Assembly: GCF_009900765.1 (NCBI RefSeq)
Contig: NZ_JAAABL010000003.1
Location: forward strand, 124,001 to 188,000
Source: Rhodovarius lipocyclicus
Lineage (GTDB): Bacteria; Pseudomonadota; Alphaproteobacteria; Acetobacterales; Acetobacteraceae
DNA: 64,000 nt
Direction of reading: 5' to 3'
The notes beneath the pieces were generated by a model. The model searched no databases. It was not told where the DNA came from and saw only the letters and a list, made by a program, of their open reading frames with translations. Shown here one piece after another: positions 1-64,000 of this stretch (position 1 is the stretch's first letter; each line of letters begins with the position of its first letter). A program made the position numbers and the translations under genes.

Positions 1-126
1 ACCGGGGTCACGGCCTGCGTCGTGGCGCTGGGGCTGGTGCAGGCGGGGCTGCCCGAACCCGCGATCTATGACGGCAGCTGGACCGAATGGGCCGGCCGGC
101 CGGAAACGCCCAAGGAAAACAGCTGA
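1..126 (+). CDS. sseA: Rhodanese-type sulfurtransferase, C-terminal fragment
   Basis: Only the last 41 codons are present; the gene begins before the window. The tail contains GVTACVVALGL followed by YDGSWTEW. This matches the end of two-domain thiosulfate/3-mercaptopyruvate sulfurtransferases, where the active-site loop precedes the helix and the conserved YDGSW(T/S)EW closes the domain. The catalytic cysteine would lie just upstream, outside the window. Family knowledge: these enzymes move sulfane sulfur from 3-mercaptopyruvate or thiosulfate to thiol acceptors or cyanide. The stop is 2 bp before the metC-like start, so both are probably co-transcribed as a sulfur amino-acid pair. The SseA assignment rests on a short segment; a thiosulfate sulfurtransferase is the alternative. 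Confidence 0.7.
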   Translation, partial: TGVTACVVALGLVQAGLPEPAIYDGSWTEWAGRPETPKENS

Positions 127-128
127 AC

Positions 129-1310
129 ATGAGCAGCAACCAGCAGAAGTTCGACACGCGCCTGTCCCATATGGCGCGGCCCGGCATCCGCACCCATGGC
201 TTCGTGAACACGGGCGTGCATCGCGGCTCCACCGTGCTCTACCCGGATTGCGCGACCCGCGCCGAGGGCCCCAAGCACCGCTACGAGCAGTGGATGAGCT
301 ATGGCACCGGCGGCGGGCCCACCCATTTCGAGCTTGAGAACGCGATCGCCGAGATCGAGGGCGGCACCCACTGCACCATCGTGGGCACGGGTCTCGCGGC
401 CATTTCGGTGCCGCTGCTGGCCTATCTCAAGGCCGGCGACCACATGCTGATGCCCGACAGCGTCTATGGCCCGGGGCGGAACATCGCCACCAAGATGCTG
501 GCCGGCTTCGACATCGAGACCACCTTCTACGACCCCACCATCGACGAGGCCGGCATCGCCGCGCTGATCCGCGACAACACCCGCGTGGTCTATACCGAGA
601 GCCCGGGCAGCCACACCTTCGAGCTGCAGGACATCCCGGCCATCGCCCGCGCCGCCCATGCGCGCGGCGCGGTGGTGATGATGGACAACACCTGGGGCAT
701 CCACCACTTCCAGCCCTTCCAGCATGGCGTCGATGTCTCGATCCAGGCGCTGACCAAATATGTCGGCGGCCATTCGGACATCCTGCTGGGCTCCTGCACC
801 GTGAACAGCAAGGCGCATTGGGAAAAGGTGCGCGAGAGCGCGCTGCTGCTGGGCGCCTATGCCTCGCCGGACGATGTGTGGCTGGCGATCCGCGGCCTTC
901 GCACCATGGGCGTGCGGCTGAAGCACCAGGAGGCCTCGGGGCTGGAGATCGCGCGCTGGCTGGAACAGCAGCCGCAAGTGCTGCAGGTGGTGCATCCCGC
1001 CCTGCCGAGCCATCCGCAGCATGAGCTGTTCAAGCGCGACTTCACCGGCGCTTGCAGCCTGTTCGGCGTGGTGTTCCAGCCACACTACACGCTGGAGGAC
1101 GCCTATCGCTTCGTGGAAGCGACCACGCTGTTCGGCATCGGCGCCAGCTGGGGCGGGTATGAGTCGCTCGCCCTGCCGACCACGGGCTTCCTGACGCGCA
1201 CGGCGGGCACGGGCCATTTCGACGGCCCGATGATCCGCATGCATATCGGGCTGGAGGATGTGGGCGACCTGAAGACCGACCTGCTGCGCGGTTTCGCGGC
1301 GCTGGGGTAA
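129..1310 (+). CDS. metC: Cystathionine beta-lyase (PLP, Cys/Met metabolism family)
   Basis: 393 aa, a normal length for Cys/Met-metabolism PLP enzymes. The start at 129 was chosen because an AAGGAAA Shine-Dalgarno (SD) lies just before it; an in-frame start at 87 would overlap the upstream gene. Visible family marks are YGTGGGPTHFELE (res 58-70), the EGG(T) turn near 77-80 that starts the PLP pocket, MMDNTWG (184-190) with the aspartate that contacts the PLP ring nitrogen, and SIQALTKYVGGHSD, where K210 is the predicted Schiff-base lysine. The expected reaction is cleavage of cystathionine to homocysteine, pyruvate and ammonia in the cytoplasm, giving a methionine precursor. It follows a sulfurtransferase by 2 bp and ends at a strong hairpin terminator. 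Other C-S lyases of this family cannot be excluded. Confidence 0.85.
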   Translation: MSSNQQKFDTRLSHMARPGIRTHGFVNTGVHRGSTVLYPDCATRAEGPKHRYEQWMSYGTGGGPTHFELENAIAEIEGGTHCTIVGTGLAAISVPLLAYLKAGDHMLMPDSVYGPGRNIATKMLAGFDIETTFYDPTIDEAGIAALIRDNTRVVYTESPGSHTFELQDIPAIARAAHARGAVVMMDNTWGIHHFQPFQHGVDVSIQALTKYVGGHSDILLGSCTVNSKAHWEKVRESALLLGAYASPDDVWLAIRGLRTMGVRLKHQEASGLEIARWLEQQPQVLQVVHPALPSHPQHELFKRDFTGACSLFGVVFQPHYTLEDAYRFVEATTLFGIGASWGGYESLALPTTGFLTRTAGTGHFDGPMIRMHIGLEDVGDLKTDLLRGFAALG

Positions 1311-1313
1311 GGG

Positions 1314-1337
1314 AAGGGGGCCGGAAGGCCCCCTTTT
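1314..1337 (+). terminator. Rho-independent terminator after metC
   Basis: A stem of GGGGGCC (1316-1322) and GGCCCCC (1327-1333) closes a GGAA tetraloop and runs into TTTT; flanking AA/TT extends it. It lies 5 bp after the metC stop and touches the stop of the convergent Bug gene, so it may serve both strands. Confidence 0.8.
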
Positions 1338-2326
1338 CACGCGTCCGGCGAGATGTTGTAGCGGCGGATCAACCCGCCCCAGCGCTCGGCCTCGTCCGCG
1401 ATGAAGGCACGGAAGGCCTCGGGGCCCTGTGCCGTGATCTGGAAGCCCGCCGCCTCCAGCCGCGCCTTGCCTTCGGGCGCGGTGATGGTGCGCCGGGTGA
1501 TCTCGAACAGGCGCTGCACGCGCTCGGCCGGCGTGCTGGCGGGCGCGATCAGGCCCGACCAGGCATAGCTCGCGGCATCCGGGATGCCTGCCTCGGCCAG
1601 GGTCGGCACGTTCGGCAGGGACGCCACGCGCTCCTCGCCCGTGCAGACCAGGGCCTTCAACTGCCCCTCTCGCACCGGGGAGAGCACGGCGGAGACGATC
1701 ACCACCATCGCCTGGATGCGCCCGGCCACCAGATCCACCGTCGCCTGGGCGAAGCCGCGATAGGGCACATGCACCATGTCCAGGTCGCCGCGCGCGATCA
1801 GGTCCACCATGCCCAGATGCGCGCCCGACCCGGCGCCGACCGAGCCATAGGACAGCTTGCCCGGGTTCGCCTTGGCATAGGCCATGAACTCCGCCAGCGT
1901 GTTGGCGGGCACGGAGGGATGGATCACCAGCACCTGCGCCGTGCGCACCATCAGGCAGACCGGCGCCAGATCGCGCGCGGGGTTGTAGGTCAGGTTGGGG
2001 AACAGGGCGGGGGCGGTGGCCAGCGGCCCGTTGATCGAGATGCCGAGCGTATGGCCATCCGTCGCCTTGGCCACGGCATCGGTGCCGATATTGCCGCCCG
2101 CGCCGGGGCGGTTTTCCACCACGCAGGGCTGGCCCAGCGCCTCGGCGAAGGCGGGGGAGATCACGCGCGCCGTCAGGTCGGGGGTGGAGCCGCCGGGGAA
2201 GGGCACGATGATGCGCAGGGGCCGGTCGGGCCAATGCGGCTGGGCGACAGCGGGGGCGGACAGCGCGGGTGCGCCCAGCAGGGCCAGGGCCGCACGGCGT
2301 TGGATCTTATGGTCGTTCGTGAACAT
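1337..2326 (-). CDS. Bug-family (TctC-type) periplasmic solute-binding protein
   Basis: 329 aa with an N-terminal export signal containing a twin arginine (IQRRAALALLG) and cleavage likely after APAVAQ. The mature protein begins with RPLRIIVPFPGGSTPDLTAR, the hallmark of Bug receptors, and continues with the DAVAKATDGHTLG segment and ENRPGAGGNIG. These proteins bind carboxylates or similar anions for TctA/TctB membrane partners; no tctAB gene is in the window, so this is an orphan receptor. The start at 2326 places the signal peptide at the N terminus; the longer frame from 2386 adds non-signal residues. It lies 23 bp downstream of a small unknown gene on the same strand and may be co-transcribed with it. 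The ligand cannot be read from sequence. Confidence 0.88.
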   Translation of the reverse strand: MFTNDHKIQRRAALALLGAPALSAPAVAQPHWPDRPLRIIVPFPGGSTPDLTARVISPAFAEALGQPCVVENRPGAGGNIGTDAVAKATDGHTLGISINGPLATAPALFPNLTYNPARDLAPVCLMVRTAQVLVIHPSVPANTLAEFMAYAKANPGKLSYGSVGAGSGAHLGMVDLIARGDLDMVHVPYRGFAQATVDLVAGRIQAMVVIVSAVLSPVREGQLKALVCTGEERVASLPNVPTLAEAGIPDAASYAWSGLIAPASTPAERVQRLFEITRRTITAPEGKARLEAAGFQITAQGPEAFRAFIADEAERWGGLIRRYNISPDA

Positions 2327-2349
2327 GGCGCCCGCTGTGTAACAGCTTT

Positions 2350-2727
2350 TCAGGCGCCCGTCGTCATCACCTCGACAATCCGCCATGCGCGTTCGCTACC
2401 ATCTGGGGCGCGCGTCACGAGGGTCTCGCCCGGGCGCAGCATGGCGGGGAACTGGATGAATTCCTGCGCCGCATCGCCCAGCGAGTGCCCTTCCTCGGCC
2501 AGGCGCAGGGACCAGCAGCCGAAATCATCGTCGTGATGGATGTCCCCCAGCCGCGGCGCGGCATCGGGCGGGGTCAGCGCCGCGCTCCAGTCGGCGGTGC
2601 GCGCGGCCCAGGCGGCGGTGTCCGGCAGCCCATGCGGCCCGGCCTCCAGGCTGAGGCTGAGGCGCCAACGGCTGTCCCCCATGGGCAGCCCGGGCGCGGA
2701 AAGCAGGGTGAGGGTGATGCGTTGCAT
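2350..2727 (-). CDS. Hypothetical protein (125 aa)
   Basis: Not recognised. The 125-aa frame starts MQRITLTLLSAPG and has a balanced, soluble composition. It has a tryptophan-rich middle (AAWAARTADWSAAL) and an acidic-histidine patch (GDIHHDDDFGCW), with no signal peptide or membrane span. An earlier in-frame ATG at 2745 would add MRYDGA. The much longer frame to 3030 is rejected because it covers the divergent rlmB start in low-complexity sequence. The HHDDD patch could bind metal, but that is only a guess. It precedes the Bug receptor by 23 bp and is divergent from rlmB. That the frame is real is inferred from its composition and the lack of any competing gene. Confidence 0.55.
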   Translation of the reverse strand: MQRITLTLLSAPGLPMGDSRWRLSLSLEAGPHGLPDTAAWAARTADWSAALTPPDAAPRLGDIHHDDDFGCWSLRLAEEGHSLGDAAQEFIQFPAMLRPGETLVTRAPDGSERAWRIVEVMTTGA

Positions 2728-2810
2728 GGCTCCATCATAACGCATGATGCGCCGCAGGGTTGTTTCATCGGTGCTGGACATCACCCCCCCTGCCGCGCCA
2801 CATGCGCGCC

Positions 2811-3851
2811 ATGCCTCGTCCGCCTTCCCGCCCGAACCAGGGCCGCCCCGCCAAGGGCCGCCCCCACTCCCCCAGCAAGGGCCCCCATCAGGGGCGTGAG
2901 GACGCGCCGCCGCGCCCGCCGCAAGCCGAGCGCAAACCCGAACGCCAGCCCGAACGCCCGCAGCGGGCGCCGCAGCAGCCCGCCCTGGGGCGCGCCGCCA
3001 TGGCGGCCCCCGGTGCCCGCCAGGCCGCACAGGCCGCCGCCGCCCGCCAGGCCGCCAGCCAGGCGGGCCGTGGCGCCCGCCCGCCGCAGATGGCCCGCGC
3101 GCCGCAGATGCTGGCCGCCGAATCCACCCCGCGCGGCACCTATTGGCTGTATGGGCTGCACCCGGTGCAGGCCGCGCTGGCCAATCCCCGGCGCACCATC
3201 CGCCGCCTGCTGCTGACGCAGGAGGCCCACACGGCCCTGGTGCGCCAGGTGCCGCTGCCCTGGTCCGTGATCCCGGAGCAGGTGGACAAGGCCCATCTTT
3301 CCAGCTTCCTGCCCGCCGACGCGGTGCACCAGGGCACCGTCGCCCTGGTGGAGCCGCTGGAGGAACCCGATTGGGAAGCCGCCATCACCCGCAATGACGG
3401 CCCCGTGCTGGTGCTGGACCAGGTGACGGACCCGCGCAATGTCGGCGCCATCCTGCGCAGCGCCGCGGCCTTCGGCGCCGCCTGCGTCATCATGCAGGAC
3501 CGCCACGCGCCGCCCGAGACCGGCGCGCTGGCGCGCGCTGCCTCCGGCACGCTGGAAACCGTGCCGGTATTGCGGGAGGTCAACCTCTCCCGCGCGCTGG
3601 AAGCCTTGAAGAAGGCCGGCTTCTGGGTGCTGGGCCTGGATGGCGACGGCACCGAGACCCTGGCCGAGGCCGCCCCGCGCGACCGCCGCGTGGTGCTGGT
3701 GCTGGGCGCCGAGGGCGATGGCATGCGCCGCCTGACGCGGGAGGCCTGCGACGTGATCTGCCGCTTGCCGATCAGCCCGGAGGTTGAGAGCCTGAACGTG
3801 TCCGCCGCCGCCTCGGTGGCGCTGTACGAGTTCGGGAGAACCAGAAAATGA
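2811..3851 (+). CDS. rlmB: 23S rRNA (guanosine-2'-O-)-methyltransferase RlmB, SpoU/TrmH family
   Basis: 346 aa, about 100 longer than E. coli RlmB. Residues 1-107 are a low-complexity Pro/Arg/Gln/Ala tail with no predicted fold. Residues about 110-185 are the RNA substrate-binding domain (TYWLYGLHPVQAAL). Residues about 196-346 are the SPOUT knot, with motif 1 VTDPRNVGAILRSA (res 205-218), LGAEGDGM (298-305) and the C-terminal PEVESLNVSAAASVAL motif (323-338) that binds SAM. The family methylates G2251 of 23S rRNA; another SpoU target is possible. The start at 2811 was preferred over 2760 or 2802, because the frame before it looks non-coding. The stop overlaps the next start by ATGA, so translation is probably coupled. 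Confidence 0.88.
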   Translation: MPRPPSRPNQGRPAKGRPHSPSKGPHQGREDAPPRPPQAERKPERQPERPQRAPQQPALGRAAMAAPGARQAAQAAAARQAASQAGRGARPPQMARAPQMLAAESTPRGTYWLYGLHPVQAALANPRRTIRRLLLTQEAHTALVRQVPLPWSVIPEQVDKAHLSSFLPADAVHQGTVALVEPLEEPDWEAAITRNDGPVLVLDQVTDPRNVGAILRSAAAFGAACVIMQDRHAPPETGALARAASGTLETVPVLREVNLSRALEALKKAGFWVLGLDGDGTETLAEAAPRDRRVVLVLGAEGDGMRRLTREACDVICRLPISPEVESLNVSAAASVALYEFGRTRK

Positions 3852-4612
3852 CCGATGCGCTGGACCTGATCCTGACCGCGCGGCGCGAGAAGCGGGTGCT
3901 GGCGCCGATGGGCAAGGCCGCGCCCGCCGACCTCGCGGCGGGCTATGACTTGCAGCACCGCGTGGCGCGGGCGCTGGGCGCGGTGCCGCCCGCGGGCTTC
4001 AAGATCGGGGCCACGACCAAGGTCATGCAGGAGTATCTGGGCCTGCCGGGCCCGGCGGCGGGCTTCGTGCCGCCGGGCACGCCCCAGGCCAGCGGCGCGC
4101 GTTTCCGCTTCGCGGATTTCCTGGCGGTTGGCGTGGAGTGCGAGGTGGCGGTGCGCCTCGGCCGGGATATCGCGCCAGGGCCGATCACGGCGGCCGAGGC
4201 CGAATCGGCGGTCGCCGATGTGATGGCCGCGATCGAGATCGTGGAAAAACGCTACGGCGACCTGCGGGAGCTGCGCACGCCGACGCTGGTGGCCGACCAG
4301 GTCTTCCACGCCGGCGGCGTGCTGGCCGCGCCGCCGAAGAGCTGGCGCAAGATCGACCTGGGCGCCATCTGGGGCGAGATGTTCGTCGATGGCGTCTCGC
4401 GTGGCGGCGGCCATGGGCGCGACCTGCTGGGCCACCCGATGGCGGCCCTGGCCTGGCTGGCCGATTCCGGCGCCGCCCATGCCTTTGGCGGGCTGAGGAA
4501 GGGGCAGGTGGTGTGGCTGGGCTCCGTCATCCCGCCCCTGTGGCTGGAGGGCCCCTGCCATGTGGAGGCCCGTTTCGAGGGGCTGGGCAGCGCCGAGCTC
4601 ACCTTTTCTTAA
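3848..4612 (+). CDS. 2-keto-4-pentenoate hydratase family protein (FAH superfamily)
   Basis: 254 aa, typical for MhpD/DmpE-type hydratases and oxalocrotonate decarboxylases. Visible marks are GFKIGAT (res 50-56) with K52, VECEVAVRLGRDI (96-108) with the metal-binding E97 and E99, and AIEIVEKRY (128-136) with E130. These residues match the divalent-metal site of the family, which hydrates 2-hydroxypenta-2,4-dienoate-type substrates in aromatic meta-cleavage pathways. No aromatic dioxygenase or aldolase is nearby. The gene instead overlaps rlmB by 4 bp, so the physiological substrate is open. No signal peptide is present, so it is cytoplasmic. A fumarylpyruvate hydrolase-like role is an alternative. 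Confidence 0.8.
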   Translation: MTDALDLILTARREKRVLAPMGKAAPADLAAGYDLQHRVARALGAVPPAGFKIGATTKVMQEYLGLPGPAAGFVPPGTPQASGARFRFADFLAVGVECEVAVRLGRDIAPGPITAAEAESAVADVMAAIEIVEKRYGDLRELRTPTLVADQVFHAGGVLAAPPKSWRKIDLGAIWGEMFVDGVSRGGGHGRDLLGHPMAALAWLADSGAAHAFGGLRKGQVVWLGSVIPPLWLEGPCHVEARFEGLGSAELTFS

Positions 4613-4633
4613 GGGTTACATGGCATGAATCGG

Positions 4634-4656
4634 ACCGGGGCCAGCTTGGGCCCGGT
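4634..4656 (+). other. Bulged hairpin between hydratase and unknown ORF
   Basis: ACCGGG (4634-4639) pairs with CCCGGT (4651-4656); CC/GG inside extends the stem past one bulged G, with loop AGCTTG. There is no T-tract, so this is at most a weak terminator or processing structure in the 77-bp gap between the two genes. Confidence 0.35.
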
Positions 4657-4689
4657 TCACGCCAGGACGGCGCGCGGAGTAGAGGCACC

Positions 4690-4974
4690 ATGCCGTCCAA
4701 CAAGCCCATCGCCCGTCAGCGGGCCGCCCAGTTGCCGGATTCCTCCCCCAGGGGCCAGGACTGGCACGCGATCCCTGAAGAACTGCAACTGGTGCTGGCG
4801 CGCGAAGCCATGCGCCGCGCCGCCGCCACCCTGGCCGAACAGGCCGATCTGCTCGCCTTCGAGATGGAGGAGGGCACGCTGGTCGATCGCGGCGGGCCCG
4901 ACGCGCTGCGGCTGTTCGCCTCCATCGTGCGGGCGACCAACGCGGATTCGCTGGGCCCAGTGGGGCACGCCTAA
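4690..4974 (+). CDS. Hypothetical protein (94 aa) ending in tandem repeat
   Basis: Not recognised. The 94-aa frame starts ATG at 4690 behind GGAGTAGAGG. It is mainly amphipathic helix in the middle (EELQLVLAREAMRRAAATLAEQADLL, split here as EELQLVLAREAMRRA and AATLAEQADLL) with an acidic stretch (FEMEEGTLVDRGG). There is no signal peptide, membrane span or cysteine. Its last codons VGHA and the TAA stop lie in the first unit of a triple 14-bp direct repeat; later units restate the stop in other phases. It is convergent with the EamA gene. Coding status is supported by a good SD and composition only. Confidence 0.55.
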   Translation: MPSNKPIARQRAAQLPDSSPRGQDWHAIPEELQLVLAREAMRRAAATLAEQADLLAFEMEEGTLVDRGGPDALRLFASIVRATNADSLGPVGHA

Positions 4975-5002
4975 TGGGGCACGCCTAATGGGGCACGCCT
5001 AA
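4961..5002. repeat. Three tandem 14-bp direct repeats at convergent stops
   Basis: The unit TGGGGCACGCCTAA occurs three times exactly and back to back (4961-4974, 4975-4988, 4989-5002). The first unit supplies the TAA stop of the upstream plus-strand ORF. The third contains the TAG stop (minus strand, 4999-5001) of the EamA gene. Perfect identity suggests recent slippage expansion. Adding or losing units would not disturb either coding frame, because both stops lie at the array edges. Confidence 0.95.
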
Positions 5003-5849
5003 CCCCGCGCGGCCAGCGCCACGCCCGAGACCGTCAGCACCAGCGCCGCGATCTGCCGGGGGCCGAAGGGCTCGCCCAGAAAGATCGCGGCCCCCGCCAC
5101 GCCGAACATGGGCGCCAGCATGGTGCCCATGGAGGCCAGGTTGGCCGGCACGCGCTTCACCGCCTCGAACCAGGCCAGATAAGCGAGGCCGAGCGGCATG
5201 ATCGTCATCCAGGCGAACAGCGCCCAGGCGGTGCCCGAGGCCTCGGCCCAGCGCGGGCTTTCCAGCAGCAGCGCCAGCGGGATCAGCGGCAGCCCGCCGA
5301 TGCCCACCTGCCACGCCGTCAGCGCCACCGGCGGCAGGCGCAGGGGCATGCGCTTGCCCAGCACCGTGCCCAGGCCGAAGCAGAACCCGGCCATCATCAC
5401 CGACAGCACGCCCGGCAGCTTCTCCAGCCCCACATCGAAGCGCTGGCCCGCGAACAGGATGCCCACCCCGGTGAAGCACAGCAGCATGGCCGCCACCCGC
5501 CGCCAGCCCGGCCGCTCACCCAGCACCGGCCAAGCCAGCAGCACCGTGAAGATCGGCGCGGTATAGGTGACGATGGAGGCCTCGCTGGAAGGCAGCCAGA
5601 CGAGGCCGATGGTGGCGAAACCCATCCAGGCCGTGACATTCAACAAGGAAGCCAGCACCAGCCGCCCGCGCATGCCGGCCGGCACGGACAGGCTCTGCCC
5701 CAGGGCGCGGGCGACGATGGCCAGCAGCAGAGCGGCGATGCAGCAGCCCAGCGCCCGGATGCTCATGGGCGGCAGTTCGCGCAGCAGCACCTTCAGCAAC
5801 GGCCAGTTGGTGCCCCAGCCAAAGGCCGCGACCACCAGCAGCACCAGCC

Positions 5850-5871
<22 letters not shown>
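4999..5871 (-). CDS. EamA-family drug/metabolite transporter
   Basis: 290 aa from a GTG start at 5871, with AGGGGG eight bases upstream. An in-frame ATG at 5910 would add 13 non-hydrophobic residues and overlap the preceding ABC gene by 61 bp. The protein has about ten hydrophobic segments arranged as two EamA repeats, beginning LVLLVVAAFGWGTNWPLLK. Family members export metabolites or amino acids across the inner membrane by proton exchange. The gene overlaps the 3' end of the dipeptide-type ABC ATPase gene and is probably its operon tail, which suggests export of a product of imported peptides; that is inference. Its stop lies inside a tandem repeat. Confidence 0.82.
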
Positions 5872-7728
<1,857 letters not shown>

Positions 7729-7732
<4 letters not shown>

Positions 7733-8547
7733 GCGCGGCCCCCCACCAAGTCTCGCAGGCCGTCGCCCAGCAGGTTGATGCCCAGCACCAGCACGAACAG
7801 CGCGATGCCGGGGATCCAGATCACCCAGGCGGAGAAGAACATGAAATCGCGCCCCTCAGCGATCATCAGCCCCCAGCTGGGCAAGGGCGGCGGCACGCCG
7901 AGGCCGAGGAAGGAGAGCGAGGCCTCCAGCAGAATGGCCAACGCCATTTCCAGCGTGGCGACCACGGCCAGATGCGACAGGATATTGGGCAGGATCTCGC
8001 TGAGCAGGATGCGCGGCGTGGAGCACCCGGCGGCCCAGGCGGCGGAGACATAGTCCAGCCCGCGCACCTGCATGGTGGTGCTGCGCGCCACCACGGCGAA
8101 GCGGTCCCACAGCAGCAGCCCCAGCACCGTCACCACCAGCACCGCCGAGGACCCGAACAGCCCCACCACGGCGAGCGCCACCAGCACCACCGGAATGGCC
8201 AGGCGCGTGGTGATCAGGAACAGCACCACATCATCCACCCGCCCGCCGAAGAAGCCGCCCAGCACCCCCAGCGTGATGCCGATGACGCCCGAGACGATCA
8301 CCGTCAGCACGCCGATGATCAGCGACACCCGCGCGCCATACAGCAACCGCGACAGGTAATCCCGCCCCAGCTGGTCGGTGCCCAGCAGGTTGGCGGGGTT
8401 GGTGCCCTCCATCCAGAACGGCACCGCCAGGCGGTTGTTCAGATCCTGCGCATAGGGGTCATGCGGCGCGATCCAGGGGGCCAGGATGGCGGCCAACGCC
8501 ACCAGCACCAGGATCGCCAGCCCGACATACAATCCGGCCTTCTTCAT
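7729..8547 (-). CDS. Dipeptide-type ABC transporter permease (DppC-like)
   Basis: 272 aa from ATG 8547. It begins MKKAGLYVGLAILVLVALAA and has the periplasmic APHDPYAQDL segment followed by GTDQLGRDYLSRLLYGARVSL, typical of the DppC/OppC N terminus. Five further hydrophobic spans follow, with the EAA-like coupling loop near AAGCSTPRILLSEILPN. It pairs with the DppB-like permease to form the pore. Both ends overlap neighbours by ATGA, indicating tight translational coupling. The long upstream extension of this frame to 9480 is a shadow of dppB. Confidence 0.9.
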
Positions 8548-9458
8548 CCGCGCAGCCTCGGGTCCAGCAGGGCGTTCAGCATGTCGGCCGCCAATGTCAG
8601 GGCGATGTAGATGCAGGCCAGCACCAGCACCACGGCCTGCACCACGGGGAAATCGTTCTTGGTGATGCTCTCCCACGCCAGGAAACCCACGCCATGCAGG
8701 GCGAAGACGCTCTCGATCACGATCGAGCCGCCCAGCATGAAGCCCAGCTGCACCGAGGCGATGGAGACCACCGGCAGCGCCGCGTTGCGCAGCGCGTGCT
8801 TGAACAGGATGGAAAAGCGCGACAGCCCCTTGGCCCGCGCGGTGCGGATGTAATCCGACCCCAGCGCCTGGATCATGCCCGAGCGCGTGAGGCGCGTCAG
8901 CGCCGGAATGGCCGAGAACGCCAGCACCATGCCGGGCATGACGTAATGCTCCCAGCTGCCGGTGCCCGAGACCGGCAGCCAGCCCAGTTGCAGCCCGAAG
9001 AAGATCATCATGATCAGCCCCAGCCAGAAGCCCGGCATGGCCTGGCCCAGCATGGCCACCAGCTGCACCAGCCGGTCCACCCAGGTGTTTTCCCGCACCG
9101 CGGCCAGGATGCCCATCGGGATCGACACCACCAGCGCGATGCACAGCCCCACCAGCCCAAGGGTGAGGGTCACGGGCATGCGCTCCAGGATCAGGTCCGA
9201 CACGCGGGCGCGGAAGAAGAAGCTCTCGCCGAAATCGCCCACCGCGGCCCGGCCCACCCAGGAGAAGAACTGCTGTAGCAGCGGCCGGTCCAGCCCATAG
9301 GCGCGGCGGACCATCTCCACATCCTCCTGCGTGGCGGCGGGCCCCGCGATGGAAATGGCGAGGTCGCCCGACAGGCGCGTCAGGGTGAAGGCGAGGGTCA
9401 GCACCGTCAGGCTGACCAGCAGGGCGAGCACAAGGCGGCGCAGGACGAAATTGACTAT
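8544..9458 (-). CDS. Dipeptide-type ABC transporter permease (DppB-like), start codon unclear
   Basis: About 304 aa if translation begins at the homologous position (IVNFVLRRLVLALLVSLTVL). That position carries ATA at 9458, and I see no ATG, GTG or TTG between it and far upstream in the frame. The next usable codon is GTG at 9431, which would remove the conserved FVLRRL start and give 295 aa. The rest is standard for the family: LDRPLLQQFFSW, an EAA loop at RTARAKGLSRFSILFKHALRN and six hydrophobic spans. No obvious SD precedes either option. No substrate-binding gene lies upstream; the next gene, panC, is divergent. Either an unusual start, a later start or a damaged 5' end is possible. Confidence 0.8.
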   Translation of the reverse strand: MVNFVLRRLVLALLVSLTVLTLAFTLTRLSGDLAISIAGPAATQEDVEMVRRAYGLDRPLLQQFFSWVGRAAVGDFGESFFFRARVSDLILERMPVTLTLGLVGLCIALVVSIPMGILAAVRENTWVDRLVQLVAMLGQAMPGFWLGLIMMIFFGLQLGWLPVSGTGSWEHYVMPGMVLAFSAIPALTRLTRSGMIQALGSDYIRTARAKGLSRFSILFKHALRNAALPVVSIASVQLGFMLGGSIVIESVFALHGVGFLAWESITKNDFPVVQAVVLVLACIYIALTLAADMLNALLDPRLRG

Positions 9459-9560
9459 CGATTGAACAGCTAACAGGCAAGCGCGCGTCGTGGCTAGTGC
9501 ATGCCTCGGCAGCGCGGGACGGGCTTCCAGCGGTGCTGCCCGCAAACTAGGCTCCGGGGC

Positions 9561-10400
9561 ATGGAAACGTGCCAAACACTGCCGGCCCTCAGGGCCGCGA
9601 CCGCCCGCTTGCGCGCGGCCGGCCGCCGCATCGCCATCGTGCCCACCATGGGCGCGCTGCATGCCGGGCATATCGCCCTGGTCGCCGCCGCCCGCCAGCA
9701 TGCGGATGCGGTCGTCACCTCGATCTTCGTGAACCCGTTGCAGTTCAACCCGAACGAGGACCTCTCCCGCTATCCGCGCGATGAGGCGGGCGACCTGGCC
9801 AAGCTGCGAGAGGCCGGCTGCGACATCGCCTGGCTGCCGGGGGTGGAGGTGATGTACCCGCCCGGCGCCGGCACCACGATCGAGGTGACGGGCCCCACCG
9901 CCGGCTGGGAGGGCGATGCCCGCCCCGGGCATTTCCGGGGTGTCGCCACCGTCTGCGCCAAGCTGTTCCTGCAATCGGGCGCCGATGTCGCGGCCTTCGG
10001 CGAGAAGGACTGGCAGCAATTGCAGGTCGTCACCCGCATGGCGCTGGACCTGGACATCCCCACCCGCATCCTGCCGGTGCCCACGGTGCGGGAGGCGGAC
10101 GGGCTGGCCATGTCCTCCCGCAACCGCTTCCTCTCGGCCGATGAGCGCGCCCGGGCACCGCTGTTGATCGCGGCCATGCGCCGCGCGGCCGGGACCATCG
10201 CGGGCGGCGCCCCGGTGGCAGAGGCCCTGGCCACCGAGACCGAAGCCCTGGCCCGCGAGGGCTTCCAGCCCGATTACCTGGCCCTGGTGGACGGCCCCAG
10301 TCTGAAGCCGCTGGCGGCCATCCAGCCCGGGCCGATGCGGCTGCTGGCCGCGGCCAGGCTCGGCAGCGTGCGGCTGCTGGACAATATCCCGGTGGGTTGA
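9561..10400 (+). CDS. panC: Pantothenate synthetase PanC
   Basis: 279 aa from ATG 9561. It contains the nucleotide-binding MGALHAGH (res 30-37; HIGH-like), SIFVNPLQFNPNEDL, FGEKDWQQLQVV and SSRNRFLS, all diagnostic of PanC. The enzyme joins pantoate and beta-alanine with ATP in the cytoplasm, the last step to pantothenate and CoA. An in-frame start at 9501 would add a non-conserved leader and run toward the divergent dppB region. The stop is followed 26 bp later by a Bug receptor with its own strong SD. panB is not in the window. Confidence 0.95.
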   Translation: METCQTLPALRAATARLRAAGRRIAIVPTMGALHAGHIALVAAARQHADAVVTSIFVNPLQFNPNEDLSRYPRDEAGDLAKLREAGCDIAWLPGVEVMYPPGAGTTIEVTGPTAGWEGDARPGHFRGVATVCAKLFLQSGADVAAFGEKDWQQLQVVTRMALDLDIPTRILPVPTVREADGLAMSSRNRFLSADERARAPLLIAAMRRAAGTIAGGAPVAEALATETEALAREGFQPDYLALVDGPSLKPLAAIQPGPMRLLAAARLGSVRLLDNIPVG

Positions 10401-10426
10401 ACCCCGCCCTGCAGGAGGAAACGACA

Positions 10427-11392
10427 ATGAATATCAGGAAGTGGCTCGGCGCCCTGCTGGCGCTGGGCATGATGGGGCAGGGCGCCCCAGCCCAGGCACA
10501 GGGCCAGGGCCAGACCGTGCGCGTCATCATCACCTGGGCGCCGGGCGGCACCACGGATTACGTGGCGCGCCTGTATGCCCAGCGGCTGTCCCAGGTCACG
10601 GGGCAGTCCTTCGTGGTGGAAAACCGCACCGGCGGCAGCGGCATCGTCGGCTGGAACGCCGTGGCCCAGGCCCGGCCGGACGGCACCACCCTGCTCATCA
10701 CCGACAATTCCATCGTGACCGTGCCGCCGCTGCTGCCCGCCCCAGGCTTCGACGTGCGCCGCCAGTTCGAGCCGGTGACGGAAATGGTGGAATACCCCGC
10801 CGTCTTCACCGTGCCCGCGAATTTCGAGGCCCGGACCCTGCAGGACCTCGTCTCCATCGCCCGCGCCCGGCCGGATGCGCTGAACTACGGCTCCATGGGC
10901 AATGGCTCGACCATGCATCTGTACATGGAGGTGTTCCAGGACCTGACGGGCGGGCGCATGACGCATGTGCCGTATCGCGGTGCCGGGCCCGCCTATCTGG
11001 ATGTGGTGGCCGGGCGCATCCAGCTGACCCTGGCCGCCCCGCCCACCATGCTGTCCGGGGCGCAGGCGGGTGCGGTGCGCGCGCTGGCCATCAGCACCAG
11101 CGGCGGGCGGGTCGCGGCCTTCCCGGGCGTGCCCACGGCGCGCGAGTTGGGCTTCGATTTCGACCTGGGTTACTGGTACGGCATGTTCGCCCCGCATGGG
11201 CTGGACCCGGCCGTGGCCCAGCGCCTGCGCGAAGCGGTGGCCCAGGTGAACGCCATGCCCGACGTGCTGGCCCGCTTCGCCGAGCAGGGCGCCACCCCCA
11301 TGACCGGCGACCACACCGCCCTGGCCCGCCGCGTGGACACGGAGTTGGAGCGCTGGACCCGCGTGGTGCGCGAGAAGGATATCCGTCCATAA
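10427..11392 (+). CDS. Bug-family (TctC-type) periplasmic solute-binding protein
   Basis: 321 aa from ATG 10427, behind a strong AGGAGG seven bases upstream. It has a signal peptide (NIRKWLGALLALGMM, cleavage likely after PAQAQ), then the Bug motif TVRVIITWAPGGTTDYVARL and VENRTGGSGIVGWNAVAQARPDG. The family binds organic anions for TctAB-type permeases, none of which is encoded here. It follows panC closely and could share its transcript, although a functional link is not evident. This is the second of three orphan Bug receptors in the window. Ligand unknown. Confidence 0.88.
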   Translation: MNIRKWLGALLALGMMGQGAPAQAQGQGQTVRVIITWAPGGTTDYVARLYAQRLSQVTGQSFVVENRTGGSGIVGWNAVAQARPDGTTLLITDNSIVTVPPLLPAPGFDVRRQFEPVTEMVEYPAVFTVPANFEARTLQDLVSIARARPDALNYGSMGNGSTMHLYMEVFQDLTGGRMTHVPYRGAGPAYLDVVAGRIQLTLAAPPTMLSGAQAGAVRALAISTSGGRVAAFPGVPTARELGFDFDLGYWYGMFAPHGLDPAVAQRLREAVAQVNAMPDVLARFAEQGATPMTGDHTALARRVDTELERWTRVVREKDIRP

Positions 11393-11476
11393 ACCTCACG
11401 CCCGCGTGAAATCGGGGGGTTCTCCGGCTAGGCGGCGCCTGCCTTCGCGCCGCATAATGGGGATGGAGAACCCGCT

Positions 11477-12889
11477 GTGATCTTTGCCAGTTTCGAGTTC
11501 CTGTTCCTGTTCCTGCCGCTGTTCTTCGCGGTGTATTTCCTCACGCCGTTCCGGCTGCGGAACTGGCCGATCCTGATCCTGTCCTGGGCATTCTATGCCT
11601 GGTGGCGGGTGGATTTCCTGGCCCTGCTGGCGGGCGTCACGCTGTTCACCTTCCTGGTCGCGCTCCGGCTGGATGGCGCGGAGGGCAGGGCGCGCGGGCG
11701 CTGGCTGGCCTTTGGCCTCACGGGCAATCTGGGCGTGCTGGCCTGGTTCAAATACGCCAATTTCGGCGTGCACAGCTTCAACCAGGCCATGGCCGCGCTG
11801 GGGCTGGCGGCGCTGCCCTGGGCGGAGATCATGCTGCCCATCGGCCTGTCCTTCTATGTGCTGCAATCGGTCAGCTATCTGATCGACGTGTACCGGCGCG
11901 ATGTCCCCGTCTCCCGCAGCTTCATCAACTACGCGGCCTATAAGGCCATTTTCAGCCAGCTGATCGCGGGCCCGATCGTGCGCTATGCCGAGATCGCGGA
12001 TGAGCTGAAATCCCGCGACCACTCCCTGGCGCTGTTCGGCGCGGGGGCGCGGCGCTTCATGGTGGGCTTCGCCATGAAGGTGGTGCTGGCGGACACGCTC
12101 TCGCCCCTGGTGGACGCGGCCTTCGCGCTGCCCGCGCCCTCGCTGGTCGATGGCTGGGTGGCGGCCTTCGCCTATACCTTGCAGCTGTTCTTCGATTTCG
12201 CGGGCTATTCGGCCATGGCCATCGGGCTCGCGCTGATGCTGGGCTTCCATTTCCCCGAGAACTTCAACTGGCCCTACCTGTCGCAATCCATCCAGGAATT
12301 CTGGCAGCGCTGGCACATGACGCTCAGCCGTTTCCTGCGAGATTACCTGTACATCCCGCTGGGCGGCAGCCGGCAGGGGGCGGTGCGCACCTATATCAAC
12401 CTGCTGCTGACCATGCTGATCGGCGGCTTCTGGCATGGCGCGAACTGGACCTTCCTGGCCTGGGGCGCCTGGCATGGCGGGCTGCTGGCGCTGCATCGCG
12501 GCTGGTCGCGCGGCGGCGGGCGGCTGCCGGTGGCACTGTCCGTGCCGCTGACGCTGTTGGCCGTGATGCTGGGCTGGGTGGTGTTCCGGGCGGAAAACAT
12601 CGAACAGGCGCTGCGCGTCTATGCCGGCATGGCCGGGCTGCATGGGGTGGCGATGTCCGACGCGCTCGCCTGGCAGATCCTGCCCGAGCAATGGTGGGTG
12701 ATGGCGTTGGGCGTGGTGATCTGCGCGCTGCCCGCCGCCGGCAGCTATATCGCCTGGCAGCGGGAGCCCGGGGCGATCCGCGGCATCTGGCGTTTCGGCT
12801 GGCAGGTGGGGCCGTCGCTGGCCTTCATCCTGGCGGTGGTGCTGCTGTACAGCCGCGCCGCCGTTCCCTTCCTGTATTTCCAGTTCTGA
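11477..12889 (+). CDS. MBOAT-family O-acyltransferase (AlgI-like)
   Basis: 470 aa from a GTG start with GGATGGAG upstream. It is polytopic, with the MBOAT signature WQRWHMTLSRFLRDYLYIPLGG split across res 276-297 and the predicted catalytic histidine H320 in GGFWHGANW. N-terminal LFLPLFFAVYFL and PIGLSFYVLQSVSYLIDVYR also match AlgI/DltB-type proteins. In known systems such proteins carry acetyl groups across the inner membrane for transfer to a periplasmic polysaccharide. The next gene, 12 bp on, encodes an AlgX/AlgJ-like SGNH protein, the usual periplasmic partner. No polysaccharide polymerase is in the window, so the acceptor polymer is unknown. Confidence 0.88.
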   Translation: MIFASFEFLFLFLPLFFAVYFLTPFRLRNWPILILSWAFYAWWRVDFLALLAGVTLFTFLVALRLDGAEGRARGRWLAFGLTGNLGVLAWFKYANFGVHSFNQAMAALGLAALPWAEIMLPIGLSFYVLQSVSYLIDVYRRDVPVSRSFINYAAYKAIFSQLIAGPIVRYAEIADELKSRDHSLALFGAGARRFMVGFAMKVVLADTLSPLVDAAFALPAPSLVDGWVAAFAYTLQLFFDFAGYSAMAIGLALMLGFHFPENFNWPYLSQSIQEFWQRWHMTLSRFLRDYLYIPLGGSRQGAVRTYINLLLTMLIGGFWHGANWTFLAWGAWHGGLLALHRGWSRGGGRLPVALSVPLTLLAVMLGWVVFRAENIEQALRVYAGMAGLHGVAMSDALAWQILPEQWWVMALGVVICALPAAGSYIAWQREPGAIRGIWRFGWQVGPSLAFILAVVLLYSRAAVPFLYFQF

Positions 12890-12901
12890 GGGGGGTGCGC
12901 G

Positions 12902-14020
12902 ATGCCCTGGCTCGACATCCTTCGCGCGGGCGGGCGGCGGGCAGCCGTGGCCCAGGGCGCCTTCGCCGTGGCGTGGCTGGGCTTCGGCGCCTGGCAGGGG
13001 GGCGAGGCCCTGCGCTCCGCCCCCGCGCGGGAACGCCTGGCCCCCACCTTGAATGCCGAGGCCCTGCTGGCCGGGCGCACCGCCGGCGCCATCAACCACA
13101 TCATGGCCCATGAACTGCCGGTGGATGGCTGGCTGCGCATGGCGGGCGGCGTGCTGCGCTATGGGCTGGGCTCCGGCGGGCCGCAGGTGCGGGTGGGCTG
13201 CCAGGGCTGGCTGTACCTGACGGAGGAGCTGCGCCCCTGGCCGGAGGCCTCCGCTGCCATGGCCCGGCGCGTGGCGGGGCTGGCGCGGGTGCGGCAGGCG
13301 TTGGCCGCGCGCGGCATCACCCTGCTGGTCACCGTGGCGCCGGACAAGGCGCGCGTGCACCCGGAAAACCTGTGCGGCGCGCCGCTCTCGGCCCAGGCGC
13401 GCGACCGCTACCATGCCTTCATGGACATGACGGAGGCCGCGGGCCTGCCCGTGATCGACAGCGCGGCGGCCCTGCGCGCGGCACGGGTGCGGGGCGACGT
13501 GTATCTGCGCACCGACACCCATTGGAATCGCCTGGGCGCCGCCGCCGTGGCCCAGGCCGTGGCCGCCCGCCCGCTGCCCTATCGGCGAGAGGACGGCTTC
13601 CAGCGCCAGGAACCGCCCGCCGCGCCGCATGTGGGCGACCTGCTGCGCCTGATGAACCTGGAGGACGCGCCCGACGCCCTGCGCCCCGCCCCGGATGTCT
13701 ATTCCGCCACCAGCGTACAGGCGCCCGAGGCCGGCGGCGGGTTGCTGGACGAGGCCCCGGCGCCGGAGGTGGTGCTGATCGGGTCCAGCTACTCGGTGAA
13801 CGGGGATTTCCACGGTGCGCTGCAATTGGCGCTGGGCGCGCGGGTGGCCAATTTCGGCCAGGCGGGCGGCGGCTTCGCGGGCAGCGCCATGCGGTATTTC
13901 AACAGCCCGGCCTGGCGGGAAAACCCGCCGAAGCTGGTGGTGTGGGAAGTGCTGGAACGCGCCCTAGGCCAGCCGGTCAGCGCGGAGGAATCGGCCTTTC
14001 TGGAACGCCCCCTCCGCTAG
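12902..14020 (+). CDS. AlgX/AlgJ-like SGNH acetyltransferase-type protein
   Basis: 372 aa with an N-terminal membrane anchor or signal (about res 14-30). Three family blocks are visible: VTVAPDKARVHPENL (143-157), the Asp-His motif YLRTDTHWNRLG (201-212; D205, H207), and VLIGSSYSVNGDF (291-303), with S296 the likely nucleophile, as in the G(T/S)S(F/Y)S motif of AlgX and AlgJ. These make a plausible Ser-Asp-His triad. The predicted role is periplasmic O-acetylation of an exported glycan with the MBOAT protein encoded 12 bp upstream. It ends 5 bp before the convergent TRAP gene. Assignment to the family is firm; the substrate is not. Confidence 0.82.
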   Translation: MPWLDILRAGGRRAAVAQGAFAVAWLGFGAWQGGEALRSAPARERLAPTLNAEALLAGRTAGAINHIMAHELPVDGWLRMAGGVLRYGLGSGGPQVRVGCQGWLYLTEELRPWPEASAAMARRVAGLARVRQALAARGITLLVTVAPDKARVHPENLCGAPLSAQARDRYHAFMDMTEAAGLPVIDSAAALRAARVRGDVYLRTDTHWNRLGAAAVAQAVAARPLPYRREDGFQRQEPPAAPHVGDLLRLMNLEDAPDALRPAPDVYSATSVQAPEAGGGLLDEAPAPEVVLIGSSYSVNGDFHGALQLALGARVANFGQAGGGFAGSAMRYFNSPAWRENPPKLVVWEVLERALGQPVSAEESAFLERPLR

Positions 14021-14025
14021 TCGCT

Positions 14026-15291
14026 CTACTGCAGCATCAGCGCGAAGCCCGGGATATAGGTCGTCAGCATCAGCACGATCAGCATGACGATGATCTGCGG
14101 CCAGATCACCCGGCTGATCGCCGCCAGCGACTGCTTGCTGATCGCCATGCCCACGAACAGGCAATAGCCGATCGGCGGCGCCGCCATGCCGATCGCCACA
14201 TTCACCACGATCATGGAGCCGAAATGGATCGGGTCCACGCCGAACTTGTTGGCGATGGCGATCAGCATCGGCCCCAGCACCACCATGATCGCGATCTCAT
14301 CCATCACGGCGGCCAGCAGGAAGAAAGCGATGTTCAGCCCGGCCAGGGCCATCCACTTCTCCTGCACATTCTCGGCCAGCCAGGAGGCGAAGTTCACCGC
14401 GATCTGCTCCTGCGCCACCAGCACGCCGAACCCGGTCGAGACGGCGATGATGGACGTGACCATGGCGCTGGTGCGCAGCGCGCCCAGCACGATGGTCGGC
14501 AGTTCCGCCCAGGCGATGCGGCGTTCCACGAACAGGCCGATGACCAGGGCGTAGAGGCAGCTCATCGCCGCGGCCTCGGTGGGGGTGAACACGCCGCCAT
14601 AGATGCCGCCGAGAACCAGCAGCGGCGACAGCAGCGCCCAGCGCCCGGCCACGAAGGCCTGGCCCACCTCGTTCCAGTCGGCCTTGGGCAGTTTCGGCAC
14701 CTGGTGGCGCCGGGCATGCCACCAGCACACCACCAGCAGCCCCGCCGCGATGGTGAAGCCCGGCACGACACCCGACAGGAACAGCTTCCCGATGGATTGC
14801 TCGGCCACGATGCCCCAGATGACGAAGGCGATGGAGGGCGGGATCAGCGGCCCCAGCACCCCGGCCGACACCGCGATGGAGGCCGCGAAAGGCGCCGAAT
14901 ACCCCGCCCGCACCATGGCCGGGATCATGATGCCGCCGATGGCCGCCGTGGTGGCGGGTGCCGAGCCCGAAATGGCCGAGAACACCAGCGCCGCCAGCAC
15001 CGTCACCATGGCGAGCCCCCCGGTGCGGTGGCGCACCAGCGTGCCCGCGACCTCCACCAGCCGTTGGGACATGCCGCCGGCGGACATGATCTCGCCCGCC
15101 AGCATGAACAGGGGAATGGCCAACAGGCTGAAGCTCTGGGAGCCCGCGATCAGCTGCTGCGCCAGGAAGGCGGGCTCGATATCGGCCAGCAGCAGCGCCA
15201 GGGCGGTGACGCCCATGATGGCGAAGGCGAAGGGCACGCCGAGGACGGCCAGCGCCCCCAGCCCGGCGGTCAGGGCAAGGGTCACGCTCAT
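14026..15291 (-). CDS. dctM: TRAP transporter large permease (DctM)
   Basis: 421 aa from ATG 15291, about 12 hydrophobic spans. Family segments are GVPFAFAIMG, SLLAIPLFMLAGEIMS near res 55-70, GSAPATTAAIGGIMIPAM, LIPPSIAFVIWG and ATGF-like turns toward the end. It is the sodium-driven translocation subunit that, with DctQ, accepts ligand from the DctP protein encoded upstream. Its start overlaps the dctQ stop by 4 bp, giving a standard P-Q-M operon in one direction. The longer frame to 15459 runs through dctQ and is rejected. Confidence 0.92.
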   Translation of the reverse strand: MSVTLALTAGLGALAVLGVPFAFAIMGVTALALLLADIEPAFLAQQLIAGSQSFSLLAIPLFMLAGEIMSAGGMSQRLVEVAGTLVRHRTGGLAMVTVLAALVFSAISGSAPATTAAIGGIMIPAMVRAGYSAPFAASIAVSAGVLGPLIPPSIAFVIWGIVAEQSIGKLFLSGVVPGFTIAAGLLVVCWWHARRHQVPKLPKADWNEVGQAFVAGRWALLSPLLVLGGIYGGVFTPTEAAAMSCLYALVIGLFVERRIAWAELPTIVLGALRTSAMVTSIIAVSTGFGVLVAQEQIAVNFASWLAENVQEKWMALAGLNIAFFLLAAVMDEIAIMVVLGPMLIAIANKFGVDPIHFGSMIVVNVAIGMAAPPIGYCLFVGMAISKQSLAAISRVIWPQIIVMLIVLMLTTYIPGFALMLQ

Positions 15292-15752
15292 GCAGCGCGC
15301 TCCGGCGCCAGGGCGTGCTCGATGGCGAAGACCGCGCCCAGCGCGCCCGCGATGGGGGCCATGATGTTGAGCAGCTCCGCCGGGTATTCCATCGCCGCCG
15401 AGTAGGACCCGCCCGCCATGTCCATGAAGCGCAGCCCGGACCAGAACAGATAGCCGCACAGCACCGCCGTGCCCGCCGCGATCACCCGGCCGAGCGCCGC
15501 GCGCGGGGCGGGGGGCAGGGCCTCCGGCAGCAGGGTGAGGGCGACGTGGAAGCCCTCACGCACGCCCAGCGCCAGCCCGCCCAGCGTCGCCCAGGAGAAC
15601 ATGAGCACCGCCAGCTCCTCGGACCATGAGGGGGCGGCGAGGAAGACGTAGCGCATCACCACCTGGATCACGATCGCGGCGAACATCACCAGCACCGCCA
15701 CGACCAGGCTGGCCTTCAGCAGAGAGGCCAGCGCGGCAGTCGCTCGCCGCAT
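15288..15752 (-). CDS. dctQ: TRAP transporter small permease (DctQ)
   Basis: 154 aa with four hydrophobic segments, including LLKASLVVAVLVMFAAIVIQVVMRYVF (split: LLKASLVVAVLVMF and AAIVIQVVMRYVF) and the diagnostic WSEELAVLMFSWATLGG. DctQ subunits bridge the binding protein and the large permease. The start shares a base with the dctP stop (TGATG) and the stop overlaps dctM by 4 bp, so the three are translationally coupled. Confidence 0.92.
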   Translation of the reverse strand: MRRATAALASLLKASLVVAVLVMFAAIVIQVVMRYVFLAAPSWSEELAVLMFSWATLGGLALGVREGFHVALTLLPEALPPAPRAALGRVIAAGTAVLCGYLFWSGLRFMDMAGGSYSAAMEYPAELLNIMAPIAGALGAVFAIEHALAPERAA

Positions 15753-16741
15753 CAGCCCGCCGCCGCCAGCGCGTCCCGCACGATGTCGGCGCCGATGGCG
15801 CCGCGGAAGCTTTCGTACATGGGCAGCACGGCGCGGCGGAAGGCGGCGGGGTCCGCCACCTCGTTCACCGCCATGCCGCGCTGGCCCAACGCGCCCACCA
15901 GCGCGCGCGCATTGGCGGCGGCGGCGGTGCGCTGGCGGGCGGTCGCGGCGACACCGGCCTCACGCACGGCGGCGCGCAGATCGGGCGCCAGCCGGTCATG
16001 GCTGCGCTTGGCCATCAGCAGGCCGATCATCGAATAGATGTGGTTGGTCATGGAGAGGTAGCGCGTGACCTCGTAGTATTTGTTGGCGTCGATGACCGCG
16101 AGCGGGATTTCCAGCCCGTCGATGGCGCCCTGCTGCACGGCGGTGAAGGTCTCGCCCCAGGCCATGGGCACGGCGGTGCCGCCGAGGGCCGTGTACATCC
16201 CCACATAGATCGGGCTTTGCAGCACGCGGAACTTTACGCCCCGCAGGTCGCCCGGCTGCACGATGGGCCGGACATTGTTGATCATCTGGCGGAAGCCGCC
16301 TTCCATATAGCCCAGATTGACCACGCTCTTGCTTTCCAGCCGCTGGGCGAGCGACTGGCCCACCGCGCCGTCCAGCACGCGCTGGGCGGCGGCGGCATCG
16401 GCGAACAGGAAGGGCATATCGTTGATCTGGAAGGCGGGCTCGATCTGTGCGATCACGGCGTTGGTGATCACGGCCAGGTCCACCGTGCCCAGGCGCATGC
16501 CGTCCAGCATCGGGCGCTCATCGCCCAGCGCGCGGTTGGGGAACAGCTGCACCTCGATGCGCTCGCCCACGCGGTTCGCCAGCTCCTCCTTGAAGAAATG
16601 CGCGCCCATCGCGTAGGGGTCCTGCGCGCTGTCGCTGGTGGTCCAGCCCACCTTCAGGGTGGGGCGGGCCTGGGCCCGCGCCAGGACAGGGGTGGCCAGC
16701 ACGGAAGCGCCCAGCAGGGCGCCGCGACGGGTGAGCAGCAT
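15752..16741 (-). CDS. dctP: TRAP transporter substrate-binding protein (DctP)
   Basis: 329 aa with a twin-arginine-like signal (LLTRRGALLGASVLA, cleavage after ARAQ). DctP features are PNRALGDERPMLDGMRLGTVDLA, the ligand-binding arginine region GVKFRVLQSPIYVGMYTALGG and the conserved QGAIDGLEIPLAVI. The protein captures a carboxylate-type ligand in the periplasm for the adjacent QM permease. SD TGAGGAAA precedes the ATG. The upstream 100 bp is AT-rich and carries a short inverted repeat, possibly a regulator site. The ligand cannot be named; C4-dicarboxylates, keto acids and sugar acids are all known for this family. Confidence 0.92.
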   Translation of the reverse strand: MLLTRRGALLGASVLATPVLARAQARPTLKVGWTTSDSAQDPYAMGAHFFKEELANRVGERIEVQLFPNRALGDERPMLDGMRLGTVDLAVITNAVIAQIEPAFQINDMPFLFADAAAAQRVLDGAVGQSLAQRLESKSVVNLGYMEGGFRQMINNVRPIVQPGDLRGVKFRVLQSPIYVGMYTALGGTAVPMAWGETFTAVQQGAIDGLEIPLAVIDANKYYEVTRYLSMTNHIYSMIGLLMAKRSHDRLAPDLRAAVREAGVAATARQRTAAAANARALVGALGQRGMAVNEVADPAAFRRAVLPMYESFRGAIGADIVRDALAAAG

Positions 16742-16760
16742 GAATGTTTCCTCAATATTG

Positions 16761-16773
16761 GTGATTTTGTCAC
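16761..16773. promoter_or_regulatory. Candidate operator upstream of dctPQM
   Basis: GTGATTTTGTCAC is a GTGA/TCAC inverted repeat around a 5-bp centre, 20 bp upstream of the dctP start in an unusually AT-rich patch. It resembles half-sites of CRP/FNR or GntR regulators, but the spacer is one base short of a CRP site. No regulator gene is adjacent. Confidence 0.3.
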
Positions 16774-16840
16774 AAACTGCGCTGTAACGGCCGTGGCATC
16801 AAGCCTTGACCTGCCCCCCGCATGGCGGAAAACCCGGGGC

Positions 16841-17386
16841 ATGAGCGAACACGATCCGGGCGGTAAGGTCAGGCTGGCATTGGCTGGCGATGTGGTGTCG
16901 GCGGCGGGGTTCTCGCCGTGCCGGCGGTACCGCACCTGGCTGGAACGCCGTTGGGACGGCCAGCCCATCGGCAGCGGCGACCACGCGGCCTTCATCGGCA
17001 TGAACCCCTCCACGGCCGATGAGAATGTGGACGACCCCACGGTGCAGGGCTGCATGGCGCGCGCCCGGGCCTGGGGATTCGGGGCGGCGGTGATGCTGAA
17101 CGCCTTCGCCTATCGCGCCACCGACAAGAAGCGCCTGCTGGAGACCGACGACCCCATCGGACCGGGCAATGACCAGGCGATCCTGGATTTCAGCCGCCGG
17201 GCGGGGCGGGTGATCGCGGCCTGGGGCCAGCCGCCGAAGCCGCTATTGGGGCGCGGGCGGCAGATCGCGGCCATGCTGGCGGGGGCGGGGGTGCCGCTGC
17301 TGTGCTTCGCGGTGAATGCCGATGGCAGCCCGAAACACCCGCTCTATGTGCGGCGCGACGCGGTGCCGCTTCCGTACAAGCCTTGA
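16841..17386 (+). CDS. DUF1643 domain-containing protein
   Basis: 181 aa. The DUF1643 pattern is clear: CRRYRTWLERRW early, GMNPSTADENVDDPTV (res 53-68), MLNAFAYRATD, then GPGNDQAI and VIAAWGQPPK. The last third predicts an NAD-like or nucleotide-type alpha/beta fold ending in a KHPLYV segment. DUF1643 has no established biochemical role that I know of; members often sit in accessory contexts. Here it stands alone, divergent from the TRAP operon and 96 bp upstream of dps. The start at 16841 is the first ATG that retains the domain; the frame before it is a shadow of dctP. Confidence 0.85.
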   Translation: MSEHDPGGKVRLALAGDVVSAAGFSPCRRYRTWLERRWDGQPIGSGDHAAFIGMNPSTADENVDDPTVQGCMARARAWGFGAAVMLNAFAYRATDKKRLLETDDPIGPGNDQAILDFSRRAGRVIAAWGQPPKPLLGRGRQIAAMLAGAGVPLLCFAVNADGSPKHPLYVRRDAVPLPYKP

Positions 17387-17482
17387 TCGATCAGATTTTG
17401 GTATCATGACGATAGCCGGACGCGCCTTGGCACGGACCGGCCGTGGGACCATTTTCTCTCAACGAACAGAAGGATCGAACCC

Positions 17483-17974
17483 ATGGCAAAGCCGAAGCTT
17501 CATCCCGTCGCCAATGATCTGGGCGACAACGCCAAGACCGCCAGTGTTACCCTGCTGAACGCCGCCCTGGCGGATGTCATGGACCTGACGAACAGCGTCC
17601 GTATGGCGCATTGGACCGTGAAGGGCCCGCAATTCGCCGCCCTGCACGCGCTGTTCGAGACCTTTTACGACCAGCTGGGCGAACAGACCGACGATGTGGC
17701 CGAGCGCATCGTGCAGCTGGGCGGCACGCCCAATGGCACCACCCAGCAGGTGGGCAGCCTGACGCGGCTGGCACCCTATGACGCCACGCTGCGCGCGGGG
17801 CTCGATCACGTGAAGGCGCTGAAGGACCGTTACGCGGCCTTCGCCGCGACCACCCGCGCCGCGGTGGATGCCTCGGCCGAGGCGGGCGACGCGGATACCG
17901 CCGACCTGCTGACCGGCCTGTCCCGCGTGCTGGACAAGGCGCTGTGGATGCTGGAAGCGCATCTGGAGGCGTAA
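17483..17974 (+). CDS. dps: Dps/ferritin-like DNA-protection protein
   Basis: 163 aa. The inter-subunit ferroxidase ligands are present with canonical spacing: H43 (in AHWTVKG), H55, D70 and E74 (TDDVAERI). The protein should assemble as a dodecamer that oxidises Fe(II) with peroxide and stores iron; DNA binding is common but not guaranteed. The N terminus has a few lysines (MAKPKLHP), giving weak support for DNA binding. It has a good SD (AGAAGGATC) and a strong terminator directly after the stop, so it is a single-gene unit. No OxyR or Fur site was convincingly seen upstream. Confidence 0.92.
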   Translation: MAKPKLHPVANDLGDNAKTASVTLLNAALADVMDLTNSVRMAHWTVKGPQFAALHALFETFYDQLGEQTDDVAERIVQLGGTPNGTTQQVGSLTRLAPYDATLRAGLDHVKALKDRYAAFAATTRAAVDASAEAGDADTADLLTGLSRVLDKALWMLEAHLEA

Positions 17975-17979
17975 AAGGG

Positions 17980-18003
17980 AAGGGGGGCCGAAGCCCCCCT
18001 TTC
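17980..18003 (+). terminator. Rho-independent terminator after dps
   Basis: GGGGGGC (17982-17988) and GCCCCCC (17993-17999) close a CGAA tetraloop; AA/TT extends the stem and TTT follows. It lies between the dps stop and the convergent cupin gene stop and may act on both strands. Confidence 0.85.
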
Positions 18004-18006
18004 TGG

Positions 18007-18324
18007 TCAGCCCGGCAGGGCCTTCAGCTCGGTTTCGACGAAGCTGAGGAACTTGTCCCCCGCATTCACCACATTGTGCTCCACCCCGGCGAAACGCTGG
18101 TAGGAGACACCGGCCTTCAGCTCATAGGTGCCGGTGGTGCCATCGGCCATTTCGGCCATCAGCGTGCCGTCGGTCACGGGCACCACCACATAGAACCAGC
18201 CATGGCGATGGAAGCCGGTCTCGGCGCCGGGCTCGAAATCCCAGCGCGTGACGCGCACGTGCTGGTCGTCGATCTGCACCGTGCCGGTGGCCGGCGCGCG
18301 GCAGCGCAAGGGTTCGCTGGCCAT
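18007..18324 (-). CDS. Cupin-domain protein
   Basis: 105 aa, a single small beta-barrel. The first cupin block is visible as WDFEPGAETGFHRHGWFYVVVPVTDG (split: WDFEPGAETGFHRHG and WFYVVVPVTDG), with H39 and H41 as likely metal ligands. The second block is GVEHNVVNAGDKFLSFVE. There is no signal peptide. Its start lies 4 bp after the DapA-like stop, so it is the last gene of the UPF0260/DapA-like/cupin operon. Small cupins beside aldolases can be isomerases or binding proteins for the same sugar-acid or keto-acid metabolite; that is inference. The start at 18324 avoids overlap with the preceding gene. Confidence 0.8.
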   Translation of the reverse strand: MASEPLRCRAPATGTVQIDDQHVRVTRWDFEPGAETGFHRHGWFYVVVPVTDGTLMAEMADGTTGTYELKAGVSYQRFAGVEHNVVNAGDKFLSFVETELKALPG

Positions 18325-18328
18325 GGGC

Positions 18329-19267
18329 TTACTCCGCCGCCTGCTTGGTGGCGAAGCCCGGCAGCGGGATGGCACCCGTGGCCACCCAGGCAGCCCAGGC
18401 CGCGTCGGCGGCGGCGCCCTGCAGGGGCAGGTGCGGCGGGCGGATGTTCAGCCAGCCCTTGTCGCCGCTGCTGCGGGCGATCACTTCGCGCAGGTTCGGG
18501 ATCAGCGGCGCGGAGGTCGCGGCCCGGCGCGTGGCGGTCAGCATGGCCTGGGCCGCATCGGCCTCGGGGCCCGTGCGCTTGGCATAGACGATGCCGCCCC
18601 AATGGGAATTGGCATTGCCGGCGGCGGTGATGCAGCCCGCGCCACCCTCGGCCAGGATCTTCTGCAGGTATTCGTCGCTGCCCGAATACACCTCGAACCC
18701 ACGGCTGGCGAAGCGGTCGATCATCGCCTTCATGTTGGCGTAGTCGCCGCTGCTGTCCTTCACGCCCTTGATCACGCCCGGGAAGGCGGTGGTCAGGCGG
18801 TCGATCAGGTCCAGGCTGAAGGGCACGGCCGACTGCTGCGGGAAGTGGTACAGATACAGGGCGATCCCGCCGCCCACGCGCTTCACCACCTCGGAGAAAT
18901 AGGCGAACAGCCCGTCGTCGGACGGCGCCTTGTAGTAGAAGGGCGGCAGCAGCAGCACGCCGCGGCAGCCCTGCTCACGCGCATGGATGGTCAGTTCCAC
19001 CGTGTCGGTGATGGAGGGGCAGCCGGTGCCCGGCATCATCTTGGCCGCCGGCACGCCGCGCGCGACCAGGCCTTCCAGGATCTGCTTGCGCTCATGCAGG
19101 CCGAAATTGTTGGCCTCGCCCGTGGTGCCCAGCACGCCCAGGCCGTTGCAGCCATTGGCCAGCAGCCAATGGCAATGCTTGGCCATCGCATCCAGGTTCA
19201 GGGAAAGGTCAGCGTTCATCGCGGTCAGCACCGCGGCGTTCACGCCACCGTAGAGGGCATCCTTCAT
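18329..19267 (-). CDS. Dihydrodipicolinate synthase/N-acetylneuraminate lyase family aldolase
   Basis: 312 aa, TIM-barrel class I aldolase. Visible are [10 protein letters not shown] (res 46-55), the YHFP motif at Y140 in place of the YNVP of DapA, and the Schiff-base lysine K170 in GVKDSSGD. The YHFP variant and KDSSG make this a DapA-like paralogue acting on keto acids such as 2-keto-3-deoxy sugar acids or hydroxy-oxoglutarate analogues, rather than certain lysine synthesis; that is inference. ATG 19267 has a strong GAAAAAGGA upstream. It overlaps the UPF0260 stop by 4 bp and is followed by a cupin gene 4 bp later. True dapA is not excluded. Confidence 0.85.
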
Positions 19268-19752
19268 GGGCGGTTCCTTTTTCTCGGAAGGGGGCCTGCC
19301 TGTTTCGGCCAACGGCCGGGCCAGGGCACGACATGGGTTTCGAGCGCGCCGGCGTCGCGTTCCGGCACCACGCGGTGGGCGACGGACACCCCCGCCTCGA
19401 ACACGGTTTCCGCCCGGCCGGAGACCAGCGGGTGCCAGTCGGGCAGATCGCGCCCCTCGGCCAGCAGCCGGTAGGCGCAGGTGGGGGGCAGCCAGTCGAT
19501 CTCGCGCACCAGCTCCGGCGTCAGCTGCATGCAGTCGGGCACGAAGCGGCGGCGCTTCTCATAGTTGCGGCAGCGGCCGGTGGCGCCATCCAGCAGGCGG
19601 CAGGCGACATTGGTGAAGCCCAGCTCGCCCGTGTCGTCGTCGCGCAGCTTGTGCAGGCAGCAGCGGCCGCAGCCGTCGCACAGGCTCTCCCACTCGGGGC
19701 GGGTCATCGCCTCAAGGGGTTTCGCGCGCCAGAAGGGCTGTTGGTCTGCCAT
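19264..19752 (-). CDS. UPF0260 (YcgN-like) cysteine-cluster protein
   Basis: 162 aa. It carries the full cysteine pattern of the YkgJ/YcgN group: C25, C28, C31 and C32 (CDGCGRCC), C51, C61 and C74 ([10 protein letters not shown]). This predicts a bound metal, Zn or Fe-[12 protein letters not shown] and the [10 protein letters not shown] segment are also family constants. It is cytoplasmic and its role is unknown. It is the first gene of an operon with a DapA-like aldolase (ATGA overlap) and a cupin protein. That association is interesting because UPF0260 genes are usually described as solitary. Confidence 0.88.
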
Positions 19753-19797
19753 CGGGGCGCAACATAGTCGGGGATGGCGGCCGGGGCCATTCCCCTG

Positions 19798-21732
19798 TCA
19801 GCGAATGCGAATGGTCGCACCCGCCGCCGTGCCCTCCGCATCCAGCACCGTGATGCGGTACTGCCCGGGGCCCGGCGGCTGCCAGCGCGCGTCCCGCCGG
19901 GCGGGCTCGGTGGGCAGCGGCGCGCCATCCACCAGGAAGGTCAGCGGCCGCCGCCCGCCCGCCGAGCGGATCACGAGGTCGGAACCCTCCTCCAGCACCG
20001 CGCCCGGGGGCGGGAACAGCAGGCGCAGCCGGTCCGGCAGTTCGGCCATCGGCGCGACCTGGGCGCGCACGCGCAGCGGCGCCAGGGGCGCGGGCGGCAC
20101 CAGCGCCATCACCCGCGCCAGGATGGGCAAAGCGAGCCGCGCGCCCGTGGCCCCCGGCATGGGCGTGCCATCGGGCCGGCCCACCCACACGCCTGCCACA
20201 TGCCGGGCATCGAAGCCCATGGCCCAGGCATCGCGCCCGCCCCAGCTGGTGCCGGTCTTCCAAGCGACGCCGGCAGGCCCGCCGCCCGGAAAGGGCTGCA
20301 CCAGCACCGCGCCCACCTGGGCGGCGGCGTGGGGTTCGAGCACCTGCCGGGCCTCGGCGCGCGGGCCGGGGCGCAGGGCCAGCGGCGCGGCCCGCCCGCC
20401 ATCGGCCAGCGTGGCATACAGCCCCACCATGCCGCGCAGCGTGAACCCCGCCCCACCCAGCGCCAGAGGCAGAGAGGGATCGGCCCCGGTCGGCAGGCGC
20501 GGGGCGAAGCCCGCCTCCTTCAGCAGCCCCGCGAAGCGCACCGGCCCCAACTGCGCCAGCAGCGCCACCGCCGGCAGGTTCAGCGATTGCCTCAGCGCGT
20601 CGGCCACCGTGATCTGCCCGGCGAAGCCGCGGTCGAAATTCTCCGGCGCATAGGCCCCGAAGCTGCGCGGCATGTCCGACAGCAGGGTGGCGGGCGTCAC
20701 CAGCCCCTCCTGGAAGGCCAGCGCATACAGCAGGGGTTTCAGGGCTGAACCGGGGGAGCGGCTGGCGGCGCTGAGGTCCAGCGCGCCCGCCCGGGCCTCC
20801 GCCATCCATGCCCCGCCCGCCAGGGCGCGGACGGCGCGCGGCTGGGTCTCGGCCAGCATGATCGCCACCGAGGCACGCTCCGGCAGACCCGGCAGGCTTT
20901 CGGCCAGGATGGCCTCGACCGCGCGCTGCAGCCCGGCATCCAGGGTAGAGGGCCCGTTGCGCAGCTGCCGCGCCAGATGCGGCGCCAGGCGCGGCAAGGG
21001 CTGGCGGCGGGTGGGGATGGCGACCAGCCGGGCCATTTCCGCGTCCTCCTGCTCCACGGCCGGGGCGGCGCGGCTGAGCAGCACGGCATCGCGCGCGCGG
21101 CGGGCGGCCTCGGGATGGCGGTCGGGGCGGCTGCGGGTGGGCTGGCGGGCCAGGCCCACCAGCAGGGCGGCCTCCGCCATGTCCAGCTGCCGGGCGGGGC
21201 GGCCGAACCAGGCGAGCGCCCCCGCGCGCACACTCTCTATGTTGCCGCCCTGGGGGGCGAGGGTCAGCCACAGCCCCAGGATCTCATCCTTCGAGTAGCG
21301 CCGTTCCAGTTGCAGGGCGCGCAGCGCCTCGATGGCCTTAGCCGCCAGGGTGCGCGGGCGCGGCTCCAGCATGCGCGCCACCTGCATGGTCAGGGTCGAT
21401 CCGCCCGAGACCACGCGCCCCCGCCGCACCCATTGCCCCGCCGCGCGCGCCAGCGCCAGCGGGTCCACGCCCGGGTGGTGGCGGAAGCGCCGGTCTTCGG
21501 CCGCGATCAGCATGGCCAGCAGATGCGGGGGCACATCGCCCACGCCGGTCGCCAGCCGCCACACCCCGCCCGGGGCCGGCAGCACCGACAGGGTGCGGCC
21601 GTTGCGGTCCGTCACCTCGCCACCCACGGCCAGGGCGCGCGCCATGGGCGGGGGCAGGAAAGCATCCAGCAGCCAGGCCCCGCCCGCCAGCAGAACTGTG
21701 ACCAAGAAGGTGATGGCGAAGCGCCGGCGCAT
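19798..21732 (-). CDS. pbpC: Penicillin-binding protein 1C (bifunctional PBP)
   Basis: 644 aa: an N-terminal membrane anchor (res 5-23), then a GT51 glycosyltransferase with catalytic E79 in AAEDRRFRHHPGVD and SGGSTLTMQ (109-117). The transpeptidase has SALK (S329-K332), SLN (383-385) and KTGT (492-495). A C-terminal PBP1C-type beta domain covers about res 560-644 (FLVDGAPL, QYRITVLD). It would polymerise and crosslink peptidoglycan at the periplasmic face. In E. coli-like genomes pbpC sits beside an alpha2-macroglobulin gene; none is here. It is divergent from the RND operon with 146 bp between starts, and only 45 bp separates its stop from the start of the UPF0260 gene on the same strand. 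Confidence 0.93.
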   Translation of the reverse strand: MRRRFAITFLVTVLLAGGAWLLDAFLPPPMARALAVGGEVTDRNGRTLSVLPAPGGVWRLATGVGDVPPHLLAMLIAAEDRRFRHHPGVDPLALARAAGQWVRRGRVVSGGSTLTMQVARMLEPRPRTLAAKAIEALRALQLERRYSKDEILGLWLTLAPQGGNIESVRAGALAWFGRPARQLDMAEAALLVGLARQPTRSRPDRHPEAARRARDAVLLSRAAPAVEQEDAEMARLVAIPTRRQPLPRLAPHLARQLRNGPSTLDAGLQRAVEAILAESLPGLPERASVAIMLAETQPRAVRALAGGAWMAEARAGALDLSAASRSPGSALKPLLYALAFQEGLVTPATLLSDMPRSFGAYAPENFDRGFAGQITVADALRQSLNLPAVALLAQLGPVRFAGLLKEAGFAPRLPTGADPSLPLALGGAGFTLRGMVGLYATLADGGRAAPLALRPGPRAEARQVLEPHAAAQVGAVLVQPFPGGGPAGVAWKTGTSWGGRDAWAMGFDARHVAGVWVGRPDGTPMPGATGARLALPILARVMALVPPAPLAPLRVRAQVAPMAELPDRLRLLFPPPGAVLEEGSDLVIRSAGGRRPLTFLVDGAPLPTEPARRDARWQPPGPGQYRITVLDAEGTAAGATIRIR

Positions 21733-21768
21733 CCCCTATCCATCCCCTCCTGAGTGAACACGACTGCC

Positions 21769-21782
21769 TTGGTCTATACCAA
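21769..21782. promoter_or_regulatory. Palindrome in pbpC/RND divergent promoter region
   Basis: TTGGTCTATACCAA is a 5-4-5 perfect inverted repeat located 37 bp from the pbpC start and about 97 bp from the adaptor start. Its size would suit a TetR- or MarR-type repressor of the efflux genes. No such regulator gene is next to it, and no clear -35/-10 pair was found. Confidence 0.35.
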
Positions 21783-21878
21783 ACAGCCGCCCCGTATCTC
21801 CTCACGCAGAGCGGGGATTGACGCAGCGGTCATGATAACAAATTGCAGTCTTCCAGTCCGGGCTTGAGAGGAAATTCC

Positions 21879-23045
21879 ATGCTGTTGCGTGCCGCTGTGC
21901 TGAGTTTCCTGGCCTTGTCCGGCCCGGCCCTGGCGCAATTCGGCCCCCAGGGCCCGCCGGCCGTCGGCGTGGCCCCGGCCGAGCGCCGCCCCGTGACCGA
22001 ATCCGCCGAATTCGTGGGCCGCATCGAGGCCGTGAACCGCGTGGACATCCGCGCCCGCGTCACCGGCTTCCTGGAGCAGCGCCTGTTCCAGGAGGGCAGC
22101 GAGGTGGAGGAGGGCGCGCCGCTCTACCGGCTGGAGCACCCCCCCTTCGAGGCGCAGCTGGCCCAGGCCCGCGCGAGCCTGGCCAGCGCCAACGCCACGC
22201 TGGAGAACGCCCGCGTCGCCCTGGCCCGCGCGCGGGAGCTGCGGGCGAGCGGCGCCGGCACCCAGGCCGCCCTCGACACCGCCCAGGCCACCGAGCGCAC
22301 CGCCAACGCCGCCGTGCTGGGCGCCCAGGCCCAGGTGCGCGTGGCCGAGATCAACCTGGCCTATACCGATGTCGCGGCCCCCATCGCGGGCAAGATCGGC
22401 CGTTCGGTGCTGGCGCCGGGCAATGTCGTCTCCCCCACGCTGACCGAACCGCTGGCCACCATCGTCAGCCAGGACCCGATGCGCGTGGCCTTCAATGTGT
22501 CCCAGCGGCAGGTGCAGGAGCTGCGCACGCGCTATGAGGGCCGCGGCGGGCTGGATGCCACCCGGGTGCGCATCCGGCTGGTGGATGGCTCCCTGTATGG
22601 CCAGTCCGGGCGGATCGAGTTCCTGGACACCCAGGTGGACCGCAACACCGACACGCTGCTGGTGCGTGCCAGCATGCCCAACCCCCGCCTCCAGGTGCAG
22701 GGCCAGGCGGTGGATTCGCGGGAGCTGGTGGACGGCCAGTTCGTGACCGTGCTGCTGGAGGGTATCGAACCCGTGCTCTCGGTCGTGGTGCCCCGCGCCG
22801 CCGTGCTGCAGGACCAGGGCGGCTTCTATGTGTTCATCGTGGGCGAGAACAACGCCGCCACCCGCCGCAACATCCGACTGGGCCGCACCGTGGACGGCAT
22901 CGCGGTGGTCGAGGACGGGTTGCAGGGCGGCGAGAGCGTGATCGTGGAGGGCATCCAGCGCGTGCGCCCCGGCGCCCCGGTGAACCCGGGCCCCGCCAGC
23001 GCCGCCCCCGCCGCCGGGGGCGCCCCCCGCGCCCCGGCGCGCTGA
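21879..23045 (+). CDS. RND efflux periplasmic adaptor (AcrA/MexA-like)
   Basis: 388 aa from ATG 21879 with GAGAGGAAA upstream. It has a signal peptide (LLRAAVLSFLALSG, cleavage after ALAQ), then barrel-sandwich halves around an alpha-hairpin: VDIRARVTGFLEQRLFQEGSEV (split VDIRARVTGF and LEQRLFQEGSEV), a coiled coil at about res 90-160, and AYTDVAAPIAGKIGRSVLAPGN. There is no lipobox cysteine, unlike AcrA and MexA, so the adaptor is probably soluble in the periplasm rather than lipid-anchored. The C terminus is an Ala/Pro-rich tail. It is followed 12 bp later by the pump gene; no outer-membrane channel gene is nearby. Confidence 0.92.
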   Translation: MLLRAAVLSFLALSGPALAQFGPQGPPAVGVAPAERRPVTESAEFVGRIEAVNRVDIRARVTGFLEQRLFQEGSEVEEGAPLYRLEHPPFEAQLAQARASLASANATLENARVALARARELRASGAGTQAALDTAQATERTANAAVLGAQAQVRVAEINLAYTDVAAPIAGKIGRSVLAPGNVVSPTLTEPLATIVSQDPMRVAFNVSQRQVQELRTRYEGRGGLDATRVRIRLVDGSLYGQSGRIEFLDTQVDRNTDTLLVRASMPNPRLQVQGQAVDSRELVDGQFVTVLLEGIEPVLSVVVPRAAVLQDQGGFYVFIVGENNAATRRNIRLGRTVDGIAVVEDGLQGGESVIVEGIQRVRPGAPVNPGPASAAPAAGGAPRAPAR

Positions 23046-23057
23046 GGAGCCACCCGC

Positions 23058-26000
23058 ATGCTCTCAGGCGTCTTTGTTGACAGGCCCCGGCTGGCCATCG
23101 TCATCGCCATCGTCACCACCATCGCGGGGCTGCTCGCGCTGTCGGTGATCCCGGTGTCCCAGTTCCCGGACATCGTGCCGCCCCAGGTGCAGGTCACGGC
23201 GCGTTATCCCGGCGCTTCCTCCGCCGTGGTGGAACAGACCGTCGCCCAGCCGATCGAGGCCGCGGTGAACGGCGTGGACCGCATGCTGTACATGCGCTCC
23301 AACAGCGCCAATGACGGCACCTACCAGTTGAATGTCAGCTTCGCGCTGGGCGTGGACCCGGACATCGCGACGGTGAACGTGAACAACCGGGTGCAGGCGG
23401 CCCTCGCCAGATTGCCGCAGGAGGTGCAGCGCAGCGGCGTGACCGTGCGCAAGCAATCCTCCTCGGTGCTGCAGTTCCTGCAGATCTATTCGCCCGATGG
23501 CTCCCGCAATCCGCTGTTCCTGTCCAACTACGCCACCATCAACGTGGTGGACCGCTTGGCCCGCGTGCCGGGGGTGGGGCAGGTGTTCCTGTTCGGCGCG
23601 CTCGATTACTCCATGCGCATCTGGTTCCAGGTGGACCGGCTGACCAGCCTGGGCATCGCGCCGTCGGATGTGATCACGGCCATCCAGGGCCAGAACGTGC
23701 AGGCCGCCGTGGGCCGCATCGGCGCGCGCCCGATCGGCGATGACCAGCAATTCCAGTTCAACGTGCAGACACGCGGCCGCCTGACCACGCCCGAGGAATT
23801 CGGCGAGATCGTCATCCGCGCCAACACCGATGGCTCCATCCTGCGGGTGCGGGATGTGGCGCGGATCGAGCTGGGCGCCGCGAATGAGGACACCGAAAGC
23901 CGCCTGAACGGCCGGCCCACGGTGGCGATGGGCATTTATCTCTCGCCCGGCGCCAATGCGGTGAACGTGGCCGGCGCCGTGGGCCGCGCCATGGAGGAAG
24001 TGAAGACCCGCTTCCCCAGCGGCGTGGACTACCGGGTATTCTACGACACCTCCACCTTCGTCTCCGACACCATTTATGAGGTGCTGAAGACGGTGCTGGA
24101 GGCCTTCATCCTGGTGGTGCTGGTCGTCTATCTGTTCCTGGGCAGTTTTCGCGCCACCATCATTCCCACCGTCGCCGTGCCGGTCTCGCTGATCGGCACT
24201 TTCGCGGTGCTGTTGGCCATCGGTTTCTCGGCCAATACCATCTCGCTGCTCGCCATGGTGCTGGCCATCGGCATCGTGGTCGATGACGCCATCGTGGTGG
24301 TGGAAAACGTCGAGCGCGTGCTGGAGGAACACCCGGAACTCTCGCCCGCCGACGCCACCAAGAAGGCCATGAGCGAGATCACGGGGCCCATCATCGCCAT
24401 CACGCTGGTGCTGCTGTCGGTGTTCGTGCCGGTGGCTTTCATTCCAGGTGTGGCGGGCGTGATGTTCCGCGAATTCGCCGTGACCATCAGCGTGGCCATG
24501 GTGATTTCGGCGACCAACGCGCTGACGCTGTCGCCCGCACTGTGCGCGCTGGTGCTGCGCCACACCGGGCCGCGCCGGGGGCCGATCAAGTATGTGATGG
24601 CCGGCATCGACAAGATGCGGGACGGCTATGCCTGGATCGTGCGCAAGCTGCTGCGCTTCGCCATCATCTCCATCCCGCTGACGGCCGTGATCGGCTATGG
24701 CATCTATGCCGTGGGCGCGCGCACGCCGCAGGGCTTCCTGCCCACCGAGGACCAGGGCGCCTTCTTCATCCAGTTGCAGTTGCCGCAGGGTGCCTCCGTG
24801 GCCCGCACGCGAGAGGCGGTGGAGCAGGTGGAGGAGATCCTGCGCCGCAACCCCGCCATCGATAACATGCTGGCCATCGTCGGCTTCTCGCTGATCGACG
24901 GCGGCGCGCAGGCCAATGCCGCCTTCATGGTGGCGCGCATGAAGCCCTTCGCCCAGCGCACCCAGGTGCAGGACAGCGTGTTCACCGCCATCGGGCGGGT
25001 ATTCGGGGAAACCCAGGGCATCCGCACGGCCAATGTCTTCGCCTTCAATATCCCGCCGATCATCGGCCTCGGCACCGGCTCGGGTTTCGATTACCAGCTG
25101 CAGGATTACGAGGGGCGCGACCCGGCCGAGCTCGGCAGCGCCGCCTTCGGCATGATGGTGGCGGCCAACCAGGACCCGCGGCTGCGCAGCGTCTTCACCA
25201 CCTTCTCGCCCACCACGCCCAGCCTCTATCTGGATGTGGACCGCGACAAGGCGCAGGCGCTGGGTGTGCGCATCTCCGACCTGTTCACCACGTTGCAGGC
25301 GACGTTGGGCGGGTATTATGTCAACGACTTCAACCTGTTCGGCCGCACCTGGCAGGTGAACATCCAGGCCGAGGCCGCCGACCGCAACGATATCAGCGAC
25401 ATCTGGCGCATCCAGGTGCGCAACGCGCGCGGGCAAATGGTGCCGCTGCGCGCCTTCGCCGATGTGCGGGTGGTGCTGGGGGCGCAGACCATCAGCCGCT
25501 ACAACAACACGCGCTCCGTGCTGCTGAGCGGCACGCCGGCGCCCGGCGTGTCCTCCGGCGCGGCGCTCATGGCGATGGAGCAGATCTCCGCCCGCTCATT
25601 GCCGCCGGGCTTTGGCTATGAATGGACCAATGTCGCCTATCAGGAACGGCAGGCGGCGGGGCAGACCAGCATCATCATCGCGCTCGCCATCCTGTTCGCC
25701 TACCTGTTCCTGGTGGCGCTGTATGAGAGCTGGACCATCCCCATCCCGGTCCTGATGTCGGTCGCGGTGGGTGGCCTCGGTGCCTTCGGGGCCATCCTCA
25801 TCGCGGGGGCCAGCCTGGATGTGTATGCCCAGATCGGCCTGGTGGTGCTGATCGCGCTGGCGGCCAAGAACGGCATCCTGATCGTGGAATTCGCCAAGGA
25901 ACGCCGCGAGGAAGGCCTGCCCCTGCGGGAAGCCGCGGCGCTGGGCGCCGGCATGCGGTTCCGCGCGGTGATGATGACCTCCATCGCCTTCATCCTGGGG

Positions 26001-26192
26001 CTGGTGCCGCTGGTCTGGGCGGAGGGGGCGGCCATGCTGTCGCGCCGCGCGGTCGGCACGCCGGTGTTCGGCGGTATGATCGCGGCGGCACTGGTCGGAA
26101 TCTTCATGATCCCGATGCTGTATGTGGTGTTCCAGGGCACCCGCGAGCGCATCAAGGGCTGGTTCGTGCGCAAGCCCGCGGCGCAGCACTGA
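23058..26192 (+). CDS. RND-family multidrug efflux pump (AcrB-like, HAE1)
   Basis: 1044 aa, the expected size, with 12 membrane spans and two large periplasmic loops. The proton-relay acids are D409-D410 in [17 protein letters not shown], with K937 in [17 protein letters not shown]. The N-terminal helix [14 protein letters not shown] and the [11 protein letters not shown] motif are typical of HAE1 pumps. It should extrude amphiphilic compounds using the proton gradient, together with the upstream adaptor and an outer-membrane factor encoded elsewhere. A strong hairpin follows the stop. Confidence 0.95.
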
Positions 26193-26208
26193 CAAGGCAA
26201 CCGGCATG

Positions 26209-26235
26209 CGGGAGGGCCGAGCCCTCCCGTTCTGT
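26209..26235 (+). terminator. Terminator after RND pump gene
   Basis: CGGGAGGGC (26209-26217) and GCCCTCCCG (26221-26229) form a perfect 9-bp stem with a CGA loop, followed by TTCTGTC. It sits between convergent genes and could serve both. Confidence 0.75.
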
Positions 26236-28001
26236 CAAAGCGCCCGGCAAGCCTCCATCAGCCATGCCTGGGTGCCGTCATCCAGCGCCCCGGCCAGCGC
26301 GGCCAGCACCCGGGCGTGATAGGCGTCGATCCAGGCGCGCTCGGCGGGCGTCAGCAGGGCGGGTTCGATCAGGGCGCGGGCATAGGGCGCCAGGGTGATC
26401 GTTTCGAATTCCAGGAAAGGCTTGGCCTGGTCGGGCTGGGGGGCTGCCTCGCGCACCAGCAGCAGGTTCTCGATCCGGATGCCGTAGGCGCCGGGCAGGT
26501 AGTAACCCGGCTCATCCGACAGGATCATCCCCGGGGCCAGCGGCACGATCTTCGCGGCGCGGGAGAATGCGACCGGCCCCTCATGCACCGACAGGAAGCT
26601 GCCCACGCCATGGCCGGTGCCGTGGTCGTAGTCCAGCCCCGCCTCCCACAACGGCCGCCGCGCCAGGGCGTCCAGATGCGGCCCGGCGACGCCGCGCGGG
26701 AAGCGGGCCACGGCCAAGGCGATATGGCCCTGTAGCACACGGGTGTAGCGCTCCCGCAGGCCCTGGGGCGCGGGGCCGGGCCCGGTGAACAGGGTGCGGG
26801 TGATGTCCGTGGTGCCGTCCAGATACTGGGCGCCCGAATCGATCAGGTAGCATTCATCCGGCTTGATCGGGCGGTCGGATTCGGCGGTGGCGCGGTAATG
26901 CACCACCGCGCCGTTCTCACCCGCGCCGGAGATGGCCGGGAAGCTCTCGGCCTGGAACAGCGGCACCTCGCGGCGGAAGGCCAGCAACTGCTCGGCGGCG
27001 GAGACCTCGGTCAGGCCGCCCTTGGGCGCCTCGCGGGCGAACCAGGCCAGGAAGCGGGCCATGGCCACCGCGTCGCGCTCATGCGCGTTGCGGGCGCCTT
27101 GCTGCTCGACGGCGTTCTTGCAGGCGCGGGGCAGGCGGCAGGGGTCCTCGCCCACGGTCAGGGCCGCGCCGGCGTCGCGCAGGGTACGGGCGAACCAGGC
27201 GGGGGTCAGGTCCGGGTCCAGCCGCACCTTGCGGCCCGCCAGGGCCTTCAGGGCGGCGGGCAGGGCCTCCCGGCTGGAAACGGAAACGGCATTGCCCAGA
27301 TGGGCGCGCACCTCGGGCCCGATCTTGGCGGGGTCCATGAACAGCTGCACGCCGCCATCGGCGCCCAGCAGGGCGAAGCCGAGCGCCAGGGGGGTGTGGG
27401 ACAGATCCCCGCCCCGGATGTTCAGCAGCCAGGCGAGCGAGTGCGGGTCCGCCAGCACGGCGGCGGCCTCGCCGGCCTTTTGCAGTTCGGCCGCGGCTTC
27501 GGCACGCTTGGTGGCGCTGTCCTTGCCGGCGTATTCGGGGCCATGCACCCGGGCCTGGGCCACGGGCGGGGCAGGGCGGTCCTTCCAGACGGCATCCACC
27601 GGGTTGCGGGCCAGGGGCACCATGGTCACGCCAGTATAGCGGGCGATCGCGGCTTCCGTGTGCAGCCAGGGGTCGTAGCCGATGCGCGCCCCGGGGGCCG
27701 TGGCGGCCAGCCAGTCGGGCGCCGGTTCCTCGATCAGGTGGCGGTATTCGTACAGCCTGCCGTCCACCTGCTGCCGCACCTGGGTGGTGTAGCGGCCATC
27801 GGTGAAGATGGCGGCCTTGTCCTTCAGCACCACCGCCAGCCCCGCGCTGCCGGTGAAGCCCGTGAGCCAGGAAAGCCTCTCGCCGGAGGGCGGCACATAC
27901 TCGCCCAGATATTCATCGGCGCGGGGGATCAGGAACCCATCCACCCCCTGGGCTGCGATTTCGGCGCGCAGGGCGGCCAAACGGTCGGCGGCATTCATCA
28001 T
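26235..28001 (-). CDS. Xaa-Pro aminopeptidase, M24B family (aminopeptidase P-like)
   Basis: 588 aa, the three-domain long form seen in eukaryotic-type aminopeptidase P. The C-terminal pita-bread domain shows DSGAQYLDGTTDITRT (two Asp ligands), HGTGHGVGSFLSVHEGP (His ligand and neighbours), EPGYYLPGAYGIRIEN (Glu ligand) and a final FETITLAPYA segment. It should remove the N-terminal residue before proline using a dinuclear metal site in the cytoplasm. The N-terminal creatinase-like domains start FLIPRADEYLGEYVPP. Two ATGs (28001 and 27998) are adjacent; either may be used. It is divergent from lepA by 89 bp. Confidence 0.9.
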   Translation of the reverse strand: MMNAADRLAALRAEIAAQGVDGFLIPRADEYLGEYVPPSGERLSWLTGFTGSAGLAVVLKDKAAIFTDGRYTTQVRQQVDGRLYEYRHLIEEPAPDWLAATAPGARIGYDPWLHTEAAIARYTGVTMVPLARNPVDAVWKDRPAPPVAQARVHGPEYAGKDSATKRAEAAAELQKAGEAAAVLADPHSLAWLLNIRGGDLSHTPLALGFALLGADGGVQLFMDPAKIGPEVRAHLGNAVSVSSREALPAALKALAGRKVRLDPDLTPAWFARTLRDAGAALTVGEDPCRLPRACKNAVEQQGARNAHERDAVAMARFLAWFAREAPKGGLTEVSAAEQLLAFRREVPLFQAESFPAISGAGENGAVVHYRATAESDRPIKPDECYLIDSGAQYLDGTTDITRTLFTGPGPAPQGLRERYTRVLQGHIALAVARFPRGVAGPHLDALARRPLWEAGLDYDHGTGHGVGSFLSVHEGPVAFSRAAKIVPLAPGMILSDEPGYYLPGAYGIRIENLLLVREAAPQPDQAKPFLEFETITLAPYARALIEPALLTPAERAWIDAYHARVLAALAGALDDGTQAWLMEACRAL

Positions 28002-28090
28002 GATGCAGGCATAACCCGGTCAAAGCCCTTCATGAAGCCGTCGTTTGGCCCTATGTGGGGCACTGAGCACCCCTGACTACCGGAAACCCA

Positions 28091-29896
<1,806 letters not shown>

Positions 29897-29905
29897 GACG
29901 AGGAT

Positions 29906-29934
29906 GGCGGCCCGGTAGCCCCGGGCCGCCTATT
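29906..29934 (+). terminator. Hairpin after lepA
   Basis: GGCGGCCCGG (29906-29915) pairs perfectly with CCGGGCCGCC (29921-29930) over a TAGCC loop, followed by TATT. The stem is strong but the T-tract is poor, so termination efficiency is uncertain. Confidence 0.6.
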
Positions 29935-29956
29935 GCCAGGGCGGATTCCGCGCATT

Positions 29957-29977
29957 AAATGCGACTGACTCGCATTT
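29957..29977. promoter_or_regulatory. Fur-like operator upstream of TonB receptor
   Basis: AAATGCGA (29957-29964) and TCGCATTT (29970-29977) are perfect inverted arms around CTGAC. The core TGCGACTGACTCGCA fits the 7-1-7 layout TGnGAnTnAnTCnCA of Fur sites. It ends 11 bp before the ATG at 29989. It makes an ATG at 29959 unlikely as the start, since that codon lies inside the operator. This is consistent with iron-repressed expression of a siderophore receptor. Confidence 0.65.
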
Positions 29978-29988
29978 GCGGATTTCCA

Positions 29989-32070
29989 ATGCCCCGACAC
30001 ATGACCCTCGCCCTGCCGGCCCTGCTGCTGGCCACCGGCGCCGTTGCCCAACAGGCGGCCCCCGATGTGCAACTGCCGCAGATCCAGGTCGAAGGGCTGG
30101 CCGAGCGCGCCGACGGCCCGGTCCAGGGCTATCGCGCCGAGCGTTCCTCCAGCGCCACCCGCACCGATACGGCGCTGCGCGACACGCCCCAGGCCGTGGT
30201 GGTGGTGCCGCGCCAGGTGCTGGAGGACCAGGCGGTGGTGCGGCTCGATGATGCGCTGCGCAATGTCAGCGCCGTCCGCCCGGGCGGTTCGGGAGGCAAC
30301 CGCACGGAGGCCTATCTGATCCGGGGCTTCCGCACCCAGAACTACGCCATCGACGGCGTGATGCAGAACCCGGCCGCCGAATTCGTGAACGGCTTCCGCG
30401 ACCTCTCCAATCTCGAACGGGTGGAGGTGCTGAAGGGCCCGGCCTCCGTGCTCTATGGCATCGGCGACCCGGGCGGGCTGATCAACCTCGTCACCCGCCG
30501 GCCGCAATTCACCCCCTCGGGCAGCTTGACGCTGACGGGCGGGCAGTTCGGCTATGTCCGCAACGAATTCGACATCACGGGCGGCCTGCCGGAGACAGGG
30601 GTGGCCGCGCGGCTCAGCGGGTCGCTGACGCGCGACGAAGGCTACCGCGAGATCGCCCGCCGCACGGAGCGCGTGTTCATCGCCCCCAGCGTGACGTGGC
30701 AGCCCGACGAGCGCACCCGCGTGACCATCGGCGCCACCCACTACGACCAGACCGGTCCCTTCGACCGCGGGCTGGTGGCCCAGGGGCGCGGCGTGGTGGT
30801 CCGGCGGGACAACTATTACGGCGAGCGCTGGTCCAACAACCGCTCCATCGCCTCCGACTTCAACATCCGCACCGAGCACCAGGCAACCGACTGGCTGACC
30901 CTACGCCAGTCCACCCGCTTCGACTGGGGCAGCGCGCACCGCTACAGCGCGGACCCGGTGGCGCTGGCCGCCGATGGCCGCACGCTGACGCGCCGCGCCA
31001 CCGACCAGGACGACAATTCGCAAAGCGTGGACCTGCTGTTCGACGCGACGGCGCGCTTCCAGACCGGGCCGCTGGCCCACAGCACCACGGCGGGGGTGGA
31101 ATACATCCACGCCAAGCGCAGCCTGGCGCTGTACCAGGGCACGCTGGCCTCGATCGACCTGCTGAACCCGGTCTATGGCGCGGCTCCGGGGCGGCTGGCG
31201 CTGCGCACGGTGCGCAATGACGTGCTGGATATGACCTCGGGTTTCCTGCAGCACCAGATCAGCTGGAATGACCGGCTGATCCTGCTGGGCGGCTTCCGCT
31301 ACGACAATTTCCACCAGCGCACGATCAGCAACGGCGCCCGCAGCGCCGCCGGCGGGGACAATGTGGCCCCCCGCGCCAGCGCCCTGTACCGCCTGCGGGA
31401 CAATCTGGCCCTGTTCGCGGGATGGAGCCGCAGCTTCGTGCCGCAATCGGGCCTGTCCTTCAGCGGCGCGGGCTTCGCCCCCGAAACCGGCGAGCAATAC
31501 GAGGCCGGCGTGCGCGTGGATGTGCGCCCCGGCCTGACCGCCACGCTGGCCTTCTTCAACATCCGCCGCCAGAACGTGCTGGCGACGGACCCGGTGAACA
31601 GCGGCTATTCCATCCAGACCGGCACCCAGCGCTCCCGCGGGATCGAGCTGGACGTGGCGGGCGAGGTGCTGCCCGGCTGGCGTGTCTTCGCCTCCGCCGC
31701 CTATCTGGATGCGGTGGTGATCGCCGACACCACCTATGCCAGCGGCCGCGCCCTGACCGGCGTGCCGCGCTGGAGCGCCAGTTTCTGGAACAGCTACGAA
31801 TTCCGGGACGGCCCGCTGCAAGGGCTGAACCTGGGCGGGGGCGTGTTCGCGGTCTCGGCGCGGTCGGGGGATCTGAACAACAGCTTCCGCGTCTCCGGCT
31901 ATACGCGCATCGACCTCAGCGCCAGCTACCCGGTGCATCCGAATGCCCGCATCCAGCTCGCGGTGCGCAACCTGACGGACGCGCGCTATATCGAGGCACC
32001 GGTCAGCCGCACCGAGAACTACGCCGGCAGCCCGCGCACGGTGCTCGCCTCCCTGCGGTTCAGCTTCTGA
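29989..32070 (+). CDS. TonB-dependent siderophore receptor
   Basis: 693 aa from ATG 29989; ATG 30001 is also possible, giving the shortest signal peptide MTLALPALLLATGAVAQ. Features in order are a signal peptide, then a region (QIQVEGLAE) leading into the plug domain with TPQAVVVVPRQVLEDQ, the YLIRGFRTQNYAIDG motif, LERVEVLKGPASVLYGIGDPGGLINLVTRRP (split LERVEVLKGPASVLYG and IGDPGGLINLVTRRP), and a 22-strand barrel. The C terminus is LASLRFSF with the terminal Phe expected for Bam recognition. It imports a ferric siderophore across the outer membrane. A Fur-like palindrome precedes it, and a PepSY membrane protein gene overlaps the stop. The ligand cannot be assigned. Confidence 0.92.
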   Translation: MPRHMTLALPALLLATGAVAQQAAPDVQLPQIQVEGLAERADGPVQGYRAERSSSATRTDTALRDTPQAVVVVPRQVLEDQAVVRLDDALRNVSAVRPGGSGGNRTEAYLIRGFRTQNYAIDGVMQNPAAEFVNGFRDLSNLERVEVLKGPASVLYGIGDPGGLINLVTRRPQFTPSGSLTLTGGQFGYVRNEFDITGGLPETGVAARLSGSLTRDEGYREIARRTERVFIAPSVTWQPDERTRVTIGATHYDQTGPFDRGLVAQGRGVVVRRDNYYGERWSNNRSIASDFNIRTEHQATDWLTLRQSTRFDWGSAHRYSADPVALAADGRTLTRRATDQDDNSQSVDLLFDATARFQTGPLAHSTTAGVEYIHAKRSLALYQGTLASIDLLNPVYGAAPGRLALRTVRNDVLDMTSGFLQHQISWNDRLILLGGFRYDNFHQRTISNGARSAAGGDNVAPRASALYRLRDNLALFAGWSRSFVPQSGLSFSGAGFAPETGEQYEAGVRVDVRPGLTATLAFFNIRRQNVLATDPVNSGYSIQTGTQRSRGIELDVAGEVLPGWRVFASAAYLDAVVIADTTYASGRALTGVPRWSASFWNSYEFRDGPLQGLNLGGGVFAVSARSGDLNNSFRVSGYTRIDLSASYPVHPNARIQLAVRNLTDARYIEAPVSRTENYAGSPRTVLASLRFSF

Positions 32071-33212
32071 TGCGCGGGCCCGGCGCGCGGATGGTCTGGC
32101 GGGTGGCGCATCGCTGGATCGGGCTGGTCATGGGCACGCTACTGGCCCTGATCGGGCTGACCGGCGCGCTGACCACCTTCCAGCGCGAGATCGACGCCTG
32201 GCTGAACCCGGCCCTGTTCACCGCCAGCCCCGGCCCCGCCACCATCGGGGTGGAGGAAGCGATGGCCGCCGCCCTGGCGCAGGACCGGACGGGCCGTGTC
32301 ACGCTGGTGCGCCTGCCGGACCCGGTCTGGCCCGTGATCACCGTGAACCAGACCCGGCGCGGCCATGATGGGCAACGGCTGTGGATGGTGCATCTGGACC
32401 CCGCCTCGGGGCGGGTGCTGGGCAGCCGGGATTTCGATGCCTCCTTCTCCCGCACCGTGAACCGGCTGCATTCCAACCTGCTGCTGCGCGAATGGTGGGG
32501 AAAGGAGATGGTGGGCATCGCCGGGCTGTTCGCGCTGGTCTCGATCGGCAGCGGGCTGTGGCTGTGGTGGCCGAAGGACGGGTTCGGCGCGGCGCTGGTG
32601 CGGCTGCGCACCCGCCCGCGCCAGATCCTCTATATCGACCTGCACAATCTGGCCGGGGCCTGGCTGGCCGTCCCACTGCTGGCTGTGGTGCTGACGGGGG
32701 TGTGGCTGGCGCTGCCCGGGGTGGTGCGCCCCGTGGTCGGGCTGGTGACCGATACCCGCGAACGCGCGCCGGTCTCCGAGGCGCGCTTCACCTGGCCGCC
32801 CGCCATCGGGGCCGCCCGCGCCCAGGCCCTGGCCGAGGCCGCCGTGCCCGGAGCCGTCGCGGGCTATGTCTCGCCCCCGCTGCCCCGGCGCAATGCCTGG
32901 CAGGTGGGGCTGCGTGGCCTGGGGGGCGACCCGCGCATCCGCAGCCGCAGCTTCGTCTGGATCGACCCCGCCAACGGCCAGCTATTGGGCATTCTGGGCG
33001 AGGGCCATGGCGCGCTGGGCGCGCGGATGGAAAAGGACGCGATCTGGCTGCACAGCGGCGTGCTGTTCGGCCGGCCGGGGCAAGTGCTGTCGCTGCTGAC
33101 GGGGCTTTCCCTGCCGGTGCTGTGGGTCTCCGGGGTGCTGTACTGGCTGCGCAAGCGCCGGTTGCGGCAGGCCGGCCCGCGCCTGGTGGGCGGCCAGGCC
33201 GCGGTGGGCTGA
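32070..33212 (+). CDS. PepSY-associated membrane protein (siderophore-linked)
   Basis: 380 aa from an ATG that shares its A with the receptor stop (TGATG). It has four hydrophobic segments: RWIGLVMGTLLALIGLTGALTTF (split RWIGLVMGTLLAL and IGLTGALTTF), GIAGLFALVSIGSGLWLWWP, LAVPLLAVVLTGVWLALPG and LLTGLSLPVLWVSGVLYWL. PepSY-type periplasmic loops lie between them. LHSNLLLREWWGKEMVGIAG is characteristic. Members of this group are often encoded next to siderophore receptors and are proposed to reduce or release ferric iron; that role is inference. It should be co-regulated by the upstream Fur-like site. Confidence 0.88.
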   Translation: MRGPGARMVWRVAHRWIGLVMGTLLALIGLTGALTTFQREIDAWLNPALFTASPGPATIGVEEAMAAALAQDRTGRVTLVRLPDPVWPVITVNQTRRGHDGQRLWMVHLDPASGRVLGSRDFDASFSRTVNRLHSNLLLREWWGKEMVGIAGLFALVSIGSGLWLWWPKDGFGAALVRLRTRPRQILYIDLHNLAGAWLAVPLLAVVLTGVWLALPGVVRPVVGLVTDTRERAPVSEARFTWPPAIGAARAQALAEAAVPGAVAGYVSPPLPRRNAWQVGLRGLGGDPRIRSRSFVWIDPANGQLLGILGEGHGALGARMEKDAIWLHSGVLFGRPGQVLSLLTGLSLPVLWVSGVLYWLRKRRLRQAGPRLVGGQAAVG

Positions 33213-33231
33213 CGCGGCGGGCCAGGGCAGG

Positions 33232-33254
33232 GTATTCTGCCTGCCACGGAATAC
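33232..33254. promoter_or_regulatory. Inverted repeat upstream of NRAMP-related gene
   Basis: GTATTC (33232-33237) and GAATAC (33249-33254) are perfect 6-bp arms separated by 11 bp, 13 bp before the ATG. The position fits an operator for a metal-responsive repressor, but the arms match no consensus I can name. Confidence 0.3.
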
Positions 33255-33267
33255 GCCCAGGATATGA

Positions 33268-34521
33268 ATGCCCGCAGATCAACACGGTAACACCAGCTGG
33301 TTCCGCCGCCTCGGCCCCGGCCTGATCACGGGTGCCGCCGACGACGACCCCAGCGGCATCGCCACCTACTCCCAGGCCGGCGCGCAGTTCGGCGTGAACA
33401 TGCTGTGGACGGTGGTGCTGACCTTTCCGCTGATGGCGGCGATCCAGGCCATCTGCGCGCGCATCGGCCGGGTGACGGGGCAGGGGCTGGCGGCCAACAT
33501 GGTGCATGTGCTGCCGCGCCCGCTGGTGCAGGGGCTGGTGGCGCTGCTGTTCCTGGCCAATGCGGTGAATATCGGCGCGGACCTGGCCGCCATGGGTGCC
33601 GCCATGCAGCTGCTGCTGGGCTGGGGGCAGGTGCTGTTCGCCGTGCTGTTCGCGGCGGTCTCCCTGCTGTTGCAGGTGTTCGTGCCCTATCACCGCTATG
33701 TCCATGTGCTGAAATGGCTGACGCTGGCGCTGTTCGCCTACGCCGGCATCCTGTTCAGCGTGCGGATCGACTGGGCGGGCGTGGCCCAGGGCGTGTTCTG
33801 GCCGCGCCTGGCCTGGACCGCCGACGCCTTCACCCTGATCGTGGCCGTGTTCGGCACCACCATCAGCCCCTATCTGTTCTTCTGGCAGAGCGCGGAGGAG
33901 GTGGAGGACGCGACCGGCCAGGGCGCCCTGCTGGACCACCCCGAGGCCGCGCCCGCCGAACTGAACCGCATCGGCGGCGACACGCTGGTGGGGATGGGTT
34001 TTTCCAACGCCATCGCCTTCTGCATCATGCTGACCACGGCGGTCACGCTGCACGCGGCCGGCATCTCGGACATCGCGACCTCCGCCGACGCGGCGCGCGC
34101 GCTTCGGCCCATCGCGGGGGAGATGGCCTTCTTCCTGTTCAGCCTGGGCATCATCGGCACCGGGCTGCTGGCGCTGCCGGTGCTGGCGGGGTCCGTGGCC
34201 TACGCGGTGGGGGAGCTCTATGGCTGGCGCGCGGGGCTGGAGGAGAAGCCCCGCAACGCCAAGGGTTTCTATGGCATCATCGCGCTGGGCTTCGCCGCCG
34301 GGCTGCTGATGCTGTTCCTGCCCATCGACCCCATCCGCGCCCTGTTCTGGAGCGCCGTGCTGAACGGTGTGATCGCAGTGCCGCTGATGGCCGCCACCAT
34401 GATCGTGGTCGGCAGCCGGAAGCATCTGGGCCCCTTCGTGGCGGGGTTCTGGCTGCGGGTGCTGGGGTGGCTGGCCACCGCCGTGATGGCCGCCGCCGCC
34501 CTCGCCATGTTCCTGGTGTGA
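33268..34521 (+). CDS. NRAMP-related divalent metal transporter
   Basis: 417 aa with about 11 hydrophobic segments of the NRAMP fold. The first helix has GAADDDPSGIATYSQAG (res 22-38) where canonical manganese/iron NRAMPs carry DPGN. The sixth has GTTISPYLFFWQSAEE (197-211) where they have a MPHN motif, so the asparagine and methionine metal ligands appear replaced (G30 and S200). This variant resembles the NRAMP-related transporters proposed to carry Mg2+ or other hard metals; that is inference. SD AGGAT lies before ATG 33268. It sits between iron-uptake and queuosine genes, with no operon partner evident. Confidence 0.82.
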   Translation: MPADQHGNTSWFRRLGPGLITGAADDDPSGIATYSQAGAQFGVNMLWTVVLTFPLMAAIQAICARIGRVTGQGLAANMVHVLPRPLVQGLVALLFLANAVNIGADLAAMGAAMQLLLGWGQVLFAVLFAAVSLLLQVFVPYHRYVHVLKWLTLALFAYAGILFSVRIDWAGVAQGVFWPRLAWTADAFTLIVAVFGTTISPYLFFWQSAEEVEDATGQGALLDHPEAAPAELNRIGGDTLVGMGFSNAIAFCIMLTTAVTLHAAGISDIATSADAARALRPIAGEMAFFLFSLGIIGTGLLALPVLAGSVAYAVGELYGWRAGLEEKPRNAKGFYGIIALGFAAGLLMLFLPIDPIRALFWSAVLNGVIAVPLMAATMIVVGSRKHLGPFVAGFWLRVLGWLATAVMAAAALAMFLV

Positions 34522-34551
34522 GGGCGGCCCCCAAGTCTTGCACTGGACAGG

Positions 34552-34582
34552 CGCGCCCTTCGGCCCCTAGGGAGGGCGCGTG
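34552..34582 (+). promoter_or_regulatory. Hairpin covering queD ribosome-binding site
   Basis: CGCGCCCT (34552-34559) pairs with AGGGCGCG (34573-34580). The right arm abuts the AGGGAGG SD region and includes the first base of the GTG start. Such a fold would limit translation initiation of queD unless opened. It does not match the preQ1-I riboswitch consensus. In GC-rich DNA a chance hairpin remains possible. Confidence 0.35.
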
Positions 34583-35119
34583 TTCAGCCTCGTCTTCAGC
34601 CGCCGCTACGCCATGGCGCACCGCCTGATCGCGGGCCTCTCCGAGGCCTGCGCGATCCCGCATGGCCATAATGAGACCGTGACGGTCACCCTGCGCGCCA
34701 CCGCCCCCGCGCGGCTGGACGGCAACGCCAACATGGTCGAGCCCTTCGAGCGCGCCAAATCCACCTGGCATCGCTGGATCGACGGGCATCTGGACCATTC
34801 CCTGCACCTGTCGGGCGACGACCCGCTGCTGGACTGGTTCGCGGAGCGCGAGCCGCACCGGCTGCCCCGTATCCTGGTCACCCCCGGGGACCCGACGACC
34901 GAGGTTCTGGCCGCTTGCCTGATGGCCAAGCTGAACGCCTTCCTGGCCGCCGATGGCGGGCGGCTGAGCTGCGCCGCCATCCGCATCGAGGAAACCCCCA
35001 CCAACGCCGTCACCTTCGAGGGCGATCCGCTGGCGGCACTGCCGCGCGTGATGCGCGGCAACCCGTGGTGGCTGCGCGCGGATATGAGCATCAACGACCT
35101 GGCGCCGGTGCTGGCGTGA
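34580..35119 (+). CDS. queD: 6-carboxytetrahydropterin synthase QueD
   Basis: 179 aa from a GTG start with AGGGAGG upstream; longer than the usual 120-140 aa. Zinc ligands are H14 (AMAHRL), H28 and H30 (PHGHNE), with the catalytic cysteine C24. The region EETPTNAVTFEG near the end corresponds to the conserved Glu site. It converts 7,8-dihydroneopterin triphosphate to 6-carboxytetrahydropterin in queuosine synthesis. The middle insert (SGDDPLLDWFAEREPHRLPR) and C-terminal extension explain the length. The stop overlaps the queE GTG start (GTGA). queC and queF are not in the window. Confidence 0.88.
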   Translation: MFSLVFSRRYAMAHRLIAGLSEACAIPHGHNETVTVTLRATAPARLDGNANMVEPFERAKSTWHRWIDGHLDHSLHLSGDDPLLDWFAEREPHRLPRILVTPGDPTTEVLAACLMAKLNAFLAADGGRLSCAAIRIEETPTNAVTFEGDPLAALPRVMRGNPWWLRADMSINDLAPVLA

Positions 35120-35748
35120 CCTACGCGGTCAAGGAGATCTTCTACACCCTGCAGGGTGAGGGCGCGCAGGCCGGCCGGCCGGCGGTGTTCTGCCGCTTCG
35201 CGGGCTGCAACCTATGGTCTGGCCGCGAGGAAGACCGCGCCCAGGCCGTCTGCCAGTTCTGCGACACCGATTTCGTGGGCACCGACGGCACGGCGGGCGG
35301 GAAATACCCCGATGCGGCGGCGCTGGCCGATGCGGTCGCGGCGCATTGGCCCTCCGGCGGGCGCCCCTTCGTCGTCTGCACGGGCGGTGAGCCGCTGCTG
35401 CAACTGGACGAATCCCTGATCGAGGCCCTGCATGCCCGCGGCTTCGAGGTGGCGGTGGAGACCAACGGCACCATCGCCCCCGCACCCGCGGGGCTCGACT
35501 GGATCTGCGTCAGCCCCAAGGCCGGCGCCGAGCTGCGCCTGACCCGGGGCCATGAGCTGAAGCTGGTGATCCCCCAGCCCGGCATCGAGCTGGAAGCGAT
35601 GGAGAAGCTGGATTTCACCCGCTTCTCCCTGCAGCCCATGGACGGGCCGGACGCCGCCCGGAACACCCAGGCGGCGCTGGAACTCTGCCTGGCCCGCCCG
35701 CAATGGCAGCTCAGCCTGCAGACGCACAAGCTGCTGGATATCCGCTAG
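35116..35748 (+). CDS. queE: 7-carboxy-7-deazaguanine synthase QueE (radical SAM)
   Basis: 210 aa from GTG 35116, overlapping the queD stop by 4 bp. It has the QueE-specific cluster motif CX14CX2C with C31, C46 and C49, rather than the usual CX3CX2C. Also seen are FYTLQGEGAQAGRPAVFCRF, CTGGEPLLQ (SAM-binding GGE motif) and VETNGTIAP. It contracts the carboxytetrahydropterin ring to carboxydeazaguanine. The stop TAG overlaps the convergent crotonase stop within a CTAG palindrome, so the two genes share four bases. Confidence 0.93.
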   Translation: MTYAVKEIFYTLQGEGAQAGRPAVFCRFAGCNLWSGREEDRAQAVCQFCDTDFVGTDGTAGGKYPDAAALADAVAAHWPSGGRPFVVCTGGEPLLQLDESLIEALHARGFEVAVETNGTIAPAPAGLDWICVSPKAGAELRLTRGHELKLVIPQPGIELEAMEKLDFTRFSLQPMDGPDAARNTQAALELCLARPQWQLSLQTHKLLDIR

Positions 35749-36548
35749 CTTCCGGTAAAATTCGGCGCCCGCTTGTTCAGCATCGCGTCCACCGCTTCCT
35801 TGTGGTCGGCGGTTTCGTGCGCGATGGCCTGGAAGGCCGCGCTCATCTCCAGCAACGTGTCCAGGCGGGTGTGCTGCCCCTCACGCAACAGCCGCTTGGT
35901 CATGCGCAGCATCTGGGGCGGGTTCTTGGCCACGCGCGCGGCCAGGGCGCGGGCCGCGGGCAGCAATTCCGCATGCGGCACCACCTGAGAGACCAGCCCG
36001 ACCTTCAGCCCCTGTTCCGGCGTCAGCGGATCGCCGGTGAAGCTCATCTCGCAGGCGACGGACATGCCCACCACGCGCGGCAGCAGCCAGGCCCCGCCAT
36101 CGCCGGGCACGATGCCGACCCGGATGAAGCTCTCGGCGAAGATCGCCTTGTCGCTGGCGATGCGCATGTCGCACATCAGCGCCAGATCGAGCCCCGCGCC
36201 GATGGCCGGGCCGTTGATGGCAGCGATCGTCGGCAGGTTCAGGTCATACAGCGCCAGCGGGATCATCTGGATGCCGCGCCGGTAGTTCTCGCGCATGCTG
36301 GCCGGGCCCTCGCCGGACATCATGCCGCTGCGGTCGCGCATGCTCTTCAGGTCGCCGCCGGCGCAGAAGGCCGGGTCGGCGCCGGTCACGATCACGCAGC
36401 GCACGCTGTCATCGCGCTCGATGCGGCGGCAGGCGGCGACCACCTCCTCGCACTCGTCGCGGCTGCCGATGGCGTTGCGCTTGGCCGGCGCGTTCAGGGT
36501 GAGCGTGACGACCGGGCCGTCCTGCTCGTACTTGATGAAATCGGTCAT
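35745..36548 (-). CDS. Enoyl-CoA hydratase/isomerase (crotonase family)
   Basis: 267 aa. The crotonase oxyanion-hole segments are CAGGDLKSM (res 62-70) and IGAGLDLALMCDMRIASDKA, and the active-site region is FIRVGIVPGDGGAWLLPRVVG. The second catalytic glutamate of true hydratases is not obvious in the usual position of the GGD segment (D where E is often found elsewhere), so isomerase or other crotonase activity is possible. Its start overlaps the acyl-CoA dehydrogenase stop by ATGA, making a three-gene beta-oxidation-like operon transcribed leftward. The C terminus (ERAPNF-type NKRAPNFTGS) is usual. Confidence 0.9.
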   Translation of the reverse strand: MTDFIKYEQDGPVVTLTLNAPAKRNAIGSRDECEEVVAACRRIERDDSVRCVIVTGADPAFCAGGDLKSMRDRSGMMSGEGPASMRENYRRGIQMIPLALYDLNLPTIAAINGPAIGAGLDLALMCDMRIASDKAIFAESFIRVGIVPGDGGAWLLPRVVGMSVACEMSFTGDPLTPEQGLKVGLVSQVVPHAELLPAARALAARVAKNPPQMLRMTKRLLREGQHTRLDTLLEMSAAFQAIAHETADHKEAVDAMLNKRAPNFTGS

Positions 36549-37501
36549 GCGGTTCTCACGTCACGAGAGGTGATGTCGGCCCAGAGCGCGGCGCCGCCCC
36601 GGGAAATGGCCTCGGCGCCGATCTCGGCGGCCCAGGCGCGTTCGCTGCCGCCTTCGTCCCGCCAGGACCACAGGCGGCGGGTGAAGTGGTGCAGCTCGTG
36701 CTCCTCGGTGATGCCGATGGCGGCGAAGACCTGGTGCACGCGGCTGGCGGCGAGTTCGGCGGCCTCGCCCGCGATGATCTTGGCGCAGGCGATCTCGAAG
36801 CCCGCATCCAGCAGCCCGCGCGCGTCCACCGCGCGGGCGGCGATGCCCACGGCGGATTCCAGCGCCGCCACCTCACCCGCCACCAGGGCCAGGGATTGCT
36901 GGATGGCCTGGAATTTCCCGATCGGGCGGCCGAACTGCTTGCGGGTGTTCGCCCATTCCACGGCCAGGTTCAGCGCGTGGCGCGCGGCACCGGCCATCTG
37001 CGCCGCGCGCAGCAAGGCCAGCCCCAGCCGCATCGCGCGCGGCGAGGGCCCGCCCGCCGTCAGCGATGCGCCCAGGCGCAGCGCGTCGCGCGGCTCCCGC
37101 GCCAGGTTCAGGCCGGGGGTGTGGCCGGTCACGGGCCGCACGCCGGCCTCCGTCACGGCATGGGCGGCGAAGCGGCCAAAGGGCGCGTCGCTGGCCCCCA
37201 ACGTCAGCACGCCCTCGACCGGGGAGGCCAGCAGGGCATTGGCCAGCATCGCCTCGGCCACCGGCACGGGGGCGCCGTGGCGGCCCAACACCTGCCAGAT
37301 CGCCACGGCATCGGCCCAGGACAGGCCCACCCCGCCCGCATCCTCCGGCACCAGGGCCAGGGTCAGGCCCTGTTCCTCCAGCGCGGTCCAGGTCTCTGCC
37401 AGCCATTCCCCGGCCTCCAGGCGGCGCAGCCGGGTGGGGCCGTTGCCGTCATTCAGCAACCGGTCGATCTGCCCGGTGATCGCGTCTCCGATCTCGCTCA
37501 T
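36545..37501 (-). CDS. Acyl-CoA dehydrogenase family protein (short form)
   Basis: 318 aa, shorter than the standard 380, with the N-terminal domain reduced and the beta-barrel middle weakly conserved. The C-terminal helical domain is clear: EWANTRKQFGRPIGKFQAIQQSLA (split EWANTRKQFGRPIG and KFQAIQQSLA), KIIAGEAAELAASRVHQVFAAIG and HHFTRRLWSWRDEGG. It most likely forms a heteromer with the adjacent 372-aa acyl-CoA dehydrogenase, as is known for paired ACAD subunits in steroid and side-chain degradation; that pairing is inference. Overlaps both neighbours by 4 bp. Confidence 0.87.
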   Translation of the reverse strand: MSEIGDAITGQIDRLLNDGNGPTRLRRLEAGEWLAETWTALEEQGLTLALVPEDAGGVGLSWADAVAIWQVLGRHGAPVPVAEAMLANALLASPVEGVLTLGASDAPFGRFAAHAVTEAGVRPVTGHTPGLNLAREPRDALRLGASLTAGGPSPRAMRLGLALLRAAQMAGAARHALNLAVEWANTRKQFGRPIGKFQAIQQSLALVAGEVAALESAVGIAARAVDARGLLDAGFEIACAKIIAGEAAELAASRVHQVFAAIGITEEHELHHFTRRLWSWRDEGGSERAWAAEIGAEAISRGGAALWADITSRDVRTA

Positions 37502-38616
37502 CTGAGGCCAAGCTCCCGGGCGATGATGCCGCGCAGGATCTCGCGCGTGCCGCCCCTCAGGCTGAAGGTGGGGGAAAGCTGCACCAGGTCATGCAGCAGG
37601 GCGCGCAGGGCGGGGGGCGTGTCCTCGGGTTCCAGCAGGGCGCGGATGGCCTCGGGCAGGTGCTGCTCGAAGCTGTTGCCGACATCCTTCACCAGGGCGG
37701 CCTCCCGCGCGGGGGATTGGCCTTGCTCCAGCATGCCGGCGACCGACAGCGACATGCCGCGCAGCGTGTTCAGCCGCGCGACCAGCCGGCCGATGGGCAC
37801 GGCGGCCTCCGGCCCCACCGCGTCGATCCCCGCGCTCAGTGCGGGGAAGGAGGACAGCACCCGGTCCGGCCCGCTGCGCTCGAAGGCGAGTTCGGCGGTG
37901 GCCTGTTCCCACCCCGCGCCCTCCCGGCCCAGCAGCGCGTCGGCGGGCAGCAGCACGTCGTCGAAGGTGACTTCGTTGAAGCTTTCCTCGCCCAGCATGT
38001 CCTTGATGGGGCGGATGGTGATGCCGGGCGTGCGCAGGTCCACCAGGAATTGCGAGAGCCCCGCATGGCGCGACCCGCCCTCCGGCGCCGGCGATGTCCG
38101 CACCAGCGCGATCATGTAGTCCGACAGATGCGCGAAGGTGGTCCAGATTTTCCGGCCGTTGATCTTCCAGCCTTCGTTGGTGCGTTCGGCCTTGGTGCGC
38201 AGGCTGGCCAGGTCGCTACCGGAATCGGGCTCGGACAGACCGATGCAGAAGGCGAGTTCGCCCGCCGCGATGCCGGGCAGGATGCGGCGCTTCTGCTCCT
38301 CGGTGCCCAGGCGCAGGATCAGCGGCCCCGATTGCCGGTCGCCGATCCAATGCGCACCGACCGGCGCGCCCTGGGCCAGCAGTTCCTCCAGCACCACGGT
38401 GCGTTCCAGGCCGGAGCGTTCATGCCCGCCATATTCCTTCGGCCAGACCATGCCGATCCAGCCGCGCTTGCCCAGTTCGCGCGAGAAGCCGCGGTCAAAA
38501 CCCATCCAGGAACGGGCGCGCACGGCGGGCCCCCAATCATATCCGGCCAGGAATGCGCGCACGTTGGCACGCAAGGCGTCTGTGCCTTCCGGCAGGTTCG
38601 GTATGTCGAACCGCAT
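37498..38616 (-). CDS. Acyl-CoA dehydrogenase family protein
   Basis: 372 aa from ATG 38616 with AAGGGGGAA upstream; the frame extends to 38721 but that part overlaps the divergent promoter region. FAD-binding blocks are ELAFCIGLSEPDSGSDLASLRTKAE (split ELAFCIGLSEPDSGSD and LASLRTKAE), WKINGRKIWTTFAHLSDY and the C-terminal LRGGTREILRGIIARELGL. It would oxidise an acyl-CoA thioester, passing electrons to ETF. It is first in the operon ACAD-ACAD-crotonase, divergent from the molybdenum hydroxylase by 67 bp, so both operons may share a regulatory region. Confidence 0.92.
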   Translation of the reverse strand: MRFDIPNLPEGTDALRANVRAFLAGYDWGPAVRARSWMGFDRGFSRELGKRGWIGMVWPKEYGGHERSGLERTVVLEELLAQGAPVGAHWIGDRQSGPLILRLGTEEQKRRILPGIAAGELAFCIGLSEPDSGSDLASLRTKAERTNEGWKINGRKIWTTFAHLSDYMIALVRTSPAPEGGSRHAGLSQFLVDLRTPGITIRPIKDMLGEESFNEVTFDDVLLPADALLGREGAGWEQATAELAFERSGPDRVLSSFPALSAGIDAVGPEAAVPIGRLVARLNTLRGMSLSVAGMLEQGQSPAREAALVKDVGNSFEQHLPEAIRALLEPEDTPPALRALLHDLVQLSPTFSLRGGTREILRGIIARELGLR

Positions 38617-38683
38617 TGTTTCCCCCTTTACGTCCCCGAACGCTGCCATAGGCTGCGCGGCCGAGGAAACCGGGAGCATCATC

Positions 38684-40984
38684 ATGGAAAAATTCGGCAT
38701 GGGCCAGCCCGTACGCCGCAAGGAGGATACGAGGCTCCTGACCGGCCGTGGCCACTACACCGACGACCTGAACCGCGAGGGCCAGGCGCATCTGGTGGTG
38801 CTGCGTTCCCCGCACGCCCATGCCCGGATTCTGTCCCTGGATGTGACGGAGGCGCGCGCCGCCCCCGGCGTTCTGGCGGTGCTGACGGCCGATGAGGCGG
38901 CGGCCGATGGCCTCGGCCTGTTCCCCGTGATGGTGGATGTGCCCGGCAAGGGCGGCACCAAGCTGGCGGCACCCCCGCGCGCCATCCTGCAAAAGGACAC
39001 GGTGCGCTTCGTGGGGGACCCGGTGGCCCTGGTCGTGGCCGAAACCCGCGCCCAGGCGCAGGACGCGGCCGAGCTGATCCTGGTCGACTACGACATCCTG
39101 CCCAGCATCACCGACACGGGTGCGGCGGACGCCGAGGGCGCGCCCCAGATCTGGCCCGAGGCCCCGCGCAACACCTGCGTGTTGTGGTCCAACGGGCGCG
39201 AGGCCCTGGCGGATGAGGCCTTCGCCAAGGCCGCGAAGGTCTCCCGCATCCGGCTGGTACAGAACCGGCTGGTCGGCAACCCGATGGAACCGCGCGTGGC
39301 CGTCGGCGAATACGATGCCGGAACGGGCCGCTTCACCCTGACCAGCCCCACCCAGGGCGTGGTCCGCGTGCGGGAGGCCCTGGCCCAATACGTGTTCGGC
39401 GTGGACAAGGCGCAGGTGCGCGTTATCTCGCCCGATGTCGGCGGCGGCTTCGGCCTGCGGGGCAAGCTGTTCCCGGAATCGGCGATGGTGCTGTGGGCGG
39501 CGAAGCGCCTGGGCCGGCCCATCAAATGGCGCGCCGACCGCACCGAGACCTTCCTGTGCGACCCCCATGGCCGCGACCATGTGACCGAGGCCGAGATGGC
39601 CTTCGACGCCAATGCCCGCATCCTGGGCATGCGGGTGCGGACCAATGCGGCGGTGGGCGCCTATCTGCTGGATTTCGGGCCCCGCGTGCCCACCGTGGCG
39701 GGCGGGCGCATCCTGGGCACGGTCTATGACATGCAGGCGGTGGATGTGCAGGTGCGCTGCGTCTTCACCAACACCGCACCCACCGATGCCTATCGCGGCG
39801 CCGGGCGCCCCGAGACCGCCTATGTGATCGAGCGCCTGCTGGACCTGGCCGCGCCCGATTTCGGGCTCAGCCGGGAGGCGATCCGCGCCCGCAACTTCAT
39901 TCGCCCGGACCAGATCCCCTACACCAACTGCGTCGGCAACGTGATCGACAGCGGGCATTTCGAGGAAACCCAGGGGCTGGCCCTGAAACTGGCCGATTGG
40001 GACGGCTTTGCCGCCCGCCGCGCCGAGAGCGCCGCGCGCGGCAAGCTGCGGGGCAGGGGCCTCGGCTATTTCGTCGAGGCCTCGGGCGGGCAGCCCTTCG
40101 AATGGGCGCGGGTGGCGTTCCAGCCCGATGGCATGGTGAACCTTTCGGTCGGCACCTTCAGCCACGGCCAGGGGCATGAAACCGCCTTCGCGCAATTGCT
40201 GCACGACAAGCTGGGCGTGCCCTTCGACAAGGTGCGGCTGGTGCAGGGCGACAGCGATGTGGTGCCAAATGGCGGCGGCACTGGCGGTTCGCGCTCCTCC
40301 CAGATGGGCGGTGTCGCCACCGTGCGCACCGCCGAGCTGGTGATCCAGAAGGCGCGGCGCATCGCCGCCACCCTGCTGGAAGCCGGCGTGGACGACATCG
40401 AGTTCGAGGCCGGCCGCTTCCGTGTGGCGGGCACCGACATCTCCGCCGGCTGGGACGAGCTGATCGCGGCCGGCGAGGCACCCAACCTGGACGAACAGCA
40501 CGTCTACAAGCGCGACACCGAGTGCAACTTCCCCAATGGCTGCCATGTGGCCGAGGTGGAGGTGGACCCCGACACCGGGCTGGTGGAGGTGGTGCGCTAT
40601 GCCGCCGTCGATGACGTGGGCGTGCCCATCAACCCGCTGCTGGTGCATGGGCAGTGCCATGGCGGCATCATGGCCGGGCTCGGCCAGGCGCTGCTGGAGC
40701 ACGCGCGCTACGACGACGAGACCGGCCAGTTCCTGACCGCCACCTTCCAGGATTACTGCATGCCGCGTGCCTCGGACGCGCCGGCGTTCAACGTGGACCT
40801 GAATGTGGTGCCGTGCCCCAGCAACGACCTGGGCGTGAAGGGCGCAGGGGAGGGCGGGGCCTGCGGCGCGCCGCCGGCCATCGTCTCGGCCTTGTGCGAT
40901 GCGCTGGGCGTGGCACACATCGACATGCCCGCGACGCCGGAAAAGGTCTGGCGCGCGCTTGAAAGCCGGACCGCCGCCGCATGA
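38684..40984 (+). CDS. Xanthine dehydrogenase-family molybdopterin-binding (large) subunit
   Basis: 766 aa, full length for a CoxL/XdhB-type subunit. Start MGQPVRRKEDTRLLTGRGHYTDD is the normal N terminus. Cofactor motifs are GGGFG (res 253-257), the Moco loop AYRGAGRPE (369-377, not the AYRCSFR of form I CO dehydrogenase) and GVKGAGEGG with the predicted catalytic E723. It would hydroxylate an aldehyde or N-heterocycle with water. The FAD (CoxM) and 2Fe-2S (CoxS) subunits normally encoded beside it are absent, so partners must lie elsewhere. It overlaps a PrpF-like isomerase gene by ATGA. ATG 38684 is used because upstream sequence is the divergent ACAD leader. Confidence 0.92.
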   Translation: MEKFGMGQPVRRKEDTRLLTGRGHYTDDLNREGQAHLVVLRSPHAHARILSLDVTEARAAPGVLAVLTADEAAADGLGLFPVMVDVPGKGGTKLAAPPRAILQKDTVRFVGDPVALVVAETRAQAQDAAELILVDYDILPSITDTGAADAEGAPQIWPEAPRNTCVLWSNGREALADEAFAKAAKVSRIRLVQNRLVGNPMEPRVAVGEYDAGTGRFTLTSPTQGVVRVREALAQYVFGVDKAQVRVISPDVGGGFGLRGKLFPESAMVLWAAKRLGRPIKWRADRTETFLCDPHGRDHVTEAEMAFDANARILGMRVRTNAAVGAYLLDFGPRVPTVAGGRILGTVYDMQAVDVQVRCVFTNTAPTDAYRGAGRPETAYVIERLLDLAAPDFGLSREAIRARNFIRPDQIPYTNCVGNVIDSGHFEETQGLALKLADWDGFAARRAESAARGKLRGRGLGYFVEASGGQPFEWARVAFQPDGMVNLSVGTFSHGQGHETAFAQLLHDKLGVPFDKVRLVQGDSDVVPNGGGTGGSRSSQMGGVATVRTAELVIQKARRIAATLLEAGVDDIEFEAGRFRVAGTDISAGWDELIAAGEAPNLDEQHVYKRDTECNFPNGCHVAEVEVDPDTGLVEVVRYAAVDDVGVPINPLLVHGQCHGGIMAGLGQALLEHARYDDETGQFLTATFQDYCMPRASDAPAFNVDLNVVPCPSNDLGVKGAGEGGACGAPPAIVSALCDALGVAHIDMPATPEKVWRALESRTAAA

Positions 40985-42105
40985 GCCAGAAGTTCATCCC
41001 CGCCACCTTCATTCGCGGCGGTTCCTCCAAGGGCGTGTTCTTCCACGCCAAGGACGTGCCCAGCGACCGGGCCGCGCTGGACCCGATCCTGCTGGAGGTG
41101 CTGGGCTCGCCCGACCCGTATCAGCGGCAGCTGGATGGGATGGGGGGCGGGATTTCCTCGCTCTCCAAGGGCGTCATCATCGGCCCGCCGACGCATCCTG
41201 ACGCCGATGTGGACTACACCTTCGCCCAGGTCGCGGTGGACAAGCCGATCGTGGACTGGAAGGGCAATTGCGGGAATTTGTCCTCCGCGGTCGGGCCATT
41301 CGCCGTCGATACCGGGCTGGTGCAGGTCGCGGATGGCGAGGCGCTGGTGCGCATCCATCAGGTGAACACGAAAAAGATCATCCACGCCCGCTTCCCGGTG
41401 AGGAACGGCAAGGCCGAGGTGCGCGGCGACTACGCCATCGCGGGCGTGGCGGGCACGGGCGCGCGCATCCGCCTGGATTTCCTGGCCCCGGGCGGCACCC
41501 AGACCGGCGCCCTGCTGCCCACCGGCCAGGTGATCGAGGAGATCGAGGGCCTGCCCTGCACCCTGGTCGATGCCGCCAACCCGGCGGTGTTTTTCGCCGC
41601 CAGCGACCTGGGCCTGACTGGCGAGGAGACCCCCGACCAGATCGAGGCCATCCCCGGCATGATGGCGCGGCTGGACCATCTGCGGCGCCTGGCGGGCGTG
41701 CGCATGGGCCTGGCCGAAACGCCGGAGAAGGTGGGCCTCGCCGCGCCCCGCGTGGCGCTGCTGGCCCGCCCCGGCGCACCGAAGCTGCTGGATGGCTCTG
41801 TCATGACGCCCGACAGCCACGACATCCAGGTGCGCATGCTGTCCATGGAGCGCGTGCACCGCGCCGTGCCGCTGACGGGCGCGCTGGGCCTGGCCTGCGC
41901 CTGCAAGGTGGCGGGCAGCCTGCCGGCCAGCCTGTGCGGCCCGCTGCCGCGCCCCGACGAGATCCGCGTGGCCCAGCCCAGCGGCATGCTGGCCGTGGGG
42001 GCGGAGGTGCGCCACGACAATACTGGCTGGCGCGCCGAAAGTGCCGTCGTGTATCGGACCGCGCGCACCCTGATGATCGGCGCCGTGTCCATCCGGGAAG
42101 ACTGA
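40981..42105 (+). CDS. PrpF/4-oxalomesaconate tautomerase-family isomerase
   Basis: 374 aa. It has the two-domain diaminopimelate-epimerase-like fold, with FIRGGSSKGVFFHAKDVP at the N terminus, SLSKGVIIGPP (K63) and GNCGNLSSAVGPFAVD (C97). K63 and C97 are spaced like the catalytic K73/C107 pair of PrpF. The family isomerises unsaturated tricarboxylates such as 2-methylaconitate (propionate catabolism) or 4-oxalomesaconate (gallate catabolism). No prpBCD or gallate genes are here. The ATGA overlap with the molybdenum hydroxylase suggests action on a product of that enzyme; that is inference. Confidence 0.88.
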   Translation: MSQKFIPATFIRGGSSKGVFFHAKDVPSDRAALDPILLEVLGSPDPYQRQLDGMGGGISSLSKGVIIGPPTHPDADVDYTFAQVAVDKPIVDWKGNCGNLSSAVGPFAVDTGLVQVADGEALVRIHQVNTKKIIHARFPVRNGKAEVRGDYAIAGVAGTGARIRLDFLAPGGTQTGALLPTGQVIEEIEGLPCTLVDAANPAVFFAASDLGLTGEETPDQIEAIPGMMARLDHLRRLAGVRMGLAETPEKVGLAAPRVALLARPGAPKLLDGSVMTPDSHDIQVRMLSMERVHRAVPLTGALGLACACKVAGSLPASLCGPLPRPDEIRVAQPSGMLAVGAEVRHDNTGWRAESAVVYRTARTLMIGAVSIRED

Positions 42106-42170
42106 AAAAATAATCGCTTTCTTTGCGCCAAATCAAAGAACACCCCCCTCCCTGCCGGTAGCTTTCCCTC

Positions 42171-42286
42171 AGCGTTCACCGGCAGGGGGCATCCCGGCAG
42201 GGCAGCGATTTCAGGCCCCACCACGCTGCCTTGGTCCCCGACCCGTCCGAGGCCTCTTCGCGGGTTGCCGGTGAACGCTCTTTTTT
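42171..42286 (+). ncRNA. Candidate structured RNA or leader/attenuator before hemA
   Basis: AGCGTTCACCGGCA (42171-42184) and TGCCGGTGAACGCT (42266-42279) are perfect 14-bp complementary arms, 81 bp apart, followed by C and six T. Inside, 42198-42207 pairs with 42224-42233 (core GGCAGCG/CGCTGCC), and ACCCG/CGGGT (42241-42245/42261-42265) makes a second hairpin. The whole reads as a closed multi-branch fold ending like an intrinsic terminator. It lacks the GGAA tetraloop of SRP RNA, and I cannot match it to 6S RNA. The upstream 60 bp is AT-rich but shows no convincing promoter. It could be a small RNA or a transcription attenuator for hemA. Confidence 0.4.
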
Positions 42287-42316
42287 CCATATAATTTTCA
42301 GGAAGAGGCTGCTTTG

Positions 42317-42451
42317 ATGCCCAGCATGCTGGAAACAACCCTGCTCTGCATCCTGGTCCTTGCCCTGCTGCCCACCATGGCGCAGATGTGGCGGGCGCCG
42401 CGACCGCGCCCCATCCCCGTGCCGGCCCGCCGTCGTCACCGCCCTTTCTGA
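42317..42451 (+). CDS. Small membrane peptide (44 aa), unknown
   Basis: Not recognised. It begins at ATG 42317 behind GGAAGAGG. The first half is one hydrophobic helix ([18 protein letters not shown]) and the second is a proline-arginine tail ([19 protein letters not shown]), consistent with a single-pass inner-membrane peptide with a basic cytoplasmic end. The stop is 8 bp before the hemA start, so its translation could affect hemA initiation. The absence of another gene in this gap and the clear hydrophobic/basic split support it, but comparative evidence is lacking. Confidence 0.5.
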
Positions 42452-42459
42452 GAGAACCG

Positions 42460-43671
42460 ATGGATTACAGCGCCTTCTTCCAGTCCAAACTCCAGGGCCT
42501 GAAGGATGAGGGACGCTATCGCGTCTTCGCCGAGCTGGAGCGTATCCGGGGGCAGTTCCCCACCGCCACCCATCATGGCCAGGCCAACAAGCCGCCGGTG
42601 AAGGTGTGGTGCAGCAACGATTACCTCGGCATGGGCCAGCACCCCGCGGTGCTCGCCGCGATGCATGAGGCGCTGGACCGTTCCGGCGCCGGTGCCGGCG
42701 GCACCCGCAACATCGCGGGCACCAACATCGACCACATCGCGCTAGAAGCCGAGCTGGCCGACCTGCACGGCAAGGAAGCGGCCCTGCTGTTCAACAGCGG
42801 CTACATGTCGAACATGGCCACGCTCTCCACGCTCGCGGCGCAGATGCCGGGCTGCGTGGTGTTCTCGGATGCGTTCAACCACGCCTCCATGATCGAGGGC
42901 ATCCGCCATTCCCGCGCGCAATGCGTGATCTGGAAGCACAACGACCTGGATGATCTACGCGCGAAGCTGGCCGCCGTGCCCGCCGAGACGCCCAAGATCA
43001 TCGCTTTCGAGAGCGTGTATTCCATGGACGGCGACGTCGCGCCGATCGCGGAGATCTGCGACCTGGCCGACGAGTTCAACGCCATCACCTACCTCGACGA
43101 GGTGCACGCCGTGGGCCTGTATGGCCCGCGCGGCGGCGGCATCAGCGAGCGTGACGGGCTGGCCCACCGCCTGGATGTGATCGAGGGCACGCTGGCCAAG
43201 GCCTATGGCGTGATCGGCGGCTACATCACCGGCAGTGCGCAGCTGGTGGATTTCGTGCGCAGCTTCGCCTCGGGATTCATCTTCTCCACCTCTCTGCCGC
43301 CGGCCGTCGCCGCCGGTGCCCGCGCCGCGATCAGCCACCTGAAATCCTCGGATGCCGAGCGCGCGGCGATGTTCGCCAATGTGGCGCGGCTGCGGGCGGG
43401 CCTGGATGCGCTGGGCATCGAACACCTGATGAACCCCAGCCACATCGTGCCCGTGATGGTGCGCGACGCGGCGCTGTGCAAGCGCATCAGCGACACGCTG
43501 CTGGACGAGCACGGGATCTATGTGCAGCCCATCAACTACCCCACCGTGCCGCGCGGCACGGAGCGGCTGCGCTTCACCCCCTCGCCCCTGCATGGCGAGA
43601 CCGATATCGCGGCACTGCTGAAGGCGCTGGGTGAGATCTGGGCACAGAACAGCCTGTTGAAGGCGGCATAA
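42460..43671 (+). CDS. hemA: 5-aminolevulinate synthase
   Basis: 403 aa from ATG 42460; an in-frame start at 42388 would overlap the small membrane ORF. Alpha-oxoamine synthase features are [12 protein letters not shown] (51-62), [15 protein letters not shown] (75-89), [12 protein letters not shown] (211-222) and [14 protein letters not shown] (242-255), with Schiff-base K247 (K248 in Rhodobacter). The [15 protein letters not shown] segment is diagnostic of ALAS. It condenses glycine and succinyl-CoA to ALA, the first step of heme synthesis in Alphaproteobacteria. A structured element and a short ORF precede it, which suggests post-initiation control. Confidence 0.96.
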
Positions 43672-43736
43672 AGGGCAGCATTGCTACCCATCCCTCCCGC
43701 TGCCACACTCGGCGCAAAGAAGCGGAGGGAAGTACC

Positions 43737-46115
43737 ATGACCCATCAGGGCAAGCCCGTTCCCGTGACGGCGTTGCAGCGCGTGGAGATGCTCCACGCGC
43801 TGGAAAAGAAGCTCCTCTGGCTCTCCGCCTGGATGATCCACAACGCCAACCACCTGCGCCCGAACCGCGACGGGCTGAAGGTGGGCGGGCACCAGGCCTC
43901 CTGCGCCTCGGCGGTATCGATCCTGGCGGCGCTGTATTTCGATGCGCTGAAACCGGCCGACCGCGTGGCGGTGAAGCCCCATGCCGGGCCGGTGTTCCAT
44001 GCCATCAACTATCTGTTCGGCCGCCAGACTCAGGAACGCCTGACCACCCTGCGCCAGTTCGGCGGTATCCAGCCCTATCCCAGCCGCATCAAGGATGGGC
44101 CGGAGGTGGATTTCTCCACCGGCTCCGTGGGGCTCGGCGTGGCGATCAGCAGCTTCGGCTCGCTGGTGCAGGATTATGTGCAGCTGAAGAAGCTCTCGCC
44201 CCCAGGCCTGCCGGCCGGGCGGCATGTCGCCGTGGTGGGCGATGCGGAACTGGACGAGGGCAACATCTATGAAGCCCTGCTGGAAGGGTGGAAGCACGAC
44301 ATCCGCAATGTGTGGTGGGTGATCGACTACAACCGCCAGTCCCTCGATTCCGTGGTGCCCGACCGGCTGTTCGGCCGTATCGAGGGCCTGTTCCGCGACA
44401 TGGGCTGGAACGTCGTCACCCTGAAATACGGGCGCAAATTGCAGGCCGCCTTCGCGCGGGAAGGCGGGGAATCGCTCCGCCGCTGGATCGATGACTGCCC
44501 CAACAGCCTGTATTCGGCCCTGACATTCCAAGGCGGCGCGGCTTGGCGCAACGCCGTGCTGGCCGAACTCGGCCGCGAGGAGGGCATCCGCGCCATCATC
44601 GACCCGCTGAGCGACGATGAGCTCTCCGCCCTGATGACCAATCTGGGCGGCCACGACATCGAGACGCTGACCGAGGCCTTCCACGCCGCCGCCGCCGAGG
44701 GCGACCAGCCCACCTGTTTCATCGCCTACACCATCAAGGGCATGGGCCTGCCTTTCGCCGGGCACAAGGACAACCACTCCGGCCTGATGACGAAGGAGCA
44801 GATGGACACCTTCCGGCAGGTGATGAACATCCGCGAAGGCCATGAGTGGGACAAGTTCGAGGGGCTGGACACCCCGCCGGAGGCCCTGGAGGCCTTCCTC
44901 GCCAGCCTGCCCTTCGCCACGCCGCTGACGCCGGAGGGGCGGCGCCTCACCTCCCCGCAGGTGCCGGTGCCGGCGGTGCTGCCGGTGCCCAAGGTGGGCA
45001 AGGGGCGCAAGCTTTCGACCCAGGCGGCCTTCGGCGAGATCCTGGCCGAGATCGGGCGCGGGAAGGGCGAGTTCGGCCCATTGGCCGACCGCATCGTCAC
45101 CACCAGCCCGGATGTCACGGTCTCGACCAATCTCGGCGCCTGGGTGAACCGGCGCGGCATCTTCGACCGGCATCTGAAGAACGACGTGTTCCGTGACGCG
45201 AAGCTGGCCAGCGCCCAGCGCTGGGGCATGTCGCCCGAGGGCCAGCATGTGGAACTCGGCATCGCGGAGCAGAACCTGTTCCTGGTCCTTGGCGCGCTCG
45301 GCCTTGCGCATAACCTGTACGGCGCACGGCTGCTGCCGATCGGCACCGTCTACGATCCCTTCGTGAACCGCGGCCTCGATGCGCTGATCTATGGTTGCTA
45401 CATGGATGCGCGGTTCATGCTGGTCAGCACGCCATCGGGCCTGACCCTGGCGCCCGAGGGCGGTCAGCACCAGAGCGTGAACACCCCCCTGATCGGCATG
45501 GCGCAGGACCGGCTGGCGAGCTTCGAGCCCGCCTATGCCGACGAACTCGCCATCCTGATGCGCCACGGCTTCGCGCATATGCAGGCGGAGAACGGTTCCA
45601 GCGTGTGGCTGCGGCTTTCGACCCGGGGCCTGGAACAGCCGGAGCGCGTGCTGGACCCGGCGGCGGTGATCGCCGGTGCCTATTGGGCCGTGCCGCCCGC
45701 CGAGGGCGCGCGGATCGCCATGGCCTATCAGGGCCCGGTGGCGCCGGAGGCGATGGCCGCCTTCGAGGAACTGCGCGCGGAGGAGCCCGGCGCCGGCCTG
45801 CTGGCCATCACCAGCCCGGACCGGCTGCACCAGGGCTGGCTCGATTCGCGGCGCGTGGCGCGGGGCGGGCCGGGGGCCGAGCCCTCGCATATCGAGAAGC
45901 TGTTGGCGCCGCTGGCCCCCGGGGCCGCGCTGGTGCCGGTGCTGGATGGGCATCCGGCGGCCCTCTCCTGGCTCGGCGCGGTGCGGGGGCAGCGGGTGGT
46001 GCCGTGTGGCGTGGAACGCTTCGGCCAGTCCGGCGATATCCCCGACCTGTATGAGGCCTACGGCCTCAGCACGGAGGCGATCCTGGACGCCTGCGCCCAG
46101 GCCCTGCTGGGTTGA
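43737..46115 (+). CDS. TPP-dependent AceE/transketolase-like E1 enzyme
   Basis: 792 aa; SD GGAGGGAAG precedes ATG. The N-terminal half follows the single-chain pyruvate dehydrogenase E1 layout: GGHQASCASAVSILAALYFDAL (split GGHQASCASAV and SILAALYFDAL), a TPP motif GDAELDEGNIYEALLEGW starting at G168 and ending at N199 of DYNRQSLD, and TIKGMGLPFAGHKDNHSG. The second half has the pyrimidine-binding and C-terminal transketolase domains (VELGIAEQNLFLVLGALG). It is about 95 aa shorter than AceE, and no E2 or E3 gene is near. So it may act alone as a transketolase or decarboxylase, or with a remote complex. It is followed by a D-2-hydroxyacid dehydrogenase. Confidence 0.8.
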   Translation: MTHQGKPVPVTALQRVEMLHALEKKLLWLSAWMIHNANHLRPNRDGLKVGGHQASCASAVSILAALYFDALKPADRVAVKPHAGPVFHAINYLFGRQTQERLTTLRQFGGIQPYPSRIKDGPEVDFSTGSVGLGVAISSFGSLVQDYVQLKKLSPPGLPAGRHVAVVGDAELDEGNIYEALLEGWKHDIRNVWWVIDYNRQSLDSVVPDRLFGRIEGLFRDMGWNVVTLKYGRKLQAAFAREGGESLRRWIDDCPNSLYSALTFQGGAAWRNAVLAELGREEGIRAIIDPLSDDELSALMTNLGGHDIETLTEAFHAAAAEGDQPTCFIAYTIKGMGLPFAGHKDNHSGLMTKEQMDTFRQVMNIREGHEWDKFEGLDTPPEALEAFLASLPFATPLTPEGRRLTSPQVPVPAVLPVPKVGKGRKLSTQAAFGEILAEIGRGKGEFGPLADRIVTTSPDVTVSTNLGAWVNRRGIFDRHLKNDVFRDAKLASAQRWGMSPEGQHVELGIAEQNLFLVLGALGLAHNLYGARLLPIGTVYDPFVNRGLDALIYGCYMDARFMLVSTPSGLTLAPEGGQHQSVNTPLIGMAQDRLASFEPAYADELAILMRHGFAHMQAENGSSVWLRLSTRGLEQPERVLDPAAVIAGAYWAVPPAEGARIAMAYQGPVAPEAMAAFEELRAEEPGAGLLAITSPDRLHQGWLDSRRVARGGPGAEPSHIEKLLAPLAPGAALVPVLDGHPAALSWLGAVRGQRVVPCGVERFGQSGDIPDLYEAYGLSTEAILDACAQALLG

Positions 46116-46124
46116 CCCGTCGCG

Positions 46125-46147
46125 TGGGGCGGCCACAATCCGCCCCA
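46125..46147 (+). other. Hairpin between E1-like gene and dehydrogenase
   Basis: TGGGGCGG (46125-46132) and CCGCCCCA (46140-46147) form a perfect 8-bp stem over a CCACAAT loop, then TAAACAAG. There is no T-tract; it may tune read-through or mRNA stability between the two genes. Confidence 0.5.
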
Positions 46148-46169
46148 TAAACAAGACGAGGAAGCGCCT

Positions 46170-47216
46170 GTGACGTTCCGCCTGCGCGTGGGTTATGTCG
46201 GCTGGGTTCCGCACCTGGCATTCCTGGAAACCGCCGCCGCCGACCCGGCGCTGGAGATCGTGAAGATCCCGCTGGAGGCCAGCACGGATGAAATGGTGCA
46301 GGCGCTGTCCTCCTGCCACGCCTATTACGTGATGGCCGCGCGGGATGAGTTGCCCAAGCCCGTGCATGTCACCCGCGAATTGCTGGCCAAACTGCCGAAC
46401 CTGCTAATGGCGGCCAGCTACGGCGCGGGTTACGACCCCTGCGACCCCATCGCCTGCACCGAGGCCGGCGTGCTGCTGCTGAACCAGGCCGGCGGCAACG
46501 CGGAGGGCGTGGCCGAGCACGCGGTGGGCATGATGCTGGCCTGCCTGAAGCGGATGCCCGACAGCCACGCCGCCATGAAGGCCGGCCAGGCCGCCGACCG
46601 CAGCGCCCAGATGGGCCGCGACCTGAAGGGCATGACGGTGGGCCTCGTGGGCTTCGGCAATGTCGGCCGGCGCACGGCGCAGATCCTGCAACTGGCCTTC
46701 GGCTGCACCGTCATCGCCTGCGACCCCTATGTGGATGCGGCCACCATGGAGGCGCTGGGTGTGCGCAAGGTGGATCTGCCCGAGATCTATGCGGCCAGCG
46801 ATGTCGTCAGCCTGCATTGCCCGCTGACGCCCGAGACGCGCGGCATGGTGGGTGCGGCCGCCTTCGCCGCCATGAAGAAGCGCGTGGTGTTCGTGACCAC
46901 GGCGCGCGGCTCCATCCATGACGAGGCGGCGCTGTTCGCCGCCCTGCAAAGCGGCCAGGTCGCGGGTGCGGGGCTCGATGTGTGGGAGCAGGAGCCGCCC
47001 CCGCCCGACCACCCGCTGCTGCACCACCCCCATGTGATCGCCAGCCAGCACATCGCGGGTGTCACGGAGCAGAGCCGGGCCAACATCACCCGCATCGCGG
47101 CGCTGGCCTTCAGCGATGTCGCGGCGGGCCGCCTGCCGCCGCGCATCATCAACCCGGAGGTGCTGCCGCGCTGGAAGCAGCGCTACCGGCAGGCAACGGG
47201 GTTCGTGCTGGACTGA
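46170..47216 (+). CDS. D-2-hydroxyacid dehydrogenase (phosphoglycerate-dehydrogenase-like)
   Basis: 348 aa from GTG 46170 with GAGGAAGCG upstream. NAD-binding is GLVGFGNVGRRTAQ (Rossmann GxGxxG), then the catalytic set: VSLHCPLTPETRGMVG, the arginine in TTARGSIHDEAAL, the glutamate in GLDVWEQEPPPPDHPLL and the histidine in ASQHIAGVTEQS. It reduces or oxidises a 2-keto/2-hydroxy acid with NAD(P)H in the cytoplasm. It has no ACT domain, so true serine-pathway SerA is unlikely. Its position 54 bp after the TPP enzyme suggests a shared keto-acid substrate pool. Confidence 0.87.
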   Translation: MTFRLRVGYVGWVPHLAFLETAAADPALEIVKIPLEASTDEMVQALSSCHAYYVMAARDELPKPVHVTRELLAKLPNLLMAASYGAGYDPCDPIACTEAGVLLLNQAGGNAEGVAEHAVGMMLACLKRMPDSHAAMKAGQAADRSAQMGRDLKGMTVGLVGFGNVGRRTAQILQLAFGCTVIACDPYVDAATMEALGVRKVDLPEIYAASDVVSLHCPLTPETRGMVGAAAFAAMKKRVVFVTTARGSIHDEAALFAALQSGQVAGAGLDVWEQEPPPPDHPLLHHPHVIASQHIAGVTEQSRANITRIAALAFSDVAAGRLPPRIINPEVLPRWKQRYRQATGFVLD

Positions 47217-47238
47217 ACCGCGCCCGGTGGGGGGGGGC

Positions 47239-49146
47239 TCAGGCTGTGACAACCCCCCGCCGCATCCCCTGCCACAGCGCGATCCCGGCCGGGATCAGCA
47301 TCGCCACCGCGCCGCGCTCCACGTCGCCCAGCATGTAGCCGAAGGCGCCGACCAAGCCGCCCGCCACCAGCAGCAACCGTTCCGGCATCGCCAGCCGCTT
47401 CAGCAGAAACCCGGCATAGCCCGCCGTCACCGCCACCAGCGCGCCCACCTGGGTGGCGCTCGCCAGCAGGATCTCGCCCAGCGAGCCCCGCAGCATGATC
47501 CCCGGGTCGTAGATGAAGGCGAAGCCCACTGTGAACCCGGCAATGCCGAAGCGCGTGGCATGCAGCGACGTGATGGTGGGCGAGGCCCTGGCGATCGCCG
47601 CCGCCGCGAAGGCCGCCGCGGCCACGGGTGGTGTCGCATCCGCGATCACCGCGAAATAGAACACGAACAGATGCGCGGGCAGGATCAGCTGCTCGGGCGA
47701 ATAGCCCAGCGTGCGGGAGCCCAGTTCCAGGATCTGCGGCACGCCGATGGCCGCCGCGATGATGTAGCTGGGCGTGGTGGGAATCCCCATGCCCAGGATC
47801 AGCACGGTCATGCACAGCAGCACCAGCAGCCAGGGCAGGGAGCCCCCGGCGAGGTCCTTGATGATGCCGCCGAAGGCCACGACCATGCCGGTCGAGGTCA
47901 GCGCCGACACCACGATGCCCGACCCCGCGATGGAGACCGCGAGCGGCGCCATGGTGTGCCCGGCGCTCGCCAGGCTTTCCAGCACGGTGCGCCAGCCCAT
48001 GCGCGTGCGCGCCCGCAGCAGCGAAACGCCCACCATGGCCAGCGTGGACATGAAGGCCGCGTAGTTGCCGCTCCAGCGCTCGTTCATCAGGTAGACGAGC
48101 ACGCCGATCGGCAGGATCAGGTGGGCGTCGGCCAGCACCTCATGCCAGGTCGGCATTTCCGACAGCGACATGGGGCGCATGCCGGCGCGCTTGGCCTCGA
48201 AATGCACCGCGGCCAGGATGGCGAAGTAGTACAGCACCGCCCCCAGGGCCGCCGCCGTGATGATCTGGCTGTAGGGAATGTTGGTGATCTCGGCCATCAC
48301 GAAGGCCGCGGCGCCCATCACGGGCGGCATCAGCGCGCCACCCACGCTGGCCGCGGCCTCGATGCCGCCGGCGACGGCGGGCCTGTAGCCCACGCGCTGC
48401 ATCAGCGGGATGGTCATGGCCCCGGTGGTGATGACGTTGGACACCGAGCTGCCGCTCATGGTGCCGAACAGGCCGGAGGTGATGACCGCCACCTTGGCCG
48501 GCCCGCCGGAGTAGCGCCCGGCGATCACCGCGCCGAAATTGCTGAACAGGCGGCCAGTGCCGCTGCCCTGCATGAAGGCGCCGAAGATGATGAACACCGC
48601 GATGGTGGTCGCCACGATCCCGGTCAGCGGCCCGTACACGCCGCCCGCCGTGGGCACCAGCCAGGCGGATTCGACGATCTCGGCCGGGGTGAAGACGCGG
48701 GTGTTCAGCACGCCCGGCAGCAGATGCCCGAACTGCATGTACAGCAGGCTGATCGCCACCATCCAGGCCAGCCCGGGCTCGACGGCCCGGCGCGTGGCCT
48801 CCAGCAGGGTGATGACGCAGATGATGCCCAGCGCCATCATCTCCCACCCGAAGGGGTCCACATATTCCATGCGGTCGGACACGGCCTGGGCATTCCACAG
48901 CACCCAGGCATGGGGGGCGGCGGCGGCGAAGGCCCAGGCCCAGTCCACCAGCGTCGGCCGGTCACGCGGCGAGGATTTCAGCGCCGGATACAGCAGGAAC
49001 AGCGGCGGCACGAAGACCAGCAGGTGGAAGCCGCGCATGGTGATCGGCTCCGGGAAGCCGAACCCCGCGAAATAGAGATGGATGGCGGCGAACACCGCCA
49101 TCCACAGGGTGGCGGCCCACCACCCCCAGCCAGGCAGTTCGCGCAT
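47239..49146 (-). CDS. TRAP transporter fused 4TM/12TM permease (TAXI type)
   Basis: 635 aa from ATG 49146, overlapping the TAXI binding-protein stop by one base. An N-terminal DctQ-like part (about res 1-150) is fused to a DctM-like part starting near GLAWMVAISLLYMQFGHLLPG. Typical fused-TRAP segments are AFMQGSGTGRLFSNFG, GTMSGSSVSNVITTGAMTIP, AAASVGGALMPPVMGAAAFVMAE (split AAASVGGALMPPV and MGAAAFVMAE) and MGIPTTPSYIIAAAIG. It imports the ligand delivered by the TAXI protein, driven by an ion gradient. The frame up to 49314 lies inside the binding-protein gene and is not used. Confidence 0.9.
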   Translation of the reverse strand: MRELPGWGWWAATLWMAVFAAIHLYFAGFGFPEPITMRGFHLLVFVPPLFLLYPALKSSPRDRPTLVDWAWAFAAAAPHAWVLWNAQAVSDRMEYVDPFGWEMMALGIICVITLLEATRRAVEPGLAWMVAISLLYMQFGHLLPGVLNTRVFTPAEIVESAWLVPTAGGVYGPLTGIVATTIAVFIIFGAFMQGSGTGRLFSNFGAVIAGRYSGGPAKVAVITSGLFGTMSGSSVSNVITTGAMTIPLMQRVGYRPAVAGGIEAAASVGGALMPPVMGAAAFVMAEITNIPYSQIITAAALGAVLYYFAILAAVHFEAKRAGMRPMSLSEMPTWHEVLADAHLILPIGVLVYLMNERWSGNYAAFMSTLAMVGVSLLRARTRMGWRTVLESLASAGHTMAPLAVSIAGSGIVVSALTSTGMVVAFGGIIKDLAGGSLPWLLVLLCMTVLILGMGIPTTPSYIIAAAIGVPQILELGSRTLGYSPEQLILPAHLFVFYFAVIADATPPVAAAAFAAAAIARASPTITSLHATRFGIAGFTVGFAFIYDPGIMLRGSLGEILLASATQVGALVAVTAGYAGFLLKRLAMPERLLLVAGGLVGAFGYMLGDVERGAVAMLIPAGIALWQGMRRGVVTA

Positions 49147-50123
49147 CAGGCCGGGTTGGCCCCGGCGGCGCGGAAGGCCTTCACCGCACCGGGGTGCAGC
49201 GGCACGCCGGTGTACTTCACGGCCTCGATGGGGTCGAAGGCGCCCATGCTGGCGTGAATGGTGGCCAGGCGCTGGCCCTTGGCGCGGATCAGCGTGCGGG
49301 TGATCGCCTCGCACACATTCTCTGGGATGCTCTCATGCACCAGGATCACGCTGTCCATGGCCGTCACGTCGATGGGCGCCTGCAGCAGCGCCGGATAGGC
49401 GCTGGGCGGGCAGTTCGACTGGGCATAGCTGTAGCGCTCGATCATATGGGCGCGGATATCGTTGTCGAAGCCCAGCAGCTTGGCCTGGCGGCGGCCCTGG
49501 GCGATCTCGGTTAGGATCGCGGCGGGGCGGGCGAGGGCGAAATACAGGTAGTCCACCTGCCCGTCGATGAAGGCCGCCGCGATGTCGTTGTAGCTGCCGT
49601 TCAGATAGCGCCCGCCGCCATTGCGGATGGCGTCTGGGGAGGTGCCGATGAAGCGCAGGATGCGCTGCAGGGTCATCTCATCGGTCGAGGAACGCTGCGG
49701 CACGCCGATCTTCAGGCCGCGCTGGGTCAGCACCTCCCGCATGCCGGTCACGGGGGTGTCGGCCTTGGCCAGCAGGTAGTGGTCGGTGGGCGAATAACCG
49801 GTGCCCAGGCAGCGCAGGCGCGGGTGGGCGGCGGAATACGGCTCCTCGCCCTTGAAGGCCGCGGCGGCGAAGGCGTCGATGCCCCAGCCCATCTGCGACT
49901 GGCCGTTGTTGATGCGGGTGGGGTTCGCCAGCCCGCCGCCCGGCACCACGCGGATCTGGATGTCCGGGTTTTCCTCCCGGATCAGGGAGGCGACGCCGGC
50001 GGCCATGGTATACCAGCCGCCGCCCAGCGAACCGGCCACCCATTCCAAGGTGGTCTGCGCCCGGGCGGGTGCGACGAAGGGCAGGGCCAGGGCGGAGCCC
50101 AGCGCGATACGACGTGTCAGCAT
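49146..50123 (-). CDS. TAXI-family TRAP substrate-binding protein
   Basis: 325 aa from ATG 50123; this start gives the best spacing to GAGAAGGTG, though ATG 50129 and GTG 50132 are in frame. A twin-arginine-like signal MLTRRIALGSALALPF is cleaved after ARAQ. The TAXI motif GSLGGGWYTMAAGVASLI opens the mature protein, followed by TDEMTLQRILRF and YLYFALARPAAI. TAXI proteins bind small organic acids or amino acids such as glutamate. The fused permease follows directly. Fourteen bases upstream ends an AapJ-like ABC binding protein on the same strand. Confidence 0.9.
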   Translation of the reverse strand: MLTRRIALGSALALPFVAPARAQTTLEWVAGSLGGGWYTMAAGVASLIREENPDIQIRVVPGGGLANPTRINNGQSQMGWGIDAFAAAAFKGEEPYSAAHPRLRCLGTGYSPTDHYLLAKADTPVTGMREVLTQRGLKIGVPQRSSTDEMTLQRILRFIGTSPDAIRNGGGRYLNGSYNDIAAAFIDGQVDYLYFALARPAAILTEIAQGRRQAKLLGFDNDIRAHMIERYSYAQSNCPPSAYPALLQAPIDVTAMDSVILVHESIPENVCEAITRTLIRAKGQRLATIHASMGAFDPIEAVKYTGVPLHPGAVKAFRAAGANPA

Positions 50124-50136
50124 GTGCATCACCTTC

Positions 50137-51162
50137 TCAGCGGATGGGGGGCGCGTACATCAGGCCGCCCTGGGTGTAGAGCGCGTTCAGGCCACGGCGC
50201 AGGCCGATGGGGCTGCCCGAGCCGAGGTTGCGTTCGAAGATCTCGCCGTAATTCCCCACGGCCTTGATCATGTTGTAGGCCCAGCGGCGGTCGAGGCCCA
50301 TCATCGGGCCATGATCGCCCGAAAGCCCCAGCAGGCGGCGGATCTCGGGGTTCTGGCTGTCCAGGAAGCTGTCCACATTGGCCTGCGTGATCCCCAGCTC
50401 CTCGGCCGTGATCAGCGCGAAGATGGTCCAGCGCACGATGTCGAACCACTGGTCGTCGCCATGGCGCACCACCGGGGCGTGCGGCTCCTTGGAGATGATG
50501 TCGGGCAGGATCACGTGCTCGTCCGGGTTCGGGAAGCTGGCGCGCAGTCCGGCCAGCTGGCTCGCATCCGTCGAATAGGCATCGCAGCGGCCCGCGAGGT
50601 AGCTGCGGCGCGCCTCATCGTTCTGCTCGAACACCACGGGGTTGTAGCGGATGTTGTTGGTGCGGGCCCAATCGGCCAGGTTCAGCTCGTTGGTGGAGCC
50701 CGCGACGACGCAGATACTGGCCCCCGCCAGGTCCTGCGCGCGCGTCACGCCCAGGGACCGCCGCAGCATGAAGCCCTGGCCGTCATAGAAGTTCACCACG
50801 GTGAAGTTCAGGCCATTGGCGGTGTCGCGCACATGCGTCCAGGTCGCGGTGCGGATCAGGATGTCGATCTGCCCGGATTGCAGCGCGGGCAGGCGCGCGT
50901 TGGTGGTCAGCGGCACCCAGCGGATCTTGGCGGCATCGCCCAGCGTGGCGGCGGCCACGGCGCGGCACAGGTCATTGTCGATGCCGCGATACTCGCCCCG
51001 GCTGTCGGGCATGGAGAATCCGGCCGCACCCGTGGAGGTGCCGCATACCAGGATATCCCGCTGCCGCACGGCGGACAGGGTGGGGCCCAGGCTTGCCGTC
51101 TGCGCCATCGCCATGGCGGGCAGCAGCGCGGCGAACAGGGCCGTGAGAGTACGCTTGAGCAT
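50137..51162 (-). CDS. Amino-acid ABC transporter binding protein (AapJ/BztA-like)
   Basis: 341 aa from ATG 51162 with GGAGGAAGG upstream; signal peptide MLKRTLTALFAALLPAMAMA, cleaved after AQ. AapJ-type marks are GFSMPDSRGEYRGIDNDLCRAVAAA (split GFSMPDSRGEYRG and IDNDLCRAVAAA), RTATWTHVRDTANGLNFT and ICVVAGSTNELNLADW. The polar and general amino-acid ABC family uses AapQMP permeases and ATPase, none of which is present. Instead its stop lies 14 bp before the TAXI-TRAP genes. The ligand is probably an amino acid. It may serve permeases encoded elsewhere or work with the TRAP system. Confidence 0.9.
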   Translation of the reverse strand: MLKRTLTALFAALLPAMAMAQTASLGPTLSAVRQRDILVCGTSTGAAGFSMPDSRGEYRGIDNDLCRAVAAATLGDAAKIRWVPLTTNARLPALQSGQIDILIRTATWTHVRDTANGLNFTVVNFYDGQGFMLRRSLGVTRAQDLAGASICVVAGSTNELNLADWARTNNIRYNPVVFEQNDEARRSYLAGRCDAYSTDASQLAGLRASFPNPDEHVILPDIISKEPHAPVVRHGDDQWFDIVRWTIFALITAEELGITQANVDSFLDSQNPEIRRLLGLSGDHGPMMGLDRRWAYNMIKAVGNYGEIFERNLGSGSPIGLRRGLNALYTQGGLMYAPPIR

Positions 51163-51283
51163 CGTGAGCCTTCCTCCGGAATGATCAGCATGGAGGGGGG
51201 TGCGGTGCACACGCAAGTGGGGCGCGGCTTGACGCGCGCGCCCAGCTGGCAAAGGCTGCACAGAACAACGCCACCGGGATGTC

Positions 51284-52309
51284 ATGGCTGCACCGCTTGT
51301 TTCCTCCGCGCCGCAGGGCGCGTTCGACCGTATCAAGACTCTTGTCCCCGGCCTGGCGCTGAGCCTGGCCATCGCGGTGCTGGCCATCGTCGTGCGCAAC
51401 GCGACGGGAATCGCCGCGCTGAACCCCGTGGTGGTGGCGCTGGTGGTGGGCATGGGTTTTCACGCCATCTGGGGCACGCCGGCCGTGCTGAAGCCGGGCA
51501 TCGGCTTCGCGGTGCGGCCGGTGCTGCGCGCGGCCATCGTGCTGCTGGGCCTGCAGGTCACGCTGGGCATGCTGTGGTCGCTGGGGCCCGCCGCCCTGCT
51601 GCTGGCCGTGGTGGTGGTGGCCGCCACGCTGCCTTTCACCATGTGGCTGGGGCATGTGCTGGGGGTCGATCGCGCGCTGGCGCAGCTGATCGGCACCGGC
51701 ACGGCCATTTGCGGGGCCTCGGCCATCGTCGCCGCCAACCAGGTGGCGCGCGGGCGGGAGGAGGATGTGACCTACGCCCTGGCCGTGATCACCCTGTGCG
51801 GCACGGCGGCGATGATCCTGTTCCCGTATCTGGCCGGGCCGCTCGGCCTCGATGCCCAGGATTACGGCATCTGGGCCGGCGGCGCGATTCATGAGGTGGT
51901 GCAGGCCGTGGGGGCCGCCGCCGCCGGCGGGCCCGTATCCTCGCAGACCGGCACGGTGATGAAGCTGGCGCGGGTGTTCATGCTGGCCCCGGCCGTGCTG
52001 GCGCTGGGCTGGTGGGTGGCGCGGCAGTCGGGTGGCGAGGCCGCGGGCGTGAAGGCGCCGGTGCCGGTCTTCGCCTTTGGCTTCCTCGGCCTCGTGCTGC
52101 TGGGCAGCACCGGGCTGGTGCCGCAGGCCGCCGTGGATGCCAGCCGCTTCCTGGTGCCGCTGATGCTGGCGGCCTCGGTCGCGGCGCTGGGCTTGCAGAC
52201 CAACCTGAAGGCGCTGAAGGCGCGCGGCCTGGCGCCGCTGCTGCTGGGCGTGGCCAGCAGCCTGTTCATCGCGGCCTTGGCCTATGTGGGCGTCAGGCTG
52301 ATCGGCTAG
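51284..52309 (+). CDS. YeiH/UPF0324 family putative sulfate exporter
   Basis: 341 aa, ten or so membrane segments. UPF0324 hallmarks are VRPVLRAAIVLLGLQVTLGML, TGTAICGASAIVAANQV, EEDVTYALAVITLCGTAAMILFP (split EEDVTYALAVITL and CGTAAMILFP) and GIWAGGAIHEVVQAVGAA. YeiH proteins are predicted inner-membrane exporters, often called putative sulfate exporters; the substrate is not firmly shown. It is divergent from the AapJ-like gene by 121 bp and convergent with pdxY, with two perfect palindromes between their stops. A LysR regulator often neighbours yeiH; none is here. Confidence 0.85.
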   Translation: MAAPLVSSAPQGAFDRIKTLVPGLALSLAIAVLAIVVRNATGIAALNPVVVALVVGMGFHAIWGTPAVLKPGIGFAVRPVLRAAIVLLGLQVTLGMLWSLGPAALLLAVVVVAATLPFTMWLGHVLGVDRALAQLIGTGTAICGASAIVAANQVARGREEDVTYALAVITLCGTAAMILFPYLAGPLGLDAQDYGIWAGGAIHEVVQAVGAAAAGGPVSSQTGTVMKLARVFMLAPAVLALGWWVARQSGGEAAGVKAPVPVFAFGFLGLVLLGSTGLVPQAAVDASRFLVPLMLAASVAALGLQTNLKALKARGLAPLLLGVASSLFIAALAYVGVRLIG

Positions 52310-52316
52310 ATCCTCG

Positions 52317-52344
52317 TCCGGTCAGATGGAATCATCTGACCGGA
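52317..52344. repeat. Perfect palindrome downstream of yeiH-like gene
   Basis: TCCGGTCAGATG and CATCTGACCGGA are complementary 12-bp arms around GAAT. It starts 8 bp after the stop. The centre GATGGAATCA recurs at 53274-53283 on the other side of pdxY, so this may be a member of an interspersed intergenic palindrome family. It can also act as a terminator. Confidence 0.75.
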
Positions 52345-52369
52345 TAAAGATGATCGTGAAAACAAACAC

Positions 52370-52413
52370 CTGGAGCGGTTGCCGTGAGCCGGTGCGAGCG
52401 GAAACCGCTCCAG
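52370..52413. repeat. Second inverted repeat abutting pdxY stop
   Basis: CTGGAGCGGTT (52370-52380) pairs with AACCGCTCCAG (52403-52413) around a 22-base loop. It touches the pdxY stop at 52414. With the palindrome at 52317-52344 it fills most of the 104-bp convergent gap and may terminate transcription from both sides. Confidence 0.7.
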
Positions 52414-53259
52414 TCAGCAAGGCAGGGCCGGGAACAGTTCGGAGGGGTTCACGAACTCCTCCTGCGCGGCCACCGTCAGGATCTCGCGTGAGCCTGCCTC
52501 CGCCGTGCGGCGCAGCAGGCCGAACACGCTGGAGGCAGCGCGGCTCAGCGCTTCCGCCGCACTGCCGCTGCGCATGCGGTGCAGCAGGAACAGCGCGCTG
52601 ATCGCATCGCCCGCGCCATTCACCGAAACCGGCAGCAGCGGCGTGTTCAGCCGCCAGAATTGCCCGCCCTCGGCCGCGATCATGCCGATCCGGCCCGGCT
52701 CCTCCTCATGGCTGGTCAGCAGCACGCAGCGCGGGCCCATGGCCTGCAGCGCGGTCAGCGCGGCCTTGCATTCCCCCAGCGTGCCGGCGGGCAGGCCGGT
52801 CAGGTATTCCAGCTCGAACCGGTTGGGGGTGGCGATATCGGCCAGCGCCAGGGCGCGGTCGCGGAAGAATTCGGGAATGCCCGGGCGCACGAACACGCCC
52901 CGCCCGGTATCCCCGATCACGGGGTCGCAGCAGTACAGCGCCGCCGGATTCGCGGCCTTCACCTTCTCCACCGCCTCCAGGATCGCATCACCGATATCGG
53001 CCCCGCCGACATAGCCCGAGAGCACCGCGTCGCAGCGGGGCAGGGCGCCCCGCTCCTCGATGCCGGCCAGGCATTCGCGCACCAAATCGCCGCCGAACAC
53101 CTGGCCGCGCCAGGCGCCATAACCCGTGTGGTTGCTGAACTGCACGGTGTGGATGCCCCACACCTCCGCCCCCAGGCGCTGCAGCGGAAACATCGCCGAG
53201 GCATTGCCGACATGCCCGTAGGCGACCCAGGACTGGATGGAGAGGATATTCTCGGCCAA
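52414..53259 (-). CDS. pdxY: Pyridoxal kinase PdxY
   Basis: 281 aa from a TTG start (53259) with GGAG upstream. NILSIQSWVAYGHVGNASAMFPLQ (split NILSIQSWVAYG and HVGNASAMFPLQ) and VQFSNHTGYG are PdxY signatures. CDPVIGDTGRGVFV provides part of the nucleotide and metal site, and VSVNGAGDAISALFL carries the ribokinase-type catalytic aspartate in GAGD. It phosphorylates pyridoxal in PLP salvage. The GATGGAATCA element lies just upstream, near its SD. It may be the tail of the hyuBA-Bug transcript, since only 51 bp separate the Bug stop from its start. Confidence 0.92.
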   Translation of the reverse strand: MAENILSIQSWVAYGHVGNASAMFPLQRLGAEVWGIHTVQFSNHTGYGAWRGQVFGGDLVRECLAGIEERGALPRCDAVLSGYVGGADIGDAILEAVEKVKAANPAALYCCDPVIGDTGRGVFVRPGIPEFFRDRALALADIATPNRFELEYLTGLPAGTLGECKAALTALQAMGPRCVLLTSHEEEPGRIGMIAAEGGQFWRLNTPLLPVSVNGAGDAISALFLLHRMRSGSAAEALSRAASSVFGLLRRTAEAGSREILTVAAQEEFVNPSELFPALPC

Positions 53260-53273
53260 GGCACGCGCGCTCC

Positions 53274-53283
53274 GATGGAATCA
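53274..53283. repeat. Shared 10-mer upstream of pdxY
   Basis: GATGGAATCA here matches the centre of the palindrome at 52317-52344 (52326-52335). It lies 15-24 bp upstream of the TTG start of pdxY. With one short match the relationship is suggestive only. Confidence 0.3.
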
Positions 53284-53310
53284 GACGCGCGCGAGCATGA
53301 CGCCGCCGCG

Positions 53311-54264
53311 TTACTCCCGCCAGGGGTGCCGGGCCCACAGCGCCTCATATCCTGTGCGCAGCGCGACCAGTTCCCGCAGGTATTCCGCCGGCGGCAGGAA
53401 GCGCAGCGGCAGGGACTGCCGCCGGGCGATCTGCTGGAAATCCGGGTTGTCCACCGTGGCGCGCAGCGCGGCGGAGATACGGGCCAGCGCCTCCGGCGGG
53501 ATGCCGGCGGGGGCGGCCATGCCGCGCATGCTGCCCTCGATCACGTCGAAGCCAAGCTCCTTCAGCGTGGGCACGCCGGGGGCCTCGGACCATCGGGTGG
53601 CGCCCATCTGCGCCAGGGGGCGCAGCAGGCCCTGCGCCATCTCGGTCATCCCCTCGGCCATGTTCATGCTGGCGATGGGAATGGCGCGGGAGATCAGATT
53701 CTGTTTCACCTGCGCCGAACCGCCGAAGGGCACATGCAGGAACTGCGTGCCCGTCGCGCGTTCCAGCGCCAGCACGGCCAGGTGGTCGTCCGACCCCACG
53801 CCGGTGGTGCCATAGCCGAGCTGCCCCGGCCGCTGCCGCGCCGCCGCCAGCAGGCCCGGGAAGTCCGTAATGTCGCTGTCCGCCCGCACCCACAGCCCGC
53901 CCGGATCGTCCACGATGTTCGCGATCAGCGTGAAGTCGTTCAGCGTGAAACGCGGGCGGCGCTCGATCGGCAGGGTGACGATGGCGGGCGTGTTGACGAA
54001 GCCGATCGTGTAGCCGTCCGGCCGCGCGCGGGCGAGTTCGGTGAAGCCGATCTCGCCACCGGCACCCGCGCGGTTCACCACCACCACGGGCTGGCCGAGC
54101 TCGCGTTCCATGAAGCGGGCGATGGTGCGGGCCGCGACATCGGTGCCGCCGCCGGCCGCATAGGCCACGATCATGGTCAGCGCGTGGTCGGGTTGCCATT
54201 GGGCGAAAGCGGGGCGCGTGGCCAGCAAGGCCGGCAGCGCGAGCGCTGTGCGACGTGAGATCAT
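53311..54264 (-). CDS. Bug-family (TctC-type) periplasmic solute-binding protein
   Basis: 317 aa. The signal MISRRTALALPALLATRPAFA carries a twin arginine (split MISRRTALALP and ALLATRPAFA) and is cleaved after FAQ. The Bug core is MIVAYAAGGGTDVAARTIARFM and VVNRAGAGGEIGFTELARARPDG (split VVNRAGAGGEIGF and TELARARPDG). It lies 55 bp downstream of hyuA on the same strand, so it may be a dedicated receptor for the hydantoin- or oxoproline-type substrate handled by HyuAB; that link is inference from context. No TctAB permease is present. Confidence 0.88.
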   Translation of the reverse strand: MISRRTALALPALLATRPAFAQWQPDHALTMIVAYAAGGGTDVAARTIARFMERELGQPVVVVNRAGAGGEIGFTELARARPDGYTIGFVNTPAIVTLPIERRPRFTLNDFTLIANIVDDPGGLWVRADSDITDFPGLLAAARQRPGQLGYGTTGVGSDDHLAVLALERATGTQFLHVPFGGSAQVKQNLISRAIPIASMNMAEGMTEMAQGLLRPLAQMGATRWSEAPGVPTLKELGFDVIEGSMRGMAAPAGIPPEALARISAALRATVDNPDFQQIARRQSLPLRFLPPAEYLRELVALRTGYEALWARHPWRE

Positions 54265-54319
54265 TGACGTGTTCCTCCGCCGCGCAGCTTAGCCGGGCGC
54301 GGCGGAGGATGACGAGGCC

Positions 54320-56341
54320 CTATCCGACCTCGGCCATCAGCCAGCCGCGCGCGTCCATGGTGGCGGTATCACCGGCCTGGACCAGGATGGTGGTGGTGGG
54401 GCTTTCCAGGATGGCGGGGCCCTGGATGGTCGCGCCATCCGACAGGTCACCGAAGCGATAGACCGGCCATTCCGCGAAGCCGCCATCGCGCCACACCTGG
54501 CGGGGCGCGGCGGGTGGCATGGGCGGCGCCGCATAGCGCCCGGCATCGCCCGTCAGCCGGCCGAGGGCCGCCACGCGCGCGTTCACCAGCACCACCTCAT
54601 CCTGCGGCAGGGAGTAGGTGAACAGCGCCTCATGCTGGGCGTGGAAGGCCTGGCGCACGGCGTCCGGCATATCGGGCGCGGCCCAGTCGATGCCGTCCAG
54701 CTTCACGCCGATCTCGAACACCTGCTCGCCATAACGCATGTCGGCGGAGCGGGTGGCGGTGATCTCGCCGTTGAACCATTCGGCCATGCGGGCGCGGGCC
54801 GCTTCCTCCTGCGCCGCGAAGGTGGCGGCCAGCGAGGCATCCGGGTTGGCGTTCACGCTGCGCGTCACCTCGAAGCGCAGATCGGTGCGCAGCATGCCCC
54901 AGGCCGACAGCCCGGCGGCGAACAGCGGCACCGCATAGCGCGCCATGCCCAGATCCCGCGCCACCGCCGAGGCATGCAGCCCCGCAGCACCGCCGAAGGA
55001 CAGCAGCGTGGCCCCGCGCGGATCGACACCGCGCCGGACGGTGGCCACCCGCACGCCATCGGCCATGCGCGCATTCACCAGCCGGTACACGCCCCAGGCG
55101 GCCTCGCGCATGGAAATGCCGAGCTTTTCCGCCAGCCTGCCCATGGCGGCGATGGCCGCTTCCTCATCCAGCCGCTGCGCGCCGCCCAGGAAGCTGCCGG
55201 GGTCCAGATGGCCCAACAGCAGGTTGGCATCGGTCACGGTGGGCTCGGTGCCGCCGCGGCCATAGCAGGCGGGGCCGGGGCGGGCGCCGGCGCTTTCGGG
55301 ACCCACCTGCAAGGTGCCGCCCGCGCCCAGATGCGCGATGGAACCGCCGCCGGCGCCCAGCGTGATGATGTCAAGGCTTTCCAGCGCGATACGCTCGCCC
55401 GCGACTTCACGCCCGCGCCCCAGCTTGGCCACGCCGCCCGCCACCAGCGCGATGTCGGTGGAGGTGCCGCCCATGTCGAAGGTCACGAGGTCGCCCGCCA
55501 TGCCCTCACGCGCCAGCGCCACGGCGGCGGCGACACCGCCCGCCGGGCCCGACAGCGCCGTGCCGGCGGCCAGCCGCGCGGCCTCCGCGATCGGCGTGAC
55601 ACCGCCATGGGAGAGGATGACGAAGACGGGCCCGGCATAGCCCACCTCCTTCAGCCGCTCCGCGAGGCGGCCGAGATAGCGGGAGACGGGCGGGCCCACA
55701 TAGGCGTTCACCGCCGTGGTGGAGAACCGCTCGAACTCCTTGATCTCCGGCAGCACCTCGGCGCTGGTGGTGACGAAGACGCCGGGCAGGGCGCGGCGCA
55801 CCGCCTCGGCGGCGGCCAGTTCATGCGACGGGTCGCGCCAGGCGTGCAGGAAGCAGATCGCCACCGCCTCGGCACCGCGCGCGGCCTCGATGGCGGCGGC
55901 CAGGCTCGCCTCGTCCAGCGGGGTTTCCACGCTGCCATCGGCGCGCAGGCGCTCCTTCACGGCCAGGCGGCGGCTGCGGGGCACCAGCGGCTCGGGCGGG
56001 GCCAGGCGCAAATTGTAGCGCTCGGGCTTCAGCCCCTCGCGCATCTCCACGATGTCGCGGTGGCCCTCGGTGGTCAGCATGGCCACCTTGGCGCCCTTGC
56101 GCTCCAGCAGGGCGTTGGTGGCCACCGTGGTGCCGTGCACGATGCGCTCGGTGCCGGCCAGCAGGGCCTCCAGCGTCAAACCGGCGGCCTGGGCCAGGTT
56201 GCGCAGGCCCTGGATCACGCCCTCGCTCTGGTCATGGGGCGTGCTCGCGGCCTTGGCCAGATGCGAGCGCCCGTCCGGGCCCACGCCCACCACGTCGGTG
56301 AAGGTGCCACCGACATCCACGCCGATACGCCACTTGCTCAT
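54320..56341 (-). CDS. hyuA: Hydantoinase A/5-oxoprolinase family protein
   Basis: 673 aa from ATG 56341. The ASKHA-type start IGVDVGGTFTDVVGV (res 6-20) binds nucleotide. HGTTVATNALLERKGAKVA, FDMGGTSTDIALVAGG, GAGGGSIAHLGAGGTLQVGP (split GAGGGSIAHLGA and GGTLQVGP) and RPGPACYGRGGTEPTVTDANLLLG (split RPGPACYGRGG and TEPTVTDANLLLG) are diagnostic. Together with HyuB it forms an ATP-dependent amidohydrolase or carboxylase that opens hydantoin or 5-oxoproline rings, or acts as an acetone-carboxylase-like enzyme. The exact substrate is open. Its start overlaps the hyuB stop by ATGA. Confidence 0.92.
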   Translation of the reverse strand: MSKWRIGVDVGGTFTDVVGVGPDGRSHLAKAASTPHDQSEGVIQGLRNLAQAAGLTLEALLAGTERIVHGTTVATNALLERKGAKVAMLTTEGHRDIVEMREGLKPERYNLRLAPPEPLVPRSRRLAVKERLRADGSVETPLDEASLAAAIEAARGAEAVAICFLHAWRDPSHELAAAEAVRRALPGVFVTTSAEVLPEIKEFERFSTTAVNAYVGPPVSRYLGRLAERLKEVGYAGPVFVILSHGGVTPIAEAARLAAGTALSGPAGGVAAAVALAREGMAGDLVTFDMGGTSTDIALVAGGVAKLGRGREVAGERIALESLDIITLGAGGGSIAHLGAGGTLQVGPESAGARPGPACYGRGGTEPTVTDANLLLGHLDPGSFLGGAQRLDEEAAIAAMGRLAEKLGISMREAAWGVYRLVNARMADGVRVATVRRGVDPRGATLLSFGGAAGLHASAVARDLGMARYAVPLFAAGLSAWGMLRTDLRFEVTRSVNANPDASLAATFAAQEEAARARMAEWFNGEITATRSADMRYGEQVFEIGVKLDGIDWAAPDMPDAVRQAFHAQHEALFTYSLPQDEVVLVNARVAALGRLTGDAGRYAAPPMPPAAPRQVWRDGGFAEWPVYRFGDLSDGATIQGPAILESPTTTILVQAGDTATMDARGWLMAEVG

Positions 56342-57984
56342 GCTTCGTTCCCCTGGGCCGTATACCCCTCTTCGGCGTCCTTCGCGCGCGCCTCGGCCGA
56401 GCGTTCGCCGGGCGGCCCCCAGCCGCCGCCGCCCGCCGAGAGCAGGTGCAGCACCTCCCCGGATTCGATGGGGATCGAGACTTCCTTGCTGCGCAGCAGC
56501 CGTTCGGAGCCATCGTTCTTGCGCAGCACATAGCGGTGCGGCGCGCTGTCCTCGCCGCCCTGGATGCCCGCCGAGCCATGGAAGGCGCCGTCGCCCGCGG
56601 TGTTGCCCACGGCCGGGCCATCGGTTTCCACGCGCAGCAGCAGCTCGGCGCCCAGGCCGCCGCGATGCTTGCCCGCGCCGCCGGAATTGGGGCGGAACTC
56701 GTGCTTGGCGAAGTGCAGGGGGAAGCGGGCCTCGGCCTGCTCCACGCTGCCGAATTTCAGGCCGCCGGCGCTGTGCCACTCGCCCACCGTGTTCCAGCCA
56801 TCGCCCGCCACGCTGCCGCCGCCACCCGGGCGGGCATGGAACAGATGCCAGACGAAGCCGCGCCCGTTGCGGGGGTCGCGGCCCTTGATCGCCACGCGGA
56901 AGCGCCGGCCCCAGCCGCCCATGGCGCGCTCCGGCGCCGCGTTCTGCAGGGCGCGGATGATGGATTCCACGATCTCATTGGAACAATGGCTGGTGCAGAG
57001 CGTGACCGGCCGGCCCTCATGCGCCCACACGATGCTGCCTTCGCGCGCGATGACCTTCAGCGGGCGGAAGGCACCCTCGTTCTTCGACAGGTCCGCATCC
57101 AGCAGATAGGCGAAGGCCATGCAGCAGGCCGAATACATGTTGGGATAGCTGGAGTTCACGATGCCCACCGCCTCGTCGTCCGAGGCCGTGAGGTCCACCG
57201 TCAGGCTGCCGCCCTGCTTGGTGCAGGTGGCGCGGATGGTGATGTTCTCCCGCCCATGGCCGTCATCGTCCAGCACCGCCTCGCCGGACCAGGTGCCATC
57301 GGGCCATTCGGCCAGGATGGAGCGCGCGTGCTTCTCGGCCAGGTCCAGGATGGCATCGACGGTGGCCAGCAGCGGCCCGCGCCCATGGGTGGCCAGCAGT
57401 TCCGCGATGCGCGTGGCACCCAGCCGCGCGGAGCCGATCATGGCCATCAGGTCGCCGCGCACATCGCGCGGGATGCGCGTGTTGGCGCAGACCATGGCCA
57501 GCAGGTCGGCGCGCAAGCCGCCATCCTCGCCCAGGCGGATCGGCGGGATGCGCACGCCCTCGGACCAGATATCGGTGGCACCCGCGTTGTAGCCGCCATA
57601 GGTGCCGCCGCCGACATCGGTGATGTGCGCGCGCACCACGGTGAAGAAGCAGCATTCGCCCTCGGCGAAGACCGGCAGGATGATCGTCAGGTCCGGCAGA
57701 TGCGAGCCGCCATTGTACGGATCGTTCAGCAGGAAGATGTCGCCGTCGCGGATGGTGGGGAAGGTCTTCAGCACCGCCTCGGTGGCGAAGCGCAGCGCGC
57801 CCACATGCACGGGGATGTGGTCGGCCTGCGCCACCAGCGAGCCATCCGCGCCGCACAGCGCCACGGAGAAGTCGCGGGAGGAGTTGAGGATCTGGCTGTA
57901 GGAGGTGCGAAGCATCGCCTCTCCCATCTCCTCGACAATGGCGCGAAGCCGGTTGTCGAGCACGGCAAGGGTCACGGGGTCCAT
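56338..57984 (-). CDS. hyuB: Hydantoinase B/5-oxoprolinase family protein
   Basis: 548 aa. It begins DPVTLAVLDNRLRAIVEEMGEAMLRTSYS (split DPVTLAVLDNRLRAIVEE and MGEAMLRTSYS). It contains the metal-site region QADHIPVHVGAL, NDPYNGGSHLPDLTIILPVF (the NDP.GGTH motif with S for T) and HITDVGGGTYGG. Later come GRENITIRATC, GGLGAELLLRVE and the glycine-rich tail SAGGGGWGPPGER. It is the catalytic partner of HyuA in the cytoplasm. It is first in the hyuB-hyuA-Bug operon, divergent from the SMP-30 gene by 78 bp. Confidence 0.92.
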   Translation of the reverse strand: MDPVTLAVLDNRLRAIVEEMGEAMLRTSYSQILNSSRDFSVALCGADGSLVAQADHIPVHVGALRFATEAVLKTFPTIRDGDIFLLNDPYNGGSHLPDLTIILPVFAEGECCFFTVVRAHITDVGGGTYGGYNAGATDIWSEGVRIPPIRLGEDGGLRADLLAMVCANTRIPRDVRGDLMAMIGSARLGATRIAELLATHGRGPLLATVDAILDLAEKHARSILAEWPDGTWSGEAVLDDDGHGRENITIRATCTKQGGSLTVDLTASDDEAVGIVNSSYPNMYSACCMAFAYLLDADLSKNEGAFRPLKVIAREGSIVWAHEGRPVTLCTSHCSNEIVESIIRALQNAAPERAMGGWGRRFRVAIKGRDPRNGRGFVWHLFHARPGGGGSVAGDGWNTVGEWHSAGGLKFGSVEQAEARFPLHFAKHEFRPNSGGAGKHRGGLGAELLLRVETDGPAVGNTAGDGAFHGSAGIQGGEDSAPHRYVLRKNDGSERLLRSKEVSIPIESGEVLHLLSAGGGGWGPPGERSAEARAKDAEEGYTAQGNEA

Positions 57985-58062
57985 GGCGGAAGGGTCACGG
58001 CGGCCCCCATTGGCGTCAACCCGGGCTTGGGGTCATGCTGCGGCAAAATCCAGGAGGAAATG

Positions 58063-58977
58063 ATGCGAGAATTGGCAAATGGCCTGCGTTTTCCCGAAGG
58101 GCCGGTCGCGCTGCGCGATGGCTCCGTCGTGCTGGTGGAAATCGAGAGCCGGCGCATCACCCGCGTGGCCGCCGATGGCACCAGGACCACGCTGGCCACG
58201 ATCAAGGGCGCGCCGAACGGCATCGCGCTCGGGCCCGACGGCAAGCTGTTCATCTGCAACAATGGCGGCTTCCTGTGGGTGGAGGAGCCGACCAGGCTGC
58301 GCCCGCACGGCGTGCCCGCGGATTACGAGACCGGCCGCATCGAAGTGCTGGACATGGTGACCGGCGAGTTGACGCGCCTGTATGACCATTGCGGCGACCA
58401 CAAGCTGTGCGGCCCGAACGACATCGTGTTCGACCCCGTGCACGGCGGCTTCTGGTTCAGCGACCTGGGCAAGGTGCGCGCGCGCGGCCGCGACCATGGC
58501 GGCGTCTATTGGGCGGCCACCGACGGCAGCAAGATCATCGAGGCCGCGCACCCCGTGCCCGGCGGCGCCAACGGCATCGGGCTGAGCCCCGACAGCAAGA
58601 CCCTGTATGTGGCCGAGACCGAGACCGGGCGCCTGTGGGCCTGGGATGTGGAAGGCCCCGGCAAGCTGGCGAAGCAGCCCTGGCCGAGCCCCGCGGGCGG
58701 GCGGCTGCTGTGCCAGTTGCCGGGGTTCCGGCGGCTCGATTCGCTGGCGGTCGCGGCCAGCGGCAACATCGTGGTCGCCACGCTGGTTTCGGGGGAAATC
58801 ACCACCGTCTCGCCCAGCGGCGAGATCGTGCATGTGGAGAAGATGCCCGACCCGATGCCCACCAACATCTGCTTCGGCGGGCCGGATATGCGGACGGCCT
58901 ATATCACTTTGTCCACCACGGGGCGGCTGGTTGAAATGAAATGGCATGAACCGGGGCTCGTTCTGCAACATTCTTGA
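58063..58977 (+). CDS. SMP-30/gluconolactonase-family protein
   Basis: 304 aa from the second of two ATGs (58060/58063), six bases after AGGAGG. It is a six-bladed beta-propeller with the metal-ligand regions FPEGPVALRDG (E12), APNGIALGPDGKLFICNNGG, CGPNDIVFDP and PVPGGANGIGLSPDSKTLYVAETETG (split PVPGGANGIGLSPD and SKTLYVAETETG). The family hydrolyses sugar or other lactones with a divalent metal. No signal peptide. It precedes the branched-chain-type ABC operon by 66 bp and may process the imported compound, though each could have its own promoter. Confidence 0.88.
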   Translation: MRELANGLRFPEGPVALRDGSVVLVEIESRRITRVAADGTRTTLATIKGAPNGIALGPDGKLFICNNGGFLWVEEPTRLRPHGVPADYETGRIEVLDMVTGELTRLYDHCGDHKLCGPNDIVFDPVHGGFWFSDLGKVRARGRDHGGVYWAATDGSKIIEAAHPVPGGANGIGLSPDSKTLYVAETETGRLWAWDVEGPGKLAKQPWPSPAGGRLLCQLPGFRRLDSLAVAASGNIVVATLVSGEITTVSPSGEIVHVEKMPDPMPTNICFGGPDMRTAYITLSTTGRLVEMKWHEPGLVLQHS

Positions 58978-59003
58978 CAGAACGCGCCCGCGAAAGAATG
59001 CTA
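58974..59003 (+). promoter_or_regulatory. Candidate promoter for the branched-chain-type ABC operon
   Basis: A perfect TTGACA (58974-58979) overlaps the SMP-30 stop; 18 bp later is ATGCTA (58998-59003), a fair -10. GTTCTG (58960-58965) and CAGAAC (58978-58983) form an inverted repeat over the -35 and might be an operator. The start codon is 40 bp further. Confidence 0.4.
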
Positions 59004-59043
59004 ACGTTCAACCAACCCGCATAAACTACCCGAGGAAACCATC

Positions 59044-60165
59044 ATGAACAGCACCCGCCGCCTGCTGCTGGGCTCGGCGCTGGCCGCGCCTTTCGCCGCC
59101 CCCGCCCTGGCGCAGAACGATCCCTATGTGATCGGCACGCTTTTCCCCATGTCCGGTCCCAATGCCGAATACGGCACGGTGTTCACGCAGGGCGCGCAGC
59201 TGGCCATCCAGCATATCGAGGCGGACCGCATGCTGCGCCGCCCCATCCGCCTGCAGGCGGAGGACACCCAGGCCCTGCCGCAGCAGGGCGTGATCGGCAT
59301 GCAGAAGCTGGTGAACGTGGACCGCGCGGTGTTCACCCTGGTGGGCTTCACCGCTGTCTCCAAGGCGGTGGCGCCGATCGGCGACCGGGCGCAATCCGTG
59401 ATGGTGAATGGCGGCGCGGTGGGGCCGGATCTCGCGGGGCTGTCGCCCTATTTCTGGAACGTCATCCCGCTGGCGCATCTCGAAACCCGCGCGCTGCTGC
59501 CGTATCTCAGCCAGGAGCGCCGGGTGCGCCGCGTGGCGCTGGTCTATGTGGATGATCCGCTGGGCGATGCCATCCTGAGCGAGCTGCGCCAGCAGCTGCC
59601 GCGCGTGAATGCGGAGCTGGTGGGCAGCTTCTCCATCCCGCGCACCGCGCAGCAGTTCGGCCCCATCGCGGCGCGCGTGCGCCAGGCGCGGCCGGATGCG
59701 GTCTACATCGCAAGCTTCGGCGCCCAGCAGGCCCAGATCATCAAGGGCCTGCGGGACAACGGGGTCTCGACCCTGCTGTGCAGCTACTCCGCCATGGGCC
59801 TGGACAGCGTGCGCACCCTGGCCGAGGCCGAGGGGCTGGTCTTCACCTCCCAGAAGATGGATTTCGAGGGCGGTGACGCGCTGACGCGCCGCTTCGCCAC
59901 CGATTTCAACGCCCGCTTCAGCAAGACGCCCACCATTTACAACGCCAACTACTACAACGCCGTGCGGCTGTTCGGCCTGCTGGCACAAGGGATCGAGCAG
60001 GCGGGCGGAACGGTGAATGGCGAAAGCCTGCGCGCGGCCCTGCTGGCGCGCCGCCGCTTCGATCTGGTGGGCGGCCCCGGCGAGTTCGACGACCAGGGCA
60101 ACATGATGGCCGCCATCGAGGTGCTGGAATACCGCGGCGGCCGCACCCAGCGCCTGGTCGGCTGA
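59044..60165 (+). CDS. ABC transporter binding protein, branched-chain amino-acid type (LivJ-like)
   Basis: 373 aa with the signal MNSTRRLLLGSALAAPFAA cleaved after PALAQ, and GAGGAAA before the ATG. The mature part begins DPYVIGTLFPMSGPNAEYGTVF, the opening strand of type I periplasmic receptors, and includes LAHLETRALLPYLS and GLVFTSQKMDFEGGD. Such receptors bind leucine-like amino acids, amides, urea or aromatic acids. It heads a complete five-gene uptake operon. Its ligand may be the lactone- or acid-type compound related to the SMP-30 enzyme upstream; that is a guess. Confidence 0.9.
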   Translation: MNSTRRLLLGSALAAPFAAPALAQNDPYVIGTLFPMSGPNAEYGTVFTQGAQLAIQHIEADRMLRRPIRLQAEDTQALPQQGVIGMQKLVNVDRAVFTLVGFTAVSKAVAPIGDRAQSVMVNGGAVGPDLAGLSPYFWNVIPLAHLETRALLPYLSQERRVRRVALVYVDDPLGDAILSELRQQLPRVNAELVGSFSIPRTAQQFGPIAARVRQARPDAVYIASFGAQQAQIIKGLRDNGVSTLLCSYSAMGLDSVRTLAEAEGLVFTSQKMDFEGGDALTRRFATDFNARFSKTPTIYNANYYNAVRLFGLLAQGIEQAGGTVNGESLRAALLARRRFDLVGGPGEFDDQGNMMAAIEVLEYRGGRTQRLVG

Positions 60166-60172
60166 CCCCCTC

Positions 60173-61042
60173 ATGCTGGAACTGCAATTGCTGCTGGGAG
60201 GGCTCCAGAACGGGGCCCTCTATGCGCTGACGGCCGCGGGTTTCGCGCTGATCTTCGGCGCGACCAAGGTGTTCCATGTGGCCCATGGCGCGACCTTCAC
60301 CCTCGCGGGCTATGTGTTCATCGGCGCCTGGAACGCGGGCTGGCACCCGGTGCTGGGCGTGCTGGCCGCGATGGCCGCCGCCGTGGCCTTCGGCATCGCC
60401 ATGGAACGCTTCGTCTACCGCCCGATCGGCCGGCATGAGGGCGGGTTCTTCACCGTCTTCGTCGCGGCCTTCGGTGTTTCCATCGTGGTGCAGAACCTGA
60501 TCGCCATGGTGGCCGGGCGCGGCTTCGCCAATGTGGACAGCCCGCTCTCCATGGCCTCCGAGGTGTTGCCGGAACTGTTCCTGGCGCCGGTGTTCTGGAT
60601 TTCGATCGTGGCCGCCGTGGCGATGTTCCTGGCGCTGACGCTCTTCCTCTCCCGCCATCCGGCGGGGGTGGCGCTGCGCGCGCTGGCGCAGAACGCGGAC
60701 CTGCTGAGGGCCTATGGGCTGTCCTCCTCCAAGCTCTCGATCCTGGCCTTCGCGCTGGGCTCCGTGCTGGCGGCGCCGGCGGCGATCCTCACGGCCATGA
60801 CCTCCGGCATCAATGAGGCGGTGGGCAACCATGTCATGCTGATTTCCATGGCGGCGACCATCGTGGGCGGCGTGGGCAGCCTGCGGGGTGCCGCGCTGGC
60901 CGGACTGCTGCTGGGCGTGGCGGAGGCCGTGGTGCTGACCGTGCTCGATACCCAATGGGCGGAGGGCGCCAGCTTCATGGTGCTGTTCGCCTTCATCCTG
61001 TTCCGCCCCTCGGGCATGTTCGGCGCGGCGGTGGCCCGATGA
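60173..61042 (+). CDS. livH: Branched-chain amino-acid-type ABC permease (LivH)
   Basis: 289 aa, starting 7 bp after the receptor stop. LLGGLQNGALYALTAAGFALIFGATKV (split LLGGLQNGALYAL and TAAGFALIFGATKV), VHVAHGATF-type FHVAHGATFTLAGYVF, and the late GVGSLRGAALAGLLLGVAEAV are LivH family features. It has eight hydrophobic spans. It forms the pore with LivM and overlaps that gene by ATGA. Confidence 0.93.
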   Translation: MLELQLLLGGLQNGALYALTAAGFALIFGATKVFHVAHGATFTLAGYVFIGAWNAGWHPVLGVLAAMAAAVAFGIAMERFVYRPIGRHEGGFFTVFVAAFGVSIVVQNLIAMVAGRGFANVDSPLSMASEVLPELFLAPVFWISIVAAVAMFLALTLFLSRHPAGVALRALAQNADLLRAYGLSSSKLSILAFALGSVLAAPAAILTAMTSGINEAVGNHVMLISMAATIVGGVGSLRGAALAGLLLGVAEAVVLTVLDTQWAEGASFMVLFAFILFRPSGMFGAAVAR

Positions 61043-61914
61043 TCGCTTATCTCTCCAACCTCGCCACGCTGGCCGCGATCTTCGGCCTGCTGGCGGCGAC
61101 ACTGAACTTCATGGTCGGCCAGGCCGGCATCTTCAGCGTGGCGCATGCGGTGTTCATGGGGCTCGGCGCCTATGCCGGGGCGCAGGTGGCGCTGCTGGTG
61201 GTGCCGAACCCGCTGCTGGCCTGCCTGGCGGCGGCCGTGGTCGCGGGCGGGCTGTCGCTGTGCCTGGCCTTGCCCGCGCTGCGCGTGCGGGGCGAGTATT
61301 TCGTCGCGGCCTCGCTCGGCCTGCAGATGATGGCCGTGACCCTGTTCACGGAGGCCAAGCCGCTGACCGGCGGCATGGGGGGCTTGGTCGGCATTCCGCG
61401 CCCCAGCCTGTTCGGCGTGGTGATCCCGGTGCTGCCCATGGCGCTGATCGCGCTGGTGCTGTTCCTGGTGCTGATGTCGGCCATGCAGCGGGGCAGCTTC
61501 GGCCGCACGCTGGGCGCCATCCGCGATGCCGAGAGCGCCGCCGAGGCGCTGGGCAAGAACGTCGCGGTCGCCAAGGCGCTGGCGGTGGCGTTCTCGGCCG
61601 CCGGTGCGGGTGTGGCGGGGGCGCTGTTCGCGCTGCACCTGTCCTTCGTGAATGTCGAGAGCTTCACCCTCGAACAATCCGTGCTGGTGATGGCCATGCT
61701 GATCGTGGGCGGCACCGGCACGCTGCTGGGGCCGTTGCTGGGGGCGGTGCTGCTGCTGTCGCTGCCCGCCGCGCTGTCCTTCCTGCCTTTCATCCCACCC
61801 ACCGAGATCGGTTCGGTGCAGCAGATCATCTATGGGGGGGCGATGGCGCTGCTCATGATCTTCAGGCCCGCGGGCCTGCTGGGCGACCAGAAGCGCGGGA
61901 GGAGCGAGGCATGA
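61039..61914 (+). CDS. livM: Branched-chain amino-acid-type ABC permease (LivM)
   Basis: 291 aa from ATG 61039, overlapping livH by 4 bp. NFMVGQAGIFSVAHAVFMGLGAYAG (split NFMVGQAGIFSVAHA and VFMGLGAYAG), LRVRGEYFVAASLGLQ and RGSFGRTLGAIRDAESAAEALG (split RGSFGRTLGAIRDA and ESAAEALG) are characteristic. It lacks the extra N-terminal helices of E. coli LivM, as usual in Alphaproteobacteria. It overlaps the next ATPase gene by ATGA. Confidence 0.93.
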   Translation: MIAYLSNLATLAAIFGLLAATLNFMVGQAGIFSVAHAVFMGLGAYAGAQVALLVVPNPLLACLAAAVVAGGLSLCLALPALRVRGEYFVAASLGLQMMAVTLFTEAKPLTGGMGGLVGIPRPSLFGVVIPVLPMALIALVLFLVLMSAMQRGSFGRTLGAIRDAESAAEALGKNVAVAKALAVAFSAAGAGVAGALFALHLSFVNVESFTLEQSVLVMAMLIVGGTGTLLGPLLGAVLLLSLPAALSFLPFIPPTEIGSVQQIIYGGAMALLMIFRPAGLLGDQKRGRSEA

Positions 61915-62654
61915 CCATCGCTCTGAGTTGCCAGGGCCTGGCGCGCAGCTTCGGCGGCGTGCAGGCGGTGAAGGGTGTGTCTCTGTCGCTGCCGGCCGGG
62001 CAGGTGACGGCCCTGGTCGGCCCCAACGGCGCGGGCAAGACCACGGTGTTCAACCTGATCACCGGCAATCTGCGTGCCGATGAAGGCAGCGCCACCCTGC
62101 ACGGCAAGCCCATCATGGGGCTGAAGCCGTGGCAGGTGGCGCGCGCGGGCGTGGCCCGCAGCTTCCAGGACCTGCGCCTGTTCCAGCACATGTCCGTGCG
62201 GGACAATGTGCTGGCCGCGACCGAGCCCGCGGGCTGGTTCTGGCAGCCCGGCGGGGCCAGCGCGCGGCGGGAGCGCGAGGCGAAGGCCGATGCCGCCATC
62301 CAGGCCGCGGGCCTTTCGGCGGTCGCCGATGCGCGGGCCGTGGACCTCGCCTATGCGGAGCGCAAGTTCCTCTCGATGGCGCGTATCCTGGCGGCCGAGG
62401 CCAATGTCTGGCTGCTGGACGAACCGGCCTCGGGGCTCGATTTGTCCTCCCGCGAGCGGTTCCAGGGGCTGCTGCACCATGCCCGCGCGCAAGGTGTGGC
62501 GATCTGCCTGATCGAGCACAACCTCGACGTGGTGATGGCACTCGCCGACCGCATCGCCTTCCTCGACCGGGGCCAGGTGCTGGCCGAGGGCGAACCCCAG
62601 GCCATCATGCGCGACCCCAAGCTGGCCGCGATCTATTTCGGAGACCGCCAATGA
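61911..62654 (+). CDS. livG: Branched-chain amino-acid-type ABC ATPase (LivG) with unusual signature
   Basis: 247 aa from ATG 61911. Walker A is GPNGAGKT (res 37-44), the Q-loop RSFQDLRLFQHMSVRDNV and Walker B VWLLDEPASGLD (166-177); the switch histidine is in IEHNLD. The signature motif, normally LS(Y/G)GQQR in LivG, reads LAYAERKF (146-153) and lacks the glycine-glutamine pair. Because the C-loop contacts the gamma-phosphate of the partner's ATP, the LivG/LivF dimer may have one degenerate site. Overlaps both neighbours by 4 bp. Confidence 0.92.
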   Translation: MTIALSCQGLARSFGGVQAVKGVSLSLPAGQVTALVGPNGAGKTTVFNLITGNLRADEGSATLHGKPIMGLKPWQVARAGVARSFQDLRLFQHMSVRDNVLAATEPAGWFWQPGGASARREREAKADAAIQAAGLSAVADARAVDLAYAERKFLSMARILAAEANVWLLDEPASGLDLSSRERFQGLLHHARAQGVAICLIEHNLDVVMALADRIAFLDRGQVLAEGEPQAIMRDPKLAAIYFGDRQ

Positions 62655-63364
62655 GCGCGCCCGCACTGGAGGCAACCGGGCTCGCCGCCGGCTATGGCGG
62701 GCGCGAGGTGTTGCAGGACATCAACCTGACCCTGCATGCCGGAGAGGCGCTGTGCGTCATCGGCCACAACGGCGCGGGGAAATCCACGCTGCTGCGCTGC
62801 CTGTTCGGCCTGCACCGGCCGACGGCCGGCGGCATCGCCGTGTTCGGCCAGGCCCTGCCGCGCCATGATCCCGCCAGCCTGGGTGCGGCCGGCATCGCGC
62901 TGGTGCCGGAGGGCAGGGGAGTGTTCCCTGACCTGACCTGCGAGGAAATCTTCGGCCTCGCCCTGTGGTCGGCGGGCGTGCCGAAGCCAGAGGGGCTGCG
63001 CCGCATCGAGGAAGTGCTGGAGATCCTGCCGCGCATCCGCGAATTCCGCACGCGCCGCGCCGGCACGCTCTCGGGGGGGCAGCAGCAGATGGTCTCCATC
63101 GCGCGCGCGCTGCTGACACGCCCCAAGGCGCTGCTGCTGGACGAGCCCTCGATCGGCCTCGCGCCGAAGCTGTTCCAGGATCTGATGGAACCCATCGCGG
63201 CGCTGGTGAAGTCGCGCGGCATGTCCATGCTGCTGGTCGAGCAGAATGTGCATGAGGCCTTCGCTGTCAGCGACCGGGTGCTGGTGATGCGCAGCGGCCG
63301 GCTGATCCGGGAGGGGACGCCGAAGGAACTGTCCGATCACTCGGTGCTGATGGAACTGTTTTGA
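62651..63364 (+). CDS. livF: Branched-chain amino-acid-type ABC ATPase (LivF)
   Basis: 237 aa from ATG 62651, overlapping livG. Walker A is GHNGAGKS (res 38-45), signature LSGGQQQMVSIARAL (140-154), Walker B ALLLDEPSIGLAP (160-172) and switch histidine region LLVEQNVHEAF. All canonical, unlike its LivG partner. It is the last gene of the five-gene operon and is followed by a GC-rich hairpin. Confidence 0.94.
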   Translation: MSAPALEATGLAAGYGGREVLQDINLTLHAGEALCVIGHNGAGKSTLLRCLFGLHRPTAGGIAVFGQALPRHDPASLGAAGIALVPEGRGVFPDLTCEEIFGLALWSAGVPKPEGLRRIEEVLEILPRIREFRTRRAGTLSGGQQQMVSIARALLTRPKALLLDEPSIGLAPKLFQDLMEPIAALVKSRGMSMLLVEQNVHEAFAVSDRVLVMRSGRLIREGTPKELSDHSVLMELF

Positions 63365-63370
63365 GGATAC

Positions 63371-63390
63371 GGGGGGCGGAAACGCCCCCC
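63371..63390 (+). terminator. Hairpin after livF
   Basis: GGGGGGCG (63371-63378) pairs with CGCCCCCC (63383-63390) over a GAAA loop, 6 bp after the stop. The T-run is weak (CGCTTCG). It lies between convergent genes and may stop both. Confidence 0.65.
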
Positions 63391-63399
63391 CGCTTCGAT

Positions 63400-63987
63400 T
63401 CAGGCCGCCTCTTTCGAGCGGTCCCACAAATTCGGCACCACCTGATTGGAATAGCCGGAGATGAAGGCCTTGGTCTCGCCTTCCGGCGTGAACACATGGC
63501 GCTTCACCGCGCCGATATTGCCGCCATAGACATGGATGCTGATGGAGGCGCGGTCCTGGAACGCGTTCTCCACCACATGGATGTCCCCGATGGTGGGGGA
63601 GACGGCCTCCACATCGCCGGGCTTCAGGGTGATGGGCGTGCCCTCGACCACCGGCTTGCCGTCCTTCAGCGCGAAGCCGGTCGAGACCTCCGCCCCGCGC
63701 AGCATGCCGATCAGCCCCCACACCATGTGGTCATGGATGGGCGTGCGCTGGCCGGGCCCCCAGACGAAGCTGACCACGCTGAAGCGTTCCAGCGGGTCGC
63801 AATGCAGCAGGTACTGGCTGTAGCGCTCGGGGTTCGGCTTGGCGAAATCCTCGGGCAGCCAGTCATCCTGGGCGACCAGGGCGGCCAGCAGGGGCTTGGC
63901 CTTGTCCAGCAGCGGGGCCTCGGTCAGGCCCTGGCCGGCCAGTTCGGTCATGGCGGCGATGAAATCGCGCAGCTTGGCGGTGCTCAT
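63400..63987 (-). CDS. Cysteine/3-mercaptopropionate dioxygenase-family thiol dioxygenase
   Basis: 195 aa cupin with GAGGAGC before ATG 63987. The 3-His iron site is H85 and H87 (TPIHDHMVWGLIG) and H137 (IGDIHVVEN), and Y154 (IHVYGGN) matches the conserved tyrosine. At the position of the substrate-binding arginine of animal cysteine dioxygenase (YTRN) this protein has Q58 (YSQYLL). That Gln-type pattern is associated in Pseudomonas and Azotobacter with 3-mercaptopropionate dioxygenase, so the thiol substrate is probably not only cysteine. It oxidises a thiol to a sulfinate with O2. It is convergent with the branched-chain-type ABC operon. Confidence 0.87.
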   Translation of the reverse strand: MSTAKLRDFIAAMTELAGQGLTEAPLLDKAKPLLAALVAQDDWLPEDFAKPNPERYSQYLLHCDPLERFSVVSFVWGPGQRTPIHDHMVWGLIGMLRGAEVSTGFALKDGKPVVEGTPITLKPGDVEAVSPTIGDIHVVENAFQDRASISIHVYGGNIGAVKRHVFTPEGETKAFISGYSNQVVPNLWDRSKEAA

Positions 63988-64000
63988 GCTCTTGCTCCTC

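Follow-up and report, generated by a model that had tools for sequence, protein, structure and literature searches.

What does a strongly structured element do between prpF and hemA, the gene for 5-aminolevulinate synthase, in Rhodovarius lipocyclicus? The window analysed here, a stretch of 64,000 nucleotides (64 kb) from contig NZ_JAAABL010000003.1, carries prpF, the element, a 44-codon ORF, hemA and a transketolase/PDH-E1-like gene in that order (Table 1), and the element starts 65 nt 3′ of the prpF stop. The original prediction had placed it in the widest gap of the window (bigger gaps appear in a gene call too crude to decide the point) and upstream of hemA. The latter is right in that the element lies 5′ of the hemA start codon (ATG at 42460); the adjoining gene, however, is the 44-codon ORF. 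The product of this ORF is, by eye, hydrophobic in its first half and Arg/Pro-rich in its tail, and a Pfam search returned no match. In Rhodovarius crocodyli, which forms one genus-level group with the genome of the window (Rhodovarius being placed in the Roseomonadaceae), 30 of its 45 codons, the stop included, specify the identical residue.

Table 1. Features of the prpF–hemA interval, in window positions
Feature	Position	Strand	Basis
prpF (gene 5′ of the element)	40981..42105	+	PF04303, E 1e-107
Predicted FNR/FixK-type box TTGCGCCAAATCAA, TTG[AC]-N6-[TG]CAA, centre 42129.5	42123..42136	+	sequence pattern
Hairpin U, upstream arm CCCTGCCGGT; pairs with 42178–42187	42150..42159	+	perfect 10-bp inverted repeat
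Candidate −10 hexamer TAGCTT (TAGTTT in R. crocodyli)	42159..42164	+	inferred; 3/6 consensus bases
P1 5′ strand AGCGTTCACCGGCA; predicted RNA 5′ end at 42171	42171..42184	+	start inferred from box centre + 41.5
Internal arm 1	42185..42239	+	fold, two-species consensus
Internal arm 2 CCCGUCCGAGGCCUCUUCGCGGG	42242..42264	+	fold, two-species consensus
P1 3′ strand TGCCGGTGAACGCT, 3′ half of the terminator stem	42266..42279	+	sequence, fold, consensus
T6 tract, predicted RNA 3′ end	42281..42286	+	identical in R. crocodyli
44-codon ORF between element and hemA	42317..42451	+	R. crocodyli ORF has the same length and corresponding start and stop
hemA, 5-aminolevulinate synthase	42460..43671	+	TIGR01821, E 8e-194, exceeds model cut-off

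The element had been said to resemble neither SRP RNA nor a known riboswitch, and Rfam bears this out. When the 64-kb window was searched at gathering scores no family matched the element, and when E values up to 10 were admitted only unrelated families appeared, at E 4.7 and 5.5. The genome's only match to 6S RNA (RF00013), with 50 bits, lies elsewhere, at G000:C1:201247-201406, and the element itself does not match this family. A few narrow literature searches turned up no paper on the element.

The fold and its conservation

The two arms of the closing stem, P1, were found as originally described, with 14 perfect pairs separated by 81 nt and followed by a C and T6. Among perfect inverted repeats with arms of 14 bp or more and no more than 150 nt between them, P1 is the only one in the window. 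Since 2 of 20 dinucleotide-shuffled windows also hold a repeat of this class, the improbability of P1 by itself is only moderate. The complete fold, on the other hand, is far stronger than chance: the segment 42168–42288 reaches −63.5 kcal/mol against −45.5 ± 3.6 for its shuffles (z −5.0), none of 200 shuffles being as good, and the R. crocodyli copy gives z −4.7. For the whole 211 nt of the prpF–ORF interval, z is −3.0 on the plus strand and −2.2 on the minus strand. The two internal hairpins of the original prediction are both present in the consensus fold, and the element is thus modelled as a three-way-junction RNA closed by P1.

In R. crocodyli the element is found at the corresponding site (E 3e-41, 86%), with 104 of 117 bases identical. 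Fourfold sites are identical at 156/212 positions in hemA and at 165/229 in prpF, together 321/441, and the difference from the element is significant (Fisher p 2e-4). At arm 2, 22 of 23 bases are the same over 42243–42265. The apical loop of arm 1, AUUUCAGGCCCCACCA (42208–42223), is almost invariant, while the stem below it varies with its pairs kept. Compensatory changes, which had been proposed as a check, are indeed seen: all 39 pairs are kept across 13 substitutions, nine of which fall in paired columns, two one-base gaps fall in unpaired columns, and two pairs have changed on both sides. As just two sequences carry the element, this covariation rests on a single comparison, that of one species pair. 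Random placement of the same changes kept all pairs in 709 of 200,000 trials (0.35%), a somewhat generous figure because the changes were placed independently and the structure had been derived from those two sequences as their consensus.

The anatomy of the 3′ side is that of a predicted intrinsic terminator, with the 14-bp stem, the C and T6 in both species. A simple scan for terminators, covering loops of 3–8 nt between 41900 and 42500, called no other.

The upstream box and the predicted start

The box upstream of the element follows the degenerate pattern TTG[AC]-N6-[TG]CAA, which we take to be a FixK2-type consensus, and sits within a longer dyad, CTTTG-N8-CAAAG, that has changed symmetrically to CCTTG-N8-CAAGG in R. 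crocodyli. Counting 41.5 nt on from its centre leads to 42171, where P1 begins. The two species share an offset of 48 nt from the start of the box to P1, although the intervening 34 nt agree at only 23 positions. In the FNR consensus quoted in passages of PMC3688515, TTGAT-N4-ATCAA, two bases differ from the box, in one half only. The same passages report that 19 of 23 FNR-activated Escherichia coli promoters with known starts have their site at −41.5 ± 4.

How much weight the box can bear depends on how often such a pattern occurs. The degenerate pattern occurs 97 times in 4.59 Mb (roughly 2e-5 per position) and its backwards-read control 52 times, so that going by the control half as many sites are expected; the box was, moreover, noticed after the element, and other motifs would likewise have drawn notice. 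The stricter pattern TTGCGC-N3-ATCAA has five genomic sites against one for the control, and the flanks of the other four, judged by eye, form no coherent gene set. Within 400 nt upstream of hemA the degenerate pattern was found in 11 of 78 loci, L079 (see below) among them, against 1 and 0 in controls; L081 and L131 were left out for their short flanks, and related loci are non-independent. Going by the sequence pattern, putative FNR-type boxes are thus enriched before alphaproteobacterial hemA. In Neoroseomonas two of five loci (L091, L100) have the box 88–108 nt before hemA with no intervening element.

A nearly identical dyad, CCTTGCGCCACATCAAGG, occurs at G000 C1:113358-113371 (L066), between two ORFs that by eye look like a heavy-metal ATPase and a short heavy-metal-binding protein. 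The same regulator may bind here too, or the dyad may belong to a metal regulator.

A scan for sigma-70 promoters called no stand-alone promoter at the element. Relative to a start at 42171 the candidate −10 hexamer would span −12 to −7, and it is a poor match. A TATAAT at 42290–42295, after the terminator, has a TTGCCG 19 bp upstream; it was left uncalled by the same scan and reads TACAAC in R. crocodyli.

A candidate regulator was sought with a Crp-type helix-turn-helix model, which has 13 matches in the genome, six of them above the cut-off (a control search matches all 14 genomes). Two of the top four that were read, L159 and L160, were taken as Crp/FNR-like. L159 carries C-X2-C-X7-C near its N-terminus plus a later Cys, a pattern that is presumably that of an Fe-S oxygen sensor.

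A proposed self-terminating RNA ahead of hemA

The original prediction had offered a small RNA or an attenuator, and this is strengthened by the conserved fold, the compensatory changes, the terminator anatomy and a predicted promoter-type box at a suitable spacing. The further suggestion of a response to heme, ALA or iron found no evidence; the box points instead to oxygen, by way of the FNR/FixK family. Probably the element serves either as a small RNA or as a brake built in ahead of hemA, known so far from two Rhodovarius species only. The more specific proposal, to which we give about an even chance, is an FNR-type-activated, self-terminating structured RNA of ~110–116 nt (42171 to ~42286). 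Under low oxygen an activator of the FNR/FixK type would occupy the box and transcription would start at 42171; the RNA would fold as a three-way junction with P1 joining its 5′ end to its 3′ end; P1 and T6 would then stop transcription and leave a stable small RNA, which may act on targets, so that the read-through fraction of polymerase alone would continue into the 44-codon ORF and hemA. Placing an activator of hemA ahead of a terminator that blocks hemA would be an odd arrangement if the terminator were neither leaky nor regulated.

FnrS is a short self-terminating RNA for which Rfam contains a model, and the ends of 6S RNA are joined by a long stem. The element shares this last feature with 6S RNA, and differs from FnrS in having no Rfam match, in the pairing of its 5′ and 3′ ends in a 14-bp stem, in its position before hemA and in its box, TTGCG-N4-ATCAA as opposed to TTGAT-N4-ATCAA. 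The likeness to FnrS would lie in a short product that terminates itself and in the class II distance of the box: passages of PMC3688515 place the FNR site of the E. coli small RNA fnrS at −42.5, compared with −41.5 to the predicted start here. A kindred alphaproteobacterial layout is known from Rhodobacter sphaeroides, where, according to passages of a ChIP-seq study (PMC4263372), FnrL occupies sites ahead of hemA and also ahead of the small RNAs RSs0019 and RSs2461. The sites of hemA and of the small RNAs are separate there, whereas here the RNA would lie between box and hemA. The same passages report that the hemA transcript of an fnrL mutant was not significantly different from that of the wild type, and treat FnrL control of both small RNAs as not established (PMC4263372). 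As a molecule the proposed RNA has no counterpart in Rfam; as a kind, a small RNA with an FNR-type promoter is already known. If the proposal is true, oxygen would control the entry into heme synthesis through an RNA set between an FNR box and hemA.

Antisense sites to the arm-1 loop with up to two mismatches number 20 and 15 in the two genomes, the element included, against 11 and 10 in controls, which is not clearly above control, and this search yielded no trans target. A single 15-mer, TGGTGGGGCTGGAAA, accounts for five of the 20; it lies on G000 C1, C13, C47, C48 and C77 and may be a repeat, for example an insertion sequence. A pairing in cis, between GCCTCTTC of arm 2 (42252–42259) and the ribosome-binding region of the 44-codon ORF, GAAGAGGC (42302–42309), is perfect here and was given no weight because R. 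crocodyli has one mismatch in it.

An alternative hairpin and a possible choice by start site

Ranked by how well they survive, the FNR-activated RNA comes first, at roughly even chances, a hemA attenuator next, as an unlikely alternative, and a plain terminator of the prpF operon third, likewise unlikely. The attenuator arises from a second hairpin, U, the upstream arm of which can pair with part of the P1 5′ strand; U excludes P1 and also breaks the base of arm 1. In R. crocodyli the upstream arm differs at one of its ten bases, and the partner strand has changed with it: T42153 has become C and A42184 has become G, which keeps the U pair and leaves P1 with a G-U. P1 and U are mutually exclusive, and both can form in both species, two sequences in all.

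The logic of this alternative is that the strand at 42150–42159, by pairing with the 5′ arm of P1, could let RNAs begun further upstream run past the terminator. A start upstream would favour U and read-through, and an FNR-dependent start at 42171 would favour P1 and a stop; the one segment would then give either a terminated, oxygen-regulated small RNA or an antiterminated hemA mRNA, depending on the start site. We regard such a device as possible rather than likely. It draws on the observation that U is perfect and compensated, though the surrounding 34 nt from the box to P1 are only 23/34 identical in R. crocodyli, and on the folding of growing transcripts, modelled as equilibrium folding of prefixes and not as kinetics. 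RNAs of the window sequence that start 31 or 65 nt before P1 keep U at a probability of 0.93–1.0 up to the point where P1 lacks its last 3 nt, and RNAs that start at 42171 already have P1 at 0.99 at that point; the dependence on the start site is inferred from these prefixes. A polymerase at T6 still covers the RNA stretch of the P1 3′ end, so P1 may come too late in the longer transcripts. Against this stand several results. In full-length RNA of either start P1 wins at equilibrium (0.95–0.999), RNAalifold on a longer two-species alignment chose P1 and not U, and in R. crocodyli a start at −31 leaves U (0.53) about level with P1 (0.43) at 3 nt before the end. The window holds 14 10-bp repeats like U, U included, and the alternative presumes prpF transcripts that reach the element.

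The arrangement resembles terminator/antiterminator attenuators in that two hairpins compete for the P1 5′ strand ahead of T6; it would differ from them in that the choice is proposed to be made by the transcript start and not by a ribosome, tRNA, protein or ligand. It is this attenuator reading that could be new. If it is true, promoter choice would decide, quite simply, between a small RNA and an mRNA.

A possible terminator for prpF

The plainest explanation is that the element only terminates the prpF operon, with an ornate loop and with no RNA product of its own. The distance of 65 nt from the prpF stop, the stem with T6 and the lack of any other terminator called by the scan (41900–42500) would all suit such a role. 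A branched loop of 81 nt that is more conserved than fourfold sites is, however, not needed for it, the box at its fixed spacing is left unexplained, and hairpin U would hinder the termination of prpF transcripts. We consider this explanation unlikely, behind the FNR-activated RNA and the start-site attenuator.

Distribution and gene order

A riboswitch-like hemA leader, in which the junction or the arm-1 loop would bind a metabolite of the heme/ALA type, fits the position before hemA, the two exclusive folds and the conserved loop. Metabolite riboswitches are usually widespread, and it is here that the distribution of the element bears on the question. A DNA search of 60 relatives found a match in two, the genome of the window included. 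With a covariance model, strong matches among 397 genomes of the family were obtained in two, that of the window and R. crocodyli; among 385 genomes of the class only the window's own genome matched at E 0.01; and of 80 named hemA loci one (L079) matched, the next at E 0.24. Covariance searches of more than 40 genomes used stricter filters, with which weak relatives could be missed. The family sample gave ten further weak places, nine in other genomes and one in the own genome (E 0.014–0.48). Six of these were aligned, of which two reach the 3′ end of the model and lack a T tract there and four end before it, and all ten were taken as chance. Such a distribution, together with the lack of an Rfam match and of support for any ligand, makes the riboswitch quite improbable.

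The expectation of conservation in close relatives was thus borne out for one congener of eight, R. crocodyli, and failed for the seven others, in which the best match has E of at least 0.018 (two of the seven assemblies have a completeness of 69% and 82%). A mobile element or repeat, raised in the original prediction on account of the inverted ends, and in keeping with strong matches confined to two species, is very improbable: a search for further copies found the element once in its genome, the remaining matches being short (best E 0.05), none of 72,556 plasmid or 50,697 phage records matches it, it occupies the same site in both species and it is conserved as RNA, the multi-copy version being already refuted by the copy number.

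The seven congeners that lack the element have a different gene order at hemA. At one of their loci, L036, the ORF before hemA is PuhE (TIGR03055, 192 bits against a cut-off of 164), and its stop overlaps the hemA start. Five further congeners have a puhE-like gene directly before hemA, as judged by eye over 500 nt, and the 88 nt upstream visible in the seventh (L037) agree with a puhE–hemA order. Going by these gene orders, the two genomes without the puhE–hemA order are the ones where the element is found with hemA. Reaction-centre genes (PF00124) were found in six of nine genus genomes; the same search gave none in the window genome, in R. crocodyli or in G004, which is 69% complete. PMC10715153 counts Rhodovarius as one of the genera that lack photosynthetic traits. 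If the FNR-activated RNA is real, this manner of control would belong to relatives of phototrophs whose hemA no longer follows puhE.

Small ORFs before hemA

The possibility that the 44-codon ORF is a remnant of PuhE was considered and found too weak to claim: the BLASTP match has E 0.089, 35 and 18 of 1000 shuffles score equally well, and the likeness to the PuhE C-terminus falls in differing registers in the two species.

Another small ORF, of 37–38 codons (30 as called in L096), abuts hemA in 17 of the 80 hemA loci (L086–L089, L093, L094, L096–L099, L101, L103, L113, L118, L146, L156 and L158; for example L098, 2383–2499), nine of the 17 records being titled Roseomonas sp. Its product ends in ARPG-x-x-FWAR-x-x, in 16 of 17 cases with SDLR[AT]IARPG, and could be a leader peptide.
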